NCBI RefSeq assembly: GCF_000826125.2
Contig: NZ_LN651373.1
Coordinates: 781,084-842,909 of the forward strand
Length of the DNA stretch: 61,826 bases
From: Bhargavaea cecembensis
GTDB taxonomy: Bacteria > Bacillota > Bacilli > Bacillales_A > Planococcaceae
Direction of reading: 5' to 3'
The notes below the pieces were generated by a model. That model saw nothing but the letters and a program-made list of their open reading frames with translations, was not told the origin of the DNA and did not search any database. A program made the position numbers and the translations under genes. Numbering within the stretch: position 1 is the first letter of the stretch; the number at the start of each line of letters is the position of its first letter. Of the stretch, positions 1 to 61,826 are shown in pieces.

Positions 1-260
1 TCGCAGGCCTGACCGGAGCGGCTGCGGGTGCCGGCGTCGGCGGACTGGCCGGCGCACTCATCGGCATGGGCGTGCCGGAAGATGAGGCGAAGCGCTATGA
101 GACGTATTTCAATGAAGGAAAAATCCTCGTGCTCGTCGACCGGAACGCCGACGTGGAAGACAGCTATTTCGCCAACCGGCGCCCGCTATCGAACGATGTG
201 AACGATATGGCGCGCGACCCGAATCTTGACCGCGACCGCTTCAATGACCCGCTCGTTTAA
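1..260 (+). CDS. General stress protein, YflT type (5'-truncated)
   Basis: The frame is open from base 3 to the TAA at 258-260, so the gene enters the window in progress and only its last 85 codons are visible. The visible part starts with a Gly/Ala-rich glycine-zipper-like stretch (AAAGAGVGGLAGALIG), followed by GVPEDEAKRYE and a polar C-terminal tail. This order is what I know from the C-terminal half of the YflT/17M general stress proteins of Bacillales, which are usually in the SigB regulon and whose biochemical role is unknown. The N-terminal YflT domain and the promoter are outside the window, so neither length nor regulation can be judged. A strong terminator follows. Confidence 0.6.
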   Translation, partial: AGLTGAAAGAGVGGLAGALIGMGVPEDEAKRYETYFNEGKILVLVDRNADVEDSYFANRRPLSNDVNDMARDPNLDRDRFNDPLV

Positions 261-271
261 TTGAACCACGA

Positions 272-298
272 CCGCCGCGCTCCGGTGCGGCGGTTTTT
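272..298 (+). terminator. Rho-independent terminator after the stress protein gene
   Basis: CCGCCGC at 272-278 pairs with GCGGCGG at 287-293 and is followed by TTTTT. It lies 12 bases after the stop codon. Confidence 0.85.
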
Positions 299-366
299 GA
301 GTACGTTGAATAAATCCCTCCCGCATCAGGCAGGATGAACGAAGCAGACGGACGGGAGGGGTGCCG

Positions 367-1071
367 ATGGGCGACTGGGGACAAGTGGACTTCTGGGAGA
401 TGGTGCTGCGGTCGGCGGTGACGTTCGCGGTGCTTCTTCTCCTGACCCGGCTGCTCGGGAAAAAGCAGATGAGCCAGCTGACGTTCTTCAACTATGTGAC
501 CGGGATCACGATCGGGTCGATCGCGGGGAATATCGCAGGGGAAAGCGAGACGCCGTTTTTCGACGGCCTCGTCTCGCTCGTCACGTGGGTGCTCCTGACG
601 ATCCTGCTCAGCCTGATTTCATTGAAATGGGCGGGGGCGCGCGTCATTCTCGACAACGAGCCGACGATTGTCATCAAGGATGGCCGGATCGACGAACGGG
701 CGATGAAATCCGTCCAGCTTCATCTTGACGACCTGAACATGATGCTCCGGGAAACCGGCGTGTTCATGGTGAAGGACGTCCGCTACGCGATCCTCGAGAC
801 GAATGGGGCGCTCAGCGTCCTGCTCAAAGGCCAGAACCTCCCGGCGACGAAAAAGGACGTGAATGTCGGCGCCGGCCCGGCGAAGTACTTGCCGACCGAA
901 ATCATTTCCGACGGCAAGGTCGTCCGGAAGAATCTCGCCGAGTACGATCTGACAGAAGCGTGGCTGCTGAAGGAGCTCGGAAAGCACGGGGTCTCCCGTC
1001 CGGAACAAGTCTTCTTCGCCCAGCTTCAGGAAGACGGGACGCTGGACGTGACCGTAAAAGAGAATAACTAG
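367..1071 (+). CDS. DUF421 domain membrane protein (YetF/YrbG-like)
   Basis: This 234-residue protein has three hydrophobic segments in its first 90 residues (around FAVLLLLTRLLG, VTGITIGSIAGNIAG and WVLLTILLSLISL). A soluble C-terminal domain follows, with the family features LGKKQMSQLTFFNYV, ALETNG-like ILETNGALSVLL and PTEIISDGKV. Family members are inner-membrane proteins of unknown function; some Bacillus paralogues are linked to spores or stress. ATG 367 is preferred over the in-frame GTG at 361, because the GGGAGGGG site at 353-360 touches the GTG but is about six bases from the ATG. It is flanked by terminators on both sides, so it is probably transcribed alone. The family call is firm; the function is unknown. 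Confidence 0.88.
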   Translation: MGDWGQVDFWEMVLRSAVTFAVLLLLTRLLGKKQMSQLTFFNYVTGITIGSIAGNIAGESETPFFDGLVSLVTWVLLTILLSLISLKWAGARVILDNEPTIVIKDGRIDERAMKSVQLHLDDLNMMLRETGVFMVKDVRYAILETNGALSVLLKGQNLPATKKDVNVGAGPAKYLPTEIISDGKVVRKNLAEYDLTEAWLLKELGKHGVSRPEQVFFAQLQEDGTLDVTVKENN

Positions 1072-1078
1072 ACATGCA

Positions 1079-1123
1079 ACCGCCTGATCCGGAGATCACC
1101 GTCCGGACCGGGCGGTTTTTTTA
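1079..1123 (+). terminator. Rho-independent terminator after the DUF421 gene
   Basis: ACCGCC at 1079-1084 pairs with GGCGGT at 1111-1116, with an inner TCCGGA/TCCGGA stem, and is followed by seven T. Confidence 0.85.
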
Positions 1124-1213
1124 GATTACTCCAAAAAGTGGGGCGCAAAAGACGGTGAAAATGGTATATTAAGAGTGTTTGAAAACTTTAAACAAAGAAC
1201 AGGGGGAAATGAA

Positions 1214-4200
1214 GTGGGTGACAAGACAAGGTCAAAACGGCTCAGCCTGATCATGATCGTGCTCATGGTGCTGTCGCTGATCCTGCCGGCGGGCGCGTTT
1301 GCCGAAGAGGCAGGCGGACTGCCGAAAGGTCCGAAGCAGACCGCAGGCATCATGGCGCAGAAACAGGCGATCGCCGAACAGCAGGCAGCCAAATCGGGCA
1401 TGCCGAGGCTGCATCCGGACTTGCAGAATCTGTCCGGCAGCCAGGAAGTGAACGTCATCATTCAATTGACTGAAGACCCGGTGGCGGTCGACGAAGGCAA
1501 GAAAAAGCTGAAAAAGCTTCCGTACCAGGCTTCCGAACGCGCGAAGCAGGTCCACGCCATCAAGGCGGAGCAGACCCGCGCGAAGAAAGAGATGAAAGCG
1601 AAAAAGCTTCTCAAAAAAGAAGGTTTCTCGTACGAAACGGTGCTGAACGGATTTGCGGCGACCGTCAAGGCGGATGACCTGGAGAAGCTGCTTGACGTTC
1701 CGGGCGTGCGCGTCGTGGAGCCGGACGTGATCCGGGAAGCGATGGAAACGCCGGCAGCGGGCGGTGTTTCCGACGGGCGGACCGACGAAAGCAACTCATT
1801 CCTCGGCATCGGCCGACTCTGGGACAAGGGCCTGAAAGGGGAAGGCATCAAAGTCGGCGTGCTCGACACCGGCATTGATTACAACCACCCGGCGTTCAAG
1901 GACAATTACAAGGGCGGCTGGAACTTCATCGTGCACGACAACCGTTATGCCCGGCCGCGCGACGACCGGGACCCGATGGAGACGACGCCGAAAGACCGGG
2001 CGTCCGGCACGCCGGAATTCAATTCGGACGGCAGCTCGTTCTACACGTCCCACGGCACGCACGTCGCGGGCATCATCGCAGGACAGGCGAACAATGACTA
2101 CGGCATTTCCGGCATTGCGCCGAATGTCGAGCTCCACGCCTACCGCGTCCTCGGCGGCTACGGCAGCGGCGCGACGTCCGGCATCATTGCCGGGATCGAA
2201 AAAGCGGTCGAAGAAGGCATGGACGTCATCAACCTGTCGCTCGGCGGCGGCAGCAACACGTCGCTTTCCGCCGACTCGTACGCGATCAACAACGCCATGC
2301 TCCAAGGCACGATTGCCGTGATCGCCACCGGAAACTCCGGTCCGAACCGCGGCACGATCGGCACGCCGGCCACTGCGGCGCTCGGCATCGGAGTCGGCAA
2401 CACGACCCAGCCGGAAAGCCATTTCTCGGCCGATGTCGAAATGAGTGCAGGCGGCTTTGACAAGACCGTCCGCATGAATCTCATGGCGACCGAATTCGGA
2501 GCGGATCCGGCCGCGAAGCTGCAGGGCGAGTTTCAGGTCGTCCCCGTTCCGGGCGCCGGCCAGGAAAGCGATTATGCAAATCTTGACGTGAACGGCAAAG
2601 TCGCGCTCGTTTCCCGCGGGGACATCGCATTCGTCGACAAGATCGAAGCCGCGAAAAACAACGGCGCGACTGCGGTCCTCATTCACAATTTCGCGGGCGG
2701 CACGAACGCGCCCGGCATTTCGGATGTTTACCTAGGCGATGACTTTGATTTCATCCCGGCGTTTGACATGAGCCAGACGGACGGCGACGCCTTCCGCGCG
2801 GCCATCGGAAACGGCGAAGGAACCGTCACATTCGGCGCGATCAAAGAAGAGCAGTCGGCCGGCGACGAGGTGAACGACTCGAGCTCGCGCGGCCCGTCGA
2901 CTCCGACATTCGACATCAAGCCGGACGTCTCGGCGCCGGGCACGAACATCATGGCCGCCATCCCGGCCTACGCAAGCGACTTCCCGGATGCCGACTACAC
3001 GAAGGCATTCGGACGCAAAACCGGCACATCGATGGCGACCCCTCAAGTGGCCGGCGTTGCCGCGCTCATCAAGCAGGCGAACCCAGAGTGGGATGCATTC
3101 GACGTGAAAGTCTCCCTCTCGAACACGGCGAAACTGCTCGACACCGGCAAATATGACGTCTTCTCGCAAGGCGCGGGCCGCGTCCAGCCATATGAAGCCG
3201 CGTTCCCGGAAGTTCTCGCCTACTCGCACGACAAGACCGTCGCGGACGGCGAAGGGACGATCGTCGACAACGTGAAAGGCACCGTCACATTCGGCAACCT
3301 GCCGCAAGTGACTGAAGAAGCCGTCACGGTCACGAAGAAGATCAGCGTGAAGGACATGAAAGGGAGCGGCGGCGACTACTCCGTCTCCGTCCAGACGACG
3401 AAAGCATTCGGACAGGCCGCCGTCACGGTGGACAAGCCGGACTTCACGCTAAGCGGCGAAGAAAAACTGACCGTCACGCTCACCGCGCCGAAAACGGCGA
3501 CAAAAGCGGGCGACGAACTCCTCGGCTACATCCGCATCAGCGGGCCAGGTGAAGAACTGTCGCTTCCATTCGCCGCCTCGTTCGGACCGGAAGCATCGGC
3601 GGAGATTGAATACATGCAGATCACGAACACCGATCTGTCGTTCCATCCCGACGCACAAGGAAAAATGGCCGAACTCCAGTTCAAGATCACCGGAGACCTC
3701 GGCTTGAACTACATTGAATTGTGGGATCTCGCGAATCCCGACGGCGGCGTATACGAAGACGGCTACATCGGCTATCTTCATGCGGGTCCTTCGCTTCCAG
3801 CAGGCGCCTACCGCCTCGGCATCGACGGCCAGTACATGCCGTGGGGAGGAGACGAACTTGAAACGATTCCGGACGGCGTCTACACGATCGATCTGACCGG
3901 CGAAACGGTTTCCGGCAATCCGCCGATTGTCTTCCAGGACATCGGGCCGGTCTACGTGAAATCCGCTCTTCCGGAAGCCGAAACGACAGTCGACGGCACG
4001 GTCGTCTCCGGCCGGGTCATCGACAAGTACCTCGACTTCAAGGCGCTCGTCGCCCAGTTCGGCGTCAACCTCAACATCAACTCGAAGCTCGGCGGCTTCA
4101 TCGAAGTGACCGACGCGCAGGGCGGATTCGTATCAGTCGAGCCGTTCCGCTTCGGTCAGGACGGCACATTCACAGTCGATCTCGGCGCAGCAATCGCGGC

Positions 4201-4807
4201 CGGCGGCACGAAAGCCGAGCTGACGATCGCGGACGCGGCGGGCAATATGATGGAAGCGGTCGTTTACGAGAAAGCGGAAGAACCGGAAGAGCCAGCGATC
4301 ACCGTTCCGGATGAGGAGATCGGCAGCCAGCTCGCCGACAAGAAATCAAAAGAAGTGACGATCAGCATTCCTGAACTCGGCGACGGCGAGACGGAAATCA
4401 AGCTCGCAGACGGCCAGCTCGACCGGATTGTCGCAGCGAAGAAGGGCATCACCGTCACGGACGACGGCGGCTTCGGCTTCACGGCGGACAAGAAACTCGT
4501 CGAGCAGCTCGCCGCATCGGCGGGCGGCGTCACGATCGCACTCGGAAAAGAAAAATCCGGCGATGCGTCGGCGATCTCGGACGAGTACGCGCTCCGCTTC
4601 CTCGACGAGTCGGGCAAGCAGATCGACACGGGCAAGAAAAAGGATAAAATCGAAATCACGCTCCCGGTCGACCTGAGCGGCGTCGGCAAGACGAACAAGC
4701 TCTTCATCAAAGACGGCGACACGGGCGCACAGTACAAGCTCAAAGTGAAAAACGGCTTCGCCACGTTCACGGCGGACAAGCCGGGCACGTTCACGGCATT
4801 CAACTGA
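1214..4807 (+). CDS. Secreted subtilisin-like serine protease (S8, Vpr-like)
   Basis: This 1197-residue exported protease has, in order: a signal peptide ending near PAGAFA-EE, an I9 propeptide-like domain (about 65-160), and a peptidase S8 domain with Asp218 (DTGIDYNHP), His280 (HGTHVAG) and Ser606 (GTSMATP). A PA-type insert lies between His and Ser (about 400-520). Fn3-like domains and a beta-rich C-terminal module follow. The large catalytic-domain insert is typical of Vpr-class minor extracellular proteases. GTG 1214 is chosen because AGGGGG at 1201-1206 is seven bases upstream and it gives a clean signal peptide; GTG 1175 would add an unlikely N-terminal tail. The C-terminal module resembles domains that often precede SLH repeats, but no SLH or sortase signal is present, so the protein is probably released. 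It is a single-gene unit with a terminator on each side. Confidence 0.93.
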   Translation: MGDKTRSKRLSLIMIVLMVLSLILPAGAFAEEAGGLPKGPKQTAGIMAQKQAIAEQQAAKSGMPRLHPDLQNLSGSQEVNVIIQLTEDPVAVDEGKKKLKKLPYQASERAKQVHAIKAEQTRAKKEMKAKKLLKKEGFSYETVLNGFAATVKADDLEKLLDVPGVRVVEPDVIREAMETPAAGGVSDGRTDESNSFLGIGRLWDKGLKGEGIKVGVLDTGIDYNHPAFKDNYKGGWNFIVHDNRYARPRDDRDPMETTPKDRASGTPEFNSDGSSFYTSHGTHVAGIIAGQANNDYGISGIAPNVELHAYRVLGGYGSGATSGIIAGIEKAVEEGMDVINLSLGGGSNTSLSADSYAINNAMLQGTIAVIATGNSGPNRGTIGTPATAALGIGVGNTTQPESHFSADVEMSAGGFDKTVRMNLMATEFGADPAAKLQGEFQVVPVPGAGQESDYANLDVNGKVALVSRGDIAFVDKIEAAKNNGATAVLIHNFAGGTNAPGISDVYLGDDFDFIPAFDMSQTDGDAFRAAIGNGEGTVTFGAIKEEQSAGDEVNDSSSRGPSTPTFDIKPDVSAPGTNIMAAIPAYASDFPDADYTKAFGRKTGTSMATPQVAGVAALIKQANPEWDAFDVKVSLSNTAKLLDTGKYDVFSQGAGRVQPYEAAFPEVLAYSHDKTVADGEGTIVDNVKGTVTFGNLPQVTEEAVTVTKKISVKDMKGSGGDYSVSVQTTKAFGQAAVTVDKPDFTLSGEEKLTVTLTAPKTATKAGDELLGYIRISGPGEELSLPFAASFGPEASAEIEYMQITNTDLSFHPDAQGKMAELQFKITGDLGLNYIELWDLANPDGGVYEDGYIGYLHAGPSLPAGAYRLGIDGQYMPWGGDELETIPDGVYTIDLTGETVSGNPPIVFQDIGPVYVKSALPEAETTVDGTVVSGRVIDKYLDFKALVAQFGVNLNINSKLGGFIEVTDAQGGFVSVEPFRFGQDGTFTVDLGAAIAAGGTKAELTIADAAGNMMEAVVYEKAEEPEEPAITVPDEEIGSQLADKKSKEVTISIPELGDGETEIKLADGQLDRIVAAKKGITVTDDGGFGFTADKKLVEQLAASAGGVTIALGKEKSGDASAISDEYALRFLDESGKQIDTGKKKDKIEITLPVDLSGVGKTNKLFIKDGDTGAQYKLKVKNGFATFTADKPGTFTAFN

Positions 4808-4823
4808 ATCATCGCAAGGCGGA

Positions 4824-4858
4824 ACGCCGCGGGGAATCCACCCTGCGGCGTTTATTAT
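4824..4858 (+). terminator. Rho-independent terminator after the subtilase gene
   Basis: ACGCCGC at 4824-4830 pairs with GCGGCGT at 4845-4851 and is followed by an A/T-rich TTATTATTA tract. Confidence 0.75.
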
Positions 4859-4885
4859 TACAAGACGGTTACAATGCTCTATAAT
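4858..4885 (+). promoter_or_regulatory. Putative sigma-A promoter for the exonuclease gene
   Basis: TTACAA (4858-4863) lies 16 bases from a perfect TATAAT (4880-4885). The start codon is about 40 bases downstream. Confidence 0.6.
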
Positions 4886-4926
4886 CGGGGAAAGAGAGAA
4901 TAGCAGAAACAAAGGCGGTGGTCCAC

Positions 4927-5544
4927 GTGGATGAGCAGAAGAGAACAGTCGAGCAGCTGCTGGAGGAAAAAGTCCAGCAACAGAAAAAGCGCATGCGGCC
5001 GCCCGCACGGCCAAAAAAATACCAGACATCCGTCCGCAAGGCGGCAGACTACGTCGTCCTTGATTTCGAAACGACCGGCTTCCGGTCCGGCGCAGACAAA
5101 ATCATCCAGATCGGCGCCATCAAATATATCGGTCACCGGCAGGAGGCCGTCTTCGAAACGCTCATCAATCCCCGGCGCTTCATTTCACCGACGATCACAC
5201 GGCTCACCGGCATCTCCAATGAAAGCGTCGAGAACGCCCCGTTCATCGAAGACGTCATCGGCGACCTGATCGCCTTCATCGACGATTACCCGATCGTCGC
5301 CCACAACGCCGCATTCGATATGAGCTTCTTGTACGCCCTCGACAACCTCGAAGGCATCCAAGTCCCGGAATACACCGTCATCGACACCGTCCGGCTCGCC
5401 CGGAAAGTCATCAAGGAAACAGCCAACCACAAACTCGGAACCCTGGCCCACTACCTGCGCCTCGAACACCACGCCCACGACGCGATCGGCGACTGCCTCG
5501 CCACCGCGGCGATCTACCAGCACTGCCTCGGCGTCAGGAAATAA
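4927..5544 (+). CDS. DEDDh 3'-5' exonuclease (DnaQ/PolC-exonuclease-like)
   Basis: This stand-alone exonuclease of about 205 residues has a basic, Gln/Lys-rich N-terminal 35 residues and then the RNase T/DnaQ fold. Exo I is DFETTG (Asp46, Glu48), Exo II is the VAHNAAFDMSF segment, and Exo III is HDAIGDCLAT with the DEDDh histidine and last aspartate. ITRLTGIS matches the family. Such proteins degrade DNA or RNA from the 3' end; here there is no polymerase domain, so proofreading in trans, repair or RNA turnover are all possible. GTG 4927 is preferred because AAGGCGG at 4912-4918 overlaps the alternative GTG 4918. The gene has its own promoter and terminator. Confidence 0.88.
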   Translation: MDEQKRTVEQLLEEKVQQQKKRMRPPARPKKYQTSVRKAADYVVLDFETTGFRSGADKIIQIGAIKYIGHRQEAVFETLINPRRFISPTITRLTGISNESVENAPFIEDVIGDLIAFIDDYPIVAHNAAFDMSFLYALDNLEGIQVPEYTVIDTVRLARKVIKETANHKLGTLAHYLRLEHHAHDAIGDCLATAAIYQHCLGVRK

Positions 5545-5553
5545 ATCTGTTGG

Positions 5554-5579
5554 ACGTCCCGCTCAGCCGGGACGTTTTT
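5554..5579 (+). terminator. Rho-independent terminator after the exonuclease gene
   Basis: ACGTCCCG (5554-5561) pairs with CGGGACGT (5568-5575), followed by TTTTC. Confidence 0.85.
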
Positions 5580-5589
5580 CAATTGGGCG

Positions 5590-5617
5590 TTCGCAGCCTG
5601 CGAATGTTCGATATAAT
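5590..5617 (+). promoter_or_regulatory. Putative promoter with internal inverted repeat
   Basis: TTCGCA (5590-5595) lies 16 bases from a perfect TATAAT (5612-5617), ahead of the EamA gene. TTCGCA-GCC-TGCGAA (5590-5604) is a perfect short inverted repeat overlapping the weak -35, so it could be an operator. Nothing shows which regulator would bind. Confidence 0.45.
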
Positions 5618-5653
5618 GAGACAATATGCGAGCGGCGGAAGGGGAGACGGGAC

Positions 5654-6568
5654 ATGTGGAAAATTTACGGGATGCTGACGTTCGTCATGGTGATGTGGGG
5701 CCTCAACCTGCCGATGCTGAAATACCTGCTCGGATTCGTCGGCCCCGTCACGATGACCTCCGTCCGCATCTTCACCGCCGGCATCATCGTCTTCCTCATC
5801 CTCACCGCCCTCCGGATCGTCCGCATGCCGCGCCGGGCCGAATGGAAATACATCATCCCCGGCATGCTCCTGAACGTTGTCGGCCACCACTACTTCCTGA
5901 ACAACGGCCTCACGATGACGAGCGGCACGAACGCCGGCCTCATCCTCGGCACCGGCCCGTTCCTCACCGCCGTCTTCTCATCAATCCTGATCCGCGTGTT
6001 CCCGAAGGTCCAGTGGCTCGGCGTCTTCCTCGGACTGGCGGGCGTATCGTCCGTCGTCCTCGCCGACGGCGGCCTGTCCGGCATCTCCCGCGGCGACGTC
6101 TACGTCTTCCTATCGATCCTCGTCCAGGTGCTCAGCTTCCTCATCGTCGCCAAAGCCGCCGCCACCCTCGACCCGCGGCTCCTGACCGCCTACATGCTCA
6201 TTCTCGGCGGCTCGACGCTCTTCGTCATCAGCCTCGCCGCAGAACCCGGCGGATTCGCGGCCTTCGGAAGCGTTCCGCCGAAGTTTTGGCTCATCTTCGC
6301 CCTGAGCGCCGTCTTCGGCACCGCCGTCAGCCACATGCTCTACAACTACTCCGTCGGCAAAGCCGGACCGACCAAAGCCGCCATCTTCATGAACCTCAAC
6401 ACCGTCGTCGCCCTCGCCGGCTCCGCCCTCTTCCTCGGCGAACTCATCACCCTCCGCCACCTCCTCGGCCTCCTCCTCATCATCACCGGCGTCCTCCTCG
6501 GCAGCGGCGCGGCGGAGGACATGTGGAAGAAAAGGCGGGGGCGTGTGAGGATAGAGGGGCGCGGGTGA
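5654..6568 (+). CDS. EamA-family (DMT superfamily) transporter
   Basis: This 304-residue integral membrane protein has about ten hydrophobic segments forming two EamA repeats (roughly residues 5-140 and 150-290), the usual layout of drug/metabolite transporters. It starts MWKIYGMLTFVMVMWGLNLP and contains NNGLTMTSGTNAGLILGTGP and FMNLNTVVALAGSALFLGE, both typical EamA helices. The substrate cannot be read from sequence; relatives export amino acids or other small metabolites. ATG 5654 has a GGAAGGGGAG site upstream. The codon choice is strongly GC-ending. The stop codon at 6566-6568 runs straight into the first 21-bp repeat of the next array, and no terminator is visible. Confidence 0.87.
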   Translation: MWKIYGMLTFVMVMWGLNLPMLKYLLGFVGPVTMTSVRIFTAGIIVFLILTALRIVRMPRRAEWKYIIPGMLLNVVGHHYFLNNGLTMTSGTNAGLILGTGPFLTAVFSSILIRVFPKVQWLGVFLGLAGVSSVVLADGGLSGISRGDVYVFLSILVQVLSFLIVAKAAATLDPRLLTAYMLILGGSTLFVISLAAEPGGFAAFGSVPPKFWLIFALSAVFGTAVSHMLYNYSVGKAGPTKAAIFMNLNTVVALAGSALFLGELITLRHLLGLLLIITGVLLGSGAAEDMWKKRRGRVRIEGRG

Positions 6569-6840
6569 GCGTTATTTATCTAGGGGAAAGCGTTGTTTAT
6601 CTCGGGCGAAACGTTTCGTATCTCGGGCGGAACGTTGTTTATCTCACGCAGAACGTTGCGTATCTCGAGTTGTTTATCTTCAATGAGGCATCGAGTAATC
6701 TAATAACGTTGCGTATCTCAGGTGAAACGTTGTGTATCTCAACCAAAGCGTTGCTTATCTGCAATGAAACGTTTCGTAACTCACCCGGTAGTCAGTTGGA
6801 GAGCAGCACGACTCTCTCAATCAGTTCGAAAATTTAAAAT
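6569..6840 (+). repeat. 21-bp tandem repeat array A (nine to ten units)
   Basis: The gap after the EamA gene consists of 21-base units built on AACGTTGYGTATCTC plus six variable bases (often GGGCGA). Five units run without a break from about 6567, then about 30 diverged bases, then four more units to about 6810. The core AACGTT is palindromic, and some units extend it to CGAAACGTTTCG. The same unit in reverse complement forms arrays B and C. Units abut without spacers. The repeats give artefactual heptapeptide-repeat reading frames that I do not regard as genes. Confidence 0.85.
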
Positions 6841-6847
6841 AAACCTA

Positions 6848-6876
6848 TTGCGTTCGGCCGGTTGTTATCCTATGGT
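6848..6876 (+). promoter_or_regulatory. Putative promoter for the NERD gene
   Basis: TTGCGT (6848-6853) lies 17 bases from TATGGT (6871-6876), after the end of array A and about 65 bases before the start codon. Both hexamers are partial matches. Confidence 0.4.
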
Positions 6877-6940
6877 AAAGGAAACACCGCCGGACGCATC
6901 TTATTTTGCGATCCCCCTCCGGCTCGAGAGGAGAGTCAAA

Positions 6941-8032
6941 ATGATTCGCCACACTCTTGAGCTTCGCCCGCTTGACTGGGAGATTCATCGGCTGACACGC
7001 ATGGAGGTCCGTCTTCAGTACGAGGATGCTGCCGCAAGCGATTCACATACTGTCCCGACAGTCGAAGAAATGCTCGGCATTCACTCCACAGACAAGGACC
7101 TCCGCTTTCTTAGGAAAAAAGCATTGGAAAAAGTCAGCGATCTCCTTTACCGAAAAAAGACAGGAAGAGCAGGGGAGGAGATGGTTGCGCAGACCCTCCA
7201 GGAAATCATCCTCCCCGACAATTCATATATATTAAGAAACGTGTCGATCACCATCCGGCACGGCTACCGTATAGAAATAGATGCCATGATCCTATCACCG
7301 GCCTTCGCCCTCATCCTGGAAGTCAAAAACATTGCAGGAACCCTCTTTTTTAAAGAAGAAGAAGGGAAGACAATCCGTGTACAGAATGACGGTCAGACCG
7401 ATGAATTCGATTGTCACATTCATCAGCTTGACCGGCAGCTTAATGGCCTCATGCAATATTTTCATGCACGCGGAATCCGGCTTCCTGTATATGGTGCTGT
7501 CGTTCTGGCCAATCAAAACACCCGGATCAAGCAACGACCGAACCTGCACCCGGTCATCTACAGAAAGCAGCTTGCCCGCTTTTACCGGTCGCTCACAGAA
7601 TCCGCTCCGGTCCTGCCGGCGGGGAAGACCGGGCGCCTCGCTGAAATTTTGACCAGCCGCGAATTGCAGGCGGATGAAGAGCCGCTCTGCCTTCAGCTCG
7701 AGTACCCTTTTGAGATTTTAAGAAAGGGCGTTCTATGTCTGGAATGCAATCAGAAATGCGAAGCAATCCGAGGTGCCGGCTGGCGCTGCCCAAACTGCAA
7801 GAAACCGGGCAGGGAAGCGGTCAGGCAAGGGGTGGAAGACCTATTGATACTTGGCGAAAACCAGATCACCAATGCTCTTGCCAGAGACTTCCTGGAAATC
7901 CGCAGCAATTCAATGATGTCAATCTTACTCAGTGAGCTGGACCTTCTTCGGACCGGAAAACCGCCGGCCACCTCCTACCGCCGGAAACATGCCGGCCCTA
8001 TCCGGTTCAAGGAGGATATAACATCACGATAG
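6941..8032 (+). CDS. NERD-domain protein with C-terminal zinc ribbon
   Basis: This 363-residue soluble protein has a NERD (nuclease-related) domain at about 75-190. GRAGEEMVAQTL, YRIEIDAMIL and LILEVKNIAG give the Gly-Glu, Asp and Glu-x-Lys positions of the restriction-endonuclease-like core. A four-cysteine zinc ribbon follows near residues 266-290 (CLECNQKC and CPNCKK), and then a short helical tail. The NERD family is predicted to process DNA or RNA; the substrate is unknown. ATG 6941 has GAGAGGAGAG just upstream. The gene has lower GC than its neighbours and sits between two repeat arrays in opposite orientation, so it may be a later insertion. A second NERD gene starts at 32702 but has a different architecture. 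Confidence 0.85.
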   Translation: MIRHTLELRPLDWEIHRLTRMEVRLQYEDAAASDSHTVPTVEEMLGIHSTDKDLRFLRKKALEKVSDLLYRKKTGRAGEEMVAQTLQEIILPDNSYILRNVSITIRHGYRIEIDAMILSPAFALILEVKNIAGTLFFKEEEGKTIRVQNDGQTDEFDCHIHQLDRQLNGLMQYFHARGIRLPVYGAVVLANQNTRIKQRPNLHPVIYRKQLARFYRSLTESAPVLPAGKTGRLAEILTSRELQADEEPLCLQLEYPFEILRKGVLCLECNQKCEAIRGAGWRCPNCKKPGREAVRQGVEDLLILGENQITNALARDFLEIRSNSMMSILLSELDLLRTGKPPATSYRRKHAGPIRFKEDITSR

Positions 8033-8044
8033 ATGGGACCCGTA

Positions 8045-8660
8045 AAGTTTCAGCGAAGATACACAACGCTTCGCCAGAGATACGAAACGTTTTGCCGAAG
8101 ATACGCAACGCTTCACCTGAGATACACAACGTTTTCTGAGATGCGTAGCGCTTTGCCGAGATACACAACGCTTCTCCTGAGATACGCAACGTTTCGCTGA
8201 AGATACGCAACGCTTCGGCCGAGATACACAACGTTTTCTGAGATGCCTATCGCTTTGCCGAGATCCGCAACGCTTCATCTGAGTTACGAAACATTTTGCC
8301 GAAGATCCACAACGCTTTGGCCGAGATACACAACGTTTTCTGAGATGCGTAGCGCTTTGCCGAGATCCGCAACGCTTCGCCGAAGATACGAAACGTTTTG
8401 CCGAAGATCCACAACGCTTCACCTGAGGTACGCAACGTTTTCTGAGATGCGTATCGCTTTGCCGAGATCCGCAACGCTTCGCCGAAGATACGAAACATTT
8501 TGCCGAAGATACACAACGCTTAGGCCGAGATACACAACGTTTTCTGAAATGTGTATCGCTTCGCCGAAGATACGCAACGCTTTGTCGAAGATCCACAACG
8601 CTTAGGCCGAGATACACAACGTTTCACCCGAGATACGCAACGCTTCACCTCAGATACCTT
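8045..8660 (-). repeat. 21-bp tandem repeat array B (about 29 units)
   Basis: The 659-base gap between the NERD gene and the aminotransferase gene is almost entirely repeats. The unit is GAGATACRCAACG followed by a YTTYGCC-type tail, 18-22 bases long and mostly 21. It is the reverse complement of the array A unit. A block of five units recurs every 102 bases: the GAGATACACAACGTTTTC-type unit starts at 8119, 8221, 8323, 8425 and 8527. There are no unique spacers and no recognisable gene. No terminator for the NERD gene is evident. Confidence 0.88.
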
Positions 8661-8691
8661 CACACCCCCCAAGAGAAAGGACGATTCAGGT

Positions 8692-9888
8692 ATGACAATT
8701 TCAATCAATCCGCTGGCGCAGGCGACGGGGCTGTCGGGGATCCGGGAGATTTCGAACCGGATTCCGGATTTCCCGGGAGCGGTGAATCTGACGGTCGGGC
8801 AGCCGGATTTTGCGGTGCCGGACGGGGTGAAGGCGGCGGCGGAGCGGGCGATCCGCTCCGACCAGACCGGGTATTCGCACAATGCGGGGCTGCCGGAGCT
8901 AAGAAAAGCGGCCGCCGATTTCTACGGCCATAAATACCGTTTCCGCTATGACCCGGCGACGGAGACGGTTGTGACGGCGGGGGCGAGCGGGGGGATGGAT
9001 GCGGTGCTCCGGACGTTGCTCGAGCCGGGCGACGAGGTCATTTTGCCGGTGCCGATCTTCGCGGGGTACGAGCCGCTCATCAAGCTCACCGGGGCCACGC
9101 CCGTCTATCTCGACACGCGGCCGACCGGCTTCATCCCGGACGCGAGGCGGCTCGAGGCGCTCATCACGCCAAGGACGAAGGTGGTCATCTTCAACAATCC
9201 GTCGAATCCGACCGGCGTGACGATCCCCGAACGCGAGATGGACCGGCTCGCAGACATGCTCGCAAAGCATGACGTCTTCATCCTGTCCGACGACATCTAC
9301 AGCGAGAACACGTTCGATGCGCCGCATGTCTCGTTCGGCCGATATCCGGCGCTCCGGGACCGGCTGTTCCTCATCCACGGCCTGTCGAAATCCCATGCGA
9401 TGACCGGCTGGCGGATCGGCATCCTGTTCGGGCCGGCGCCCTACATGAAGTACATCGTCCGCATCCACGCGTACAACACGATCTGCGCGCCGACGCCGTC
9501 CCAGTACGCGGCGATCGAGGCGTACACCGGCTCGGCGGACGCACCGAAGGTCATGAACCGCCACTACACGGAGCGCCGCGACTTCATCCTCGGCGAGCTC
9601 GCCAAGATGAAGCTCCCGGTCGTGAAGCCGGACGGGGCATTCTACGTGTTCCCGGAGATCACCGAGTTTCCGGTGTCGTCGAAGACGTTCGCACTCCGGA
9701 TGCTGGAGGAGGCGGGGGTCGCGGCCGTCCACGGCACGGCGTTCACCCGGTACGGGGAAGGGTACATCCGCATCTCCTACGCGAAATCCATGCAGGACCT
9801 CACGACCGCGATGAACCGGATGTCCCGCTTCATCACGCAGCTGCGAGGTGAAACCCGGCAGATCCCTCCGGCGCCGAAGCAGCTATGA
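8692..9888 (+). CDS. patA: PLP-dependent aminotransferase class I/II (PatA-like)
   Basis: This fold-type I aminotransferase has 398 residues, the usual length for the family. It carries the nucleotide-proximal TVGQPDF motif, TAGASGGMDAVL for phosphate binding, NNPSNPTG, the SDDIYSE aspartate/tyrosine pair, and the Schiff-base lysine Lys233 in GLSKSHAMTGWRIG. It most resembles aminotransferase A (PatA) of Bacillales, which is assigned to N-acetyl-LL-diaminopimelate transamination in lysine and peptidoglycan precursor synthesis. The substrate is inferred, so the symbol is tentative. ATG 8692 follows AAAGGA at 8675-8680. It is a single gene with a terminator after it; its promoter would have to lie within or beside array B. 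Confidence 0.85.
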   Translation: MTISINPLAQATGLSGIREISNRIPDFPGAVNLTVGQPDFAVPDGVKAAAERAIRSDQTGYSHNAGLPELRKAAADFYGHKYRFRYDPATETVVTAGASGGMDAVLRTLLEPGDEVILPVPIFAGYEPLIKLTGATPVYLDTRPTGFIPDARRLEALITPRTKVVIFNNPSNPTGVTIPEREMDRLADMLAKHDVFILSDDIYSENTFDAPHVSFGRYPALRDRLFLIHGLSKSHAMTGWRIGILFGPAPYMKYIVRIHAYNTICAPTPSQYAAIEAYTGSADAPKVMNRHYTERRDFILGELAKMKLPVVKPDGAFYVFPEITEFPVSSKTFALRMLEEAGVAAVHGTAFTRYGEGYIRISYAKSMQDLTTAMNRMSRFITQLRGETRQIPPAPKQL

Positions 9889-9923
9889 GAATATGCCCAG
9901 CTTCACCGCAACGCTCTCCACGC

Positions 9924-9949
9924 GACCCACTCAAAAATGGGTCTTTTTT
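9924..9949 (+). terminator. Rho-independent terminator after the aminotransferase gene
   Basis: GACCCA (9924-9929) pairs with TGGGTC (9938-9943), followed by TTTTTT. Confidence 0.85.
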
Positions 9950-10018
9950 CTATCCCGAAATCCCATTAACTCCTTCCGCAACGGGTAGAATGATAGAAAA
10001 AGGAAGGAGCTGCCCCTA

Positions 10019-11137
10019 ATGCCCCTCAAACGCAAACCAATCAAATCCCTTCTGATCGTCGCCGCGCTTCTGGCTTCACCCGCCGCCACACCCGCTGCGA
10101 TGCCGGCCGCCGCCGCCCAAGCCGCGCAGGCCACGCATTCATTCTCGGATGTCTCGCCCACGTTCTGGGCATACAAGGAAATCGAAGAACTCACGTCGCT
10201 CGGTGCGCTCGAAGGCTATCCGAACGGCCGGTTTTATCCGAACAACCTGCTCACCCGCGCGCAGGGGGCGAAGGTGCTCGATCAGCTTACACATGCGCAG
10301 GCCGCCCCGGGCTCATTCAAACCAAAATTCAAGGACGTCACGCCGAACCACTGGGCTTATCCGTTCGTGCGGGACCTCACGTACGACGGCGTCTTCCTGA
10401 ACACGGACCGCTTCCGTCCGCAGGAAAACCTGTCACGCGCACAGATGGCGAAAATCATCGTCGAGGCGTTCGACATCGTCGTCGATGACAACGATCTCGC
10501 CCACTTCGTCGACACGCCCGCCGGGGAATTCCACGGCTACATCACGACCATCGGCGAACTCGGCATCACGACCGGCCGGCCGGGCGCACGCTTTGACCCG
10601 AACGGCCCCGTCACCCGGGCCCAGTTCGCCACATTCGCAAGCCGCGCGCTCGCATTCGACGAAAAGCGCCGCAGCGGACAGATCGTCTACGACAAGGAAG
10701 ACAAGCTGTATGTCGACTTAACCGGCGAACCGCTCGCCCTCAGCAACCCTGCTGAGCAGGTCGGAAAAGAGTCGATCACGCTCGTCAACAAAGAAAGGCA
10801 GAACCGACACCTCCCGGCACTCAAGGAAGACACCAACCTCGACGCCATGGCGCAGCTCAAAGCGGAGGAGATGGCCGAGAAAGGCTACTTCAGCCACGAC
10901 TCTCCGACGTACGGACATGTGAACGAAATGGCCGCCATGTTCGGCTACTCCTTCACGCGGATCGGCGAAAACATCGCCTGGAACCAGCGGTCGCCCGAAG
11001 AAGTCACCGCGGACTGGATGGCGTCCCCGGGACACCGGAAAAACATCCTCGACCCGCGCTACACGAACGTCGGCGCCGGCTTCGCGACGAACAGCCAGGG
11101 CGAAACGTACTGGGTCCACATATTCGCGAAAAAGTGA
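10019..11137 (+). CDS. SLH-anchored CAP-domain (SCP-like) protein
   Basis: This exported protein of 372 residues has a signal peptide (to about residue 38, Ala-rich) and three SLH domains. They begin near FSDVSPTFWAY, FKDVTPNHWAY and HFVDTPAGEF and end in LTRAQ, LSRAQ and VTRAQ helices. A C-terminal CAP domain (about 245-370) has NKERQNR, HDSPTYG, IGENIAWN and WMASPGHRKNIL. The SLH domains would hold it on pyruvylated wall polysaccharide. CAP domains in Bacillales surface proteins (YkwD-like) have no settled enzymatic role. ATG 10019 follows AAGGAAGGAG. It is one of nine SLH proteins in the window and the only one with a CAP domain. Confidence 0.92.
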   Translation: MPLKRKPIKSLLIVAALLASPAATPAAMPAAAAQAAQATHSFSDVSPTFWAYKEIEELTSLGALEGYPNGRFYPNNLLTRAQGAKVLDQLTHAQAAPGSFKPKFKDVTPNHWAYPFVRDLTYDGVFLNTDRFRPQENLSRAQMAKIIVEAFDIVVDDNDLAHFVDTPAGEFHGYITTIGELGITTGRPGARFDPNGPVTRAQFATFASRALAFDEKRRSGQIVYDKEDKLYVDLTGEPLALSNPAEQVGKESITLVNKERQNRHLPALKEDTNLDAMAQLKAEEMAEKGYFSHDSPTYGHVNEMAAMFGYSFTRIGENIAWNQRSPEEVTADWMASPGHRKNILDPRYTNVGAGFATNSQGETYWVHIFAKK

Positions 11138-11190
11138 GCCGGCCATCCGGACCTCTGGCACGGGTCGCCTGAAAACCGTATAATGAACCC

Positions 11191-11679
11191 ATGAAAAAAT
11201 ACATCTTCCTGTTGATCATCCTCGCGGCGCTGTTCGTCTCGTCCGGCCAGACGTACGAGCAGCAGTCGCTCATCCCGACGCTCCAGAAATATCTGCCGGG
11301 CAAGCCGCTTGAAGGAACATTGTCCCGCCTGGAGATCCCGTACTGGGGCAGGACCGTCACCGTCGAATCCCGGGGCTACTACCACTTCGTCGAGTTCCTC
11401 ATCCGGAAAGGGGCGCATCTGGCTTCATTCGGATTGCTCGCTGCGGCGATTTTCTTCGTGCTCCCGAAGTTCCGCCTGCGGTATGTCGCGGCATTCGCGC
11501 TCACCGTCCTGGCCGCCTCGCTCGATGAGTTCCACCAGATGCTGACGGGCGGCCGGACGCCGTACGTCGGGGATGTCATCCTGGACGGCGCCGGGTCGTT
11601 GATCGCACTGCTTCTCATTGCGCTCGTCCGGGCTTTAAGAAAACCGCAGACACAAAATAACCGCCGCACGCCCGCTTAG
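11191..11679 (+). CDS. VanZ-family membrane protein
   Basis: This 162-residue membrane protein has an N-terminal hydrophobic segment, the VanZ signature RKGAHLASFGLLAAAIFF, a second helix, and the conserved SLDEFHQMLTGGRTPYVGDVILDGAG motif region (Asp-Glu-x-x-Gln and Asp-x-x-x-Asp). It ends with a last helix and a basic tail. VanZ-like proteins are of unknown mechanism; the founder gives low-level teicoplanin resistance. It is probably expressed from a TATAAT at 11182-11187, close to the start. The 5' arm of its terminator lies inside the last codons, so the stop codon is in the hairpin loop. Confidence 0.87.
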   Translation: MKKYIFLLIILAALFVSSGQTYEQQSLIPTLQKYLPGKPLEGTLSRLEIPYWGRTVTVESRGYYHFVEFLIRKGAHLASFGLLAAAIFFVLPKFRLRYVAAFALTVLAASLDEFHQMLTGGRTPYVGDVILDGAGSLIALLLIALVRALRKPQTQNNRRTPA

Positions 11680-11700
11680 AAACGGGGTGCGGCGTTTTTT
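11662..11700 (+). terminator. Rho-independent terminator overlapping the VanZ stop codon
   Basis: CGCCGCACGCCC (from 11662) pairs with GGGGTGCGGCG (to 11694), followed by TTTTTT. The TAG stop at 11677-11679 lies in the loop. Confidence 0.85.
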
Positions 11701-11799
11701 CCGTATATGCCAAAGTTTTCTCCCCGCCGCATGTCCGGCCGCCCGTTCATAGGGTATAATTGAAAGAATAATGACTTCACAGAAACGGGGGACTGACGG

Positions 11800-12981
11800 A
11801 TGCGAAAACTTCAAGTGGCCTTCATCCTGGCGATGACGCTCATGATCGGCGTCCAGCCCGCCGCGGCATCACAAGACGTGCTAACCGATATCAAGTTCTA
11901 CGTGAAAAACTATTACTACGGGGATATCCCGCTCGGCATCGACGATATGAAAACGATCCGGGAAGTCACGAACAGCCTGGACGAGTACTCGACTTACATG
12001 ACGAAGGCGCAGTACGAGGCCTATTTGAAGACGATCCACATTCCGGGGATGAACGAGACACTCGCCGCCGACACGCAACTGTACGCGTCGCCGGCAAAAG
12101 TCTCTTCCGAGTTCCTGTTCGGGAACACCGCCCGGATCCAGATTGAAAGCTTCCAGGTCGAAACGCCCCAGGCCGTCATCCGCGAGTGGCAAAAGATGAG
12201 GAAACTCGGCGCGAAGCAGCTCATCCTCGACTTCCGGTTCAACGGCGGAGGAACGGTGGCGAGCGCCGAGTCGATCATCGGGATGTTCCAGAATGCGCCG
12301 AAAGCCTACACGCGTTTCGAGCGGGACAAGACGATCCACGTGAAATCCCGCCCGTCCGACTTCAAATTCCCGGAGCAGCCGTACCTGCTCGTCAATAAAT
12401 ACTCCGCCTCTGCGTCGGAGCTCGTCTCCGCAGCCGTGAAAGACCAAAAGGCGGGCGTCCTCGTCGGCCAGAAGACATTCGGCAAGGGAAGCGTCCAGAG
12501 CTTCTTCGACCTGTCTGACGGCGGAGCACTCAAACTGACGATCGCGCACTTTGCCGGACCCGGCGGCACGAAGATCCAAGGACTCGGCATCAACCCCGAC
12601 CATGTGACGCCGCCCGGCAAGGAAATCGAGTTCGCCCACGAGGCGCTCGCCCGGCGGGAACTCGCGACGTGGGATTACCTGGAATTCCCGGACGCCGAAA
12701 CGAAGCCCGGCATCCAGCCGATCACAATCCGATTCTCGCAGGACATGAACTTTTCCGCGCCGTCCGCGTCCAATCGGGTGGAGCTCATCCGTCTTGGCAC
12801 GGGCAATCCGGTAACGACGACCGTCGAAACGGGGGAAGACGGCCGGTCGCTCCGCATCACGCCGGAGCGTCCGCTTGAGCGGAACGCAAAATACGTGCTC
12901 GCCGTCCACCCGAGGTTCGCCGACGGCCAGGGCATCTACATGCGCAAAGGCGCCTACCTGTTTATCAAGACGACGGAATGA
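11800..12981 (+). CDS. Secreted S41 (C-terminal processing) peptidase without PDZ
   Basis: This exported peptidase of 393 residues has a signal peptide ending near QPAAAS. A helical N-terminal segment with LDEYSTYMTKAQYEAYL resembles the CtpA/B cap. The S41 core has the dyad Ser204 (KYSASASE) and Lys229 (TFGKG), spaced 25 residues as in CtpA and Prc. The C-terminal domain (about 305-393) is Ig-like (IQPITIRFSQDMNFS ... RNAKYVLAV), as in SbsA/Big_5-type modules. Most CtpA/B proteins carry a PDZ domain between cap and core; I see none, so substrate recognition may differ. ATG 11800 follows a GGGGG site, and a TATAAT lies at 11755-11760. It is a single-gene unit. Confidence 0.87.
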   Translation: MRKLQVAFILAMTLMIGVQPAAASQDVLTDIKFYVKNYYYGDIPLGIDDMKTIREVTNSLDEYSTYMTKAQYEAYLKTIHIPGMNETLAADTQLYASPAKVSSEFLFGNTARIQIESFQVETPQAVIREWQKMRKLGAKQLILDFRFNGGGTVASAESIIGMFQNAPKAYTRFERDKTIHVKSRPSDFKFPEQPYLLVNKYSASASELVSAAVKDQKAGVLVGQKTFGKGSVQSFFDLSDGGALKLTIAHFAGPGGTKIQGLGINPDHVTPPGKEIEFAHEALARRELATWDYLEFPDAETKPGIQPITIRFSQDMNFSAPSASNRVELIRLGTGNPVTTTVETGEDGRSLRITPERPLERNAKYVLAVHPRFADGQGIYMRKGAYLFIKTTE

Positions 12982-13045
12982 CCTTCATTCCCCGTATCTT
13001 CTGAATAGGAAGTCACGCCACTCCGGAACGTTCGCTTGCCGGATA

Positions 13046-13054
13046 TGCTATAAT
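13046..13054 (+). promoter_or_regulatory. Extended -10 promoter of the glycan operon
   Basis: TGCTATAAT is a perfect extended -10 about 70 bases before the UDP-ManNAc dehydrogenase start. No good -35 is visible at the right distance, which suits an extended -10 promoter. Confidence 0.55.
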
Positions 13055-13122
13055 GGGAAAATTGATTTACAACCATGAAATTTAAACTTGCAATCCTTGC
13101 ATCAGGAAAGGAAGACCATCTC

Positions 13123-14400
13123 ATGACGAAGAAACTTTGTGTCGTCGGCCTCGGATACATCGGACTCCCGACTGCGGTCATGTTCGCCAACCACGGCGTT
13201 CCTGTCCACGGCGTCGATGTGAACGAGCGCGCGGTGAATATGATCCGAAACAAACAGCTTCACATCGAGGAGAACGGCCTGCAGGAGCGGCTCGACCAGG
13301 CGATCGACAGCGGCATGCTGTCGGTTTCGACAGAGCCGATCGAAGCGGACGTCTTCATCGTCGCCGTCCCGTCCCCGATCCGGGAAGACCGGACCGCGGA
13401 CCTGGAATATGTCCGCAAGGCGACGGCGTCGATCGTGCCGTACCTGAAGAAAGGCAACCTCGTCATCCTCGAATCTACGGTGCCGCCGAAGACGGTGGAG
13501 CACATCATGCTGCCGGAGCTTGAAAAGACCGGCCTCCAGATCGGGGAGGAGCTGTTCGTCGCGCACTCGCCGGAGCGGGTCATCCCGGGCCGGATCTTCG
13601 AGGAACTCGAACAAAATGGCCGCATCATCGGCGGCATCAACGACAAATCCGCCGAGATGACGAAAGAGCTGTACGAAGCATTCGTCAAAGGCCCGATCGA
13701 ACTCACCGACGCGACGACCGCAGAACTCGTCAAAGTCATGGAAAACACTTACCGCGACGTCAACATCGCGTTTGCGAATGAAATGGCGAAGATCGGCGAG
13801 CATCTTGACGTGAACATCTGGGATGCGATCCGGTTCGCCAATTTCCACCCGCGCGTGAACATCCACCAGCCGGGACCGGGCGTCGGCGGCCACTGCATCG
13901 CGGTCGACCCGTGGTTCCTCGTCGAACTCGCGCCGGAGCAGTCGAACATCATCCACCTGTCCCGGAAAACGAACGACGGCATGCCGGCATTCGTCGCGGA
14001 CCGCGTCATGCAGTTCGTCGGCGACACCGACCGGAAAATCGCCGTCCTCGGCCTGTCGTTCAAAGCGGACGTCGACGACATGCGTCAGAGCCCGTCGATC
14101 GACGTCATCCGCAGCCTCGAGGAAAAGGGCTTCACCGTCTCGAGCTACGACCCTCATGTCAATGAAGGCAGCCACCCGACGCAAGTCGCCACGGCCGAAG
14201 AGGCGGCAGACGGGGCATCGATGATCCTCGTGCTGACGAACCACCAGGAGTTCATGAAACTCAATCCGGACGAAATCGCCGGCCGCATGGCAGAGCGGAT
14301 CGTCTACGACACGAAAAACTGCCTGGATCTCGCGGCGTGGAAGGCCGCGGGCTTCAAGACCTACCTCCTCGGGGATCATAAAGAAAATACGAACGAGTAA
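13123..14400 (+). CDS. wecC: UDP-N-acetyl-D-mannosamine dehydrogenase (WecC-like)
   Basis: This nucleotide-sugar 6-dehydrogenase of 425 residues oxidises UDP-ManNAc to UDP-ManNAcA with NAD. It has the N-terminal dinucleotide-binding motif (GLGYIGLPTA), the STVPPKTVE and AHSPERV segments, and the catalytic Cys258 in PGPGVGGHCIAVDPWF, whose VDPWF ending is typical of WecC-type rather than UDP-glucose enzymes. The C-terminal domain holds LGLSFKADVDDMRQSPS. ATG 13123 follows AAAGGAAG; the upstream in-frame ATG 13075 lacks a site. The next gene, a WecG/TagA transferase, is 26 bases away, so the product may feed a ManNAc- or ManNAcA-containing wall polysaccharide. No UDP-GlcNAc 2-epimerase is in the window, so UDP-ManNAc must come from elsewhere. 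Confidence 0.88.
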   Translation: MTKKLCVVGLGYIGLPTAVMFANHGVPVHGVDVNERAVNMIRNKQLHIEENGLQERLDQAIDSGMLSVSTEPIEADVFIVAVPSPIREDRTADLEYVRKATASIVPYLKKGNLVILESTVPPKTVEHIMLPELEKTGLQIGEELFVAHSPERVIPGRIFEELEQNGRIIGGINDKSAEMTKELYEAFVKGPIELTDATTAELVKVMENTYRDVNIAFANEMAKIGEHLDVNIWDAIRFANFHPRVNIHQPGPGVGGHCIAVDPWFLVELAPEQSNIIHLSRKTNDGMPAFVADRVMQFVGDTDRKIAVLGLSFKADVDDMRQSPSIDVIRSLEEKGFTVSSYDPHVNEGSHPTQVATAEEAADGASMILVLTNHQEFMKLNPDEIAGRMAERIVYDTKNCLDLAAWKAAGFKTYLLGDHKENTNE

Positions 14401-14426
14401 TCGTCTCAACATACGGGTGAATCCAA

Positions 14427-15167
14427 ATGAAAGAACATTTTTTCGGAGTACAGGTGAATACAGAGCGGTTCGATGAAATGCTCGACCAGATTTTCGCCCG
14501 CATGAAGAACGGGGACAAGTCGTTCATCGTCGCCATCAACCCCGAAAAGCTGATGAAGGCGAAGAGGGACCCCGAACTCCACGACATCCTGAATACGGCG
14601 GACTTCCAGATTCCGGACGGCGTCGGCGTGCTGATCGCCTCCCGGATGATGAAAGGGAACATCCGCGACCGGATCACGGGCGTCGACATGATGGAGCAGC
14701 TGTGCAGCCGCGCCGCCAAGACGGGCGACGGCGTCTTCCTCTACGGGGCGAAGCCGGGCGTCGCCGCGCAGGCGGCGTCGAATCTGCAGGCGAAATTCCC
14801 GGGTCTCCAAGTCGCCGGCACGCTTGACGGCTATGTGAAGGACGAGCGGGAGATCATCGACACGATCAACCAATCGGGCGCGCAGATCCTGTTCGTCGCG
14901 CTCGGATCGCCGACCCAGGAGAACTTCATCATCGCGAACAAGGACAAGCTCGTCCCGTCCGTGTTCCAGGGAGTCGGCGGATCGTTCGACGTGTTCTCGG
15001 GCAACATCAAGCGGGCACCGGCCCTCTTCAGGAAAGCGGGCCTCGAATGGCTGTACCGCCTCCTGAAAGAACCTGCCCGGTGGAGGAGGCAACTCGAGCT
15101 GCCGAAGTTTCTCATCGCGGTCCTCACCGGAAAACGGCAAGGCAAAGGCGGCGGCGCCCATGAGTAA
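14427..15167 (+). CDS. WecG/TagA/CpsF-family glycosyltransferase (GT26)
   Basis: This 246-residue GT26 enzyme would transfer ManNAc (TagA) or ManNAcA (WecG) to undecaprenyl-PP-GlcNAc at the inner membrane face. Diagnostic segments are NPEKLMKAKRDPEL, FQIPDGVGVLIASR, DRITGVDMMEQL, ALGSPTQENFI, GVGGSFDVFSGNIKRAP and LEWLYRLLKEP. The C-terminus is short and basic. With a ManNAc dehydrogenase directly upstream, ManNAcA transfer is plausible, but TagA-type linkage-unit synthesis cannot be excluded. The ribosome site is weak (GGGTGA), so translation may depend on the upstream gene. It overlaps the next gene by eight bases. Confidence 0.88.
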   Translation: MKEHFFGVQVNTERFDEMLDQIFARMKNGDKSFIVAINPEKLMKAKRDPELHDILNTADFQIPDGVGVLIASRMMKGNIRDRITGVDMMEQLCSRAAKTGDGVFLYGAKPGVAAQAASNLQAKFPGLQVAGTLDGYVKDEREIIDTINQSGAQILFVALGSPTQENFIIANKDKLVPSVFQGVGGSFDVFSGNIKRAPALFRKAGLEWLYRLLKEPARWRRQLELPKFLIAVLTGKRQGKGGGAHE

Positions 15168-16689
15168 AATGAAGCTCGCGTCGATCCTGTTCCTGTTCTC
15201 GACATTCGTCCTGAAATTCTCGAGCATGATCCGCGACCTCGTCATCGCCGGTCTGTTCGGCGACTCGTATGAAGCGGACGCCTACCTCGCCGCGATGACG
15301 ATCCCGAACGCATTCGTCCTGTTCCTCCTGACCGGCATGAAGGACGCCTTCCTGCCGAGCTATTATAAATTTCACGCGATCGGCAGGGGAGAGGAGCACC
15401 TGACGAACATCGTCAAAGGGACTTTTTGGCTCACGCTCGGCGTCTCGGTGCTCGGGGTGCTCTTGTCCGCGCCGATCGTCCGGCTGTTTTATCCGAACTT
15501 CGGCGAATTCGAACACGGCTTCGCGATCGCCGGCTGGACGGCAGCGATCTACTTCGCCTCGCTCATGATGGTCGGCGTCAACGCCGTGTTCGAAGGCTAT
15601 TTCGACGCGAAACGGAAATTCTCGTTCAGCGTGTTCTCTCAGACGAGCGTCGTCATCATGACGATCGTGTTCGCGCTGCTGTTCCATAAACAGATCGGCA
15701 TCATCGCCGTCCCGCTCGGCTACTTCGTCGGGACGATCGTGAGCCTTCTCCTGAAGGTCGCCTACCGGACGCCGAAGAAGTTCATCAACTGGGGGCAGAA
15801 GCTCGACCGCGAGGAAGTGGCCGCGTTCTACCATATCTTCTGGCCGGTCGGACTCACGATCGCCGTCGGGCAGATCAACCTCATGGTGAACACGTTCTTC
15901 GCGGCGGACCTCGGGGAAGGGGTCGTCTCGAACCTGAACTATGCGTTCCGGCTCGTCAACATTCCGCAGGCGATATTCGGCGTCACGATCGCCACGATCG
16001 CCTTCCCGATCATCGCCGAAGCCCACACGAGAAAAAACCAGGCCCAGTTCAAGCGCGGACTCGAGAAAGGGTATCTGTACCTGCTCGTGTTCCTCACGCC
16101 GATGCTCGCCGGCATGTGGTACCTCATGCATGAACTCGTCGGGACGATCTACGAGCGCGGCGCCTTCACGGCAAGCGCCACCGACCTGACGTCGTCGTAC
16201 GCGGTGCTTTACATCGGTTCGGCGTTCTTCTACAGCATCCAGGCGGTCACCGCCAAAGGATTCTATACGCTCGAAAAAGGGCATTACATGATGCGCATCG
16301 GGTTGATTTCGATCATCCTGAATATCGTTTCGAACTGGATATTCGCGATGTTCTATGGCGCCCAGGGGATCGCGCTTTCCGCATCCATCGTCGCGCTTCT
16401 GTACTGTGCCATCACCTTCACGACTCTCTGGAAGGAAGTCGGCGGCATGGACGGCAAATACCTGTTCCGCAACTCCGCTCAGATTGTCGTCGGCGTCCTC
16501 GTCATGATGGCCTTCCTGTTCGGGTTCGACCGGCTCGTGCCCGGCGCGGAAGACTGGCACCGGATCGTCCGGCTCGTCGTCCTTGGACTGACGGGTGCTG
16601 TCGTCTACTTTGCCGTCATGTTCGTGTTCCGCAACGAGTTCGTGAAAGAGATGCTTGCAAAAGGAGGAACGCCATCATCGAAAAGATGA
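15160..16689 (+). CDS. MurJ/MviN-type lipid-linked oligosaccharide flippase (first copy)
   Basis: This 509-residue multi-pass membrane protein of the MOP superfamily has about 14 hydrophobic segments. The family N-terminus is present (FSSMIRDLVIAGLFGDSYEADAY and the DAFLPSYY region), as are NLNYAFRLVNIPQAIFGVTIAT and the Glu-Arg-Gly-Ala-Phe motif (YERGAF) of MurJ-like proteins. Members flip lipid II or other lipid-linked sugars. Lying between a WecG/TagA transferase and a Wzy-like polymerase, this copy probably flips the lipid-linked repeat unit of the wall polysaccharide rather than lipid II. A second MurJ-like gene is at 58163, so the window has one per glycan operon. It overlaps the upstream gene by eight bases. 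Confidence 0.87.
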   Translation: MSKMKLASILFLFSTFVLKFSSMIRDLVIAGLFGDSYEADAYLAAMTIPNAFVLFLLTGMKDAFLPSYYKFHAIGRGEEHLTNIVKGTFWLTLGVSVLGVLLSAPIVRLFYPNFGEFEHGFAIAGWTAAIYFASLMMVGVNAVFEGYFDAKRKFSFSVFSQTSVVIMTIVFALLFHKQIGIIAVPLGYFVGTIVSLLLKVAYRTPKKFINWGQKLDREEVAAFYHIFWPVGLTIAVGQINLMVNTFFAADLGEGVVSNLNYAFRLVNIPQAIFGVTIATIAFPIIAEAHTRKNQAQFKRGLEKGYLYLLVFLTPMLAGMWYLMHELVGTIYERGAFTASATDLTSSYAVLYIGSAFFYSIQAVTAKGFYTLEKGHYMMRIGLISIILNIVSNWIFAMFYGAQGIALSASIVALLYCAITFTTLWKEVGGMDGKYLFRNSAQIVVGVLVMMAFLFGFDRLVPGAEDWHRIVRLVVLGLTGAVVYFAVMFVFRNEFVKEMLAKGGTPSSKR

Positions 16690-16702
16690 TGAACCACTCA
16701 TT

Positions 16703-17995
16703 ATGAAAACAACGCTTAAAAACGGCGTCGACGGGCTCGGCCGGATCGGCGCGTTCTCACCCTACTTCTTTTTGCCGTTCGTGCTCGTGCTGTACTTCAT
16801 CGTCAGTGAGTTCGATTTCCATCGGTTCTCCTATTTCAATATTTCTGTTTCGGTCTGGCCGGCCGTCCTCCTGTCGCTTGTCGCCTACTACATCGGCGTC
16901 TGGGCAGCTGACCGGGGCAGATGGGTGTTCCCGGCGTTCGGGCTCGGTTCACTCAGAGGCAAGACGGTCTGGTTCATCTGGATCCTGACGATGATCGGCG
17001 CAATCGCGTACGCCGGGATGCTCGCGACCGGGCAGATCGGCCTCACCGACGAATCGGTCCGCCGGAACCTCGACCCGAAACTGAACCTGCTCAGCCAGCT
17101 GCTCTGGTTCGGCGTCGTCCTGCTCCTGGCGATCAAAATCTTCAAGGAAGAAAACCTGACGAAACGGAAGGCGTTCAATTACGGTGCCATCTATTTCGTA
17201 GCGATGGTCCTGTTCCTTCTGATGGGATACCGAACGCCGATTGCGGTCATGCTGTTCACCGGCGTCATCATTTTCCACTTCATCATCAAACGCATCCGGC
17301 TGTCCTGGCTGTTCGGCGGCATGGCCGTCATCGCCCTGTTCTTCTCGATCTTCGGATTCATCCGGTTCTCGACGGAAGATCCGAACGAAGTGTTCAACAG
17401 CCGCGAACAGCCGGACGTTGAGCTCTCCGACCGACAAGAGCAGAAGCTCAAGACCGACCAGCAGATCATGAATGAAACACCCGAATGGGTCCGATCGCTA
17501 AACGGTGAAATGGTCAACGGACACATCGTCCTGTCGAAGATCATCGAATACACCAAAGATGAAGGCTATCTGAAAGGGCAGCTCATTTCCGGCGCGTTCG
17601 GCAGCATCCTGCCGGGGGATCAAGTATTCCCTCGGGTGAAAGTGACTGAAGTCGTCAACTCGCTCAGCGTGGAAGACGGACGCTACATCACGAGGCCGAA
17701 CCGGACGACGACGCCGACTTACATCGGCCAGCTTTTCCTCGACGGCGGCTATCCGCTCGTCTTCGTTGGATTCTTCGCTTTCGGTGCGATCATTTCGATG
17801 CTGTACAACCAGATGAAACGCGAAGGCGTCCGCAGCTATCAGACAGTCGCCTACGCTTTCGTCACGACCATCTTCACCGTCTCCCTGCACACCGGACTCC
17901 TGGACATCATTTTCTTCCTCATGATCGGCTTCGTCATCCTGACCGCCGCCATCGAATTGGACCGGACTAAAAAGAAAAGCTTGAAAACTTTATAA
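16703..17995 (+). CDS. Wzy-like O-antigen/oligosaccharide repeat-unit polymerase
   Basis: This 430-residue membrane protein has about eleven hydrophobic segments and one large polar loop (about residues 225-330). That is the topology of Wzy-type polymerases, which join lipid-linked repeat units outside the membrane. GYRTPIAVML and RPNRTTTPTYIGQLFLDGG, with charged residues next to helices, fit the O-antigen polymerase family; sequence conservation is always low here. ATG 16703 has no good site of its own. AAGGAGG lies 35 bases upstream, and a six-codon frame (ATG 16686, MMNHSL) ends in TGA overlapping this ATG, so coupled re-initiation is possible. It is the last gene of the operon, followed by a terminator. 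Polymerase is the best call by topology and context. Confidence 0.78.
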   Translation: MKTTLKNGVDGLGRIGAFSPYFFLPFVLVLYFIVSEFDFHRFSYFNISVSVWPAVLLSLVAYYIGVWAADRGRWVFPAFGLGSLRGKTVWFIWILTMIGAIAYAGMLATGQIGLTDESVRRNLDPKLNLLSQLLWFGVVLLLAIKIFKEENLTKRKAFNYGAIYFVAMVLFLLMGYRTPIAVMLFTGVIIFHFIIKRIRLSWLFGGMAVIALFFSIFGFIRFSTEDPNEVFNSREQPDVELSDRQEQKLKTDQQIMNETPEWVRSLNGEMVNGHIVLSKIIEYTKDEGYLKGQLISGAFGSILPGDQVFPRVKVTEVVNSLSVEDGRYITRPNRTTTPTYIGQLFLDGGYPLVFVGFFAFGAIISMLYNQMKREGVRSYQTVAYAFVTTIFTVSLHTGLLDIIFFLMIGFVILTAAIELDRTKKKSLKTL

Positions 17996-18062
17996 GCAAC
18001 GGTTATCCTTAAAGGGCACATAGAATAGTTCCTCGTTACTTTATATTTCGGGTCATAAGAGA

Positions 18063-18099
18063 ACGGGCCGGCATCATACGATGATGTCGGCCCGTTTTC
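18063..18099 (+). terminator. Rho-independent terminator after the polymerase gene
   Basis: ACGGGCCGGCATCAT pairs almost perfectly with ATGATGTCGGCCCGT around an ACG loop, followed by TTTT. Confidence 0.85.
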
Positions 18100-18337
18100 T
18101 GTTGGTCGGAATAGAGCGGGGGAGGGATGCCAGACTGATAAGGTCAGATGAGTCATACAAGCCAGACCGCGATACGAAGGACACGGAGATCATTAGGTGA
18201 AAAAGAAAATCCACCCAACTCCATGTGTCAATCGTCCTTAATTCATTTTTTGGAACTGTGCCATTCGCCTATTGTGATAAAATTCCGCTTTTTATTGCAA
18301 AAAACGCGTAATCGTATTGAAATGTGCAGGAAATGCG

Positions 18338-18365
18338 TTGACATGTATCTGTAATACTCTATAAT
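18338..18365 (+). promoter_or_regulatory. Consensus sigma-A promoter of the main S-layer gene
   Basis: A perfect TTGACA (18338-18343) lies 16 bases from a perfect TATAAT (18360-18365). The start codon is about 90 bases downstream, giving a leader of some 80 nucleotides that ends in AAGGAGG (18440-18446). The gap from 17996 to 18455 otherwise holds only the operon terminator and A/T-rich sequence; I see no gene in it. Confidence 0.82.
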
Positions 18366-18455
18366 AAGCAATGAACGTCCTATTAGACTCGTATTCTATG
18401 TGCGTCTGTAGGACGGGGCAATCATCTTTTCCAACTATAAGGAGGAACATATTCT

Positions 18456-21400
18456 ATGGCAATGAAGACCAAGTCTTATAGCAAGTTCATGACTGGCGCC
18501 GTAACAGCTGCAATGGTCGCATCCGCAGTAGCACCAGTAGCAGCGGCAGGACAAGATCAGGACGTAGCAGCAGATGCAAGCTCTTCGTTCACAGACATCT
18601 CGCCTAACAGCTCCCACTTCCTCAACGTACAAGAAGCTCGCGAACTCGGCTTCCTTTCCGGTTACGATGACGGAACATTCAAGCCGAACAAGATCCTCAA
18701 CCGCGGCGACGTTGCGAAAATGCTCGGAAAGTACGTTGTTGCGACAAGCGGCAAGACTCTCTCCGAATATGTACGTGACAACAAAATCGATGATGTTAAA
18801 AACTTCAAGGACGTTCCAAACAACGCCCCTGACAAAGAACTCGTAACTTACTCGAAGATCGTCAAGCACGCAGGAATCTTCGAAGGCTCCGACAACAACC
18901 TCATGGCAACAAAAGAAATGAACCGCGACCAGATCGCAGTCGTTCTCGTCCGTGCGTTTGACCTGAAAGACAAAGCAGGCGACACGAAAGTAATCGACGG
19001 CGCAGGTTCCGCATATGAGAAAGAAATCGAAATCCTTCTTGAAAACGGCGTATCCGACGCCAACCCTTACCGTCCATTCAGCAAAACGAGCCGTGCACAG
19101 TTTGCATCGTTCCTCGTACGCGCTTACAAAGTTTCCATGGGCTGGGCTCCAGACAAGCCACTTCCTGAAGAACCAGGCGATGGCAATGGCGATGGCGACG
19201 GAAACGAAAAGCCGGATCCGGAACAGCCGGGCGTTGACTTCGAAGGCGATATTAGTATCGAAGCTTCGAAAGCCAACCTTCTCGCAGATGGCAAAGATAC
19301 AGCAGAGATCACATTCTCTATCCTTGGAAAAGACGGAAAAGTAGATACGAACGCAGACGATATCGTCCTCGAGCTCGACACTACTCACGGTACATTTGCC
19401 TCCAAGCGCGTAGCAGTTCAGAACGGTGTTGCAAAAGCAACTCTGACATCTGAGCAGAGCAACAAAGATGTTGAAGTTCTGGTTACTGCAAAAGTAGCTG
19501 AAGCAGGTGCAGGCTATAAAGAAATGATCGGTAAGAAAGCATCTTACGGAAATATTAACTTTGTTGCCTATAACCAAAATGTTGAAACTCTTAACCTCAC
19601 TGGTGCAGAGTCCAATCAGACTGACCGAGTGACGCTTCACTTTGACCGTCCTGTAAAGCTTGAAGACTTTGTCATTACTAGCCCGGTTACTGGAGACATC
19701 AACTATCAATACCTTATGGATGATGGCTCTTGGAGTGCGCCGACACCAGAAGTTGATCCAAATGTAGACCCATCTGAAGTTCGTCACGCACTTAAGCCAG
19801 GCGCAATTGAAATCGAAAACATTCGGGATGGAGCAGGTGGTTCCCGTTACAATGACTTTGGCATCCTTGGTCTGAAGCCTATCGAGGGGGATCCGAATTC
19901 GATTGAGGTTATCCTTGAAAACGATACAATTCTTCAAGATAATAGCCATGTATTCGTTACTACACTCTTCACATCGGATTCCGGTAAGATTTCCAACTCC
20001 CGAACAGAATTTATTGTAACAGATGCTCGTACGCCTGAAGTTACAAAAGTAACTAACGAAGGTCTCAATAAGGTCCAAGTTAAATTCTCCGAATCGATCA
20101 GACCTGACACTGGCTCTTTCCGGATCGACGGCACATATCATGTTAACGCTGATACCGACGCAGAGATTGAGTACGGTGAGTTCGATGTATTCACTCTGAC
20201 AGACAACAGAGATCTTGTAACAATTACACTGGGTGAGAACTATTTCACAACACCTACACCTCCGGGATACTTTACTCCTGGCCAACATAAGATCCAGGTG
20301 GCTGATGCACGCGACTTCGCTGGCAACAAAGTTACTACACAAGATTTCAAGTTCACGGTTGATGCAAACACGACCCAGCCAACCGCTAAAGTTGAAGTTG
20401 CATCTCCAGAACAGTATCACGTAACGTTTGAAACAGATGTTGACGGAGCAGAGGTTGGAGACTTCCAGTTCCAAGTATATGATGAGACGACAAAAACGTG
20501 GAAACCGGTAACATACTCTCAAAACCTTACAGGCGAGGAAATCGTAAAAAATGGACCTGTTACTGCCGGCGACGAAGTTCAACTAATTGTTTCACGCCTT
20601 GGCAAAAACAAGTATGCATTTGAACTTCCAGCTGACTGGACACAAATTTACAACACAAACGTAACAAACGATAACTATTACAATCACAAGTACCGTGTTG
20701 TATATGCAAAAGATGCGCTTAAAAACCTTGCAAATGGCGTGACAAACGCTGAAGCAATTGAAATCGGCCTCAATTATGCTGGTTCTCCTCTAAATGAACT
20801 GGACACAGAGAGCCCTAAGATTACAGATGTTGTTCAGCACTCCACATCCTCTAAGTTTACTGTTAAAACAGATGAGCCAGTTAAACTTGCAGGAGAAGAC
20901 AATGCTGGAGATACCCTTAGCCAAGAACAAGAGTCTACGAATGCCGGCACTCTTCCACAAGTTAAAGGGAAAATTGTTGCTACAGCAACTGACGGCAAGA
21001 AATTCGAAGTAGACGCTGAAATTCTGGGTTACACGCCTAAAAATAATTACGATAACAGCTTTGACATTCAAGCTGCTCACGTAACACTGGACAAGGATGT
21101 AACATCGAATCGTGTTCCACTGATTAAAGCAGGAACGTACACCCTTCAACAGCTTGTTGACTTCGGTTACTTTAACACTGACTTTAAATTGGTTGTCAGC
21201 CAATTGACTGATGATGTGGGCAATACTGCCGACACTGCTACATTTGACTTTAAGATGGCAGCGACTGTAGTCAACCCAGATCTTACTCCATTCTACATTG
21301 TTAATGCAGGTTATACCGATTCCAGATTCCCTGTAGAGATTGCTGTTACATTCTCCGAAGGAGTTTCCGCCGGTGTAACTGATGTAACAAAGTGGAACAT

Positions 21401-22337
21401 TAACGGTAAAGATCTTCCAGTGGGCACAGAAATTAGAGCGGTAGATAATGATCAACTGCCTGGAAATGAAACTGTAATCATTTCTGTTAAAGACCCATCG
21501 GTCTTCATGTATGAAGATAACTTGTCGTTCGTTGGCGATGCGTTTGAATGGACAAACGTAATCACAGTCGACAGAGATATCGTTGCAGCTGACGGTTCGA
21601 AGTTGACAGGCCGCAATCAAGTCGTTGTAGGAACACCACCATTTCTTCAAAACGTCGCTCATACAATGGCCTTGATGCAGCGTGTTGCGGCACTCGATAG
21701 TGTATCGTTAGGCGATGAGGCCCTGGTTCAATCTGCTTGGGATTCCTTTGTTGCTCTGACAGCAGAGGAACAAGACTTCATCACTAAAGATTTAATCGGT
21801 GCGGTTGAGGATGCGGCAGATGCTATTGATGCACTGAAGGCAGCAGACCAAGCAGTGAAAGGGCTTTTCGATGACGCTGGTCAAATTCTTGATAGCACGG
21901 ATCAGGCCGCAATTACTAACGCCCAAAACCTGACAACAGCAGCACGTGAAGCCGGCGGCAACACGGCAGGCCTTCAGGCTCAGCTTGACAAGGCAAAAGC
22001 ACAGCTTAAAGCACGAGAAGATGCTACAAATGCAGAGAGAATAGCAGCAGAAGCAGCTGCTAAAACTGCAATTGAAACTGCAGCTCCATTCTTGGCGGAC
22101 GTAGATTTTGATTTCGCAAACGCTACGAACGAAGAGCTTGTAGCTTTGAAAGAAGCCTTGGATAATGCAGGAGCAATTGACCTTGGCTCACTTGAGGCAG
22201 ATATTCAAGCTTCTGTAGGTGAAGGTAACCCAATTACCGCAGAAGCAGTTGCCGGTTTCTTCGAAGCCAACTCTGGCGATATTCCAGCAGCACTTCAACC
22301 GGTAGCAGATGCATTTGTAAACGTTGTGCGCCCATAA
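18456..22337 (+). CDS. S-layer protein with three N-terminal SLH domains
   Basis: This 1293-residue exported protein has a signal peptide (to about AAA31) and three SLH domains at about 43-95, 105-160 and 165-215, with LNRGDVAKML, MNRDQIAVVL and TSRAQFASFL. A Gly/Asp/Asn-rich linker follows near 235-255. Then come Ig-like domains, the first with an invasin-like LLADGKDTAEITFSI, and a long acidic body with few aromatic residues. An Ala-rich helical tail (about 1085-1290) ends the protein. Size, domain order, low Cys content and the consensus promoter with a long leader indicate a major S-layer subunit. Codon use (many GTA, GCA, CTT, AAA) differs from the GC-ending style of the neighbours, as in a highly expressed gene. 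It lies directly after the polysaccharide operon and is followed by the 183-bp terminator array. Confidence 0.92.
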   Translation: MAMKTKSYSKFMTGAVTAAMVASAVAPVAAAGQDQDVAADASSSFTDISPNSSHFLNVQEARELGFLSGYDDGTFKPNKILNRGDVAKMLGKYVVATSGKTLSEYVRDNKIDDVKNFKDVPNNAPDKELVTYSKIVKHAGIFEGSDNNLMATKEMNRDQIAVVLVRAFDLKDKAGDTKVIDGAGSAYEKEIEILLENGVSDANPYRPFSKTSRAQFASFLVRAYKVSMGWAPDKPLPEEPGDGNGDGDGNEKPDPEQPGVDFEGDISIEASKANLLADGKDTAEITFSILGKDGKVDTNADDIVLELDTTHGTFASKRVAVQNGVAKATLTSEQSNKDVEVLVTAKVAEAGAGYKEMIGKKASYGNINFVAYNQNVETLNLTGAESNQTDRVTLHFDRPVKLEDFVITSPVTGDINYQYLMDDGSWSAPTPEVDPNVDPSEVRHALKPGAIEIENIRDGAGGSRYNDFGILGLKPIEGDPNSIEVILENDTILQDNSHVFVTTLFTSDSGKISNSRTEFIVTDARTPEVTKVTNEGLNKVQVKFSESIRPDTGSFRIDGTYHVNADTDAEIEYGEFDVFTLTDNRDLVTITLGENYFTTPTPPGYFTPGQHKIQVADARDFAGNKVTTQDFKFTVDANTTQPTAKVEVASPEQYHVTFETDVDGAEVGDFQFQVYDETTKTWKPVTYSQNLTGEEIVKNGPVTAGDEVQLIVSRLGKNKYAFELPADWTQIYNTNVTNDNYYNHKYRVVYAKDALKNLANGVTNAEAIEIGLNYAGSPLNELDTESPKITDVVQHSTSSKFTVKTDEPVKLAGEDNAGDTLSQEQESTNAGTLPQVKGKIVATATDGKKFEVDAEILGYTPKNNYDNSFDIQAAHVTLDKDVTSNRVPLIKAGTYTLQQLVDFGYFNTDFKLVVSQLTDDVGNTADTATFDFKMAATVVNPDLTPFYIVNAGYTDSRFPVEIAVTFSEGVSAGVTDVTKWNINGKDLPVGTEIRAVDNDQLPGNETVIISVKDPSVFMYEDNLSFVGDAFEWTNVITVDRDIVAADGSKLTGRNQVVVGTPPFLQNVAHTMALMQRVAALDSVSLGDEALVQSAWDSFVALTAEEQDFITKDLIGAVEDAADAIDALKAADQAVKGLFDDAGQILDSTDQAAITNAQNLTTAAREAGGNTAGLQAQLDKAKAQLKAREDATNAERIAAEAAAKTAIETAAPFLADVDFDFANATNEELVALKEALDNAGAIDLGSLEADIQASVGEGNPITAEAVAGFFEANSGDIPAALQPVADAFVNVVRP

Positions 22338-22343
22338 TTATCT

Positions 22344-23624
22344 AGTGTAGGGTTTCGCTATTAGGTATTAAATGAAATGTATTTTCCAATATCCTGTGGT
22401 TGAACAACATAGTACTCTATGTTGTTCGAACCGCAGGATATTTTTATTTTGGCTCTACAATATTTGTTGGGGTACAGGTACACATCCCCTTAATAAAAAA
22501 GGCACGCAACCTTCCAATTCTCTATAAGTGTAGGGTTTCGCTATTAGGTATTAAATGAAATGTATTTTCCAATATCCTGTGGTTGAACAACATAGTACTC
22601 TATGTTGTTCGAACCGCAGGATATTTTTATTTTGGCTCTACAATATTTGTTGGGGTACAGGTACACATCCCCTTAATAAAAAAGGCACGCAACCTTCCAA
22701 TTCTCTATAAGTGTAGGGTTTCGCTATTAGGTATTAAATGAAATGTATTTTCCAATATCCTGTGGTTGAACAACATAGTACTCTATGTTGTTCGAACCGC
22801 AGGATATTTTTATTTTGGCTCTACAATATTTGTTGGGGTACAGGTACACATCCCCTTAATAAAAAAGGCACGCAACCTTCCAATTCTCTATAAGTGTAGG
22901 GTTTCGCTATTAGGTATTAAATGAAATGTATTTTCCAATATCCTGTGGTTGAACAACATAGTACTCTATGTTGTTCGAACCGCAGGATATTTTTATTTTG
23001 GCTCTACAATATTTGTTGGGGTACAGGTACACATCCCCTTAATAAAAAAGGCACGCAACCTTCCAATTCTCTATAAGTGTAGGGTTTCGCTATTAGGTAT
23101 TAAATGAAATGTATTTTCCAATATCCTGTGGTTGAACAACATAGTACTCTATGTTGTTCGAACCGCAGGATATTTTTATTTTGGCTCTACAATATTTGTT
23201 GGGGTACAGGTACACATCCCCTTAATAAAAAAGGCACGCAACCTTCCAATTCTCTATAAGTGTAGGGTTTCGCTATTAGGTATTAAATGAAATGTATTTT
23301 CCAATATCCTGTGGTTGAACAACATAGTACTCTATGTTGTTCGAACCGCAGGATATTTTTATTTTGGCTCTACAATATTTGTTGGGGTACAGGTACACAT
23401 CCCCTTAATAAAAAAGGCACGCAACCTTCCAATTCTCTATAAGTGTAGGGTTTCGCTATTAGGTATTAAATGAAATGTATTTTCCAATATCCTGTGGTTG
23501 AACAACATAGTACTCTATGTTGTTCGAACCGCAGGATATTTTTATTTTGGCTCTACAATATTTGTTGGGGTACAGGTACACATCCCCTTAATAAAAAAGG
23601 CACGCAACCTTCCAATTCTCTATA
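22344..23624 (+). repeat. Seven perfect tandem copies of a 183-bp terminator/IS-end unit
   Basis: Copies start at 22344, 22527, 22710, 22893, 23076, 23259 and 23442. By eye they are identical. Each begins AGTGTAGGGTTTCGC, contains a roughly 24-bp stem hairpin with a T-rich tail, then GGCTCTACAATATTTGTTGG, which resembles the left terminal inverted repeat of ISL3-family elements, and ends CCAATTCTCTATA. The seventh copy runs directly into the body of the ISL3-like element. The block is probably the S-layer gene terminator plus the adjoining IS end, duplicated together after the insertion. No gene lies in these 1281 bases. The exact copy number depends on assembly quality. Confidence 0.92.
22388..22450 (+). 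terminator. S-layer gene terminator (first of seven copies)
   Basis: AATATCCTGTGG starts a stem of about 24 bp whose 3' arm ends CCGCAGGATATT, with one bulged base and a GTACTC loop. TTTTTATTTT follows. The same hairpin recurs every 183 bases, six more times. Confidence 0.88.
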
Positions 23625-24690
23625 CTTGAATTGACGAGAAACAAGCAGAGAATGGAGTTGCATGCCAATGAATTCTATCATGTATTTGCCTGGCTTGAAA
23701 GAGGTTATCATCACTGGAATGGAAGAACAGGAGGACCGGCTGGTCCTTCATGCAGAACTGGAAGACCGAATCCATACTTGCCCTTCCTGTGGTTCGAAGA
23801 CCCGTAAGGTCCATGATTATCGTGTGCGTAAAGCGGGTCATCTGAAGCTCTTTGAGCGCTTAACTACCATCTTTTATCGACAGCGGCGTTCCGCTTGTCA
23901 AAAATGCCGAAAATGCTTCAGTGAAAGAAATCCGATCGTGGGCAGGTATCAACGTTTTGCGAAAGAATGGCATCAGGCCTTGTCCCTACTTTGCGTAAAA
24001 GCGAAGACATTTAAGGAAATGGCCGTTTCTTTTGAGCCTCCGCTACCACTGTTACACATCGTTTTGATGACTTGGCAGAGAAAGCAGTGTCACCACCCGG
24101 AAAACTTCCTAAAGCTATTGCCATTGACGAATACAAAGGGGACACGTCTGCCGGAAATATCAGGTGATCATTGCGAACGCAGCCACCCGGCAGCCAATAG
24201 ATGTCTTGCCTGTCCGAAAGGTCGAAACTGTCAAGACCTGCCTGCAATAACATGAAGGCGCCGTTGAGGTGATCGTTATGGACATGAGTTATACGTTCAA
24301 GAGTGCAGTTAAGAAGGCGCTCGGCAATCCGGTCATCGTTATGGATCGGTTCCACTTCGTGCGTTACGTCCATTGGGCATTAGAACGAATTCGTGTACGT
24401 GTTCAGAAAGAGTTCAGCGATTAAGACCGCAAGCATTGCAAGAGGATTCGCCATGTATTCCATAAGCAGTCGGATCAGCTGACCGAGAAATAGAAGTGGT
24501 ACCTGGACCGATACCTAAATATGCATCCAAACCTTCGAAAGCGGATGCGCTTAAGGAAGCGTTTAAGACGTGGTTGAATGATGCCAAGACTTCGGGGCTG
24601 GATGGAATGGCGAAAAGAAAAAGGATCTCGCTGTTCTTCTGCTCCTCTGGGTCCCTTGTTAGGCAAGATGCGATATCAAACAAGTCATTT
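23534..24690 (+). mobile_element. Decayed ISL3-family insertion sequence, right end not found
   Basis: The left end is taken as GGCTCTACAATATTTG in the seventh 183-bp copy (start near 23546). The body is the broken transposase gene. I could not find a matching right inverted repeat (it would end near TTGTAGAGCC) between 24600 and 24955, so the right end is deleted or too diverged. The boundaries are approximate. Confidence 0.6.
23662..24690 (+). pseudogene. ISL3-family transposase pseudogene
   Basis: The first ~125 residues are an intact ISL3 transposase N-terminus: a zinc finger (CPSCGSKTRKVHDYR with CQKCRKCF), the LKLFERLTT segment, and RYQRFAKEWHQALSL. Near 24040 the frame shifts. RFDDLAEKAVSPPGKLP and AIAIDEYKGDTSAG, with the first catalytic aspartate, continue in another frame, which breaks again near 24160. 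Later pieces such as VIVMDMSYTFKSAV and MDRFHFVRYVHWALERI carry further catalytic-core motifs but contain several in-frame stops. The last ~150 bases are barely recognisable. The enzyme cannot be functional, so any current movement would need a transposase elsewhere. It lies between the two S-layer genes. Confidence 0.88.
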
Positions 24691-24813
24691 GCGCTTACCT
24701 AATTCTATAGTCTTTCCTTCTCTGACTTCATCCATTTAAGGAATGTACGCACGGATGGCGTCTTCCTATTGTTTACATCCAGCTATTGGAAATATGTTGG
24801 TGCTATATTTGAA

Positions 24814-24842
24814 TTGCTATCGTAATCATTTAAACGTAAAAT
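24814..24842 (+). promoter_or_regulatory. Putative promoter of the second S-layer gene
   Basis: TTGCTA (24814-24819) lies 17 bases from TAAAAT (24837-24842). The leader of about 105 nucleotides contains an inverted pair, GGGGAG (24900-24905) with CTCCCC (24921-24926), upstream of the AGGAGG site. Confidence 0.55.
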
Positions 24843-24955
24843 AGTATTCTGAGACTATAACTCTCGTGTTTTCAATGCGATAGACAGGGTATTAGTCTAG
24901 GGGAGGACATATATTATGATCTCCCCGATTATTGTATTCTTAGGAGGATGTAGAT

Positions 24956-27628
24956 TTGAGAACCAAGACATACAAGAAGTTTGCGACAGCGACAGCAACC
25001 ACTGCTTTGATGGCGAGTGCAATCGTACCGGTAGCGGCAGCTGCTCCTGCTACACAAGATGCCCAAGACGTAGCTGTTAATTCCTATACAGACGTACCTG
25101 TTACCAGCTCGCACTACAAGAACATTATTCGTGCCCGCGAACTTGGCATCATGACGGGTTATGATGACGGAACATTTAAGCCGAACAAGCAGCTCAACCG
25201 CGGTGATGTGACAAAGGCGCTGGGCAAGTTTGTTGTGGCGCGCAGCGGAAAGTCTCTGGATGAGTATGTTGCAGACAATAACATTGCTTCTGTCCCTAAC
25301 TTTGATGATGTCCCGAACGACTGGGTGGACAGCGAGCTTCTTACTTTCTCTAAGATCGTAAAAGAGGCAGGCATCTTTGAGGGATCGGACAACAAGCTGA
25401 TGCCAACACGACTGATCAAACGTGACCAGATGGCAGAGGTACTGGTTCGTGCCTTCGATTTTGAAGATCAGCCTGGTAAACCGGATCTCGTAGGCGTTGA
25501 AGGCTCGGGCTATGCCAAGTCTATTGAGATTCTTTACGAAAATGGAATTACCGACCAACTGGACTTCCGTCCGCTCAGCCCGACGAGCCGCGCCCAGTTC
25601 GCATCGTTCCTTGTCCGTTCTTACGACGCCACGGTAGAACCTCCTACAGAAGAACCGGAAGAGCCGGCATTCGTAGTCAAGTCGGTTGAGGCTGTCAGCG
25701 CAACTGTTGATGCCAACACAGACAAGCAATTCGCCACATTCACAATCAACGATGGTGAAAAAGCGGATCTTGCGAAGCTTCAGGAAGAAGGCTATACGGT
25801 TGAGTTCCTCTCGACTGTTACGGGTCTCTTCGTAGATAAAGCAACGGGCGAGCTGGACGAAAGCAAAATGAAGGCAGGAGACGAAATCCGCTTTGAGGTT
25901 AACGTTTCCAAAGATGATAAAGTCCTCACTTCTAACAAGGCAACATTGAAAGTTGAAGACTTCGCATCGACCATTGCATCACTTGACAGCTATGAATTGA
26001 AGCTTGACAACGGCCAGGTTGTTGTCGGAGGCACTATCGTCCTTGATGAGAAGGCCTCTATTGCTAATGTACTGGGTACGACAAAAGCAGGAGAAAAGGA
26101 AAAGCAAATCCCTGCTGGTCAGTTGGTCTTTACCTCTTCGAACCCGCAAGTCGTACAAGTCAATGATAACGGCGAATTGACTACAGTGGCACCAGGTTCG
26201 GCGACCATCACCGTCAAACATGAAGGCTCCGGTGAAGAGCTTACTGTTCCGGTGAAAGTTAAATCCGAAGCCCGCGTTGCTGCAACAGCTAAAGCAAATG
26301 TAGATAAAATTGGCCTTCTCAGGGAACAGCAACGCACATTTGGATTCAGTGTAACTGACCAATATGGCATGCCGTTTGATGAAGGCGAGACGAATAAGAT
26401 TACTGGAACCATGGATGTTAAAGATGCTGACGGCAAAACGACTATTGCCACAGTGACAGTGACCAAAGATGACAAAGCTGGACAATATGTGGCTGAAGTG
26501 GTTGCTAAAGACTTGAGCGAGACCGCAAGCGGCAATGTTGTGATCAAAGCCGGTGAGAAAGAACTTCTTAGCATTCCATTGACGGTTGGTACGGACATTG
26601 AAGCCGAATCGTATCGCTTGGAACTGGCTGATGGCTCACAAGATACAACACTTGATGTGAATCCGGTTGCCAAAGATGATAATTTGACTCTTGTCCTTAA
26701 CCAGTACAATAAAGAGGGCCTCCTCATTGGAGCAACTGAGGATGTCGGCGATAAGTACTCGGTAAGCACAAACAACAATAATGTAACAGCAACAGTTGGA
26801 GATAAAGGAGTCATCACTGTTGAAACGAACGACAACACCAAAACAGGCACGACGGTGGTTTCCGTAAAAGAGGGCGAGCTGCTGGTCGATCAAATCACCA
26901 TCACTGTGGTTAATACGACTCCTGCCATTAAATCCATCAAATTTGGTGCAGATGAAGTGACCACTGCTCCTGTAAAACTTTCGGATCTTTTGGATGCAGA
27001 AAACATCACCCTTTCTTCAAATGCTAACGTGGATATTGAATTAGTGAAAAACGTTCCTACTATCTATGCAGAAACATCCACGGAAGCCGACGGTTATCAA
27101 GCAGGTCAGGATATCCTGCTGGGTACTGTGGATATTGCGGCAACCACAGGCCTGGGCACTCTCACATTTGTAGAGGGTGGAGAAGATGATACGATTCTTC
27201 TGACAGGCTTCGAAGCTGGAGATAAAGGCAACTTTACTCTTCGCGTGCGCAAAGACAATCAAGTTCTTGGTACGCATATCGTAAATGTTAAAGATGTGAA
27301 GATGGATCAAGCCACAACTCTTCAAGAGTTCCAAGGCATGGTCAATAACAAGGAAGGCGTCACTGGCTTGGACTTCACAAAGGACGAGGATTTCAAGAAA
27401 GCTACTGTAGAGCAGATTCAAGCAGTTTCTATAGCTGTCCAGGAAGCAAAGCCTGCAGACTTGGCGATTCTTCCATCGAACGTAGCGGAACTTAAGGAAT
27501 GGGTCCGTAGTGCGAATCTTGAAGCTGAAGAAGGCGAAGATGGTTTTGTTCCAGAAAACCACAAAGCGCTTGTAGAAGCTTTCCAGGCAATCTACGGAAC
27601 GGCTGCCACTGAAACTGCATCAAACTGA
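24956..27628 (+). CDS. Second S-layer-type protein with three SLH domains
   Basis: This 890-residue exported protein starts at TTG 24956, nine bases after AGGAGG (24942-24947). Its start (RTKTYKKFATATATTALMAS) closely parallels that of the gene at 18456. The signal peptide ends near VAAAAP. Three SLH domains span about 40-215 (LNRGDVTKAL, IKRDQMAEVL, TSRAQFASFL). Ig-like modules follow, including a Big_2-type FTSSNPQVVQVNDNGELTTVAPGSATITV (about 390-430). The acidic C-terminal body has no enzyme motif. It is probably an alternative or accessory S-layer subunit. The SLH regions of the two proteins are paralogous while the bodies look unrelated. Codon use is again less GC-biased than the surroundings. 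Confidence 0.9.
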   Translation: MRTKTYKKFATATATTALMASAIVPVAAAAPATQDAQDVAVNSYTDVPVTSSHYKNIIRARELGIMTGYDDGTFKPNKQLNRGDVTKALGKFVVARSGKSLDEYVADNNIASVPNFDDVPNDWVDSELLTFSKIVKEAGIFEGSDNKLMPTRLIKRDQMAEVLVRAFDFEDQPGKPDLVGVEGSGYAKSIEILYENGITDQLDFRPLSPTSRAQFASFLVRSYDATVEPPTEEPEEPAFVVKSVEAVSATVDANTDKQFATFTINDGEKADLAKLQEEGYTVEFLSTVTGLFVDKATGELDESKMKAGDEIRFEVNVSKDDKVLTSNKATLKVEDFASTIASLDSYELKLDNGQVVVGGTIVLDEKASIANVLGTTKAGEKEKQIPAGQLVFTSSNPQVVQVNDNGELTTVAPGSATITVKHEGSGEELTVPVKVKSEARVAATAKANVDKIGLLREQQRTFGFSVTDQYGMPFDEGETNKITGTMDVKDADGKTTIATVTVTKDDKAGQYVAEVVAKDLSETASGNVVIKAGEKELLSIPLTVGTDIEAESYRLELADGSQDTTLDVNPVAKDDNLTLVLNQYNKEGLLIGATEDVGDKYSVSTNNNNVTATVGDKGVITVETNDNTKTGTTVVSVKEGELLVDQITITVVNTTPAIKSIKFGADEVTTAPVKLSDLLDAENITLSSNANVDIELVKNVPTIYAETSTEADGYQAGQDILLGTVDIAATTGLGTLTFVEGGEDDTILLTGFEAGDKGNFTLRVRKDNQVLGTHIVNVKDVKMDQATTLQEFQGMVNNKEGVTGLDFTKDEDFKKATVEQIQAVSIAVQEAKPADLAILPSNVAELKEWVRSANLEAEEGEDGFVPENHKALVEAFQAIYGTAATETASN

Positions 27629-27642
27629 TCAAAAAAGACTTT

Positions 27643-27692
27643 AAAGACTGTGCAGAATCGAAATAATCGATTCCCTGCACAGTCTTTTTCTT
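27643..27692 (+). terminator. Rho-independent terminator after the second S-layer gene
   Basis: AAAGACTGTGCAG (27643-27655) pairs with CTGCACAGTCTTT with an inner AATCG/CGATT stem, followed by TTCTTTTTC. Confidence 0.9.
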
Positions 27693-27800
27693 TTTCTTTT
27701 AATAATCTATAAGTTTATATTGCCTTTAGACGGTTGTCTCGGCATGATAGAGATGTAAGGATCCGCTTTATCAAAACCTATTTAAAAAGGAGAATGATGA

Positions 27801-30014
27801 ATGAAGTCACTTAAGTGGCGAAGATCAATCAACGGTCTGTTGTCTGCGGGCTTGGCGATCAGCCTGTTTCTGCCTGCCATCCCTGTGTTTGTGAAAGCGG
27901 TTTCAAAAACGCCGGACCTGCTGTTTTCCGAGTACGTTGAAGGCAGCGGCTTCAACAAGGCTGTTGAGCTGTTCAACGGCACCGGGAAGGCTGTCGATCT
28001 GTCGGCCTATACGCTGGAGCTGTACGCGAACGGCAATGCCACCACCCAGGGCAAGCTGCAGCTGTCCGGCACCTTGAAATCGGGTGAGACGCATGTGTTG
28101 GCGAACAATCAGTCGGTTGCGGAACTCCTGTCCAAAGCGGATGAGGTCAACGGCAGCGTCATCAACTTCAACGGCGATGATGCGCTCGTCCTCAGGAAGA
28201 ACGGGGAAGTGGTGGATTCGTTCGGCCAGGTCGGCGTGCGGGCCAATTTCGGGACCGATGTGACGCTCGTCCGGAAGCCGTCTGTGACAGCCGGTGACAC
28301 GGTGATTGATGATGCATTCGACCGGAGCGCGGAGTGGAATTCATTCCCGAAGGACGAATTCTCGAATCTTGGCTGGCATGAGATGGACGGGACCGGCGAG
28401 CCGGGTGAGCCGGAAGCTCCGGTCGAGTACTTGTCCATTGCGGAAGCCCGTGCGCTTCCACTCGGCGAAACGGTAACGATCAAAGGAGTTGTCGCGGGCA
28501 ACCTGAAGAACACGATTTCCGTGCAGGACAGCACAGGCGGGATCGCGGTCCGTCCGACGACGCTCGGCCTGAAGGTCGGCGAGGAAGTGGTGCTCACCGG
28601 GAAGCTGGCGGATTACCGCGGGCTGCTTCAGCTTGACGGGGCGAAAGTTGAAAAGCGGATAGACGCCGAGGCACCGGCCGCCCAGGTGGTGACCGGAAGC
28701 GAGATCGGCGAGTCGTTCGAGTCCCGGCTCGTCACGGTCCAGAACGTTGAGCTGATTTCCAAAGAAGGCGGCAGCGGCTGGGCCAATTACGCGGCGGAAG
28801 ACGGAACCGGAACATTCCTCGTCCGGGATGAGCAGGACCGGCTCGACCTAGCGGAGGGCATGAAGTACGAATCGATCACGGGCATCGTCCAGCAGTTTGA
28901 CGCTGACTACCAGGTCATCCCGCGCGGACCGGAAGATGTGATCGTTGACTCATCGATCCTCCAGCCGGCGATTGCCAAGCCGGGGAGCGGGACATATGTC
29001 GGCACGCAGACGGTGACGCTTTCGACGACGACGAAGCACGCTGACATCCTTTACACGATCGACGGAACGGACCCGCGAGAAGGCGGCGTCGAATATACTG
29101 GCCCGATCTCGGTCAAGGAAGATACGGTCCTCCGGACGGTCGTCCGGAGTGCAGAAGGCGAGTTCGGCGACGTCATGGTGTATGACTATGTAGTCACCGA
29201 TGCGCTCCGCATCCATGACATCCAAGGGGCCGATCACTTCAGCCCGTACGAAGGGCAGAACGTGGAAGGCGTCGAGGGGATTGTGACGTACCACTATGAG
29301 CTGAACGGCTCGCATTACTATCACATCCAGACGCCGGATGACGAAATCGACGATGATTCGAGGACTTCCGAAGCGATCACGCTCTATGCAGGGCGCAATG
29401 GATGGCCGGTTGAAATCGGTGATCTCGTGTCCGTCAAGGGCAAGGTGAGCGAGTATGCGATCGACGGCTACGGCGACCGGCAGGAGACGGATCTTCCGGT
29501 CACTCAGATCAACGTGCGCGATGACCAGGGCGGGGACGTCAAGATCCTCGAGCGGGGCGTCGAGCTGCCGCTTCCGATCGTCATCGATAAAAACAATCTC
29601 CCGACGGAGCATGTCGACAGCGATAATCTGACCGTGTTCAATCCGGACGTCGATGCGATTGACTTCTGGGAGAGCCTCGAAGGGATGCGCGTGTCGGTCG
29701 GCACCGTGCGTGCGGTCGGTCCGCAGGAGCACGGAGACATCGTGACGGTGCTTGAGAGCTGGCCGGCGGAGACGATCCACGGCGGCATCCTGTACAAGGA
29801 AGGCGACCAGAACCCGGAGCGCATCCAGTTCCGCCTTGAGCCGAACGGCGCCGCGCGTGATTTTGAAGTCGCAACGGGTGACAAGTTCGAAGGCACGATT
29901 ACGGGGGTCGTCGGTTATTCGTTCCAGAACTATAAGATCTTTGCGTCCCTTGACGACATGCAGGAAGCCCATGTGAAGGGCGAGGCGCGTCCGGAGACGA
30001 CGACGATAAGCTGA
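27801..30014 (+). CDS. Extracellular nuclease, N-terminal part (frameshifted)
   Basis: This is the first 737 codons of what should be one nuclease of about 1500 residues. A signal peptide (to about residue 33) is followed by a lamin-tail domain (about 35-140, FSEYVEGSGFNKAVELFNGT). Next are two OB-fold-like nuclease accessory regions (about 210-380 and 465-730) around a chitobiase C-terminal-type module (IDGTDPREGGVEYTGPI). The frame ends in TGA at 30012-30014, just where the endonuclease/exonuclease/phosphatase domain should begin. That domain is present in a different frame (see the next entry). A one-base change in the repetitive ACGACGACG near 29995-30004 explains the break. Whether it is a true mutation or a sequencing error cannot be told here. 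ATG 27801 follows AAAAAGGAGAATG. Confidence 0.85.
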   Translation: MKSLKWRRSINGLLSAGLAISLFLPAIPVFVKAVSKTPDLLFSEYVEGSGFNKAVELFNGTGKAVDLSAYTLELYANGNATTQGKLQLSGTLKSGETHVLANNQSVAELLSKADEVNGSVINFNGDDALVLRKNGEVVDSFGQVGVRANFGTDVTLVRKPSVTAGDTVIDDAFDRSAEWNSFPKDEFSNLGWHEMDGTGEPGEPEAPVEYLSIAEARALPLGETVTIKGVVAGNLKNTISVQDSTGGIAVRPTTLGLKVGEEVVLTGKLADYRGLLQLDGAKVEKRIDAEAPAAQVVTGSEIGESFESRLVTVQNVELISKEGGSGWANYAAEDGTGTFLVRDEQDRLDLAEGMKYESITGIVQQFDADYQVIPRGPEDVIVDSSILQPAIAKPGSGTYVGTQTVTLSTTTKHADILYTIDGTDPREGGVEYTGPISVKEDTVLRTVVRSAEGEFGDVMVYDYVVTDALRIHDIQGADHFSPYEGQNVEGVEGIVTYHYELNGSHYYHIQTPDDEIDDDSRTSEAITLYAGRNGWPVEIGDLVSVKGKVSEYAIDGYGDRQETDLPVTQINVRDDQGGDVKILERGVELPLPIVIDKNNLPTEHVDSDNLTVFNPDVDAIDFWESLEGMRVSVGTVRAVGPQEHGDIVTVLESWPAETIHGGILYKEGDQNPERIQFRLEPNGAARDFEVATGDKFEGTITGVVGYSFQNYKIFASLDDMQEAHVKGEARPETTTIS

Positions 30015-32326
30015 CGATTGCGTCGTATAATCTCGAGAACTTCTCGAACAACAAAAAGACGACATCCGACGACAAGGCACGCAAGCTCGCCCGTGCGTTT
30101 GCGGTCGACATGCAGAACCCGGACATCGTCGGCGTGACGGAAGTCCAGGACAACAACGGGCCAGATCCGGGTGACTCGGATGCGTCGCAGTCGTATCAGC
30201 GGCTGATCGATGCGATCGTCGAAGCCGGCGGCGTGCGCTATGAGTATGTGAACATCAACCCGGTGAACAATGAAGACGGCGGACAGCCGAATGCGAACAT
30301 CCGCGTCGGCTTCCTCTACAATCCGGAGCGCGTGTCGCTCACCGAAGGAATCCCGCACGGGGACGCGACGACCGCGGTCGGCTATGAGAACGGCAAGCTG
30401 ACGCTGAACCCTGGGCGCATCTCGCCGCAGGACCCGGCGTTTGAAAGCAGCCGAAAGCCGCTTGCGGCGCAGTTCGACTTCCAGGGCGAGAGCGTCGTTG
30501 TCATCGCGAACCACTGGAACTCCAAGAGCGGGGACACGCCGATCTTCGGCAAGATCCAGCCGCCTGTGCTCAAGAGTGAAAAACAGCGCCTGGAAATCGC
30601 CAAGCTCGTCCGCGATTTCACTGAAGAAGTGAAGGCCGACAATCCGGATGCGAACATCGTCTCAGTCGGCGACTACAACGACTACCAGTTCTCCGCACCG
30701 CTCCGCTTGTTCGAAGGCGAGCACATGACGAACATGATCAACCGCGTGGACGCGCCGGACCGGTACACGTACGTGTATCAGGGCAACTCCCAGGTGCTAG
30801 ACCATATCGTCGTGTCGAACAACCTCGTCGATGACACGGAAATCGACATCCTGCATGTGAACGCCGATTTCACCGACATGGCCGGCCGTGCGAGCGACCA
30901 TGATCCGCTCATGGTGCAGGTCGATCTCGTGAAGGGGCAGAAGTTCGAACCGATTGAAGCGCAGGACCACTTCGTGTTCGACAAGCCGGGCAAGAAGAAA
31001 GAAACGATCGGCAAGCAAAGCGTATCGGTCACGATGGGGGCGAAGGCCCACTTTCCTGACGGCCTCCACCTGAACGGGCGCTATGCAGAATTGCACGGCG
31101 AAGGCTTCAAGAACCAGGTCGTCTACGTGAAACCGAAGCAGGACGGCACGATCATCGATGCGAAAGGCACTGAAGTGAAGGAACTCGTGATCGAAGGGGC
31201 CAAGCCGATCGAAGTCCGCGGCGGGGAGAACATCCGGAAGATCATGTTCCAGAAGAAAGCTTCCAAGGAATACTTGGCGCTTTATGACTCGAAGGGCCGG
31301 ATCATCGGCCTTCCGGGCGAGCGGAACTTTGCACCTGTCGTGAGTACGCAAATCCCGGATCAGAACGTGATAGCAGGGGAGACGGTCACCGTCGACCTGG
31401 CCGGTCATTTCCGCGATCCGGACGGGGATAAGCTCACTTACTCGGCGACGAAAGGGACGGTCAATGGATCGGTCCTGACGCTCAGCCTTGAAGAAGGCAC
31501 CCATATTGTCGGCGTGACGGCGAAAGACGGCAAGGCATCTGTCACGACCCGGTTCACCGTAACGGTAGAAGCGGCCGGGCAACCGGAAGAACCGGAGCTG
31601 CCGGGTGAAGGAGACGGCTACTATGCGGATGCAGAAGGGCTTCAGGGCGATGCGCTGAAAGACGCTCTCCATGACATCATCTCCGAGCAGTATGTCCTGT
31701 CGTACGGGGATGTCTGGGACGCCCTGAAAGAGACCGACGAAGACCCGGCCAATCCGGACAACGTCATTCTCCTTTATTCGCAGGAATCCCGTTCGAAGGA
31801 CCGCAACGGCGGAAACGTCGGCGACTGGAACCGCGAGCACGTCTGGGCAAAGTCCCACGGCAACTTCGGCACATCCAACGGCCCGGGCACCGACATCCAT
31901 CACCTCCGGCCGACCGATGTCCAGGTGAACAGCTCCCGCGGCAATCTCGACTTCGATGAAGGCGGAAGTCCGGTGAAAGGCTGCAACGGCTGCTTCAAAA
32001 CGGCGAACTCCTTCGAGCCGCCCGATGAAGTGAAGGGCGACGTGGCCCGCATGCTGTTCTACATGGCGACCCGCTACGGCGAAGACGACCGGGTCGACCT
32101 TGAACTGAACGAAAAACTCGGCAACGGCACCGCGCCGTATCACGGGAAACTGTCAACCTTGCTGAAATGGCATGAGCAGGATCCGGTGAGCGAATTCGAG
32201 CGGAACCGGAACGACAAGATCTTCGAAATCCAAGGCAACCGCAATCCGTTCATCGACCATCCCGAGTGGATTGAGTCGATCTGGGAAAACGAGGGCAAGG
32301 CAGGCGGTCTTCAGAAGGCCTCCTGA
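30002..32326 (+). CDS. Extracellular nuclease, catalytic part (EEP plus endonuclease I)
   Basis: The frame reads DDDDKLTIASYNLENFSNN from 30002, before the first possible internal ATG at 30110, so it continues the previous gene. An endonuclease/exonuclease/phosphatase domain spans the next ~280 residues (ASYNLENF, GVTEVQDNNG, VIANHWNSKSGD, VGDYNDYQ and SDHDPLMVQ). A beta-rich linker and a cadherin/Ig-like module (FRDPDGDKLTYSATKG) follow. The C-terminal endonuclease I domain of the His-Me finger type has NREHVWAKSH, TDIHHLRPTD and SSRGNLDF. Two different nuclease folds in one exported chain recall the large Bacillales extracellular nucleases. If only this piece is made it lacks a signal peptide. 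No SLH or sortase anchor is visible. Confidence 0.85.
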   Translation, partial: DDKLTIASYNLENFSNNKKTTSDDKARKLARAFAVDMQNPDIVGVTEVQDNNGPDPGDSDASQSYQRLIDAIVEAGGVRYEYVNINPVNNEDGGQPNANIRVGFLYNPERVSLTEGIPHGDATTAVGYENGKLTLNPGRISPQDPAFESSRKPLAAQFDFQGESVVVIANHWNSKSGDTPIFGKIQPPVLKSEKQRLEIAKLVRDFTEEVKADNPDANIVSVGDYNDYQFSAPLRLFEGEHMTNMINRVDAPDRYTYVYQGNSQVLDHIVVSNNLVDDTEIDILHVNADFTDMAGRASDHDPLMVQVDLVKGQKFEPIEAQDHFVFDKPGKKKETIGKQSVSVTMGAKAHFPDGLHLNGRYAELHGEGFKNQVVYVKPKQDGTIIDAKGTEVKELVIEGAKPIEVRGGENIRKIMFQKKASKEYLALYDSKGRIIGLPGERNFAPVVSTQIPDQNVIAGETVTVDLAGHFRDPDGDKLTYSATKGTVNGSVLTLSLEEGTHIVGVTAKDGKASVTTRFTVTVEAAGQPEEPELPGEGDGYYADAEGLQGDALKDALHDIISEQYVLSYGDVWDALKETDEDPANPDNVILLYSQESRSKDRNGGNVGDWNREHVWAKSHGNFGTSNGPGTDIHHLRPTDVQVNSSRGNLDFDEGGSPVKGCNGCFKTANSFEPPDEVKGDVARMLFYMATRYGEDDRVDLELNEKLGNGTAPYHGKLSTLLKWHEQDPVSEFERNRNDKIFEIQGNRNPFIDHPEWIESIWENEGKAGGLQKAS

Positions 32327-32332
32327 AAGAAG

Positions 32333-32537
32333 AACGGGCCTGTCCAGAAATTACTGAATGGCCCCGTGAGACAGCAAAAAGCAAGGACGTCTGGAGACTC
32401 CTGCAGGATAGCCGATTGTCCGAGGCCCCTCACGGCTGTAAGCCGGAGGAGGCTCGGCGACAGGCCTGCAGATAGCGACCCGAATCCTTGCCTTTTGCTT
32501 TTTCTGTTTTAAAATCGACTTTTCGGACAGCCCCGTT
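32333..32537. repeat. MITE-like palindromic element
   Basis: The ends are near-perfect inverted repeats: AACGGGCCTGTCCAGAAA at the left, and the right end read in reverse as AACGGGGCTGTCCGAAAA. Inside, AGCAAAAAGCAAGGA pairs with the TCCTTGCCTTTTGCTT region, and a GC-rich centre contains CTGGAGACTCCTGCAGG and GGAGGAGGCTCGGCGACAGG. This resembles a dispersed non-coding repeat I know from Bacillaceae genomes. It may also end the nuclease transcript. It fills most of the 375-base gap to the next gene; the rest is A/T-rich with no evident gene. Confidence 0.65.
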
Positions 32538-32701
32538 ATATATGAAGATTGGAGACCCAAAGAAGTGATCGACCTTAAGGCCAACCGGTTTCAGTCTTTG
32601 TCTCTACATGCCTTCAGCTGTAATTACTTCTTTCCTTTAAGCGGTTGGAAAGATTATACTGGAAGTAAAAAGAGTGACTTAGGGGAACAGGAGTGTCCTA
32701 G

Positions 32702-34690
32702 ATGGAGAAACGAGCCTTTGGTTTGGAAGAGTTGGAGAGAGAAAAGAAGAGGGCTATCACAGAAGAAAGCCGGATCGGTACAAACGGAGAGGTCGAAGTC
32801 TTCAAGAAGTTGGACAGATTCTTGCCTGCGACCTCTATCATTATAGCCAATCCCCGGATGGGTATGTCCAGAGAGGCAGATATTCTGGTTTTCGACCCGG
32901 CCTACGGTTTTGTTTTTGTGGAAGTGAAGACGTGGGCATTTCGGCGGATTCAGCGTGTAGAACCGAATGGAATTTTTATAACGAATTTTGAACAGCAAAA
33001 GCAGTTCCCGTTGGATCAAGCCGATCGTTACCGCGCGGAGCTGAAGAATATCATTCATTCCAAAATCGGGAAAGACCCTCATAAGATTATTACCTCGGTT
33101 GCGGTATTTCCTTCATTCACGAAGGGCCAGATTTTGAGGCACCCCAGCGTCAATGGCTGGCAAGAGGCAAGCAAGGAAGCGTTCTTAAAGCATCATCTGT
33201 TCTCTGATGATCTGGAAGGCAGTTTGAAGATGAGCCTGCAGAGGGCAAAGCGTTTTCAAGGAAATGTCGAACATGAAATGCATGGAGTGGACTGGAAGCC
33301 GGTTCTGGACCTGTTGATTCCGGAAACAAGCACAGACAGACACCATCCTGTATTGCCGGAAAAAACAGAAGGTAAAGCGGATCGGCCGTTGAACATAAAT
33401 CGGGAAAAACAGTCTGTCAGCAAGGACCTGAAGTATTTTGAAGAAGTATTTAGAAACTATCAGGAACCATTGATGGCACGGGATGATTATCCAGATGCCC
33501 GGATATCCGCCAGGCCTGCCAAGTCGCACCGGCAGCCGGAATCCATCAGATATGTCCCTGAGAAAGCCGGTTCCTCCGTCCTCAAAACCGGTTCCTTGGC
33601 TTCTGCGAGTCAGTCAATAAGTGAGACTGGGCGGACCCGCCAGGATCTGCACCGCAAGCGGCCGCGAAAGAAGCAGGGTAATTTGATGCAGAAGGCAGGC
33701 TATACGCTGCTTGGTTTTATTTTGTTTGCAGTTTTAATGTTCATTATGAATCTCCCCGCGACCGAAGGGAACACAGTGGACAGTGGGTACGATGATGACG
33801 ATTGGTTGGCCGGCTACGACGAGGCTGAAGAAAACCCGGGTGATGAGCAAGTTGCCGGATCTATTCCAGAGTTACAAGATGAGGCATCTGAGGAGCCTGA
33901 AACAACTGTGGATGAGGGCACCGAAGTCCGGGAAGCAACAGTGGCGCAGAGAGCCGGGGAAACGGATAATGATGAGGAGATTGAAGGCGCTGCTGTTCCA
34001 GACTCTCCACCGGAAGAAGTTCCGCCTGTAACGGAGCCGGCCGAGGATGCGGGCAATTCCTCATCCGAAAGCTCGACGGTTCAGGAGAGCGGGAGCGAAG
34101 CCGGTTCGGACGCGGCACCGGTCTATTCGGGTCCCGGTTTTACCATTGGCTCCACTGAAGTACAAGTGAAGGCGATCATGGGCCCGCCCGATGAGGTCAA
34201 TGCCATCCTGAATCAGTGGTCCTACGATTATTCTTCCATCCAATTTGACGAACAGGGAAGGGTAAAGGGGTGGAATGACCGAGCCAATGTATTGAAGACG
34301 GATTTGGGTTCTGCTGTACAGGGCGCTACCTTTACTCTTGGGTCTTCCTCAGGTGATGTTGTTCGCGCAATGGGAACGCCTAGCGAAGTGAATGCCATCC
34401 TGAATCAATGGTCATATGACTATTCATCTGTTTCTTTCGATGAACAGGGTAAAGTCAAAGGGTGGAGTGACCGGGGTTCGATCCTAAATGCCGACATGGG
34501 GAGCCCATCCCCGAATGCCTATTTTACGAAGGGGTCCTCGAAGGAGGAAGTGATCGCAGCGATGGGAACGCCTAGCGAAGTAAATGCCATCCTGAACCAA
34601 TGGTCGTATGAGTATTCTTCCATCCAATTCGGCGAAAGCGGGATAGTTGAAGGTTGGAATAACCGGTCGGGGAACTTGCGGGTCAAATAG
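32702..34690 (+). CDS. Membrane-anchored NERD protein with three C-terminal repeats
   Basis: This 662-residue protein has an N-terminal NERD domain (about 20-140, with GTNGEVEVFKKL, READILVFDP and FVEVKTW), a long polar middle, and one hydrophobic segment near 340 (TLLGFILFAVLMFIMNLP). A very acidic Glu/Asp/Ser stretch follows (about 360-470), then three repeats of about 63 residues. Each repeat carries GxPxEVNAILNQWSYxYSS and a KGW-type strand, like a BamE/SmpA-type fold. The predicted nuclease domain would face the cytoplasm and the repeats the outside. The three repeats are also very close at DNA level, which suggests recent duplication or gene conversion. ATG 32702 follows GGGGAACAGGAG. 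The function is not known; it differs from the soluble NERD gene at 6941. Confidence 0.82.
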   Translation: MEKRAFGLEELEREKKRAITEESRIGTNGEVEVFKKLDRFLPATSIIIANPRMGMSREADILVFDPAYGFVFVEVKTWAFRRIQRVEPNGIFITNFEQQKQFPLDQADRYRAELKNIIHSKIGKDPHKIITSVAVFPSFTKGQILRHPSVNGWQEASKEAFLKHHLFSDDLEGSLKMSLQRAKRFQGNVEHEMHGVDWKPVLDLLIPETSTDRHHPVLPEKTEGKADRPLNINREKQSVSKDLKYFEEVFRNYQEPLMARDDYPDARISARPAKSHRQPESIRYVPEKAGSSVLKTGSLASASQSISETGRTRQDLHRKRPRKKQGNLMQKAGYTLLGFILFAVLMFIMNLPATEGNTVDSGYDDDDWLAGYDEAEENPGDEQVAGSIPELQDEASEEPETTVDEGTEVREATVAQRAGETDNDEEIEGAAVPDSPPEEVPPVTEPAEDAGNSSSESSTVQESGSEAGSDAAPVYSGPGFTIGSTEVQVKAIMGPPDEVNAILNQWSYDYSSIQFDEQGRVKGWNDRANVLKTDLGSAVQGATFTLGSSSGDVVRAMGTPSEVNAILNQWSYDYSSVSFDEQGKVKGWSDRGSILNADMGSPSPNAYFTKGSSKEEVIAAMGTPSEVNAILNQWSYEYSSIQFGESGIVEGWNNRSGNLRVK

Positions 34691-34767
34691 CGGAGCAATA
34701 TGTAAGACAATTTCATTAAATGAATAGACAAGCTATAATGATAGGTACCGGAAAGGAGGCGGATACG

Positions 34768-35508
34768 ATGAAAAAGGGATGGGTAGCCGGAGCGGGGGCG
34801 GCACTGTTGTTGGCCGCCGGATTAATGCTTTTGCCGGGTGGACAGGCAGAAGGGGACGGGCAGGTGAACCCGATGCTTTACGCCGATGTGCCACTGGAGA
34901 GCAGCCACTTCCAGAACATCATGGAGGCCCGCACGCTCGGACTCATGACGGGTTATCCGGATAACAAATTTGGTCCTTCCGTAAAGCTGAACCGGGCAAA
35001 CGTCGTAAAGGCGTTCGGCAAGTATATCGAGCAGACCACGGGCAAGAAGGTGTCGGAATTTGATCTGTCCGGCGTCGAACCGTTTTCGGACGTGCCGCCA
35101 GATGCTCGTGACCAGGAGCTTTATCAATATTCACTTCTTGTGAAGAAGGAAGGGATCTTCCAGGGTTCGAACAATCGGCTGATGCCGTCGGAATACATCT
35201 CTCGGCGCCAGATGGCGATGGTGCTCGTACGTGCGTTCGACCTGCCGGATCTGACTGATGTTCAATCAAAAGTGACGGATCTGAGTCCAGATTTCGGCGA
35301 AGAGGACCGTCGGGCGATCAATATTCTATCGAAGCATCGAATCACTACAGTGAGCGAGTTCCGACCGAGAGAGACCACGAGCCGCGGACAATTCGCTTCG
35401 TTCTTGGTGGCTTCTTATCATGCTGTCCACGAGGAACATACGCCCCCGGAAGTGACCGGAATTGAAATTGAAGAAACTGAGAATACGAGTAACGAACCGG
35501 CCAGCTGA
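34768..35508 (+). CDS. SLH-only protein, paralogue of the S-layer anchor region
   Basis: This 246-residue exported protein has a signal peptide (to about residue 28) and then three SLH domains (LNRANVVKAF, ISRRQMAMVL, TSRGQFASFL) that fill the rest. A short acidic tail ends ENTSNEPAS. Its SLH block follows the S-layer proteins at 18456 and 24956 segment by segment: SSHFQNIMEARTLGLMTGY, EGIFQGSNNRLMPSE and FRPRETTSRGQFASFLV. It is therefore a paralogue of their anchor with no array-forming body or enzyme domain. It could occupy wall-polymer sites as a competitor or cap. ATG 34768 follows AAGGAGG at 34753-34759; an upstream ATG at 34720 has no site. The terminator hairpin overlaps its stop codon. 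Confidence 0.87.
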   Translation: MKKGWVAGAGAALLLAAGLMLLPGGQAEGDGQVNPMLYADVPLESSHFQNIMEARTLGLMTGYPDNKFGPSVKLNRANVVKAFGKYIEQTTGKKVSEFDLSGVEPFSDVPPDARDQELYQYSLLVKKEGIFQGSNNRLMPSEYISRRQMAMVLVRAFDLPDLTDVQSKVTDLSPDFGEEDRRAINILSKHRITTVSEFRPRETTSRGQFASFLVASYHAVHEEHTPPEVTGIEIEETENTSNEPAS

Positions 35509-35525
35509 TGAAGGTCGGTTTTTTT
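35495..35525 (+). terminator. Rho-independent terminator overlapping the SLH-only gene end
   Basis: AACCGGCC (35495-35502) pairs with GGTCGGTT (35513-35520), followed by TTTTT. The TGA stop lies in the loop. Confidence 0.78.
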
Positions 35526-35529
35526 GCTG

Positions 35530-35955
35530 TCATGGAAGCCTGAGTCTTTTGCGGGCAAAGCTTTCTTCAACACTAAAAAGCCTGGTGATTTGTTGGATAG
35601 CTTTAATTGGTTTGAGAGGAGCGAGCAAAGAGTCCGGCAGGCAGGCGTACAGTGAAAAAAGCTCGGCTTCTCGTTCTTGAATCTTTCTCTCTTCATCATC
35701 CATGAGTAACTGGTTTCCGGAATGCAAGCATGCGTGCCCGAGTTCATGCCCGAAAAGTTGCCATTTCTTTTTGCAAGAAAGCTGTTCACCCAAGACGATG
35801 ACTCCGTCACAGTAGAAGGACGCGCTTGGAAGATAGATTAGATCTATTCCGAAACGCAGAGCGATCTCTTCAGGATTCAGCTTTTCGAGACTGTCGATCC
35901 TGTGGAGCTGATATAAAGTGGATACCATTTCTTTTATCTCTGTTGTTAGCATCAT
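35530..35955 (-). CDS. ImmA/IrrE-family metallopeptidase
   Basis: This small protein of about 141 residues has the zinc-metallopeptidase motif HELGH (in FGHELGHACLH) and a downstream EREAELFSLYACLP helix supplying the third ligand. These are hallmarks of the ImmA/IrrE family, whose characterised members cleave or inactivate Xre-type repressors of mobile elements or stress genes. No Xre repressor partner is next to it, unlike the usual ImmA-ImmR pairs, and it is the only minus-strand gene between 1 and 43000. ATG 35955 is preferred, with GAGG just upstream; TTG 35967 is an alternative. It is convergent with the SLH-only gene. Its target cannot be inferred. Confidence 0.82.
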   Translation of the reverse strand: MMLTTEIKEMVSTLYQLHRIDSLEKLNPEEIALRFGIDLIYLPSASFYCDGVIVLGEQLSCKKKWQLFGHELGHACLHSGNQLLMDDEERKIQEREAELFSLYACLPDSLLAPLKPIKAIQQITRLFSVEESFARKRLRLP

Positions 35956-36118
35956 TAGATTCCTCAATTCCTTAAATAGTGATCTAGCATGGCCGGTTTG
36001 AAATGGATAAATAATAGCTTTAATTAATGACTTGAAAAATAGGTCGAATTGGCAGTTTTAGACGGCTCCCATCTATGATACTATGAAGCTAACCTAATCA
36101 ATAGAAGGGGATGGGAAG

Positions 36119-38092
36119 TTGAGTAAAAGAATAACAGTTCCTGCAGCATTGCTCCTCATCACGGCTTTCCTCTTTATGGCTGCCCTCCCTGCGGCAGCAG
36201 CAGACGATGTCACGGGCCACTGGGCAGAGAAGGATATGCGTTTCCTCATTGACCGGGGCATTTTGCAAGGGGACAACACGGGCTATCACCCGAACAAGGT
36301 TATCACCCGAGGTCAATTTGCTGTGTTGCTCGCCCGTTCGCTGAAGCTTGAAGAAGCGCCGGGGAACATTACGTTCACCGATGTAGATAACAGGAGCGGT
36401 TATCTGGCTGAGCTGCTGGCAGCGGCGAATGCCGGAATCATCGACGGATATCCGGACGGAACTTTCCGGCCGAGCGACAAAATCAAGCGGCAGCATATGG
36501 CCGTTATGATGAAACGGGCAATGGACTACCTGAAGCTGGAAGGCAAGAAACCGGGATATAAGTTCGCCGATGAAAACGAGATGCTGCCCTCTTACCGAGC
36601 AATGGTGTATGATCTTGCCGGAGCCGGGATATTCACCGGCTCCGAGCAACCGGACGGAAGCTATCTGTTCCGTCCGATGAATGAAGCACACCGCTGGGAG
36701 GCGGCCACGGTCATCACCCGGCTCATCAAAGTGGTGGAGAAGATTGAAGACGAGGAAGTGCCTTCTCCGTCTCCCTCTCCGCAAATGGACTATGCAACCG
36801 CTGTGATTGACTCAAAGGGAAATCACACGACTCTCCGCAAGTTCAAATCATTCGATGAAGCGTCTGCGGCGCTGGCAAGCGGACAGGTGGTCCTGTATAA
36901 GGATTCGATTGTCAAGATGCAGAGCGGAGTAGTCATCACGAAGCCGGCACTCACAGGTTCCACATTGACAAACGTGTATGAAAAGCCGGATTTCAAGTCG
37001 GCCTTCACTTACGTGACGAGCGATTCGGAGCTTGAATACCTCGAGTCCACCCCGAATTATGTGAAAGTCCGGATTGCCGGAAAAGACGGCTATATCAAGC
37101 ATGAGAATGCGGAATTGAAAACTTGGAACATGTTGAAGGGCCGCTCGTATTATACGGCGGACAGCGCAGGAAACCTCGTCCACTATATTTTCTCCAACCG
37201 GACGGGAGGCTACTTGTCTTATTCGACCGGGAAGGCCCCTGAAGGCATGACACCGGGTGCCAAGTATACCTCATGGGATCAGGTACATTTCGTTGATGCA
37301 AACGGCAAGTCGGCACTGACCAACTACAACTATTATCAGTTCCTTCCGGCACGCACGAAGACCGTCTACTCGGCAACGGACATCGACGCCTATGTTGCGA
37401 AGAAGCTGAAAGCACTGGAAGGAACCAAGAGCGCAGCATACAAAGATGCCACGAAGAAAAGCAAGTTGATCGGCATCGGCAAGGCTTTGAAGAAAGTCGA
37501 AGAGGAAAAGGGCATCAATGCCCTCATGATCCTGGCGCTTGCCCAGCATGAAAGCAACTATGGGATGAGCGACAAAGCGCAGCTTTACAACAACCTGTTC
37601 GGCCTTGCAGTGTATGATGATCTGGATAAAGATCACAAGTTTCATAAGTACAGGTCGATTGAGGAAAATGTAAATACGCTCGCCGACCGGTACTGGAACA
37701 AAAACTATATCCCGCCAACCGGACCGTATGCAAACGGAGCCGCATTCGGCACGAAGGCTGTCGGCTTCAACGTAAAATACGCTTCCGACCCATACTGGGG
37801 GGCGAAAGCGGCCGGACATGCCTACCGGGCCGACAAGGAAATGGGCGGACGTGACTACGGCCGCTATACGATCGGCCTGACGACAGCGGACAACCTAAAA
37901 GCCCGAACATCGCCGGAAATCGGCAATAATATTCAGTTCGCCTATAAAAAATCCGGCATGCCGGTTGTAATTATTGGGTCGAACTATAATGAAGCCGAAA
38001 AGATCAATTGGCAGAATATCCTTTCTGATGATCGGGGCCGTTATTCCGTTCATGTGGCCGGTCAATATGTAGATGTAATCCATAAGCCGTAA
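36119..38092 (+). CDS. SLH-anchored glucosaminidase (peptidoglycan hydrolase)
   Basis: This 657-residue exported enzyme starts at TTG 36119 after AAGGGG. A signal peptide (to about AAAAD) precedes three SLH domains (about 30-205; ITRGQFAVLL, IKRQHMAVMM and a third ending WEAATVI) and a Pro/Ser linker. An SH3-like region and a DUF-like segment lie at about 225-430. The glucosaminidase domain (about 440-575) has the general-acid glutamate in ALAQHESNYG and the YNNLFGLAVYD and DRYWNKNY segments. A final SH3-type domain (LKARTSPE) closes the protein. It would cleave the glycan backbone of peptidoglycan at N-acetylglucosamine (LytD-like) while held at the surface. Two other SLH hydrolases, at 48591 and 50633, have different bond specificity. 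Confidence 0.88.
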   Translation: MSKRITVPAALLLITAFLFMAALPAAAADDVTGHWAEKDMRFLIDRGILQGDNTGYHPNKVITRGQFAVLLARSLKLEEAPGNITFTDVDNRSGYLAELLAAANAGIIDGYPDGTFRPSDKIKRQHMAVMMKRAMDYLKLEGKKPGYKFADENEMLPSYRAMVYDLAGAGIFTGSEQPDGSYLFRPMNEAHRWEAATVITRLIKVVEKIEDEEVPSPSPSPQMDYATAVIDSKGNHTTLRKFKSFDEASAALASGQVVLYKDSIVKMQSGVVITKPALTGSTLTNVYEKPDFKSAFTYVTSDSELEYLESTPNYVKVRIAGKDGYIKHENAELKTWNMLKGRSYYTADSAGNLVHYIFSNRTGGYLSYSTGKAPEGMTPGAKYTSWDQVHFVDANGKSALTNYNYYQFLPARTKTVYSATDIDAYVAKKLKALEGTKSAAYKDATKKSKLIGIGKALKKVEEEKGINALMILALAQHESNYGMSDKAQLYNNLFGLAVYDDLDKDHKFHKYRSIEENVNTLADRYWNKNYIPPTGPYANGAAFGTKAVGFNVKYASDPYWGAKAAGHAYRADKEMGGRDYGRYTIGLTTADNLKARTSPEIGNNIQFAYKKSGMPVVIIGSNYNEAEKINWQNILSDDRGRYSVHVAGQYVDVIHKP

Positions 38093-38126
38093 TTTGATGG
38101 GGACTGTACGAAAACTCTGCGCGTCA

Positions 38127-38200
38127 CGGCAGAAAAAGCAAAGCAAGGACTCTGGCTGCTTTTCTTGAGGCAACCGGTGTCCTTGCTTTTTGCCGTCTAA
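38127..38200 (+). terminator. Hairpin/terminator after the glucosaminidase gene
   Basis: CGGCAGAAAAAGCAAAGCAA starts a 5' arm that pairs with the TCCTTGCTTTTTGCCG region, giving a long stem with a loop of about 30 bases. Its arms share the AGCAA-GGAC core with the palindrome at 32333, so it may be a decayed relative of that element serving as a terminator. Confidence 0.55.
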
Positions 38201-38262
38201 CAAAGTTTTTCAATGCGTTGAACACTGATTCCGACGGTGTTTCCGGATTATTCCCAACTCTG

Positions 38263-38291
38263 TTGATTGCCTATCAGCAATAAGGTATGAT
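38263..38291 (+). promoter_or_regulatory. Sigma-A promoter of the glycosylation/LTA operon
   Basis: TTGATT (38263-38268) lies 17 bases from TATGAT (38286-38291), about 30 bases before the GT2 start codon. Confidence 0.68.
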
Positions 38292-38304
38292 AGCGGTAGG
38301 CAAT
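38266..38304 (+). promoter_or_regulatory. Inverted repeat flanking the -10 (candidate operator)
   Basis: ATTGCCTA (38266-38273) and TAGGCAAT (38297-38304) are perfect 8-base inverted arms. One overlaps the -35; the other lies just after the -10 near the transcription start. This placement suits a repressor site; the regulator is unknown. Confidence 0.4.
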
Positions 38305-38321
38305 TTTGGAGGTTTATCTAC

Positions 38322-39056
38322 ATGAATCAAAATCAGCGCAAAAACTTGAAAGTGTTGATCATCGTACCGGCTTACAACGAAGAAGAGGCGATCGGGCTGA
38401 CCATCGAAGGTTTGCTCAGACTTCGCAGTGAAATGCCCGGTCTGGATATTTGTGTGGTCAATGACGGATCCAAGGATCATACGGCCGACATCGTCCGTCA
38501 ATATTCTGATGTGGTGCTGCTTGATTTGCCGAATAATCTAGGTATCGGCGGAGCAGTGCAGACGGGCTACAAGTATGCAGATTACAACGGCTACGATATT
38601 GCGGTTCAGTTTGACGCGGACGGTCAGCACAGCGCCAAGGAACTGGAGACGATCATCGCACCGGTCGCCGACGGAGAGTGTGACATGTGCATCGGCTCCC
38701 GTTTCGTAGAAAAAACGGATTACTCGGGCAGCCCTTTCCGCCGGATGGGGATCTTTTATTTTGAGCGGCTCATCCGGGTCATGTCCGGCCAGCGGATCAC
38801 CGACCCGACGTCCGGCTTCCGGGCAGTCAACCGTGATGTGATCCTTTTGTTCTCTGAAGCGTATCCGAGTGATTATCCGGAGCCGGAAGTGATCATCTAT
38901 CTGCGCCGAAAGAAAAAAAGAATTGAAGAACGGGCCGTACAGATGCACTCCCGACAAGGTGGCGAGTCCTCAATCACCCCGTTCAAATCAATGTACTACA
39001 TGGCGAAAGTAACGCTGTCGATTGTCATGCAACGCCTTGTCGGCGGGAGGGCTTGA
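38322..39056 (+). CDS. GT2 glycosyltransferase (polyprenyl-phosphate sugar synthase-like)
   Basis: This 244-residue family 2 glycosyltransferase has VLIIVPAYNEEEAIG, VVNDGSKDHT, the metal-binding FDADGQH (DxD) and the DPTSGFRAVNR acceptor segment. It is the DPM1-like soluble type, with no added C-terminal membrane helices. Such enzymes move a sugar from a nucleotide donor to undecaprenyl phosphate on the inner face. The next three genes encode a DUF2304 protein, a small multidrug-resistance-type transporter and a GT-C transferase, the parts of a three-component glycosylation pathway. ATG 38322 follows TTTTGGAGG. It ends one base before the next start codon. Confidence 0.87.
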   Translation: MNQNQRKNLKVLIIVPAYNEEEAIGLTIEGLLRLRSEMPGLDICVVNDGSKDHTADIVRQYSDVVLLDLPNNLGIGGAVQTGYKYADYNGYDIAVQFDADGQHSAKELETIIAPVADGECDMCIGSRFVEKTDYSGSPFRRMGIFYFERLIRVMSGQRITDPTSGFRAVNRDVILLFSEAYPSDYPEPEVIIYLRRKKKRIEERAVQMHSRQGGESSITPFKSMYYMAKVTLSIVMQRLVGGRA

Positions 39057-39057
39057 C

Positions 39058-39396
39058 ATGGACATCAGCATCTTCTCGTTCATTCTCGTCATCATTCTGT
39101 TTTTGATTGTGATTGAATCTGTCCGTCGCGGAATCCTCGAGACGAAGTATTCACTTCTCTGGATCATCACTTGCTTGTTCATGGGATTCTTCAGCATCAG
39201 CGAGACGTTCATCAATCGGCTCGGCAAGTTGCTCGGCGTTTTTTATCCGCCGTCGCTCTTGTTCCTGTTTGGTCTCCTGTTCGTGATTATCCTTGTATTT
39301 GACTTGACCCGCCGGATTTCCAAGCTGAACAAGGCCATGGTCAACTTGACCCAGGAATACTCGATTCTGAAGAAAAAACTAGAAGAGAAGGAATAA
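39058..39396 (+). CDS. DUF2304 membrane protein
   Basis: This 112-residue protein has three hydrophobic segments (around FSFILVIILFLIVIES, SLLWIITCLFMGFF and LLFLFGLLFVIILVF). A C-terminal charged, coiled-coil-like tail follows (RRISKLNKAMVNLTQEYSIL). This matches DUF2304, a family of unknown function that is regularly found next to GT2 genes of lipid-linked sugar pathways. GGGAGG lies seven bases before ATG 39058. Tight packing with its neighbours argues for a shared task, perhaps holding the GT2 enzyme at the membrane; that role is inference. Confidence 0.82.
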   Translation: MDISIFSFILVIILFLIVIESVRRGILETKYSLLWIITCLFMGFFSISETFINRLGKLLGVFYPPSLLFLFGLLFVIILVFDLTRRISKLNKAMVNLTQEYSILKKKLEEKE

Positions 39397-39400
39397 TTCA

Positions 39401-39742
39401 ATGGTTTATCTCGTTTTAGTCGCGAACATCCTGCTTCTCGTCACGGGGCAGGTGCTCTGGAAACTGGCGGTGTCGAACATCGATGCATGGAGCCTGCAGG
39501 CCGCCGTGCGTCTTGTTCTGTCGCCACTCTTTATCGGCGGGGCCTCGCTTTATGTGATCGCCACCGGCCTTTGGCTTTATGTGCTGAGCAAGCTTCCGCT
39601 CAGTGTCGCTTATCCGAGTCAGAGCATCAGCTACATTCTTGCTGCGATCATCGCCATCCTGGCGTTTCGCGAAACCGTCCAGCCCACCCAGTGGGTCGGC
39701 ATGGCGGTCATTATCTTCGGCGTCTATCTGGTCGCCAAATAG
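39401..39742 (+). CDS. SMR/EamA-type small transporter (candidate sugar-lipid flippase)
   Basis: This 113-residue protein has four hydrophobic segments with the small multidrug resistance/ArnE-like pattern: QVLWKLAVSN near the first helix, SVAYPSQSISYILAAIIAILAFRE, and VGMAVIIFGVYLVAK at the end. In other systems small proteins of this fold (ArnE/F) carry undecaprenyl-linked sugars across the membrane. Here it lies between a DUF2304 gene and a GT-C gene, where GtrA/GtcA-type flippases usually stand. I infer it is the flippase of the pathway. Drug efflux is the alternative. Four bases separate it from the upstream gene. Confidence 0.78.
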   Translation: MVYLVLVANILLLVTGQVLWKLAVSNIDAWSLQAAVRLVLSPLFIGGASLYVIATGLWLYVLSKLPLSVAYPSQSISYILAAIIAILAFRETVQPTQWVGMAVIIFGVYLVAK

Positions 39743-39753
39743 GAGAAGGATCC

Positions 39754-41070
39754 ATGTCCAAAATGAATAAGCTTGGCCCGTTTTTCAAAAGGCATTTCAT
39801 CATCACTGTACTACTGATGATTTATGCCGGCGTGAATCTATTTTTCCTTTACACCCATCCGGGATCAATTTACAACAGCCCCGGTACGTTTGGAGAAGAA
39901 ATTTCTACATACGGCTCCCGAGATGCTGCCCTTTATTCCAAGATGGCATGGCAGCTGATCGACGACGGCATCTATGGCTATGAATACAGCCCGAATGCCG
40001 CCGGCAAGCCGAATGCGTATGTTACCTACGGTCAGCCATTTTATCTGGCGGCCATCTTCAAGACAGCAGAAGTGCTGAATACAAACCATCTGATGCTTTA
40101 CAGGCTGGCCAACATGTTCCTGAACCTCGGTATTGTTATTCTTGTCTATGCAATATCCTGGAGACTTTTCCGCAACCGGTGGATTTCAAATATCGCGTCG
40201 ATTCTTTATATGACGCATATCGCCCCGCTTCATTATTTCAGGGCTGCGCTCACAGAGATTCCGAGCATTTTCCTTCTGCTCCTGTCGATTTACGTCTTCA
40301 TCATCGCCATCAGAAAGAAAGATGTAAAGTGGCATATCGCTTTCGGCATTATTGCGTCGCTAATGCTCATGTTCCGTGCGACGCCTGCGCCCATGTTGCT
40401 GTTTGCCTGGTTGCTCGTAATGATCCGCTATGGTTGGAAGGATGGCATCAAGACAGGTTTTATCTGGTGCATCGGTCCCCTCCTCGTCATGGGGCCGTGG
40501 GCAGTGCGGAACTATATCCAGTTTGGTGAAATGTACTTGTTCTCAAGTCATGCCGGCGGACCGCTTCTCGGCGGGGCCAATCCTTTCTACCGCATTCCTC
40601 CGGAAGATTTGGTCCATGAAGCGGTCGCAAAAGGCTACAATCAGGAACAGTATGCAAAGATCCTCATACCGCAAGGATTCAAGGAAGATTTTCCGCTTTG
40701 GTTCACTTGGTTCACAATGGGCAAGACGATGTGGCTTTTCGTTGACAACAATCTGACACCGGATGGTCTTGGGCCATACTCTCAGTATATCCCGGGCTTC
40801 CTCCGCAGGTTTTTCAAGTATCAGAACATTTTCCTGGCCAGTGTAGGCCTGCTTTCCGCCTTCCTTTGCCGCAGACACCGCCCGGTCATGTATTTGAGCG
40901 TGCTTGTGCTGATCTATATCATTGCCTCAAATATGTTCCTGGCCCTGCCACGGTATGGCTTGCTGATCATGCCGCTCCTCGCCATCATCGGCGCGTATGG
41001 CATGGTGCAGGCAGTCGGCTTTATCGTCGGCAAATGGCGTGCGTTTCGCATGAAGGAGTCTCTGCAATAA
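39754..41070 (+). CDS. GT-C membrane glycosyltransferase (GT39/ArnT-like)
   Basis: This 438-residue membrane protein has about ten hydrophobic segments. Its first outer loop carries EEISTYGSRDAALYSKMAWQ and the YVTYGQPFYLAAIF region, as in the GT39/PMT/ArnT class of polyprenyl-phosphate-sugar-dependent transferases; YFRAALTEIPSIFLL fits the later helix pattern. It would move the lipid-carried sugar to an acceptor outside the membrane. ATG 39754 follows AGGAGAAGG, 11 bases after the flippase-like gene. With a lipoteichoic acid synthase next, the acceptor is probably lipoteichoic acid, like CsbB-GtcA-YfhO in Bacillus subtilis, but wall polysaccharide or protein remain possible. Confidence 0.8.
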   Translation: MSKMNKLGPFFKRHFIITVLLMIYAGVNLFFLYTHPGSIYNSPGTFGEEISTYGSRDAALYSKMAWQLIDDGIYGYEYSPNAAGKPNAYVTYGQPFYLAAIFKTAEVLNTNHLMLYRLANMFLNLGIVILVYAISWRLFRNRWISNIASILYMTHIAPLHYFRAALTEIPSIFLLLLSIYVFIIAIRKKDVKWHIAFGIIASLMLMFRATPAPMLLFAWLLVMIRYGWKDGIKTGFIWCIGPLLVMGPWAVRNYIQFGEMYLFSSHAGGPLLGGANPFYRIPPEDLVHEAVAKGYNQEQYAKILIPQGFKEDFPLWFTWFTMGKTMWLFVDNNLTPDGLGPYSQYIPGFLRRFFKYQNIFLASVGLLSAFLCRRHRPVMYLSVLVLIYIIASNMFLALPRYGLLIMPLLAIIGAYGMVQAVGFIVGKWRAFRMKESLQ

Positions 41071-41080
41071 ACGTTACAAA

Positions 41081-41115
41081 AAGGCCGGGCCGGTCAGACG
41101 GCTCGGCTTTTCTTC
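41081..41115 (+). terminator. Hairpin with T tract between the GT-C and LTA synthase genes
   Basis: GCCGGGCC pairs with GGCTCGGC (one wobble), followed by TTTTCTTC. It may reduce rather than abolish read-through into the synthase gene, which has no clear promoter of its own in the 20 bases that remain. Confidence 0.6.
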
Positions 41116-41133
41116 GAAAGGAAGTGGCAACAA

Positions 41134-42999
41134 ATGAATAAATACGTGAAAAATGGGCTCGTTCTTGCAGCGATGGCCATCTACAGCGGTGTCCTTGTCC
41201 TCATGCTTGAGGCAAAGCTTCACCAAAGTGCCGAGGAGCGGATTGAATGGATGAAGACGACCGGCACGACTGCTTTTCTGCTCAATGTCCTGATCGTATT
41301 CATGCTGTTTTTGATTTTGCTCGCTGTAACAAACCGGTTCATGATCAGCTTTATCGCGACAAATCTGGTCGCCGCCGGACTTGCCGCCGTGTCTTACTTT
41401 AAGTTCGGCTTTCTGGGTGAGAATCTGTATCCGTGGGATCTCTTCCTATATAACAACGTCATCAACCTGTTGCCGAATCTGGCCGAGCAAATCAATATAC
41501 CGAGGCTGATCACAATAGCCGTGATCATTCTGCTGGCCGTCGTGGCGCTTGTCGTGATTATCCGTCTGAAAAAGCCGCCGCGCCTGGTGAAGTTTCCGTG
41601 GTGGGGAAGGCTGACTATGGGGGTTGTGGGGCTTCTGTTCTTATCAGCCTTCGTCTTTTATCGCAGCGTGCCGGCAGCAGGAGAGATGCTTGAAGATCGG
41701 CTCGGCATTCTAAACCGGACATGGAACCAGAATGATAACTACACGACGAACGGATTCTTTGTCGCCTTTCTTCTGAACGCACAGAGCGCGATCGTCCTGC
41801 CGCCGTCCGGCTACGGCAAGGACAAGCTGGCTGACATCGGAAAAGAAATCAAGAAAGATGTCAATGAAGCGGCAGCGGGGGATCCCGACGTGAAACCGAA
41901 CATCATCATGATCATGAATGAAGCGTACTGGGATCCAACGAAGCTGAACGAGGATCTGAAGTTCAACCAAGATCCGATGCCGCATGTCCGTGACCTGCAG
42001 AGCGGCTGGTTCCTGGCGCCGGTGTTTGGCGGAGGAACCGCGAACTCAGAATTTGAAGTGCTGACGGGGATGACGAACACGTTCCTTCCGAATGGCTCTG
42101 TTCCGTACCAGCAATACGTCACACGCGATATTCCGGCATTGCCGGCTTATCTGAAATCATTCGGGTACCATACCCTTGCTGTCCATCCTTATCCGAAATG
42201 GTTCTGGAACCGTGAGAACGTATACGAGCATTTCGGATTTGATGATTTTCTGGATATCGACCGGCTGGACAATCCAGAGTATGTTGGTCCGTACGTCGGC
42301 GATGTGGAAGTGACAAGAGAGATCATCCGCCAAATGGAAGCAACCGATGACCCGCTATTCTTGTATGCCGTAACGATGCAGAACCATATATCCTATAACC
42401 CGGGTCGCTACGAAGAAGAGCGGATTAAGTCAGAGGGCGGAGGACTGTCCCCTGAGATGCGATCGATTGTCGATCTGTATGCACAGGGGGTTTCCGATGC
42501 CGACCAGGCGCTGGCCGATCTGCTGGCCCATCTTGAAGAGTCCGGCGAGCCGACAGTCGTTGTCTTCTTCGGTGACCATATGCCTTCACTCGGCCTGGAC
42601 TTCCAGGCCTACCGGGAAGCAGGCTATGTCCCTCCAGGCAAAGGGGAAGAGGGCTGGCCGATTGAACAGACGTTCAAGATGCGGAGGACTCCGCTCGTCT
42701 TCTGGAACAACTTTGGTGCACCACAGCCGGACATTGACACGCTGAGCGCAGCATTCGTCGGACAACAGGCGCTCGAGATGGCCGGCCTGCCACAATCCCT
42801 TTTCCATGAATTCCTCGGTAAAATGCAACAAGATCTGCCGGGCTTCACACGAGAAGTTAAAGTGGACAACGAAGGGAACTTGTATCCGAACGTGCCAAAG
42901 CAATACGCAGAGTATCAATCGCGATACCAACAGATTCAGTATGATATCCTGTTCGGCGACCAGTACTCGAAAGAGAAGTTGTTCACGCCGGCAGAGTGA
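41134..42999 (+). CDS. LtaS-type lipoteichoic acid synthase/sulfatase-family protein
   Basis: This 621-residue protein has five hydrophobic segments in the first ~200 residues and an extracellular alkaline-phosphatase-superfamily domain (about 250-600). The LtaS-type nucleophile is Thr302 in GGGTANSEFEVLTG. Metal and substrate segments include IIMIMNEAYWD, HPYPKWFWNRE, TMQNHISY and VVFFGDHMPSLG. LtaS enzymes polymerise glycerol phosphate from phosphatidylglycerol into lipoteichoic acid; some paralogues only prime chains or serve stress conditions. ATG 41134 follows AAAGGAAG. Placement after a glycosylation module suggests it makes, or helps make, the polymer that is decorated. Synthase class is firm; main versus accessory role is open. 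Confidence 0.9.
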   Translation: MNKYVKNGLVLAAMAIYSGVLVLMLEAKLHQSAEERIEWMKTTGTTAFLLNVLIVFMLFLILLAVTNRFMISFIATNLVAAGLAAVSYFKFGFLGENLYPWDLFLYNNVINLLPNLAEQINIPRLITIAVIILLAVVALVVIIRLKKPPRLVKFPWWGRLTMGVVGLLFLSAFVFYRSVPAAGEMLEDRLGILNRTWNQNDNYTTNGFFVAFLLNAQSAIVLPPSGYGKDKLADIGKEIKKDVNEAAAGDPDVKPNIIMIMNEAYWDPTKLNEDLKFNQDPMPHVRDLQSGWFLAPVFGGGTANSEFEVLTGMTNTFLPNGSVPYQQYVTRDIPALPAYLKSFGYHTLAVHPYPKWFWNRENVYEHFGFDDFLDIDRLDNPEYVGPYVGDVEVTREIIRQMEATDDPLFLYAVTMQNHISYNPGRYEEERIKSEGGGLSPEMRSIVDLYAQGVSDADQALADLLAHLEESGEPTVVVFFGDHMPSLGLDFQAYREAGYVPPGKGEEGWPIEQTFKMRRTPLVFWNNFGAPQPDIDTLSAAFVGQQALEMAGLPQSLFHEFLGKMQQDLPGFTREVKVDNEGNLYPNVPKQYAEYQSRYQQIQYDILFGDQYSKEKLFTPAE

Positions 43000-43002
43000 G
43001 GA

Positions 43003-43034
43003 AGAGGGGGGAGAGATTCTCCCTCTTTTCTTAT
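43003..43034 (+). terminator. Rho-independent terminator after the LTA synthase gene
   Basis: AAGAGGG (from 43003) pairs with CCCTCTT (to about 43027) around a short loop, followed by TTCTT. Confidence 0.7.
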
Positions 43035-43142
43035 TGGCAAGCAAAGCAAAGATACTACGGGAAGGTTTATAGAAACCGGAGCGGCTTAACAGAACGTTTC
43101 CGTCCAGCGAAAATCCGGCTTGCAGAATCAAAGAATCAATGA

Positions 43143-43179
43143 AAACAGGCGCTTCCCGCTAGCCGGGGAGCGCCTGTTC
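43143..43179 (-). terminator. Rho-independent terminator of the LysM endopeptidase gene
   Basis: Read on the minus strand, AACAGGCGCTCCCC pairs with GGGAAGCGCCTGTT, followed by TTC. It lies 13 bases after the stop codon. Confidence 0.8.
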
Positions 43180-43191
43180 CTGTGTAAGGGA

Positions 43192-44520
43192 TCAATAAAA
43201 ACGTTTGAAGCTGTCGAACTTGTCTTTCCAGTAGGCATCGTCGACGTGGGAGACGACGACTCCCTGGGATGTGCTGGCGTGGACGAATTTGCCGCCGCCG
43301 AGGTAGATGCCCATATGGGAGATGCCTTTTTTGTAAGTGTTGTTGAAGAAGACGAGGTCGCCCGGCTGCGGGTTGTCGACGTAAAACGAACGGTTGAAGT
43401 AGCCGTCGGTGCTCGTCCGGGCGATGTCCGCGCCGGCCGTCTTGAACGCATACCAGATGAAGCCGCTGCAGTCGAAGCCGGCCGTGGTCGTGCCTGCCCA
43501 CAGGTAGGGCGTGCCGACGACGGCAAGCGCCGCATCGACCGGAGAGGAGGCGGACGCTGTCGGAGGAGACGACTGGGACGGTTTGCCTGCCGCGCTACCG
43601 CCTGTGGAGACAGAACCGCCTTTAACCTTCAGTTTCTGGCCGACCTGCAGGTTGTAATTGGACAGGTTATTCCATGCCATCAGATCCGTGACGGTGACGC
43701 CGAATCTGCTTCCGATTGCAGACAAGGAATCGCCGCTCTTCACTGTGTACACATCAGAGGAGGCTTCCGGCTTTGCCTGCGGTTTCGGTTTCGGCTTGGC
43801 AGCATGGACGATGTTGCCGCTGCTGTCCGGCTTGGCCGACGAAGCGCTTCCATTCACCTTGAGCTTCTGGCCGACATGGATGAGGTGGGAAGTGAGGCCG
43901 TTCCACTTCATCAGCTGATCGACCGATACGCCGTTTTGGATGCCGATGACTGATAGCGTGTCGCCGCTCTTGACGGTATACGTGCCCGCGGTAGCAGGCG
44001 CGGCCGGCTTTTGGACCGGTTTGGCATCCGGCTTTGCCGCGCCGGCCGCCGGTTGCTGGACAGCGGTGCCCGTGACCTTCAATTTTTGTCCGACGAGGAT
44101 GAGGTCTCCGGACAGGCCGTTCAGCTCTTTCAGCTTGGCGACGGTCGTCTTATGTATGCCTGCAATCTTGCTGAGTGAGTCGCCGCTTTTCACTGTGTAG
44201 ACGGACGATGACGATGCCGCGGGCTGTTTCGGGGCCGGAGCCGCCTGAGCCGTTTCGGGAGCTTTCGACTGATTGGTCCCCGGCTTGGCCGTTGCCGGCA
44301 GGTCCACGAGCAGTTTCTGGCCCGGATAGATGATATCGGTCGTCAGGTTGTTCAAGTTCTTCAGTTGTGCGATGGAGATCTGATGCTGCGATGCGATTTT
44401 CCAGAGGGAATCGCCCGACTTTACCGCGTACGTGTCCGAAGCGGCTTCCGCTTCGCCCGGTGCTGCGATGATGACTGCGAGTGCAGACGTCGTCAATACC
44501 GAAAATGCGATCTTTTTCAT
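43192..44520 (-). CDS. LysM (x4) NlpC/P60 D,L-endopeptidase (LytE/CwlS-like)
   Basis: This 442-residue exported hydrolase has a signal peptide, then four LysM repeats that each begin with YxVKSGDSLxxI and end near VGQKLKV, joined by Ala/Pro/Lys linkers. A C-terminal NlpC/P60 domain (about 330-442) has the catalytic cysteine in GFDCSGFIW and the histidine in GISHMGIYLG. It would cut the D-Glu to meso-diaminopimelate bond of peptidoglycan, bound to the wall by LysM. The layout matches LytE/CwlS, D,L-endopeptidases needed for elongation or separation. ATG 44520 is eight bases after AAGGAG; GTG 44523 is a close alternative. A WalR-type box lies upstream at 44599-44626. Confidence 0.92.
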   Translation of the reverse strand: MKKIAFSVLTTSALAVIIAAPGEAEAASDTYAVKSGDSLWKIASQHQISIAQLKNLNNLTTDIIYPGQKLLVDLPATAKPGTNQSKAPETAQAAPAPKQPAASSSSVYTVKSGDSLSKIAGIHKTTVAKLKELNGLSGDLILVGQKLKVTGTAVQQPAAGAAKPDAKPVQKPAAPATAGTYTVKSGDTLSVIGIQNGVSVDQLMKWNGLTSHLIHVGQKLKVNGSASSAKPDSSGNIVHAAKPKPKPQAKPEASSDVYTVKSGDSLSAIGSRFGVTVTDLMAWNNLSNYNLQVGQKLKVKGGSVSTGGSAAGKPSQSSPPTASASSPVDAALAVVGTPYLWAGTTTAGFDCSGFIWYAFKTAGADIARTSTDGYFNRSFYVDNPQPGDLVFFNNTYKKGISHMGIYLGGGKFVHASTSQGVVVSHVDDAYWKDKFDSFKRFY

Positions 44521-44598
44521 CACTGATTCTCCTTTTCCACTAAATACACCTGTTTCCCATTGTAGCCGTTCACCTGCCGCTAAACAATAGTCTGATAG

Positions 44599-44626
44599 AT
44601 TACGTTTTGATTACAAATAGATTACA
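44599..44626 (-). promoter_or_regulatory. WalR-type box upstream of the LysM endopeptidase
   Basis: On the minus strand, TGTAAT (44626-44621), five bases, TGTAAT (44615-44610), five bases, CGTAAT (44604-44599). The first two fit the WalR (YycF) consensus TGTWAH-N5-TGTWAH exactly; the third has one mismatch. It ends about 80 bases before the start codon. Confidence 0.7.
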
Positions 44627-44804
44627 TATTCATTAAGTGAGCGGAAGCCTGTCAAAACAGGTCGAAAACACCGTTCTTCTTCCAAAAGCTAACAATGGGG
44701 CGTGCAATTCGTCATATTCAAAGTATTGACTGAATGGTAGAATAGAAGCGACAGACCGCTCTCTATCTAAATAGATGCGGGAAAACAAAAGAATAGGATG
44801 GTGT

Positions 44805-46988
44805 ATGATGAACGGAAAATGGATCAAGGCATCTGCCTCCGCGGCACTGGCTTTCGCGCTGTTCGGCGTCCAGGCACCGGCACAGACGAAGGCGGCTGAA
44901 GGTGACTTCGAGCTGACCGTCATTCACACGAACGACACGCACGCCCATCTCGAAAACGGAGCAAAACGCGCGACGGTGATCAAGCAGATTCAGGCTGAGA
45001 AGCCGAATAACGTTCTGCTGGATGCAGGGGATGTATTCTCGGGCACGCTTTATTTCAATGAGTTCGACGGGCTTGCCGACCTTAAGCTCATGAACTATCT
45101 CGGCTACGACGCCATGACATTCGGCAACCATGAATTCGACCGTGGTTCGATTGAAGAAGATCACAAGACGCTTGCCGAGTTCGTCCGGCAGGCGGAATTC
45201 CCGATCGTCAGCGCCAACACGGACTTCTCTGAGTATGGCTTGTTTGCAGACCTTGCGGGCGGGGGAGTCACGGAGGAATTTGACGACGGCAAGTTTTACA
45301 AAGGCATCATCAAGGAAGTCGGAGGAGAGAAGGTCGGAATCTTCGGCCTGACGACAGAAGAAACACCGACCATCTCAAGTTCCAATGATGTATCGTTCAG
45401 CAGCTATGAGAAAGCAGCCAATGAAGCCGTGGCCGCTTTCGAAGAAAAAGGCGTCAATAAAATCATCGCCATCACTCATATGGGCTATGAAAGCAACCCG
45501 GAATTCGGAAACGATAAGCTGCTTGCCGAAAAGGTCCAGGGAATCGATATCATCGTCGGCGGCCACTCCCACACCGAACTGGAGAAACCGGTTAAAGTGG
45601 ACAATCACGGCAACCCGACACTGATCGTCCAGACCGGTGAATACGCAAACAATATCGGCGAACTGAATGTTACATTCGACGAAAACGGCGTGGTCACAGA
45701 GTATGCCGGCGGCCTCCATCCGACAAAAGAGGCTGAAGAAGACCCGGAAGCGAAAGAGCTTCTGAAAGAGTACGACGAAGCGATTGAAGCAAAAATGAAC
45801 GAATCGACAGACGTTGTGGCGGAAGTTCCGCTCGACGGCTCCCGCGGCCTCTGGGGCGTCCGTGCAGGCGAGACGAACCTCGGCAACTTGATCACGGACG
45901 GCATGCTTGAGACTGCGAAGAAGATTAATCCGGAAGTTTCGATTGCCATGACAAACGGCGGCGGGATCCGTTCCTCGATCGATCAGGGCGATATCACGGT
46001 CGGTGAAGTCATGACGCTCATGCCATTCGGCAACACGCTCGGCATTGCCAAGCTGACCGGCGAGGAAATCGTGGCGGCACTCGAGCACGGCGTGCGCCTG
46101 TTCCCGAACGAAAACGGAGGATTCCTGCACGTTGCCGGATTGAAATACACGTTTGACGGCAAAGCAGAGCCGGGCAAGCGTATTCGGGAAGTGCTCGTGA
46201 ACATGAAAGACGGCTATGAGCCGATTGACAAAGAGAAAGACTACTTTGTCTCCACCAATATGTTTACAGCAACCGGCGGTGACGGGTATGACATGTTCGC
46301 CAAGGCTTATGAAGAGGGCCGTGTGAGCGAGCCGGGCAACGTCGATTGGGAAATGTTCATCGATTATATCCAGCAGTTCGACGCAGTCGCACCTAAAAAA
46401 GAGAACCGGATCGTGGCGTCCATGCCGTTCACAGACGTGAAGGAAGACAACGAATTCACGCCGTTCATCCGTGATCTTTACTATCGTGACCTTGTGCATG
46501 GGAATACGGCAACCACTTACGGGACGAATAAAGTCCTTTCCCGGACCCAGGCAACGAGCATTATTGTCCGGTCGCTCGGTCTGGAAACAGAAGGAAAGAC
46601 ATCGGACTTTAAGGACCTTGGAAACATGAAAGCAGAGACGAAAGCTGAAGTGGCTGCTGCACAGGAATATGGCATCGTCAAGGGCTCTGACGGCAACTTT
46701 ATGCCGAATGAGCCAGTGAAGCGTGCGCAGCTTGCACTCATGCTGAAACGTGTGTACGAGCTACAGAACGGCAAGGAATATGAAGGTGACCTCTCAAAAG
46801 TTCCATTCAAGGATATCGACGGGTCCGATGAAGAGACACTGGATGCCATTGCATTCCTTTATGAGAATGGCGTCGTCGACGGTTCTGAGAACGGCACGAA
46901 GTTCCGTCCGCTCGAATCAACGAGCCGGGCACAGGCGGCCAAAATTTTCTCCAACGCGCGTGAACTAATTGTAAAAGACGAGGATTAA
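44805..46988 (+). CDS. Surface 5'-nucleotidase with C-terminal SLH domains
   Basis: This 727-residue exported protein has a signal peptide (to about AQTKA), then a metallophosphatase domain (about 38-300) with IHTNDTHAH, DAGDVFSG, GNHEFD and GGHSHTE, which bind the two metals. A 5'-nucleotidase C-terminal domain (about 330-510) has NGGGIRSSID and TGGDGYD for nucleotide stacking. Three SLH domains (about 545-725; LSRTQATSII, VKRAQLALML, TSRAQAAKIF) close the protein. It would release phosphate and nucleosides from extracellular nucleotides at the cell surface. ATG 44805 follows AGGATGG. SLH domains are at the C-terminus here, unlike the S-layer proteins. It may act after the exported nuclease encoded at 27801. 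Confidence 0.92.
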   Translation: MMNGKWIKASASAALAFALFGVQAPAQTKAAEGDFELTVIHTNDTHAHLENGAKRATVIKQIQAEKPNNVLLDAGDVFSGTLYFNEFDGLADLKLMNYLGYDAMTFGNHEFDRGSIEEDHKTLAEFVRQAEFPIVSANTDFSEYGLFADLAGGGVTEEFDDGKFYKGIIKEVGGEKVGIFGLTTEETPTISSSNDVSFSSYEKAANEAVAAFEEKGVNKIIAITHMGYESNPEFGNDKLLAEKVQGIDIIVGGHSHTELEKPVKVDNHGNPTLIVQTGEYANNIGELNVTFDENGVVTEYAGGLHPTKEAEEDPEAKELLKEYDEAIEAKMNESTDVVAEVPLDGSRGLWGVRAGETNLGNLITDGMLETAKKINPEVSIAMTNGGGIRSSIDQGDITVGEVMTLMPFGNTLGIAKLTGEEIVAALEHGVRLFPNENGGFLHVAGLKYTFDGKAEPGKRIREVLVNMKDGYEPIDKEKDYFVSTNMFTATGGDGYDMFAKAYEEGRVSEPGNVDWEMFIDYIQQFDAVAPKKENRIVASMPFTDVKEDNEFTPFIRDLYYRDLVHGNTATTYGTNKVLSRTQATSIIVRSLGLETEGKTSDFKDLGNMKAETKAEVAAAQEYGIVKGSDGNFMPNEPVKRAQLALMLKRVYELQNGKEYEGDLSKVPFKDIDGSDEETLDAIAFLYENGVVDGSENGTKFRPLESTSRAQAAKIFSNARELIVKDED

Positions 46989-47050
46989 TGAGCTACCCAG
47001 ACGCGGTAATAGCTTAAAAGCAATTGATATTGTAAATAATCATGACGAGA

Positions 47051-47092
47051 AAGAAGATTGCACCCGGTTGCGGGCTGCAATCTTCTTTTTGA
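47051..47092 (+). terminator. Rho-independent terminator after the 5'-nucleotidase gene
   Basis: AAGAAGATTGCA (47051-47062) pairs perfectly with TGCAATCTTCTT (47076-47087), followed by TTT. Confidence 0.9.
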
Positions 47093-47181
47093 TATGTTGA
47101 TATCCTTCAACGGGTCAAAAAGTGATACACTTTATATTGTTTCAGGGAAAATCATGGCATGCGCTCGTCAAAGGGGGCAGG

Positions 47182-47271
47182 AATAAATTCGCAGGAACGA
47201 TCAAAGAGGCAGTAGGTTCAATGAGCCTCAAAATTAAAGGGAAAAGCACGGATGAAAAGAGGATAGTGTAA
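47182..47271 (+). pseudogene. CsbD-like stress protein remnant
   Basis: The frame reads NKFAGTIKEAVGSMSLKIKG and ends 10 residues later in TAA (47269-47271), overlapping the next ATG. The first part is the start of CsbD-family general stress proteins, which normally open with Met-Asn-Lys. Here AGG stands where the ATG should be, the AAAGGGGG site directly abuts it, and the rest of the family domain is missing. It is probably a decayed copy. A TTG at 47137 could open the frame but has no ribosome site. Confidence 0.4.
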
Positions 47272-48464
47272 TGAACAAATTTAAGATCTTGATTCCGGTC
47301 TTCATTGTGGCAATTATAATATTGGGCATCGGCTTGTTGGGAAATAAAAAGGAGCCTTCCATAAATGAAACTGGTGAGAAAAAAGTGCTCAGCAACGTAA
47401 CGGACAGCAACACGGTGATCCCGGTTGTCAATTACCACATGTTCGATGAAGAGTCAGATCATGGTTCAATCAATACCCGAAGCGAAGATTTCAGGGCACA
47501 GTTAAGGCACTTCAAGGCAATGGGATATACAAGCATCAGCAATTCCGAATTGGAAGCATACTTGAACGGAGAAGCATGGCTCCCGCCAAAGCCGATTTTA
47601 ATTACAGTGGACGATGGTTACAAAAGCGTCTATGACACTGCCTTTCCCATTCTAAAAGAGGAAGGGTTCAAGGCGATTTTGTTCGTCATCACAGATAATG
47701 TAGAAAAAGGGGAACGCGTAGGACTTCCTATGGCCTCTTGGGAGCAGATTAAAGAAATGCGGGATTCCGGAGTATTTGAAATCGGAAATCATACGAACGC
47801 GCTTCATCTGCGGCATGACAATGAAAGCGGAAAAGAAGCTTTCATTACAAACCTGAGCACTGACGGGAAACCAATCACAGATGCACAGCGAAAAGAAATG
47901 ATTCTGGATGATCTGGCTCTGTCCAATAAAATTATAGAAACGGAACTTGGCGCAGCGCCAAAAGCGTTCGCTTATCCATTTGGCGCTTATGACGATATTT
48001 CGGCTTCGGCAGTAAAGGAGTCCGGTTTTTCAATGGTCTATACAACAGAGACCGGGGTGAATACGTTTAATTCAAATAAGATGCAGCTTAAACGCTTTAA
48101 CGGCTCCTCTATGAAAGATCCGCTGTGGTATACAGACCAATTTGCCGAATTCGAAAAGAAGGAAAAACCGAATGAGCCACGCGTGTCCCTCTTCAAAAAC
48201 GAAGGAGACTATGTGGCGGCCTCATTCCTTCAGAATGATGTTTACCAAAACGGCACCAGCCTGTCCGAGGTCCGTTGTGAATTGTGGAAAGAAGAAAAGT
48301 TCGTCAGGAATTTTGGAGAGAATGATGAAACCGCGATTGATGAGAACCAAATGGTGATTGCGCGGGACGGCGGCGAAGGACTTAGTGGAAAATATGATTT
48401 AAAAGTGATCTTCACCATGGAAGATGGAACGAAGGCAGTGGAATGGAAAGAAGTAGAGTTTTGA
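47271..48464 (+). CDS. Membrane-anchored polysaccharide deacetylase family protein
   Basis: This 397-residue protein has an N-terminal membrane anchor (ILIPVFIVAIIILGIGLLG) and a NodB-type deacetylase domain (about 45-260). Metal and catalytic motifs are PVVNYHMF, TVDDGYKS (Asp-Asp), EIGNHTNALH and FAYPFGAYDD. A beta-rich C-terminal region (about 290-397) is not recognised. The family removes acetyl groups from N-acetylated glycans such as peptidoglycan, wall polysaccharide or poly-N-acetylglucosamine; the substrate cannot be told. ATG 47271 follows AAGAGG and overlaps the stop of the CsbD-like remnant. It has its own terminator and is convergent with the amidase gene. Confidence 0.85.
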   Translation: MNKFKILIPVFIVAIIILGIGLLGNKKEPSINETGEKKVLSNVTDSNTVIPVVNYHMFDEESDHGSINTRSEDFRAQLRHFKAMGYTSISNSELEAYLNGEAWLPPKPILITVDDGYKSVYDTAFPILKEEGFKAILFVITDNVEKGERVGLPMASWEQIKEMRDSGVFEIGNHTNALHLRHDNESGKEAFITNLSTDGKPITDAQRKEMILDDLALSNKIIETELGAAPKAFAYPFGAYDDISASAVKESGFSMVYTTETGVNTFNSNKMQLKRFNGSSMKDPLWYTDQFAEFEKKEKPNEPRVSLFKNEGDYVAASFLQNDVYQNGTSLSEVRCELWKEEKFVRNFGENDETAIDENQMVIARDGGEGLSGKYDLKVIFTMEDGTKAVEWKEVEF

Positions 48465-48478
48465 TGAGGCGAAAAAGA

Positions 48479-48516
48479 GTCACCACTCCAACAATCAGGA
48501 ATGGTGACTTTTTTTG
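48479..48516 (+). terminator. Rho-independent terminator after the deacetylase gene
   Basis: GTCACCA (48479-48485) pairs with TGGTGAC (48502-48508), followed by TTTTTTT. Confidence 0.85.
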
Positions 48517-48537
48517 TATGTCTTTTTAGATATAAAA

Positions 48538-48582
48538 ACAGGCGAAACTGCACTCCGTTTTCCGGATGCAATCTCGCCTGTC
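48538..48582 (-). terminator. Rho-independent terminator of the SLH amidase gene
   Basis: On the minus strand, ACAGGCGAGATTGCATCCGG begins a stem closed by the GTGCAGTTTCGCCTGT region, with small mismatches, followed by TTTTAT. Confidence 0.75.
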
Positions 48583-48590
48583 TTTGCTTT

Positions 48591-50486
48591 TTAACGGTTG
48601 TAGTAATCCACAATTCCGTTGTAAACCGCTTGTGCATAGCGCTCAAGATAAGCGTTGCTCGTTAGCTTCGAGTAGTCCTGCGGGTTAGTGATGAACCCGA
48701 GTTCGACGAGGACGGCCGGGATATGCTGGTTGCGGATGACGTAGAAACGCTTGTCGAACGTTCCGCGGTTGTGCATGCCGACATCCTTGACGAGACGTTG
48801 CTGGATGTCATACGCCAAGTAGCTGCTTTCTGCGCCGTTCATGTTGATCGATGTGTCGAAGAACACTTCGGAGCCTTTGGCTGCTGTGGAGCCTGCCGCA
48901 TTCACGTGGATGCTGACGAAGTCTTCGGCATACTTCTGAGCAGCGTAATCCACCCGGTCCTGCAGGGAAGGGAATGAATCGCCTGAGCGCGTCATGTAGA
49001 CGGTCGCCCCGGCAGCCTTCAGTTTCTGCTCGACCAACTTGGAAACTTTCAATGTGATGCTTTTTTCAGTGACGCCGTTTTTCGACGTACCCGGGTCAGA
49101 TCCGCCGTGGCCTGCATCGACGACGATGATCCGGTTCTGCAGGATAGATCCGCTCGTGTTTTTAAGTTTCAGGAACGACTTATGAACATAGGCAGTCTTT
49201 CCGTTGTAGTCAATCTGCGCCCACCAGCCGTTCAGCTTCTTCACAGTCACCTGTGCACCTTTATTCAGCTTGCCGAGAGAGGCGGTTGAATCAGACGGAC
49301 CTTGGCGGACATTCAGGCTGTTGACGGTTACTTTCCCGACCAGATTGCCGCCTGGTGCTGCAGGTGGTTTCGGTGCTGGCGGCGCTTCGACTTTTTCGGT
49401 GTATGCCGACTGGATATATGCTGGCAGACCGTTGAAAATGACGAGGTGCCAGCCATTCTTCGCGCCATATACGTCAATGACTTCACCGTTTTTCAGCTGG
49501 CCGATGACCACGCCGTCAACGGAAGGCTTTGACCGGACGTTAAGTACCGGATCGGATGCCGACTTTGTATTCACTTTGACCGCATGAGTAGCTGAGCCAA
49601 TATCCTGGTTGTCGGCATCGAGCATGGCGACGTATGCGGAACTTGCATTGATGTAGGCCGGTCCTTTTTCATAGCGGACCTGAACCCATTCGCTCGTCTT
49701 CAGGTTGTCGTTCTTCAGGATGGCGACGAGTGAACCCGGGTTCAGCTTGCCGATCACCTTGCCGGAAGTCGTCGGTGAGTTCCGGATGTTCAGTGCGCTG
49801 CCGAGATTGTTATGCACCCGGGCATTGGCGATTACGGTGTTGTTCACCGGGGCGACTTTAAGACGGAATTTCTGATCCATCGCGCGTGCGAGGAACATAG
49901 AGAACTGAGCCCGGGAAAGTTCAGACCCTGTCCGGAATTCGCCTTGCGACCCCTGAGCAATCCCGTTGTAATAAAGACCGTTTAGTTTGGTGGCGTTTTC
50001 GTATCCCGTTTCGACATCGGAGAACATCAGGGGCTTCTCAATTGTAATCGGCTCTTCCACATTGAATGCATTTGCCAGAACTTTGATCATTTGGCCCCGT
50101 TTCAAAGTTCTCATCGGCTTGAACGTTCCGTCCGAATAGCCGGAGAAGAACCCGAGCTTCGCCGCAATGCCGACGTATTTTTTCGCTTCATCCGACTTCA
50201 AATCCGGAAAAGTGAACTCCGAGGCATCCATATTTTCGTTGCCTGTTGCAATCACGAGCATCTTGGCTGCCTGGAAACGGGTGACCGGTTCATTCGGCTT
50301 GAAGAGGGATTTGCCGTTTTCTTCATAGCCGCTGATGATTCCTTTGCCGGCAATGAAGTCAACATGCTGCTCAAACTCCGTGTTGCCGGTGTCTACAAAC
50401 TTGCCGGCAGCTTCAGTTTGGAGCGGAATTCCCAAAATCAGCAGAACAGATAAAAACGGAAGCAGGAGACGTCGTTTAATGTCCAT
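48591..50486 (-). CDS. SLH-anchored N-acetylmuramoyl-L-alanine amidase
   Basis: This 631-residue exported enzyme has a signal peptide (to about TEAAG), three SLH domains (about 28-200; VTRFQAAKML, LKRGQMIKVL, LSRAQFSMFL) and three bacterial SH3 domains (about 215-440; each with LNxRxxP). The Amidase_3 domain (about 450-630) has the zinc ligands in DAGHGGSDPG, the glutamate in TEKSITL, SIHVNAA, and the catalytic glutamate in LVELGFITN. It would cut the bond between muramic acid and the stem peptide. SLH places it on the wall polysaccharide and SH3 domains may bind the peptides. ATG lies at 50484-50486. No WalR box is seen upstream, in contrast to the two NlpC/P60 genes. Confidence 0.93.
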   Translation of the reverse strand: MDIKRRLLLPFLSVLLILGIPLQTEAAGKFVDTGNTEFEQHVDFIAGKGIISGYEENGKSLFKPNEPVTRFQAAKMLVIATGNENMDASEFTFPDLKSDEAKKYVGIAAKLGFFSGYSDGTFKPMRTLKRGQMIKVLANAFNVEEPITIEKPLMFSDVETGYENATKLNGLYYNGIAQGSQGEFRTGSELSRAQFSMFLARAMDQKFRLKVAPVNNTVIANARVHNNLGSALNIRNSPTTSGKVIGKLNPGSLVAILKNDNLKTSEWVQVRYEKGPAYINASSAYVAMLDADNQDIGSATHAVKVNTKSASDPVLNVRSKPSVDGVVIGQLKNGEVIDVYGAKNGWHLVIFNGLPAYIQSAYTEKVEAPPAPKPPAAPGGNLVGKVTVNSLNVRQGPSDSTASLGKLNKGAQVTVKKLNGWWAQIDYNGKTAYVHKSFLKLKNTSGSILQNRIIVVDAGHGGSDPGTSKNGVTEKSITLKVSKLVEQKLKAAGATVYMTRSGDSFPSLQDRVDYAAQKYAEDFVSIHVNAAGSTAAKGSEVFFDTSINMNGAESSYLAYDIQQRLVKDVGMHNRGTFDKRFYVIRNQHIPAVLVELGFITNPQDYSKLTSNAYLERYAQAVYNGIVDYYNR

Positions 50487-50579
50487 TTTTTCCTCCTATC
50501 AATCTTTCTATTTCGACTCCATCATATCAAATGAAAACCTATTATTCTATCACTATTCCACTATTCTTTTAAAGAATAT

Positions 50580-50617
50580 GAAAAAAAGACCAAAGTCCCG
50601 GTTTGGGAACTTTGATC
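50580..50617 (-). terminator. Rho-independent terminator of the NlpC/P60-SLH gene
   Basis: On the minus strand, GATCAAAGTTCCC pairs with GGGACTTTGGTC, followed by TTTTTTT. Confidence 0.88.
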
Positions 50618-50632
50618 TTCGGGTAATTCATC

Positions 50633-51583
50633 TCACAGACGGTCCATGAACTTTCCGAGCTGAGTGCGCGAGACTTTGTCATTCAGTCCGTAAGTGCCGG
50701 CTTTAGGGCCGTCAGTGTAGCCGGTTGTGACGTTGTTGTGATAGAGCGTGTTGACGTAAGGAGCTGCCCAGCTGTCTGCCGGTACATCCTTGAATGGTGC
50801 TGGTGTAGTACCTTCGAGATCGAACGCTTCGACGAGGATTTTCGCCATCTGGGCACGGCTCAGACCGCTTTCAGGGTTAAAGTTGCCGTCGGACCCGGTG
50901 AAGATGCCTGCTTCATAAACAGCGTTGACTACCGCAAGCTGCGGATGGTTGCCAGGGATATCTTTGAAGTACGTGGCTGTCGGGTATTTAGCTTTGATGC
51001 CCAGTTCTTTTACAATAGCTTCAGCTGCCTGGAGACGGGTGATTGGCTTTGCTGCGTTTGCATAAGGGTTTTTAGCAGAAGTCTGTGCAACTTCCGGCGC
51101 TTTTTCAGCTACAGGCGCTTTCTCAGGGAAGTTGGCAATCCGGCGTGCGCCGATATATTTGCTGCCCCAGTAGTAAGGGTCGCTGAGCGACGTGATTGTC
51201 ACACCGCGGCTTGTCGATGCATGGATGAAGCTGTTCGAACCGATGTAGATCCCGACGTGGGAAACGCCTTTGCCCGAAGTGTTGAAGAACACAAGGTCTC
51301 CGGTCTGGAGGTTCGACTTGGCAACAGCCTTACCAGTGTTCATTTGAGTACCAGTTGTGCGCGGGATGCTGACACCGGCTTCTTTGTAGACGAGCTGCGT
51401 GTAGGCCGAGCAGTCAATTCCCGTCTTGACCGACGAGCCGCCGTATCGGTAAGGTGCTCCGAGATATTTTTTGGCCGTGTTGACAACGGTCGATTGCGTC
51501 ACGGTGGTTGCTGCCTCAGTGGCGTGTGGTGCGATTCCGGAAATGACTAGGACGGCCGATAGTATGAACAAGAGACGTTTCAT
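50633..51583 (-). CDS. NlpC/P60 endopeptidase with C-terminal SLH domains
   Basis: This 316-residue exported hydrolase has a signal peptide (to about ATEAA) and an NlpC/P60 domain (about 30-150). The catalytic cysteine is in GIDCSAYTQ, the histidine in GVSHVGIYIG, and the family GDLVFFNTSG is present. A short linker leads to the SLH region (about 170-316). The first SLH unit is only a C-terminal half (ITRLQAAEAI); two complete units follow (LSRAQMAKIL, VSRTQLGKFM). It is expected to cut peptidoglycan stem peptides like the LysM enzyme at 43192 but is anchored by SLH rather than LysM. The upstream region has three WalR-type half-sites, so both enzymes are probably under WalR control. Confidence 0.92.
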   Translation of the reverse strand: MKRLLFILSAVLVISGIAPHATEAATTVTQSTVVNTAKKYLGAPYRYGGSSVKTGIDCSAYTQLVYKEAGVSIPRTTGTQMNTGKAVAKSNLQTGDLVFFNTSGKGVSHVGIYIGSNSFIHASTSRGVTITSLSDPYYWGSKYIGARRIANFPEKAPVAEKAPEVAQTSAKNPYANAAKPITRLQAAEAIVKELGIKAKYPTATYFKDIPGNHPQLAVVNAVYEAGIFTGSDGNFNPESGLSRAQMAKILVEAFDLEGTTPAPFKDVPADSWAAPYVNTLYHNNVTTGYTDGPKAGTYGLNDKVSRTQLGKFMDRL

Positions 51584-51664
51584 AGATTTTGATAGTTCCC
51601 CTTTCAGACTGTTCCGTTCCTGCTTTGGAATAATCTCTTTATATTTTTCTCACAAAATGAGTTT

Positions 51665-51693
51665 AGCATAGGAACCTGTGTGGTAAGGTTACA
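51665..51693 (-). promoter_or_regulatory. Promoter of the NlpC/P60-SLH gene
   Basis: On the minus strand, TGTAAC (51693-51688) lies 17 bases from TATGCT (51670-51665). The -35 position coincides with the last of the three WalR-type half-sites, as expected for an activated promoter. Confidence 0.5.
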
Positions 51694-51715
51694 GTTACAT
51701 TACAAAGGTATTACA
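51688..51715 (-). promoter_or_regulatory. WalR-type triple half-site box
   Basis: On the minus strand, TGTAAT (51715-51710), five bases, TGTAAT (51704-51699), five bases, TGTAAC (51693-51688). All three fit TGTWAH and neighbours are spaced as in the WalR consensus TGTWAH-N5-TGTWAH. Confidence 0.72.
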
Positions 51716-51747
51716 GTTAAACAGTCTATTGACCTATTTGAAACAAA

Positions 51748-51777
51748 CAAAAACCGGCCTTTTCGGCCGGTTTTCTC
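51748..51777. terminator. Bidirectional hairpin in a divergent intergenic region
   Basis: AAAAACCGGCC-TTTT-GGCCGGTTTT forms a perfect stem with T tracts on both strands. It lies between two divergent genes and upstream of both promoters, so it does not end either gene. The rest of the 433-base gap holds the two promoters, the WalR box and A/T-rich sequence. Confidence 0.75.
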
Positions 51778-51953
51778 ACATTTGCGACATTTTGACCATT
51801 TGACTGTGGGATAAACTTGGAATCACAGTTTCCTAGAAAAGATTAACTGTTGCCGGGTAATCGGCCGGACGGCCCCTAACTATTATCTTCAACCCTATAT
51901 TGCTTTTGAAATTCATTCTTGTTTTCAAGATTTGAATGCTATCAAAATTAGGC

Positions 51954-51982
51954 TTGCCATCCAATTAATCTACCATTAGAGT
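51954..51982 (+). promoter_or_regulatory. Putative promoter of the phosphodiester glycosidase gene
   Basis: TTGCCA (51954-51959) lies 17 bases from TAGAGT (51977-51982), about 35 bases before the start codon. Confidence 0.45.
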
Positions 51983-52016
51983 AAAGGATAGATTTTAGGA
52001 TGGAGTGAGTGAAAAC

Positions 52017-54512
52017 ATGAAAAATATGAAAGCCACTGCTGCCGCGGCGTTCGCTTCCTTTCTGCTTTTGTCGTCGGCAGCCGCGCCTGCGCATGCACGG
52101 ACATTCACCGTCACGCCGGGAGTGGAATACGATTCCGAAACAGGGCAAAAGCCGGGGGCGAACCGCCTGACGATAGACATGCAGAAGCCGGGAGTTTCGG
52201 TTGAAGCGCTGACCAATGATCCCATTGACAGCCTGTTGCAGACTTCAGTCCTTTCTAAAAAGCTTTCTAATGAAGGCCATCAGATTGTCGGCAGCATCAA
52301 CGGGTCCATCTTCCACATCAACCCGAAATACAACCCGCTGAATAAGGGGATGCCGGCATACTTGCTCATGCAAGACGGAGAAGTCAATACATACGGCGCG
52401 ATTGAAAAAGACCGGGACCAGTTCATGAACCGGCCCTCGGCGTTTGCAGTGACCAAGGAAGGAAAGGGACATATCGGTCTCTTCGGATATGATGCCGAGG
52501 TTTCTGTGAACGGAGTACCAACAACGATTGATTCGATCAACAAGCAACAACGGGAAGAAAATGAAATCATCCTTTATACAGATACTTTCAGCTACAGGGA
52601 CACCCACCAAAACAAATACGGGATGGAGATCGTTCTAAATGGTTTCTCCAAGCCGTTTGAAGAGGGCTATAAACTGGGCGATCAAGTCCAGGCCACCGTT
52701 GCCAGTGTCGGGCCGGGAGGTTACACGGCAATTCCTGAAGGCGGCGCGGTCCTGTCCATCCACGGCCCCGAAAATGTCCAGCGCTTTTCGGGTCTGAAAA
52801 AAGGGGAACAGGTCTCCCTGAAAATTAATTTGACGAAGCCGTGGAATGATGCGAAATTTGTTCTGGCAAGCGGTCCGCTTCTCGTGCAGAACGGGAAAGT
52901 CAAACTTGAAATGGATCCAAAGAGTGCCCGGGCAAATGAAATCGCTCCCCGCACGGCTGTTGCAACGAATGCGGACGGCAGTGAAGTATACCTCATCACG
53001 GTAGACGGCAGAAGCTCGGTCAGCCGTGGAATGAAGCTGCCGGAATTTGCACAGTATCTCGTATCGATCGGGGCCCATAATGCACTCAACCTGGACGGCG
53101 GAGGATCCACCACGATGGCAGTCCGGGAACGGGGCGCGCAGTATCCGGTTGTGTTTAACCGGTTATCGGATGGTGCCGAACGCCGCGTCTCCACAATCTT
53201 GAGTGCGGTGTCTTACGAAGCAACAGGAACGCCTGTCTATATGAATGCAAAAATATCTTCTTCTTCCGTAGCAAAAGGCGGACGGGCAAAAGTGATCGTC
53301 AATTGGGCGACGGACCGGAATTATCATCCGGTGAAAGTAGAAGCGTCGAAGCTGCAGTATTCGGTGGAAGGCGGGATCGGCACCATCTCGGCCAACGGGG
53401 AATTCACGGCGCAGAAGACCGGCAAGGGCACGGTCACCGTCCGTTACGGCAATGCATCCCAGTCATTCCCCGTTGAAGTTAAAAAGGCGGAGCCAAACGG
53501 CATGATCAGTGGCTTTGAACGTGCAGCAGACTGGAAAGCAGAATCTGCACGGGCAAAAACGACTCTCAAGTTTAACGCGCCAAAATCTCCGGTAAAGGAA
53601 GGGAAAACGTCGCTCGGCCTGCAATATGACTTCACTGGCCAGAAAGGGACATCCGCTTCTTATGCGGTGACTAACTCTATCAATTTAGCTTCAAAGCCTG
53701 ATCGGCTGGGCCTTTGGGTGTTCGGTGACGAGGCGAAGCACTGGCTGCGCGGCACAATCCGGGATGGTGCGGGCAAGGAATATACGATCGACTTCACCGA
53801 GCAGGGCGGCCTCGACTGGGATGGCTGGCGCTATGTGACGGCCGATTTGCCAGCAGCAGCAGTGAGCCCAGTCTCCGTGCAGAAGATCTATATCGCAGAA
53901 CCCCTGGATTCCAACAAAAATAAAGGCACCATCTATCTTGACCGCCTCATTGCTGACTATGACGGTAAGCATGTCGAGCAGCCATTCAATGACATCCCGC
54001 TTGATTTCTGGCACATTGAAGAAATCAGGATGGCGGTTGAAAATGGTTGGATCAACGGATATCCCGACGGCACCTACCGGCCGGCAGATCATATCACGCG
54101 TGCGCATGCCGCCCTCCTGATCAGCCGGACACTTGGACGAAAGGGTACCGTGGTCAATGAAGATCCGTTCAAGGACGTGTCGAAAGACTACGGGTATGCC
54201 GGAGAAATCGCTTTAATGAAAGAGCTCGGCATCATGACTGGCGATGAAAACGGTAACTTCAAGCCACAGGCCAAGCTGTCCCGTGCCCAGATGGCAAAGG
54301 TCCTTCAGCAAACCTACAAGTTGCAGCCGAAAAACCCGGTGCCCGAGATTTCGGACATCGACAAAAACAATTGGTCGTACGGACCGATTTCGACGATTGC
54401 CAGCCATGGTCTGACCGTACTCGGCGAAAATAACACTTACCGACCGAACTCGTTTGTCTCGCGAACCCAGTTTGCGGCATTCATTGCACGCGCGGAAAGC
54501 ATGGAGAAGTAA
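52017..54512 (+). CDS. NAGPA-type phosphodiester glycosidase with C-terminal SLH domains
   Basis: This 831-residue exported protein has a signal peptide (to about APAHA) and a phosphodiester glycosidase domain (about 95-400). Family segments are GSINGSIFHI, the conserved RTAVATNADGSEVYLITVDG and LNLDGGGSTTMAV. A Big/Ig-like domain with a GTISANGEFTAQKTGKGTV core follows (about 410-490). A beta-sandwich, carbohydrate-binding-like region lies at about 495-650, and three SLH domains (about 655-830; ITRAHAALLI, LSRAQMAKVL, VSRTQFAAFI) end the protein. The founding enzyme uncovers mannose-6-phosphate by removing GlcNAc; bacterial members probably cleave sugar-phosphodiesters, for example in teichoic or exopolysaccharide phosphates. 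That substrate is inference. ATG 52017 is preferred; GTG 52005 is possible. Confidence 0.88.
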   Translation: MKNMKATAAAAFASFLLLSSAAAPAHARTFTVTPGVEYDSETGQKPGANRLTIDMQKPGVSVEALTNDPIDSLLQTSVLSKKLSNEGHQIVGSINGSIFHINPKYNPLNKGMPAYLLMQDGEVNTYGAIEKDRDQFMNRPSAFAVTKEGKGHIGLFGYDAEVSVNGVPTTIDSINKQQREENEIILYTDTFSYRDTHQNKYGMEIVLNGFSKPFEEGYKLGDQVQATVASVGPGGYTAIPEGGAVLSIHGPENVQRFSGLKKGEQVSLKINLTKPWNDAKFVLASGPLLVQNGKVKLEMDPKSARANEIAPRTAVATNADGSEVYLITVDGRSSVSRGMKLPEFAQYLVSIGAHNALNLDGGGSTTMAVRERGAQYPVVFNRLSDGAERRVSTILSAVSYEATGTPVYMNAKISSSSVAKGGRAKVIVNWATDRNYHPVKVEASKLQYSVEGGIGTISANGEFTAQKTGKGTVTVRYGNASQSFPVEVKKAEPNGMISGFERAADWKAESARAKTTLKFNAPKSPVKEGKTSLGLQYDFTGQKGTSASYAVTNSINLASKPDRLGLWVFGDEAKHWLRGTIRDGAGKEYTIDFTEQGGLDWDGWRYVTADLPAAAVSPVSVQKIYIAEPLDSNKNKGTIYLDRLIADYDGKHVEQPFNDIPLDFWHIEEIRMAVENGWINGYPDGTYRPADHITRAHAALLISRTLGRKGTVVNEDPFKDVSKDYGYAGEIALMKELGIMTGDENGNFKPQAKLSRAQMAKVLQQTYKLQPKNPVPEISDIDKNNWSYGPISTIASHGLTVLGENNTYRPNSFVSRTQFAAFIARAESMEK

Positions 54513-54515
54513 ACA

Positions 54516-54552
54516 GCAAGACCCGGGGCGCTCATGGCTCCGGGTCTTGTTC
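54516..54552 (+). terminator. Terminator after the glycosidase gene
   Basis: CAAGACCCGG pairs with CCGGGTCTTG around a 13-base loop. The following T tract is short (TTCT), so termination may be partial. Confidence 0.6.
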
Positions 54553-54601
54553 TAGCGTTCATGTATAATAAAGATTCACGTTTCAAGGGAGGGGGGCGAA
54601 G

Positions 54602-55696
54602 ATGAAGAAAGAACGGATTGAATCTCTTAAATACATGAGGGTCGTGGCCATGTCGTTTGTCGTCCTGATCCATACAACAGGCGTAGCGTTTTTTCACGTT
54701 CCGACGGATAGTCCCCTTTACCAAGTCTACCTGTTTTTGAATCGGTTCACCCGTTTTGAAGGAGCGGTATTCGTCTTTTTGAGCGGCATGCTGCTTTTCT
54801 ATAATTATGAAGATAAACCCTTCACAGTGAAGACATGGCTTGGGTTTTACCGCAAACGGTTCCTGTACATCCTGGCGCCTTATATCGTCTGGTCTGTGTT
54901 CTATGAATGGTTCGGCCATGTTATGGGCTACCGCAGCTTCGATGGGATCGGACAATTATTTAGTGATCTGCTGGACGGCGGTGCCAATTATCAGCTGTAC
55001 TTCATCATGATTCTGGTTCAGCTATATTTTCTGATGCCGGTTTTCGTTTTTTTGGTCCGGAAATTCCCGTTTGTCCGCAAATGGCTATTCCTGATCGGTT
55101 TTCTTGCCGAATTTATATACCAGGTGCTGAACCGTACATATGAGTGGATTGACTTTCCGTTTTTCATGGTCTATCTTGCCAGCTTCCTCTTTGGTGGATG
55201 GACAGGCATCCATTATCAGAAATTAAAAACCCCATGGTCTGCCGGGAAGTATCTGGCCGTGTCAATTGCGACGTTTGTAATAGGCATCGTATACATGGAG
55301 CTTTATCTGAAACACAACATTCTTAAAGAACCGGTGATGCCATATGCGCCGTTCAAGTTTATCGCGATGTTTTATTATCTGCTCGCCTGTTTTCTGCTAT
55401 TCAAGCTTGGAATCAGGCTGGATCAAGTCGCTCCAAAGCGGATCCAGAATGGAGCCGAGCGTCTTCGGATATATTCTTTCGGCTTTTATCTGGTCCATCC
55501 GTTCATCTTGTATTTGTGGGAGATGTGGCTGTCGTCAGAAGGCGGATGGACTTTCCATGCGTTGATATTCATCCGGTATGTGCTTGTCATGGCAAGCTGT
55601 TATGGACTGATCCGCATCGTTCATCTGCTATTTCCCGGTGCATGGTTCATTTTTGGGAAGCTCCCGCCGCCGAAAGGAAGAACGGTTGGCAGGTGA
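54602..55696 (+). CDS. Acyltransferase-3 family membrane protein
   Basis: This 364-residue membrane protein has about ten hydrophobic segments. It opens with ERIESLKYMRVVAMSFVVLIHTTG, which carries the family Arg and catalytic-type His positions of acyltransferase 3 (OafA/YrhL-like) proteins. YRKRFLYILAPYIVWSVFY, the LYFIMILVQLYFLMP loop and the later GFYLVHPFIL helix fit the family. Members add acetyl or other acyl groups to exported sugars. Lying next to csaB and an SLH glycan enzyme, it may acylate the wall polysaccharide or another surface glycan. ATG 54602 follows GGGAGGGGGG; a TATAAT lies at 54564-54569. It is probably transcribed alone. Confidence 0.83.
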   Translation: MKKERIESLKYMRVVAMSFVVLIHTTGVAFFHVPTDSPLYQVYLFLNRFTRFEGAVFVFLSGMLLFYNYEDKPFTVKTWLGFYRKRFLYILAPYIVWSVFYEWFGHVMGYRSFDGIGQLFSDLLDGGANYQLYFIMILVQLYFLMPVFVFLVRKFPFVRKWLFLIGFLAEFIYQVLNRTYEWIDFPFFMVYLASFLFGGWTGIHYQKLKTPWSAGKYLAVSIATFVIGIVYMELYLKHNILKEPVMPYAPFKFIAMFYYLLACFLLFKLGIRLDQVAPKRIQNGAERLRIYSFGFYLVHPFILYLWEMWLSSEGGWTFHALIFIRYVLVMASCYGLIRIVHLLFPGAWFIFGKLPPPKGRTVGR

Positions 55697-55917
55697 GTAC
55701 TTAACTGGCACGGGTGCAACGTTCCCGTTGAAACATGCGTCATAAAACATGGGACGGGCGGATTGAAATCATCAAACAACCGGTTATAGTCCGCCCCCTC
55801 CAACTGTGTTATAGTTAACAAATAGAGTCAAATCGACGTTCTCAAATATGAGAATATCAAGAAATGAAATCCCAAAACTGACATCCGTCAGGACATTGCA
55901 GGCAAAGGAAGAACAGA

Positions 55918-57075
55918 ATGAGAATCGGCATCGTGGGGAACTACGGGAACAACAACAATGGGGACGAGGCGATCCTTGCGGGGATCATCGAGCAGGTGAC
56001 GGAGCATTACGGCATCGGGCCGGAATCGATCACCGTCTTCAGCAATAATCCGCCGCAGACGTCGAACCGGTTCGGGGTGAAGGCGGCGCCGCTGTACTAC
56101 AAGCGCTCGTCGGCGACGATGACGTTCATGGAGACGGTGAAGAAGAATTCGCCGCTCATCCGGGAGCTCGACCTTCTGATCATCGGGGGCGGAGGCATCC
56201 TCATGGATTTCTACAACCGGGAGGCCCAGCTGTTCGGCTCTTACGGATTCATGGCCAAATGGGGCAAGGTCCCGTACGTCATCTATGCATGCGGCGCGGG
56301 GCCGATCAATTCGGCCGTCGGCAAGTGGTTCATCCGCAAGCTCGTGTCGGGCGCGGCCAGCGCGTCGGTGCGGGATCCGAAGTCGAAGAAGCTGCTCCAG
56401 TCGATCGGCGTATCGCGGCCGATCGAGATCATCGGGGATCCGTCGTTTGCGCTGCCTTCCGGCGAGCGCAGGGAACACGGGCCGAAGATCCGGAAAGTCG
56501 GCGTGACGGTCGTGCCGTATTACAGCCTCGCCTACTGGCCGGAAGCGAACGACATCAAATACGAGAACTATGTGCAGGGAATGGCCGACAATCTGGACCG
56601 GCTGCTCGAAGGCCGGGACATCGTGCTGACGTTCTTTTCGACGAAATATCCGCATGATGTCGATGTGTCGGTCGAGATCCGCAACCGCATGAAGGAGAAA
56701 GACAAGACCGAGCTGATCGAGGACAATCTGAACCCGGCGGACATCATCCGCATCAGCGGCGAGCAGGACCTCATCATCGGCACGCGGCTTCATTCCGTCT
56801 ATCTCGCCCTGAACGCGGGAACGCCGGTGATCGGGATTGCCTATCATCACAAAGTGGCGGATTTCATGGACATGGCCGGCATGAGCGGGCGCTGCCATAA
56901 GATCGAGGCGCTCACGAAAGATGACGGGATCCTGCGGCGTGCAGTGGCGGAAGCCGAAGAAGACTGGCCGGCGGTCGTCCGGGAGACGGCAGAGCTCCGG
57001 AACCAGCTGAAGACGAGCGCCGATCTCGGGCTGACGCAATTCATCCCGGTCGCGGCGGAGGAGACGGCACGATGA
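55918..57075 (+). CDS. csaB: Polysaccharide pyruvyl transferase CsaB
   Basis: This 385-residue protein has the CsaB family features: N-terminal GIVGNYGNNNNGDEAIL, the glycine-rich LDLLIIGGGGILMD, and the C-terminal VIGTRLHSVYLALNAGTPVIGIAYHHK segment with the conserved Arg-x-His. CsaB adds a pyruvate ketal to the secondary cell wall polysaccharide, and that modification is what SLH domains recognise. Nine SLH proteins in the same window make this assignment coherent. ATG 55918 follows AAAGGAAG. It heads an operon: the next gene overlaps by four bases (ATGA) and the third again by four. The enzyme would act in the cytoplasm on lipid-linked sugar before export. Confidence 0.94.
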   Translation: MRIGIVGNYGNNNNGDEAILAGIIEQVTEHYGIGPESITVFSNNPPQTSNRFGVKAAPLYYKRSSATMTFMETVKKNSPLIRELDLLIIGGGGILMDFYNREAQLFGSYGFMAKWGKVPYVIYACGAGPINSAVGKWFIRKLVSGAASASVRDPKSKKLLQSIGVSRPIEIIGDPSFALPSGERREHGPKIRKVGVTVVPYYSLAYWPEANDIKYENYVQGMADNLDRLLEGRDIVLTFFSTKYPHDVDVSVEIRNRMKEKDKTELIEDNLNPADIIRISGEQDLIIGTRLHSVYLALNAGTPVIGIAYHHKVADFMDMAGMSGRCHKIEALTKDDGILRRAVAEAEEDWPAVVRETAELRNQLKTSADLGLTQFIPVAAEETAR

Positions 57076-58166
57076 AAATATTAGTGTTGAGCAATATGTA
57101 TCCGACGGATGCCCATCCGACGTACGGCATTTTCGTCCGCAACCAGGTCGAACTGCTGCGCGCGAGCGGGATTGACGTCGACGTTGCGGCGATAACCGAC
57201 CCGGGAAAAGGGAAGGCGGCCGCTTTGAAGAAATACGGCGGCTGGGCGATGGAAACAGGCCGCCGGCTGTTTGGCGGGCGGAAATCCTACGCGGTGACGC
57301 ACGCCCATTACGCCTTTCCGACCGGCCTCTTGTCCCTCATCGGCAAGAGGCTGTTCGGCGTTCCGTACATCGTGACGGTCCACGGCGGCGATCTTGACCA
57401 GATGGCGAGGAAAAGCCCGAAGATCCGGCAGATGACGGAACGAATCTTGAAGGAAGCGGCGCATGTGATCACGGTCGGCCAGCGGCTGTACGAGGAAGTG
57501 ACCGGGCAATACGAAATCCCGGCTTCCCGTGTGTCGATCCTCAGCATGGGCGTCGATACGGATGTTTTCCGTCCGCGCGAACGGGCGGCCGTCCGTGCCG
57601 ATCTTGGCATTCCGGAAGGCGAGAAGGCGGTCCTGTTCGTCGGAAATATCATCCGGGCAAAGGGGACGACGGAGCTGGTAGATGCAGCGACGCTCCTCGA
57701 TCAGGAGGGCGAGCCGGTGACGCTTTATCTCGTCGGATCGGTGAAGGATGCCGGCTATACGGAGGAGCTGAAGGCGCATATCAGTGAGCTCGGCCTGGAC
57801 CGGGTGCGTTTCGTCGGGACCGAGCCGCAGGAGCGGCTGTCGGAATGGATGAGTGCGTGCGACGTGCTTGCGCTGCCTTCTTATCATGAAGGATTCGGGC
57901 TTGTCGCACTCGAAGGAATGGCGAGCGGCGTCCGGGTCGTCGGCAGCGATGTCGGCGGATTGTCCGTCCTGCTCGGAGACGACCGGGGCATCCTCGTTCC
58001 GCCGAAGGATGCGGGGGCGCTTGCCGCCGGCATCCGGGAGGCGCTCGATCCGGACAGCCGGGCATTCGACGGGGAGTCGATCCGCCGGGAAGTCGCGAGG
58101 CATTCCAAGGATCAGATTCTCCGCGAGCTCCTCGAAATCTATGAAGACGCGGCGGCCGGCCGATGA
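57072..58166 (+). CDS. GT4-family glycosyltransferase of the csaB operon
   Basis: This 364-residue GT-B enzyme of family 4 has an N-terminal domain with LSNMYPTDAHPTYGIFVRNQVELL and the TVHGGDLDQ acceptor-side loop. Its C-terminal donor domain has FVGNIIRAKGT, the Glu pair in SYHEGFGLVALEGMASG, and GILVPPKD. It transfers a sugar from a nucleotide or lipid donor at the inner membrane surface. The four-base overlaps with csaB and with the flippase gene indicate joint synthesis of the pyruvylated polysaccharide. Donor and linkage cannot be deduced. Confidence 0.88.
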   Translation: MKILVLSNMYPTDAHPTYGIFVRNQVELLRASGIDVDVAAITDPGKGKAAALKKYGGWAMETGRRLFGGRKSYAVTHAHYAFPTGLLSLIGKRLFGVPYIVTVHGGDLDQMARKSPKIRQMTERILKEAAHVITVGQRLYEEVTGQYEIPASRVSILSMGVDTDVFRPRERAAVRADLGIPEGEKAVLFVGNIIRAKGTTELVDAATLLDQEGEPVTLYLVGSVKDAGYTEELKAHISELGLDRVRFVGTEPQERLSEWMSACDVLALPSYHEGFGLVALEGMASGVRVVGSDVGGLSVLLGDDRGILVPPKDAGALAAGIREALDPDSRAFDGESIRREVARHSKDQILRELLEIYEDAAAGR

Positions 58167-59671
58167 ATCGCATTCTGAAGATCATCGGCGCGGTCGCCGT
58201 CATCAATATTATCGCCCGTCTGTTCGGATTCGCCCGCGAAGTTCTCATCGGGTACCAGTTCGGGACCGGCCGCATGGCGGACAGCATCATCACCGCCTAT
58301 ACGGTGCCGAACTTCATTTACCTCGTGATCGGCGGCGCGCTCACGACGGCGTTCATTTCCGTCTATAACCGGACGGAAGGGGACCGCCGGGCATTCGTGC
58401 GAGAATCGTTCACCGGCATCACGGCGGTCATCGGGCTCGTGACGGTTTTGCTGATCGTTTTCGCCGGGCCGGTTCTGCGGCTGCTGTTTGATGGTTTGGA
58501 CGAGTCGGAATATGCACTCACGCTGCGGCTTTATCTGTGGATGATGCCGTCCGCCGTCTTCCTCGTGCTGTCGACGTGGCTGAGCGGACTGCTGAACGTC
58601 AACCAGAAATTCCATCTGTCGAGCGTGGCGATTCTCGTCTACAACGCGCTGTTCTTCCTCATTCCGCTCGCGTTCACCGGAATATTCGGGCCGATCGCCT
58701 ACGGATACGGGGCGTTGCTGGCGGCGGTAGCGATGGTCGCGTTCCTGTTTCTCGGACTGCGGCGGCTCGGCGGGTATTCGTTCCGGCCGAAGAAGCCGTC
58801 AGGCGGAGAACAGGCGCTGCTCTGGAAAATGGCGCTGCCGATCATGTTCGGCGGCGCGACGCTGCAGTTTTATTTCCTGATCCACCGGATTTATTCGTCG
58901 CAGCTCGGGGAAGGGGCGGTCGCCGCGGTGAACTATGCGTCGAAACTGACGCAGTTCCCGCAGGCGATCCTCATGACCGCCGTCACGACGGTGATCTACC
59001 CGCTGCTCAGCAAGAAAGTCGGCGAAGGGGACCGGTCTGCGGTCGAATCGCTGTACGGCCGGGGATTGCGGCTGCTCGCCCTGCTCCTTATCCCGGCCGC
59101 AATCTACATCTGGTTCTTCTCGGGACCGGTGACCGGACTCGTGTTCGGCCGCGGCAACTTCACCGCGGAATCCGTCGCGCTTACCGCGCCGCTCGTCCGG
59201 CTGTTCGGCCTGTCGATCTTCTTCATCTCGCTCAATACATACATCACGCGGTTTTACTACGCGGAAGGCAACTCGGCGGTGCCCGTCCTATTCTCGGTCG
59301 TGAGCGTCTTCGCGGTGAACATCGCCGTCATCAAACTGCTCATCGGCCCGCTCGGCGTCGGAGCCGTCGCCTGGGGAACGGGCGTGTCGTCCGCAGTGAA
59401 CTCGGGATTGCTGATCTGGTACGCGTCCAGGAAAATGGGCCTGTCGATCTTCTCCCGGCACGCGACCGGCTGGCGGCTGCCACTCGTGCTCCTGTTGCTC
59501 GTCCCGGCCGGCGCGATTGCGGGCTGGCTGTTCCGCGGAGCGGGGGACTTGATTGCCGCTCTCGGCGGGCTCGCCGTGTTCGGGGTGATCGCGGTCGGTC
59601 TGATGAAAGTGTTTAGAGTGAAGGAGATTGATTTGATTCTGGGACGTGTGCTGAAGCGGGGGAATGGGTGA
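58163..59671 (+). CDS. MurJ/MviN-type flippase (second copy)
   Basis: This 502-residue MOP-superfamily membrane protein has about 14 hydrophobic segments. Its N-terminus has NIIARLFGFAREVLIGYQFG and the ADSIITAYTVPNFIYLVIGGALTTAF region of MurJ proteins. VNYASKLTQFPQAILMTAVTTV and FGRGNFTAESVAL also fit. It could be the lipid II flippase or the exporter of the CsaB-modified lipid-linked polysaccharide; operon position, with four-base overlap to the GT4 gene, favours the latter. It is distinct from the first copy at 15160. The stop codon lies about 20 bases before a 21-bp repeat array and no terminator is visible. Confidence 0.87.
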   Translation: MNRILKIIGAVAVINIIARLFGFAREVLIGYQFGTGRMADSIITAYTVPNFIYLVIGGALTTAFISVYNRTEGDRRAFVRESFTGITAVIGLVTVLLIVFAGPVLRLLFDGLDESEYALTLRLYLWMMPSAVFLVLSTWLSGLLNVNQKFHLSSVAILVYNALFFLIPLAFTGIFGPIAYGYGALLAAVAMVAFLFLGLRRLGGYSFRPKKPSGGEQALLWKMALPIMFGGATLQFYFLIHRIYSSQLGEGAVAAVNYASKLTQFPQAILMTAVTTVIYPLLSKKVGEGDRSAVESLYGRGLRLLALLLIPAAIYIWFFSGPVTGLVFGRGNFTAESVALTAPLVRLFGLSIFFISLNTYITRFYYAEGNSAVPVLFSVVSVFAVNIAVIKLLIGPLGVGAVAWGTGVSSAVNSGLLIWYASRKMGLSIFSRHATGWRLPLVLLLLVPAGAIAGWLFRGAGDLIAALGGLAVFGVIAVGLMKVFRVKEIDLILGRVLKRGNG

Positions 59672-59688
59672 GCGGGGGCGTTTCGGGT

Positions 59689-59836
59689 GAGATACGAAAC
59701 GTTTTGCCGGAGATACGCAACGTTCTGCCGAAGATACGCAACGTTTCGTCTGAGATAGACAACGTTTTGCTGTAGATACACAACGTTCCACCGAAGATAC
59801 GCAACGTTTTGCTTAAGATCCACAACGTTCCGCCGA
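59689..59836 (-). repeat. 21-bp tandem repeat array C (seven units)
   Basis: Seven consecutive units of exactly 21 bases, each a variant of GATACGCAACGTTTTGCC with a three-base lead, all keeping the palindromic AACGTT. The unit and orientation match array B. It begins right after the flippase gene and ends about 35 bases before the promoter of the SulP gene. Confidence 0.88.
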
Positions 59837-59870
59837 CCCGGCTCGCTTTTTTTCTGTTATGGATCAGTTT

Positions 59871-59900
59871 TTGCACAAACTTCCTGATGTGCGATAGAAT
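59871..59900 (+). promoter_or_regulatory. Putative promoter of the SulP gene
   Basis: TTGCAC (59871-59876) lies 18 bases from TAGAAT (59895-59900), about 50 bases before the start codon. Confidence 0.55.
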
Positions 59901-59948
59901 AGAGTGAGAGTGTGAATGCTCTGTAAATAATTTGTGGAGCGTGAAGGA

Positions 59949-61535
59949 ATGTTCAGAGACGACCGTTTTGAATTGCTGAGCCGAAAAACGCTCAAGCATG
60001 ATATTGTGGCCGGCATCACTGTCGGTATTGTGGCCATTCCGCTCGGGATGGCTTTTGCGATTGCCTCGGGAGTGAAGCCGGAGTACGGGATTTATACGAC
60101 GATCATCGCCGGGCTGCTCGTGGCCCTGCTCGGGGGTTCCCGGTTCCAGATCGCCGGGCCGACCGGCGCATTCATCCCGATCCTGCTCGGCATCGTCCTG
60201 CAATACGGCTATGAAGACCTGCTCGTCGCCGGGTTCATGGCCGGCGTGTTCCTCCTCATCATGTCTTTCCTCAAAATCGGCGACCTCATCCACTTCGTCC
60301 CGAGGGCGGTGACGGTCGGGTTCACCGCGGGAATCGCCGTCATCATCTTCACCGGCCAGATTTCCAATTTCCTCGGCCTCGAAGGAGTGGAGCAGCAGGA
60401 GTTCTTCCATCTCGACATGATGGAGATTTTCCGTAATATCGGAACGGTGAACGGATTTTCGATTTTAACCGCTGTGATCGGGCTTGCGGTGATTATCGTG
60501 CTCACCCGGTTTGCGCCGAAAGTCCCGGCTTTTCTCGTGGCGTTGCTCATCCCGACGCTGATCGCGTATTTCTTCTTCCCGGGACAGGTGGCGACAATCG
60601 GAACCGCGTACGGCGGCATCCCGCAAAAACTGCCGGAGTTCGCCTTTCCGCAGATCACCTTCTCCAAAATGGTCGAACTGTGGCAGCCGGCGCTCATCAT
60701 CGCGGCGCTCGGAGCAATTGAATCGCTGCTGTCGGCCGTCGTCGCGGACAGCATGGCGGGCGGGCGGCCTTCCAGATCCAACCGCGAGCTGTTCGGACAG
60801 GGCATTGCGAACATGACGGTCCCGCTCTTCGGCGGAATCCCGGCAACCGGCGCCATCGCCCGGACGGCGACGAACATCCGGTCCGGCGCGATCAGCCCGG
60901 TGTCCGGCGTCGTCCAGAGCGTCTTCGTCCTGCTCGTGCTCATCCTGTTCGCGCCGTTCGCCTCGCACGTGCCGCTCGCGAGCATGGCGCCGATCCTCAT
61001 GTTCGTCGCCTGGAACATGAGCGGCATCCGGCCGTTCGTCTCCATCGCCGGACTCCGCTCCGGCGACTCGATCGTCCTTTGGGCAACGTTCCTTTTGACC
61101 GTATTCATCAACTTGACGGTCGGCGTCGAAGTCGGCTTCCTGCTCGCGGTGCTCATGTTCCTCCGCAAGATGAGCGGCAAACTCATCCTGAAAACGAAAC
61201 CCGCCAATGAAGACGACTATGCGTACGGCAAAGTGGAACCCGGCCGAACATTCACCGCCGTCAAAGTGACCGGCCCGCTCTTCTTCGGCACGGTCCAGGC
61301 CTTCGAAAAGGAGATGGAAGAACAGCTAGAAAAGAAGCCGGACGCCCTGCTCCTGCGTCTGCGCGGACTCACCGTCCTCGACGCGGGCGGCGTCGGCGCC
61401 CTGTCCGAAGTCCTCGACAAAGCAGAACGAAACGGCACCCGCATCCTTCTCCAAAGCATCCCTCCGGAAAAGAAGACCCTTCTGAGGAAAAGCGGCCTTC
61501 TGGAACGAATCGGGGAAGAGAATCTGATCAAATGA
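59949..61535 (+). CDS. SulP-family anion transporter with STAS domain
   Basis: This 528-residue protein has about 12 hydrophobic segments in its first ~400 residues. It carries the SulP signatures GITVGIVAIPLGMAFAIASG and FQIAGPTGAFIPI, plus the AIESLLSAVVADSMAGGRPSRSNREL loop and the GGIPATGAIARTATNIRSGA region. A C-terminal STAS domain (about 415-525) has LRLRGLTVLDAGGVGALSEVL. Family members move sulfate, bicarbonate or other anions, usually with H+ or Na+; the substrate cannot be read here. ATG 59949 uses GGAG at 59936-59939; the GTG at 59934 is less likely. It is a single-gene unit with its own promoter and terminator, between two repeat arrays. Confidence 0.92.
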   Translation: MFRDDRFELLSRKTLKHDIVAGITVGIVAIPLGMAFAIASGVKPEYGIYTTIIAGLLVALLGGSRFQIAGPTGAFIPILLGIVLQYGYEDLLVAGFMAGVFLLIMSFLKIGDLIHFVPRAVTVGFTAGIAVIIFTGQISNFLGLEGVEQQEFFHLDMMEIFRNIGTVNGFSILTAVIGLAVIIVLTRFAPKVPAFLVALLIPTLIAYFFFPGQVATIGTAYGGIPQKLPEFAFPQITFSKMVELWQPALIIAALGAIESLLSAVVADSMAGGRPSRSNRELFGQGIANMTVPLFGGIPATGAIARTATNIRSGAISPVSGVVQSVFVLLVLILFAPFASHVPLASMAPILMFVAWNMSGIRPFVSIAGLRSGDSIVLWATFLLTVFINLTVGVEVGFLLAVLMFLRKMSGKLILKTKPANEDDYAYGKVEPGRTFTAVKVTGPLFFGTVQAFEKEMEEQLEKKPDALLLRLRGLTVLDAGGVGALSEVLDKAERNGTRILLQSIPPEKKTLLRKSGLLERIGEENLIK

Positions 61536-61564
61536 AAAAACAGCCCGCGGCGGGCTGTTTTTTC
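61535..61564 (+). terminator. Rho-independent terminator after the SulP gene
   Basis: AAAAAACAGCCCG-CGG-CGGGCTGTTTTTT is a perfect stem with T tracts on both strands. Confidence 0.9.
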
Positions 61565-61597
61565 GTTCTTCTGGAGCGGGTAGGGCTTCTGGGCAGC

Positions 61598-61826
61598 GAG
61601 TCGTCCGGGTCGAGCGTTGAGTCGGTCGCATCCGGGCTTGAGTCGTCCAGGTTTTTATTTCCAGGGGTGAGTCATCCGGATCCGGCCTCGAGTCGGTCGC
61701 ATCCGGGGTTGAGTCGTCCGCATTCGGCCTCGAGTCGTCCAGGTTTTTTTTCAGGCGGTGAGTCGTCCGGATCCGGCCTCGAGTCGGTCGCATTCGGGGT
61801 TGAGTCGTCCGCATTCGGCCCCGAAT
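61598..61826 (+). repeat. 21-bp tandem repeat array D (different sequence, continues past the window)
   Basis: Units start GAGTCGTCC or GAGTCGGTCGC and continue GGATCCGGCCTC, CATCCGGGGTT or similar, mostly 21 bases long. Two longer units of 28-29 bases carry a T run (AGGTTTTT). The order of unit types partly repeats, so there is a second-level period. The sequence is unrelated to arrays A-C but the period is the same. The array starts about 35 bases after the SulP terminator and reaches the window end. No gene is evident. Confidence 0.85.

What the first reader, a model, noticed from the sequence alone, without database searches (positions are those of the whole stretch)
22344..23624. Seven identical 183-bp copies of a terminator plus IS end behind the S-layer gene
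The copies appear perfect, so the amplification is recent, kept uniform, or an assembly artefact. Each holds the large S-layer terminator hairpin and a GGCTCTACAATATTTG motif that looks like an ISL3 left end. The seventh runs into a dead ISL3 copy. The simplest history is IS insertion behind the terminator followed by tandem duplication of the junction. Seven terminators in a row would strongly insulate the second S-layer gene from the very active first one, and seven IS ends would give an active ISL3 transposase many substrates.
Basis: partly seen in the sequence, partly recalled or inferred. Interest (0 to 1): 0.75.

Follow-up and report, generated by a model that had tools for sequence, protein, structure and literature searches.

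The report
Seven-fold terminator array seeded by ISL3
A jumping gene of a kind that seems to land just behind transcription stop signals landed behind a surface-layer protein gene and decayed, and the stop signal plus the jumping gene's tip was then copied into seven identical tandem repeats.

Summary
The array is real in this assembly: 22344-23624 is exactly 7 x 183 bp without a mismatch. Each unit is 107 bp of the S-layer gene's 3' tail, with a 25-pair terminator hairpin, plus the first 76 bp of an ISL3-family element. The seventh unit runs into that element's wreck: a frameshifted transposase with stops, about 310 of 402 residues, no right end found.

Relatives of this element sit behind intrinsic terminators, left end towards the T-tract: 54 of 79 distinct insertions, against 5.5% of intergenic positions and 3 of 31 IS256 copies. 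Among copies with a perfect 8-bp target duplication it is 23 of 27. The terminators differ from site to site and lie outside the element, so they look like targets, not cargo.

The array is younger than the IS's death, or kept uniform. The two genus-mates that have this locus show one terminator and no IS. No other ISL3 transposase was found in this genome, so "substrates for an active transposase" is unsupported. Seven-fold insulation is untested. I read the amplification as largely neutral.

The parts
18456..22337 (+). first S-layer-type gene, 1293 aa, SLH domain
   Evidence: SLH PF00395 3.4e-13; translation
22344..23624 (+). array of 7 identical 183-bp units
22344..22526 (+). unit 1; the others start at 22527, 22710, 22893, 23076, 23259 and 23442
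22388..22442 (+). intrinsic-terminator hairpin of unit 1 (25 pairs, one bulge), followed by a T-rich tract; repeated every 183 bp
   Evidence: 60 nt before the IS tip fold at -33.1 kcal/mol
22443..22450 (+). TTTATTTT, presumed left copy of the 8-bp target duplication (right copy not found)
   Evidence: inferred from relatives
22451..22526 (+). first 76 bp of the ISL3 element in unit 1; other copies start at 22634, 22817, 23000, 23183, 23366 and 23549
23549..24597 (+). remnant of the ISL3 element that the seventh unit runs into; right end not found
23599..23666 (+). hairpin over the transposase ribosome-binding site in the remnant; the array breakpoint lies at the edge of its loop
   Evidence: z -5.49, 0 of 200 shuffles as low
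23668..24597 (+). dead transposase: four pieces in changing frames matching residues 1-310 of a 402-aa relative
   Evidence: zinc ribbon PF14690 2.5e-10; DDE_Tnp_ISL3 at 24131-24571 with 3 stops
24956..27628 (+). second S-layer-type gene, 890 aa, SLH domain, TTG start behind AGGAGG

Best explanation
An ISL3-family insertion sequence of a clade that inserts into the T-rich tract of intrinsic terminators landed behind the terminator of an S-layer gene and died there (frameshifts, stops, lost right end). Later a 183-bp stretch running from 6 bp behind the S-layer stop codon, over the terminator, to 76 bp inside the IS was tandemly duplicated by illegitimate recombination and expanded to seven copies by unequal crossing-over or slippage. 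The copies are recent or kept uniform. The array gives the S-layer transcript seven terminators in a row, of which the first probably does nearly all the work; the extra copies are most likely a neutral or weakly useful by-product. Shown: the array, its composition, the dead IS, the terminator association of the clade. Inferred: that the association is target choice, the order and mechanism of the duplication, and the effect on transcription.
For: Array and unit structure. IS identity. Terminator association: 54 of 79 flanks at the strict threshold, 61 of 79 at the lax one, against 973 of 17801 intergenic positions and 3 of 31 IS256 left ends, 0 of 31 right ends (Fisher p 2e-8). Folding energy of the 60 nt before the IS: median -17.9 against -7.5 kcal/mol at 661 intergenic control points. 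23 of 27 copies with a perfect 8-bp duplication. 9 of 12 further named copies that do not share a flank with that set. The two genus-mates with this locus have one terminator behind the S-layer gene and no match to the IS left end. The transposase carries 3 stops and changes of frame, while the seven units show no difference over 1281 bp.
Against: 25 of 79 flanks lack a terminator by the strict rule (the window's own site is one of these, missed for its bulge). No right end or second target-duplication copy is left in the window. The duplication junction shows no clean microhomology: AATTATCTA near one breakpoint and AATTCTCTA near the other match at 8 of 9, but the junction holds extra bases. 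Survival of harmless insertions could add to the terminator association. No reads, RNA data or second strain.
Confidence: 0.8

Rival explanations
1. Assembly or consensus artefact: one or a few copies were over-expanded or polished to identity.
For: Seven perfect copies are unusual; no reads are on hand; the assembly is given as 6.72% contaminated.
Against: The window lies inside a 2.07-Mb contig in a 4-contig assembly, which suggests long reads that would span 1.3 kb (inference); short-read assemblers tend to collapse tandem copies rather than add them (general knowledge).
Confidence: 0.1
2. The array is selected as a terminator battery that insulates the second S-layer gene from read-through or seals the 3' end of a very abundant messenger.
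For: Seven strong hairpins in the sense direction between two co-directional S-layer genes; copies uniform.
Against: Returns fall off after one or two efficient terminators (inference). The second gene starts about 1.3 kb beyond the array with its own promoter-like match at 24814-24842 (a weak match, fewer found than in shuffles). Genus-mates manage with one terminator.
Confidence: 0.2
3. The terminators before these ISL3 transposases are not targets but parts of the IS that protect it from outside transcription, as Naville and Gautheret 2010 proposed for terminators upstream of IS genes.
For: That paper lists ISL3 in Firmicutes among IS genes with upstream terminators and reads such terminators as intrinsic IS 5' elements (passages).
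Against: Here the hairpins lie outside the left inverted repeat, the perfect 8-bp duplications lie between hairpin and IS or inside the T-tract, and hairpin sequences differ from site to site. The protective structure that the element does carry is another hairpin, over the transposase start.
Confidence: 0.05
4. No target choice: insertions elsewhere were purged, and sites behind terminators remain because they are harmless.
For: Intergenic positions behind genes are the least harmful sites; copies without a perfect duplication still show 31 of 52.
Against: Intergenic background only 5.5%; IS256 in the same bacterial family 3 of 31; the association is stronger, not weaker, in cleaner copies, 23 of 27; inward terminators at the right end only 5 of 39.
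Confidence: 0.12

Closest known systems
ISL3 family of insertion sequences (NCBIfam NF033550, Pfam PF01610 and PF14690)
   Same: Transposase family, zinc ribbon, inverted repeats beginning GGYTCT, 8-bp target duplication in relatives
   Different: Window copy is dead and lacks its right end; the preference of this clade for terminators was not described in the papers that I saw
'Mobile attenuators' of Naville and Gautheret 2010 (PMC2965389, passages seen)
   Same: Terminators found upstream of IS transposases, ISL3 of Firmicutes among them
   Different: They read the terminators as IS-borne; here they lie outside the element and differ per site
Group IIC introns, which insert behind intrinsic terminators (recalled; one search found no paper with its terms)
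   Same: Target is the downstream side of a terminator hairpin
   Different: RNA-based retroelements; here a DDE-type DNA transposon. No Rfam match in 22300-24960
Tandem duplications and minisatellites seeded by mobile elements (recalled)
   Same: Tandem copies with a junction inside an IS
   Different: The unit joins a terminator and an IS end, seven perfect copies

Membership tests
ISL3 family | ISL3-type transposase domains | tested here: met
   Zn_ribbon_ISL3 2.5e-10; DDE_Tnp_ISL3 4.9e-34; intact relative from G265 scores 336 bits against NF033550, cut-off 180
ISL3 family | terminal inverted repeats | tested here: inconclusive
   Left end present and shared with relatives; right end not found in the window. 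Relatives have both
ISL3 family | 8-bp target duplication | tested here: inconclusive
   Not testable at the window copy for lack of the right end; 29 of 39 relatives with a called right end have 8 bp with at most 1 mismatch, 27 of 79 copies have perfect ones
ISL3 family | intact transposase (an active member) | tested here: not met
   Four pieces in changing frames, 3 in-frame stops, residues 1-310 of 402
intrinsic terminator | stable hairpin followed by a T-rich tract | tested here: met
   sequence
intrinsic terminator | stops transcription | not testable with these tools
   needs RNA mapping
group II intron | conserved intron RNA | tested here: not met
   No Rfam match at gathering score in 22300-24960
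MITE or non-autonomous IS | both inverted repeats present in the mobile unit | tested here: not met
   Units carry only the left end

The most novel reading that the evidence does not exclude
A clade of ISL3 transposons in the Lysinibacillus family and other Bacilli recognises intrinsic terminators as target sites (hairpin, T-tract or the terminating RNA polymerase), always presenting its left end; dead copies leave their left tip fused to a strong terminator, and such fusions can be amplified into terminator batteries like this one.
Probability: 0.65. Interest if true: 0.65.

Novelty: new variant of a known kind. Interest (0 to 1): 0.5.

Why it matters
A DDE transposon that aims at intrinsic terminators would have a safe-harbour strategy: it avoids genes and sits where outside transcription has just been stopped. 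How it reads the site (DNA hairpin, T-tract or stalled RNA polymerase) is directly testable in a laboratory host. It also re-reads an earlier observation of terminators upstream of ISL3 transposases. The array itself is a natural test piece for how much redundant terminators matter and how perfect tandem copies stay uniform.

Tried and rejected
Rfam: none.

A promoter inside the unit that would make six small-RNA genes: considered, since the IS start region has a TATAAG or TATACT box, but no promoter-like match lies in the array (3 found in the region against 7.3 in shuffles). Not pursued.

Tandem arrays at the other IS copies: TRF on 82 loci found tandem repeats in some, none including the IS left end.

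Dropped before the count of 79: 86 hits were found in 80 loci; six of the seven window copies and one duplicate flank (L139) were dropped. Places whose match began after the first four bases were not fetched, except two that came automatically (L113, L120). At most 3 candidates were scored in most genomes, so copies are under-counted. Antisense terminators also occur in the last 45 bp at 11 of 79, as expected of two-way stems. Of 32 named loci, 6 lacked the transposase start and 2 an IRL; 18 of the remaining 24 were positive, and 12 of the 24 repeat flanks of the first set.

Literature: ten searches gave no paper describing terminator targeting by ISL3. The library lacks most subscription journals, so this is no proof of absence. 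PMC9208149 (passages) reports ISL3 over-represented between co-directional genes. PMC11702846 (passages and one section) reports DNA with an ISL3 element at its 3' end inserted behind an rRNA operon with an 8-bp duplication. PMC8024623 and PMC12056078, passages only, add nothing on targeting.

Full report
What is there. Window 22344-23624 is seven perfect 183-bp units, found nowhere else in the 3.16-Mb, 4-contig assembly. The unit has two halves. The first 107 bp begin 6 bp behind the stop codon of a 1293-aa SLH-domain S-layer-type gene and hold a 25-pair hairpin with a T-rich tail. The last 76 bp are the left end of an ISL3-family element, beginning GGCTCTACAATATTTGTTGGGG. Units are AT-rich (36% GC) in a 54% GC window.

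The seventh unit continues into a dead copy: zinc ribbon and DDE domain of ISL3, four pieces in changing frames over residues 1-310 of a 402-aa relative, three in-frame stops, and no recognisable right end. It is the only ISL3 transposase match in the genome at the thresholds used (completeness given as 98.93%).

What relatives show. The left end occurs in 57 of 261 genomes of the bacterial family, own included. I took the 30 loci given automatically and fetched the other 50 listed places whose match began within the first four bases. After dropping six window copies and one duplicate there were 79 distinct flanks. Of these, 54 have a stem of score 18 or more followed by a T-tract starting within 45 bp of the IS; at laxer thresholds 55 and 61. 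The same rule is met at 973 of 17801 intergenic and 541 of 84423 ORF positions in the same flanks. As a second control I took 31 IS256 copies from the same bacterial family, with ends defined by comparing copies: 3 of 31 left ends and 0 of 31 right ends, or 5 and 2 at the lax threshold; Fisher p 2e-8 for 54/79 against 3/31. Plain folding agrees: 49 of 79 flanks at -15 kcal/mol or lower against 62 of 661 control points.

The ends are well defined. Where a right end was called (39 copies, the weakest calls doubtful), 29 have an 8-bp duplication with at most one mismatch. Perfect duplications are 89% A+T, and 23 of 27 such copies lie behind a terminator, against 31 of 52 others (p 0.02). Terminators facing the right end are few, 5 of 39 at threshold 15. 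So the preference is oriented: left end towards the T-tract, transposase reading in the direction of the stopped transcript.

A scan of named genomes gave 24 testable copies, 18 positive; 12 of them repeat flanks of the first set, and of the 12 new ones 9 are positive, in Compostibacillus, Rossellomorea, Heyndrickxia, Aquibacillus, Bacillus sp. CH30_1T and B. coahuilensis.

How it most likely arose. The IS hit the T-tract of the S-layer terminator, as its relatives do at other genes. In the two of seven other genus genomes that match the S-layer proteins, reading the stretch behind the first S-layer gene shows one clear terminator hairpin, and neither genome matches the IS left end. The IS then decayed. 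The breakpoint inside the IS lies at the loop edge of a hairpin that covers the transposase start, and both breakpoints sit near an imperfect 9-bp match, but the junction is not a clean microhomology joint; I call it illegitimate recombination. Expansion to seven needs only unequal crossing-over between 183-bp repeats. With no difference in 1281 bp beside a transposase with stops and frameshifts, the array is much younger than the IS's death, or is homogenised.

What it does. By anatomy it puts seven sense-direction terminators between two co-directional S-layer genes. I expect the first to carry most of the load. The claim of strong insulation is plausible but untested, and selection for seven copies is not needed to explain the array. 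The idea that the ends feed an active transposase lacks a transposase in this genome.

What is known. The papers that I could search did not describe terminator targeting by ISL3 (ten searches, listed in Tried and rejected). Naville and Gautheret (PMC2965389, passages) noted terminators upstream of ISL3 transposases in Firmicutes and read such terminators as part of the IS; the site-to-site difference of the hairpins and the position of the duplications argue for targets instead. The nearest functional parallel, group IIC introns, is recalled. A large survey (PMC9208149, passages) found ISL3 over-represented between co-directional genes, which fits.

Limits. The association could in part reflect survival, though the controls and the cleaner copies speak for target choice.

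Noticed in passing
L095 around 185-216; L121 around 1487-1516; L151 (reverse strand) at its IS start: In 3 of the 79 flanks the IS left tip is preceded directly by another 14-17-bp copy of the same tip, with no remainder of a first IS seen in the locus; perhaps repeated hits at one terminator or a footprint of loss.
   Followed up: partly
window 6570-6783, 8057-8657, 59679-59836, 61616-61824: Other short tandem arrays of 21-bp type units (AGATACGCAACGTTTCGCC-like, and another kind at 61616) in the window.
   Followed up: no
L246-L251 (G226), flanks of IS256 copies: IS256 elements of the control set lie in short CTATGAGCG-type repeats in G226, which may be targets of their own.
   Followed up: no
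window 23599-23666 and the same place in relatives: The ISL3 element carries a hairpin over its transposase ribosome-binding site, like the protection known (recalled) from IS10 and IS50 (window copy only).
   Followed up: partly
window 18456-22337 and 24956-27628: Two neighbouring SLH S-layer-type genes; 13 and 14 matches to their queries in the own genome suggest a large SLH family.
   Followed up: no
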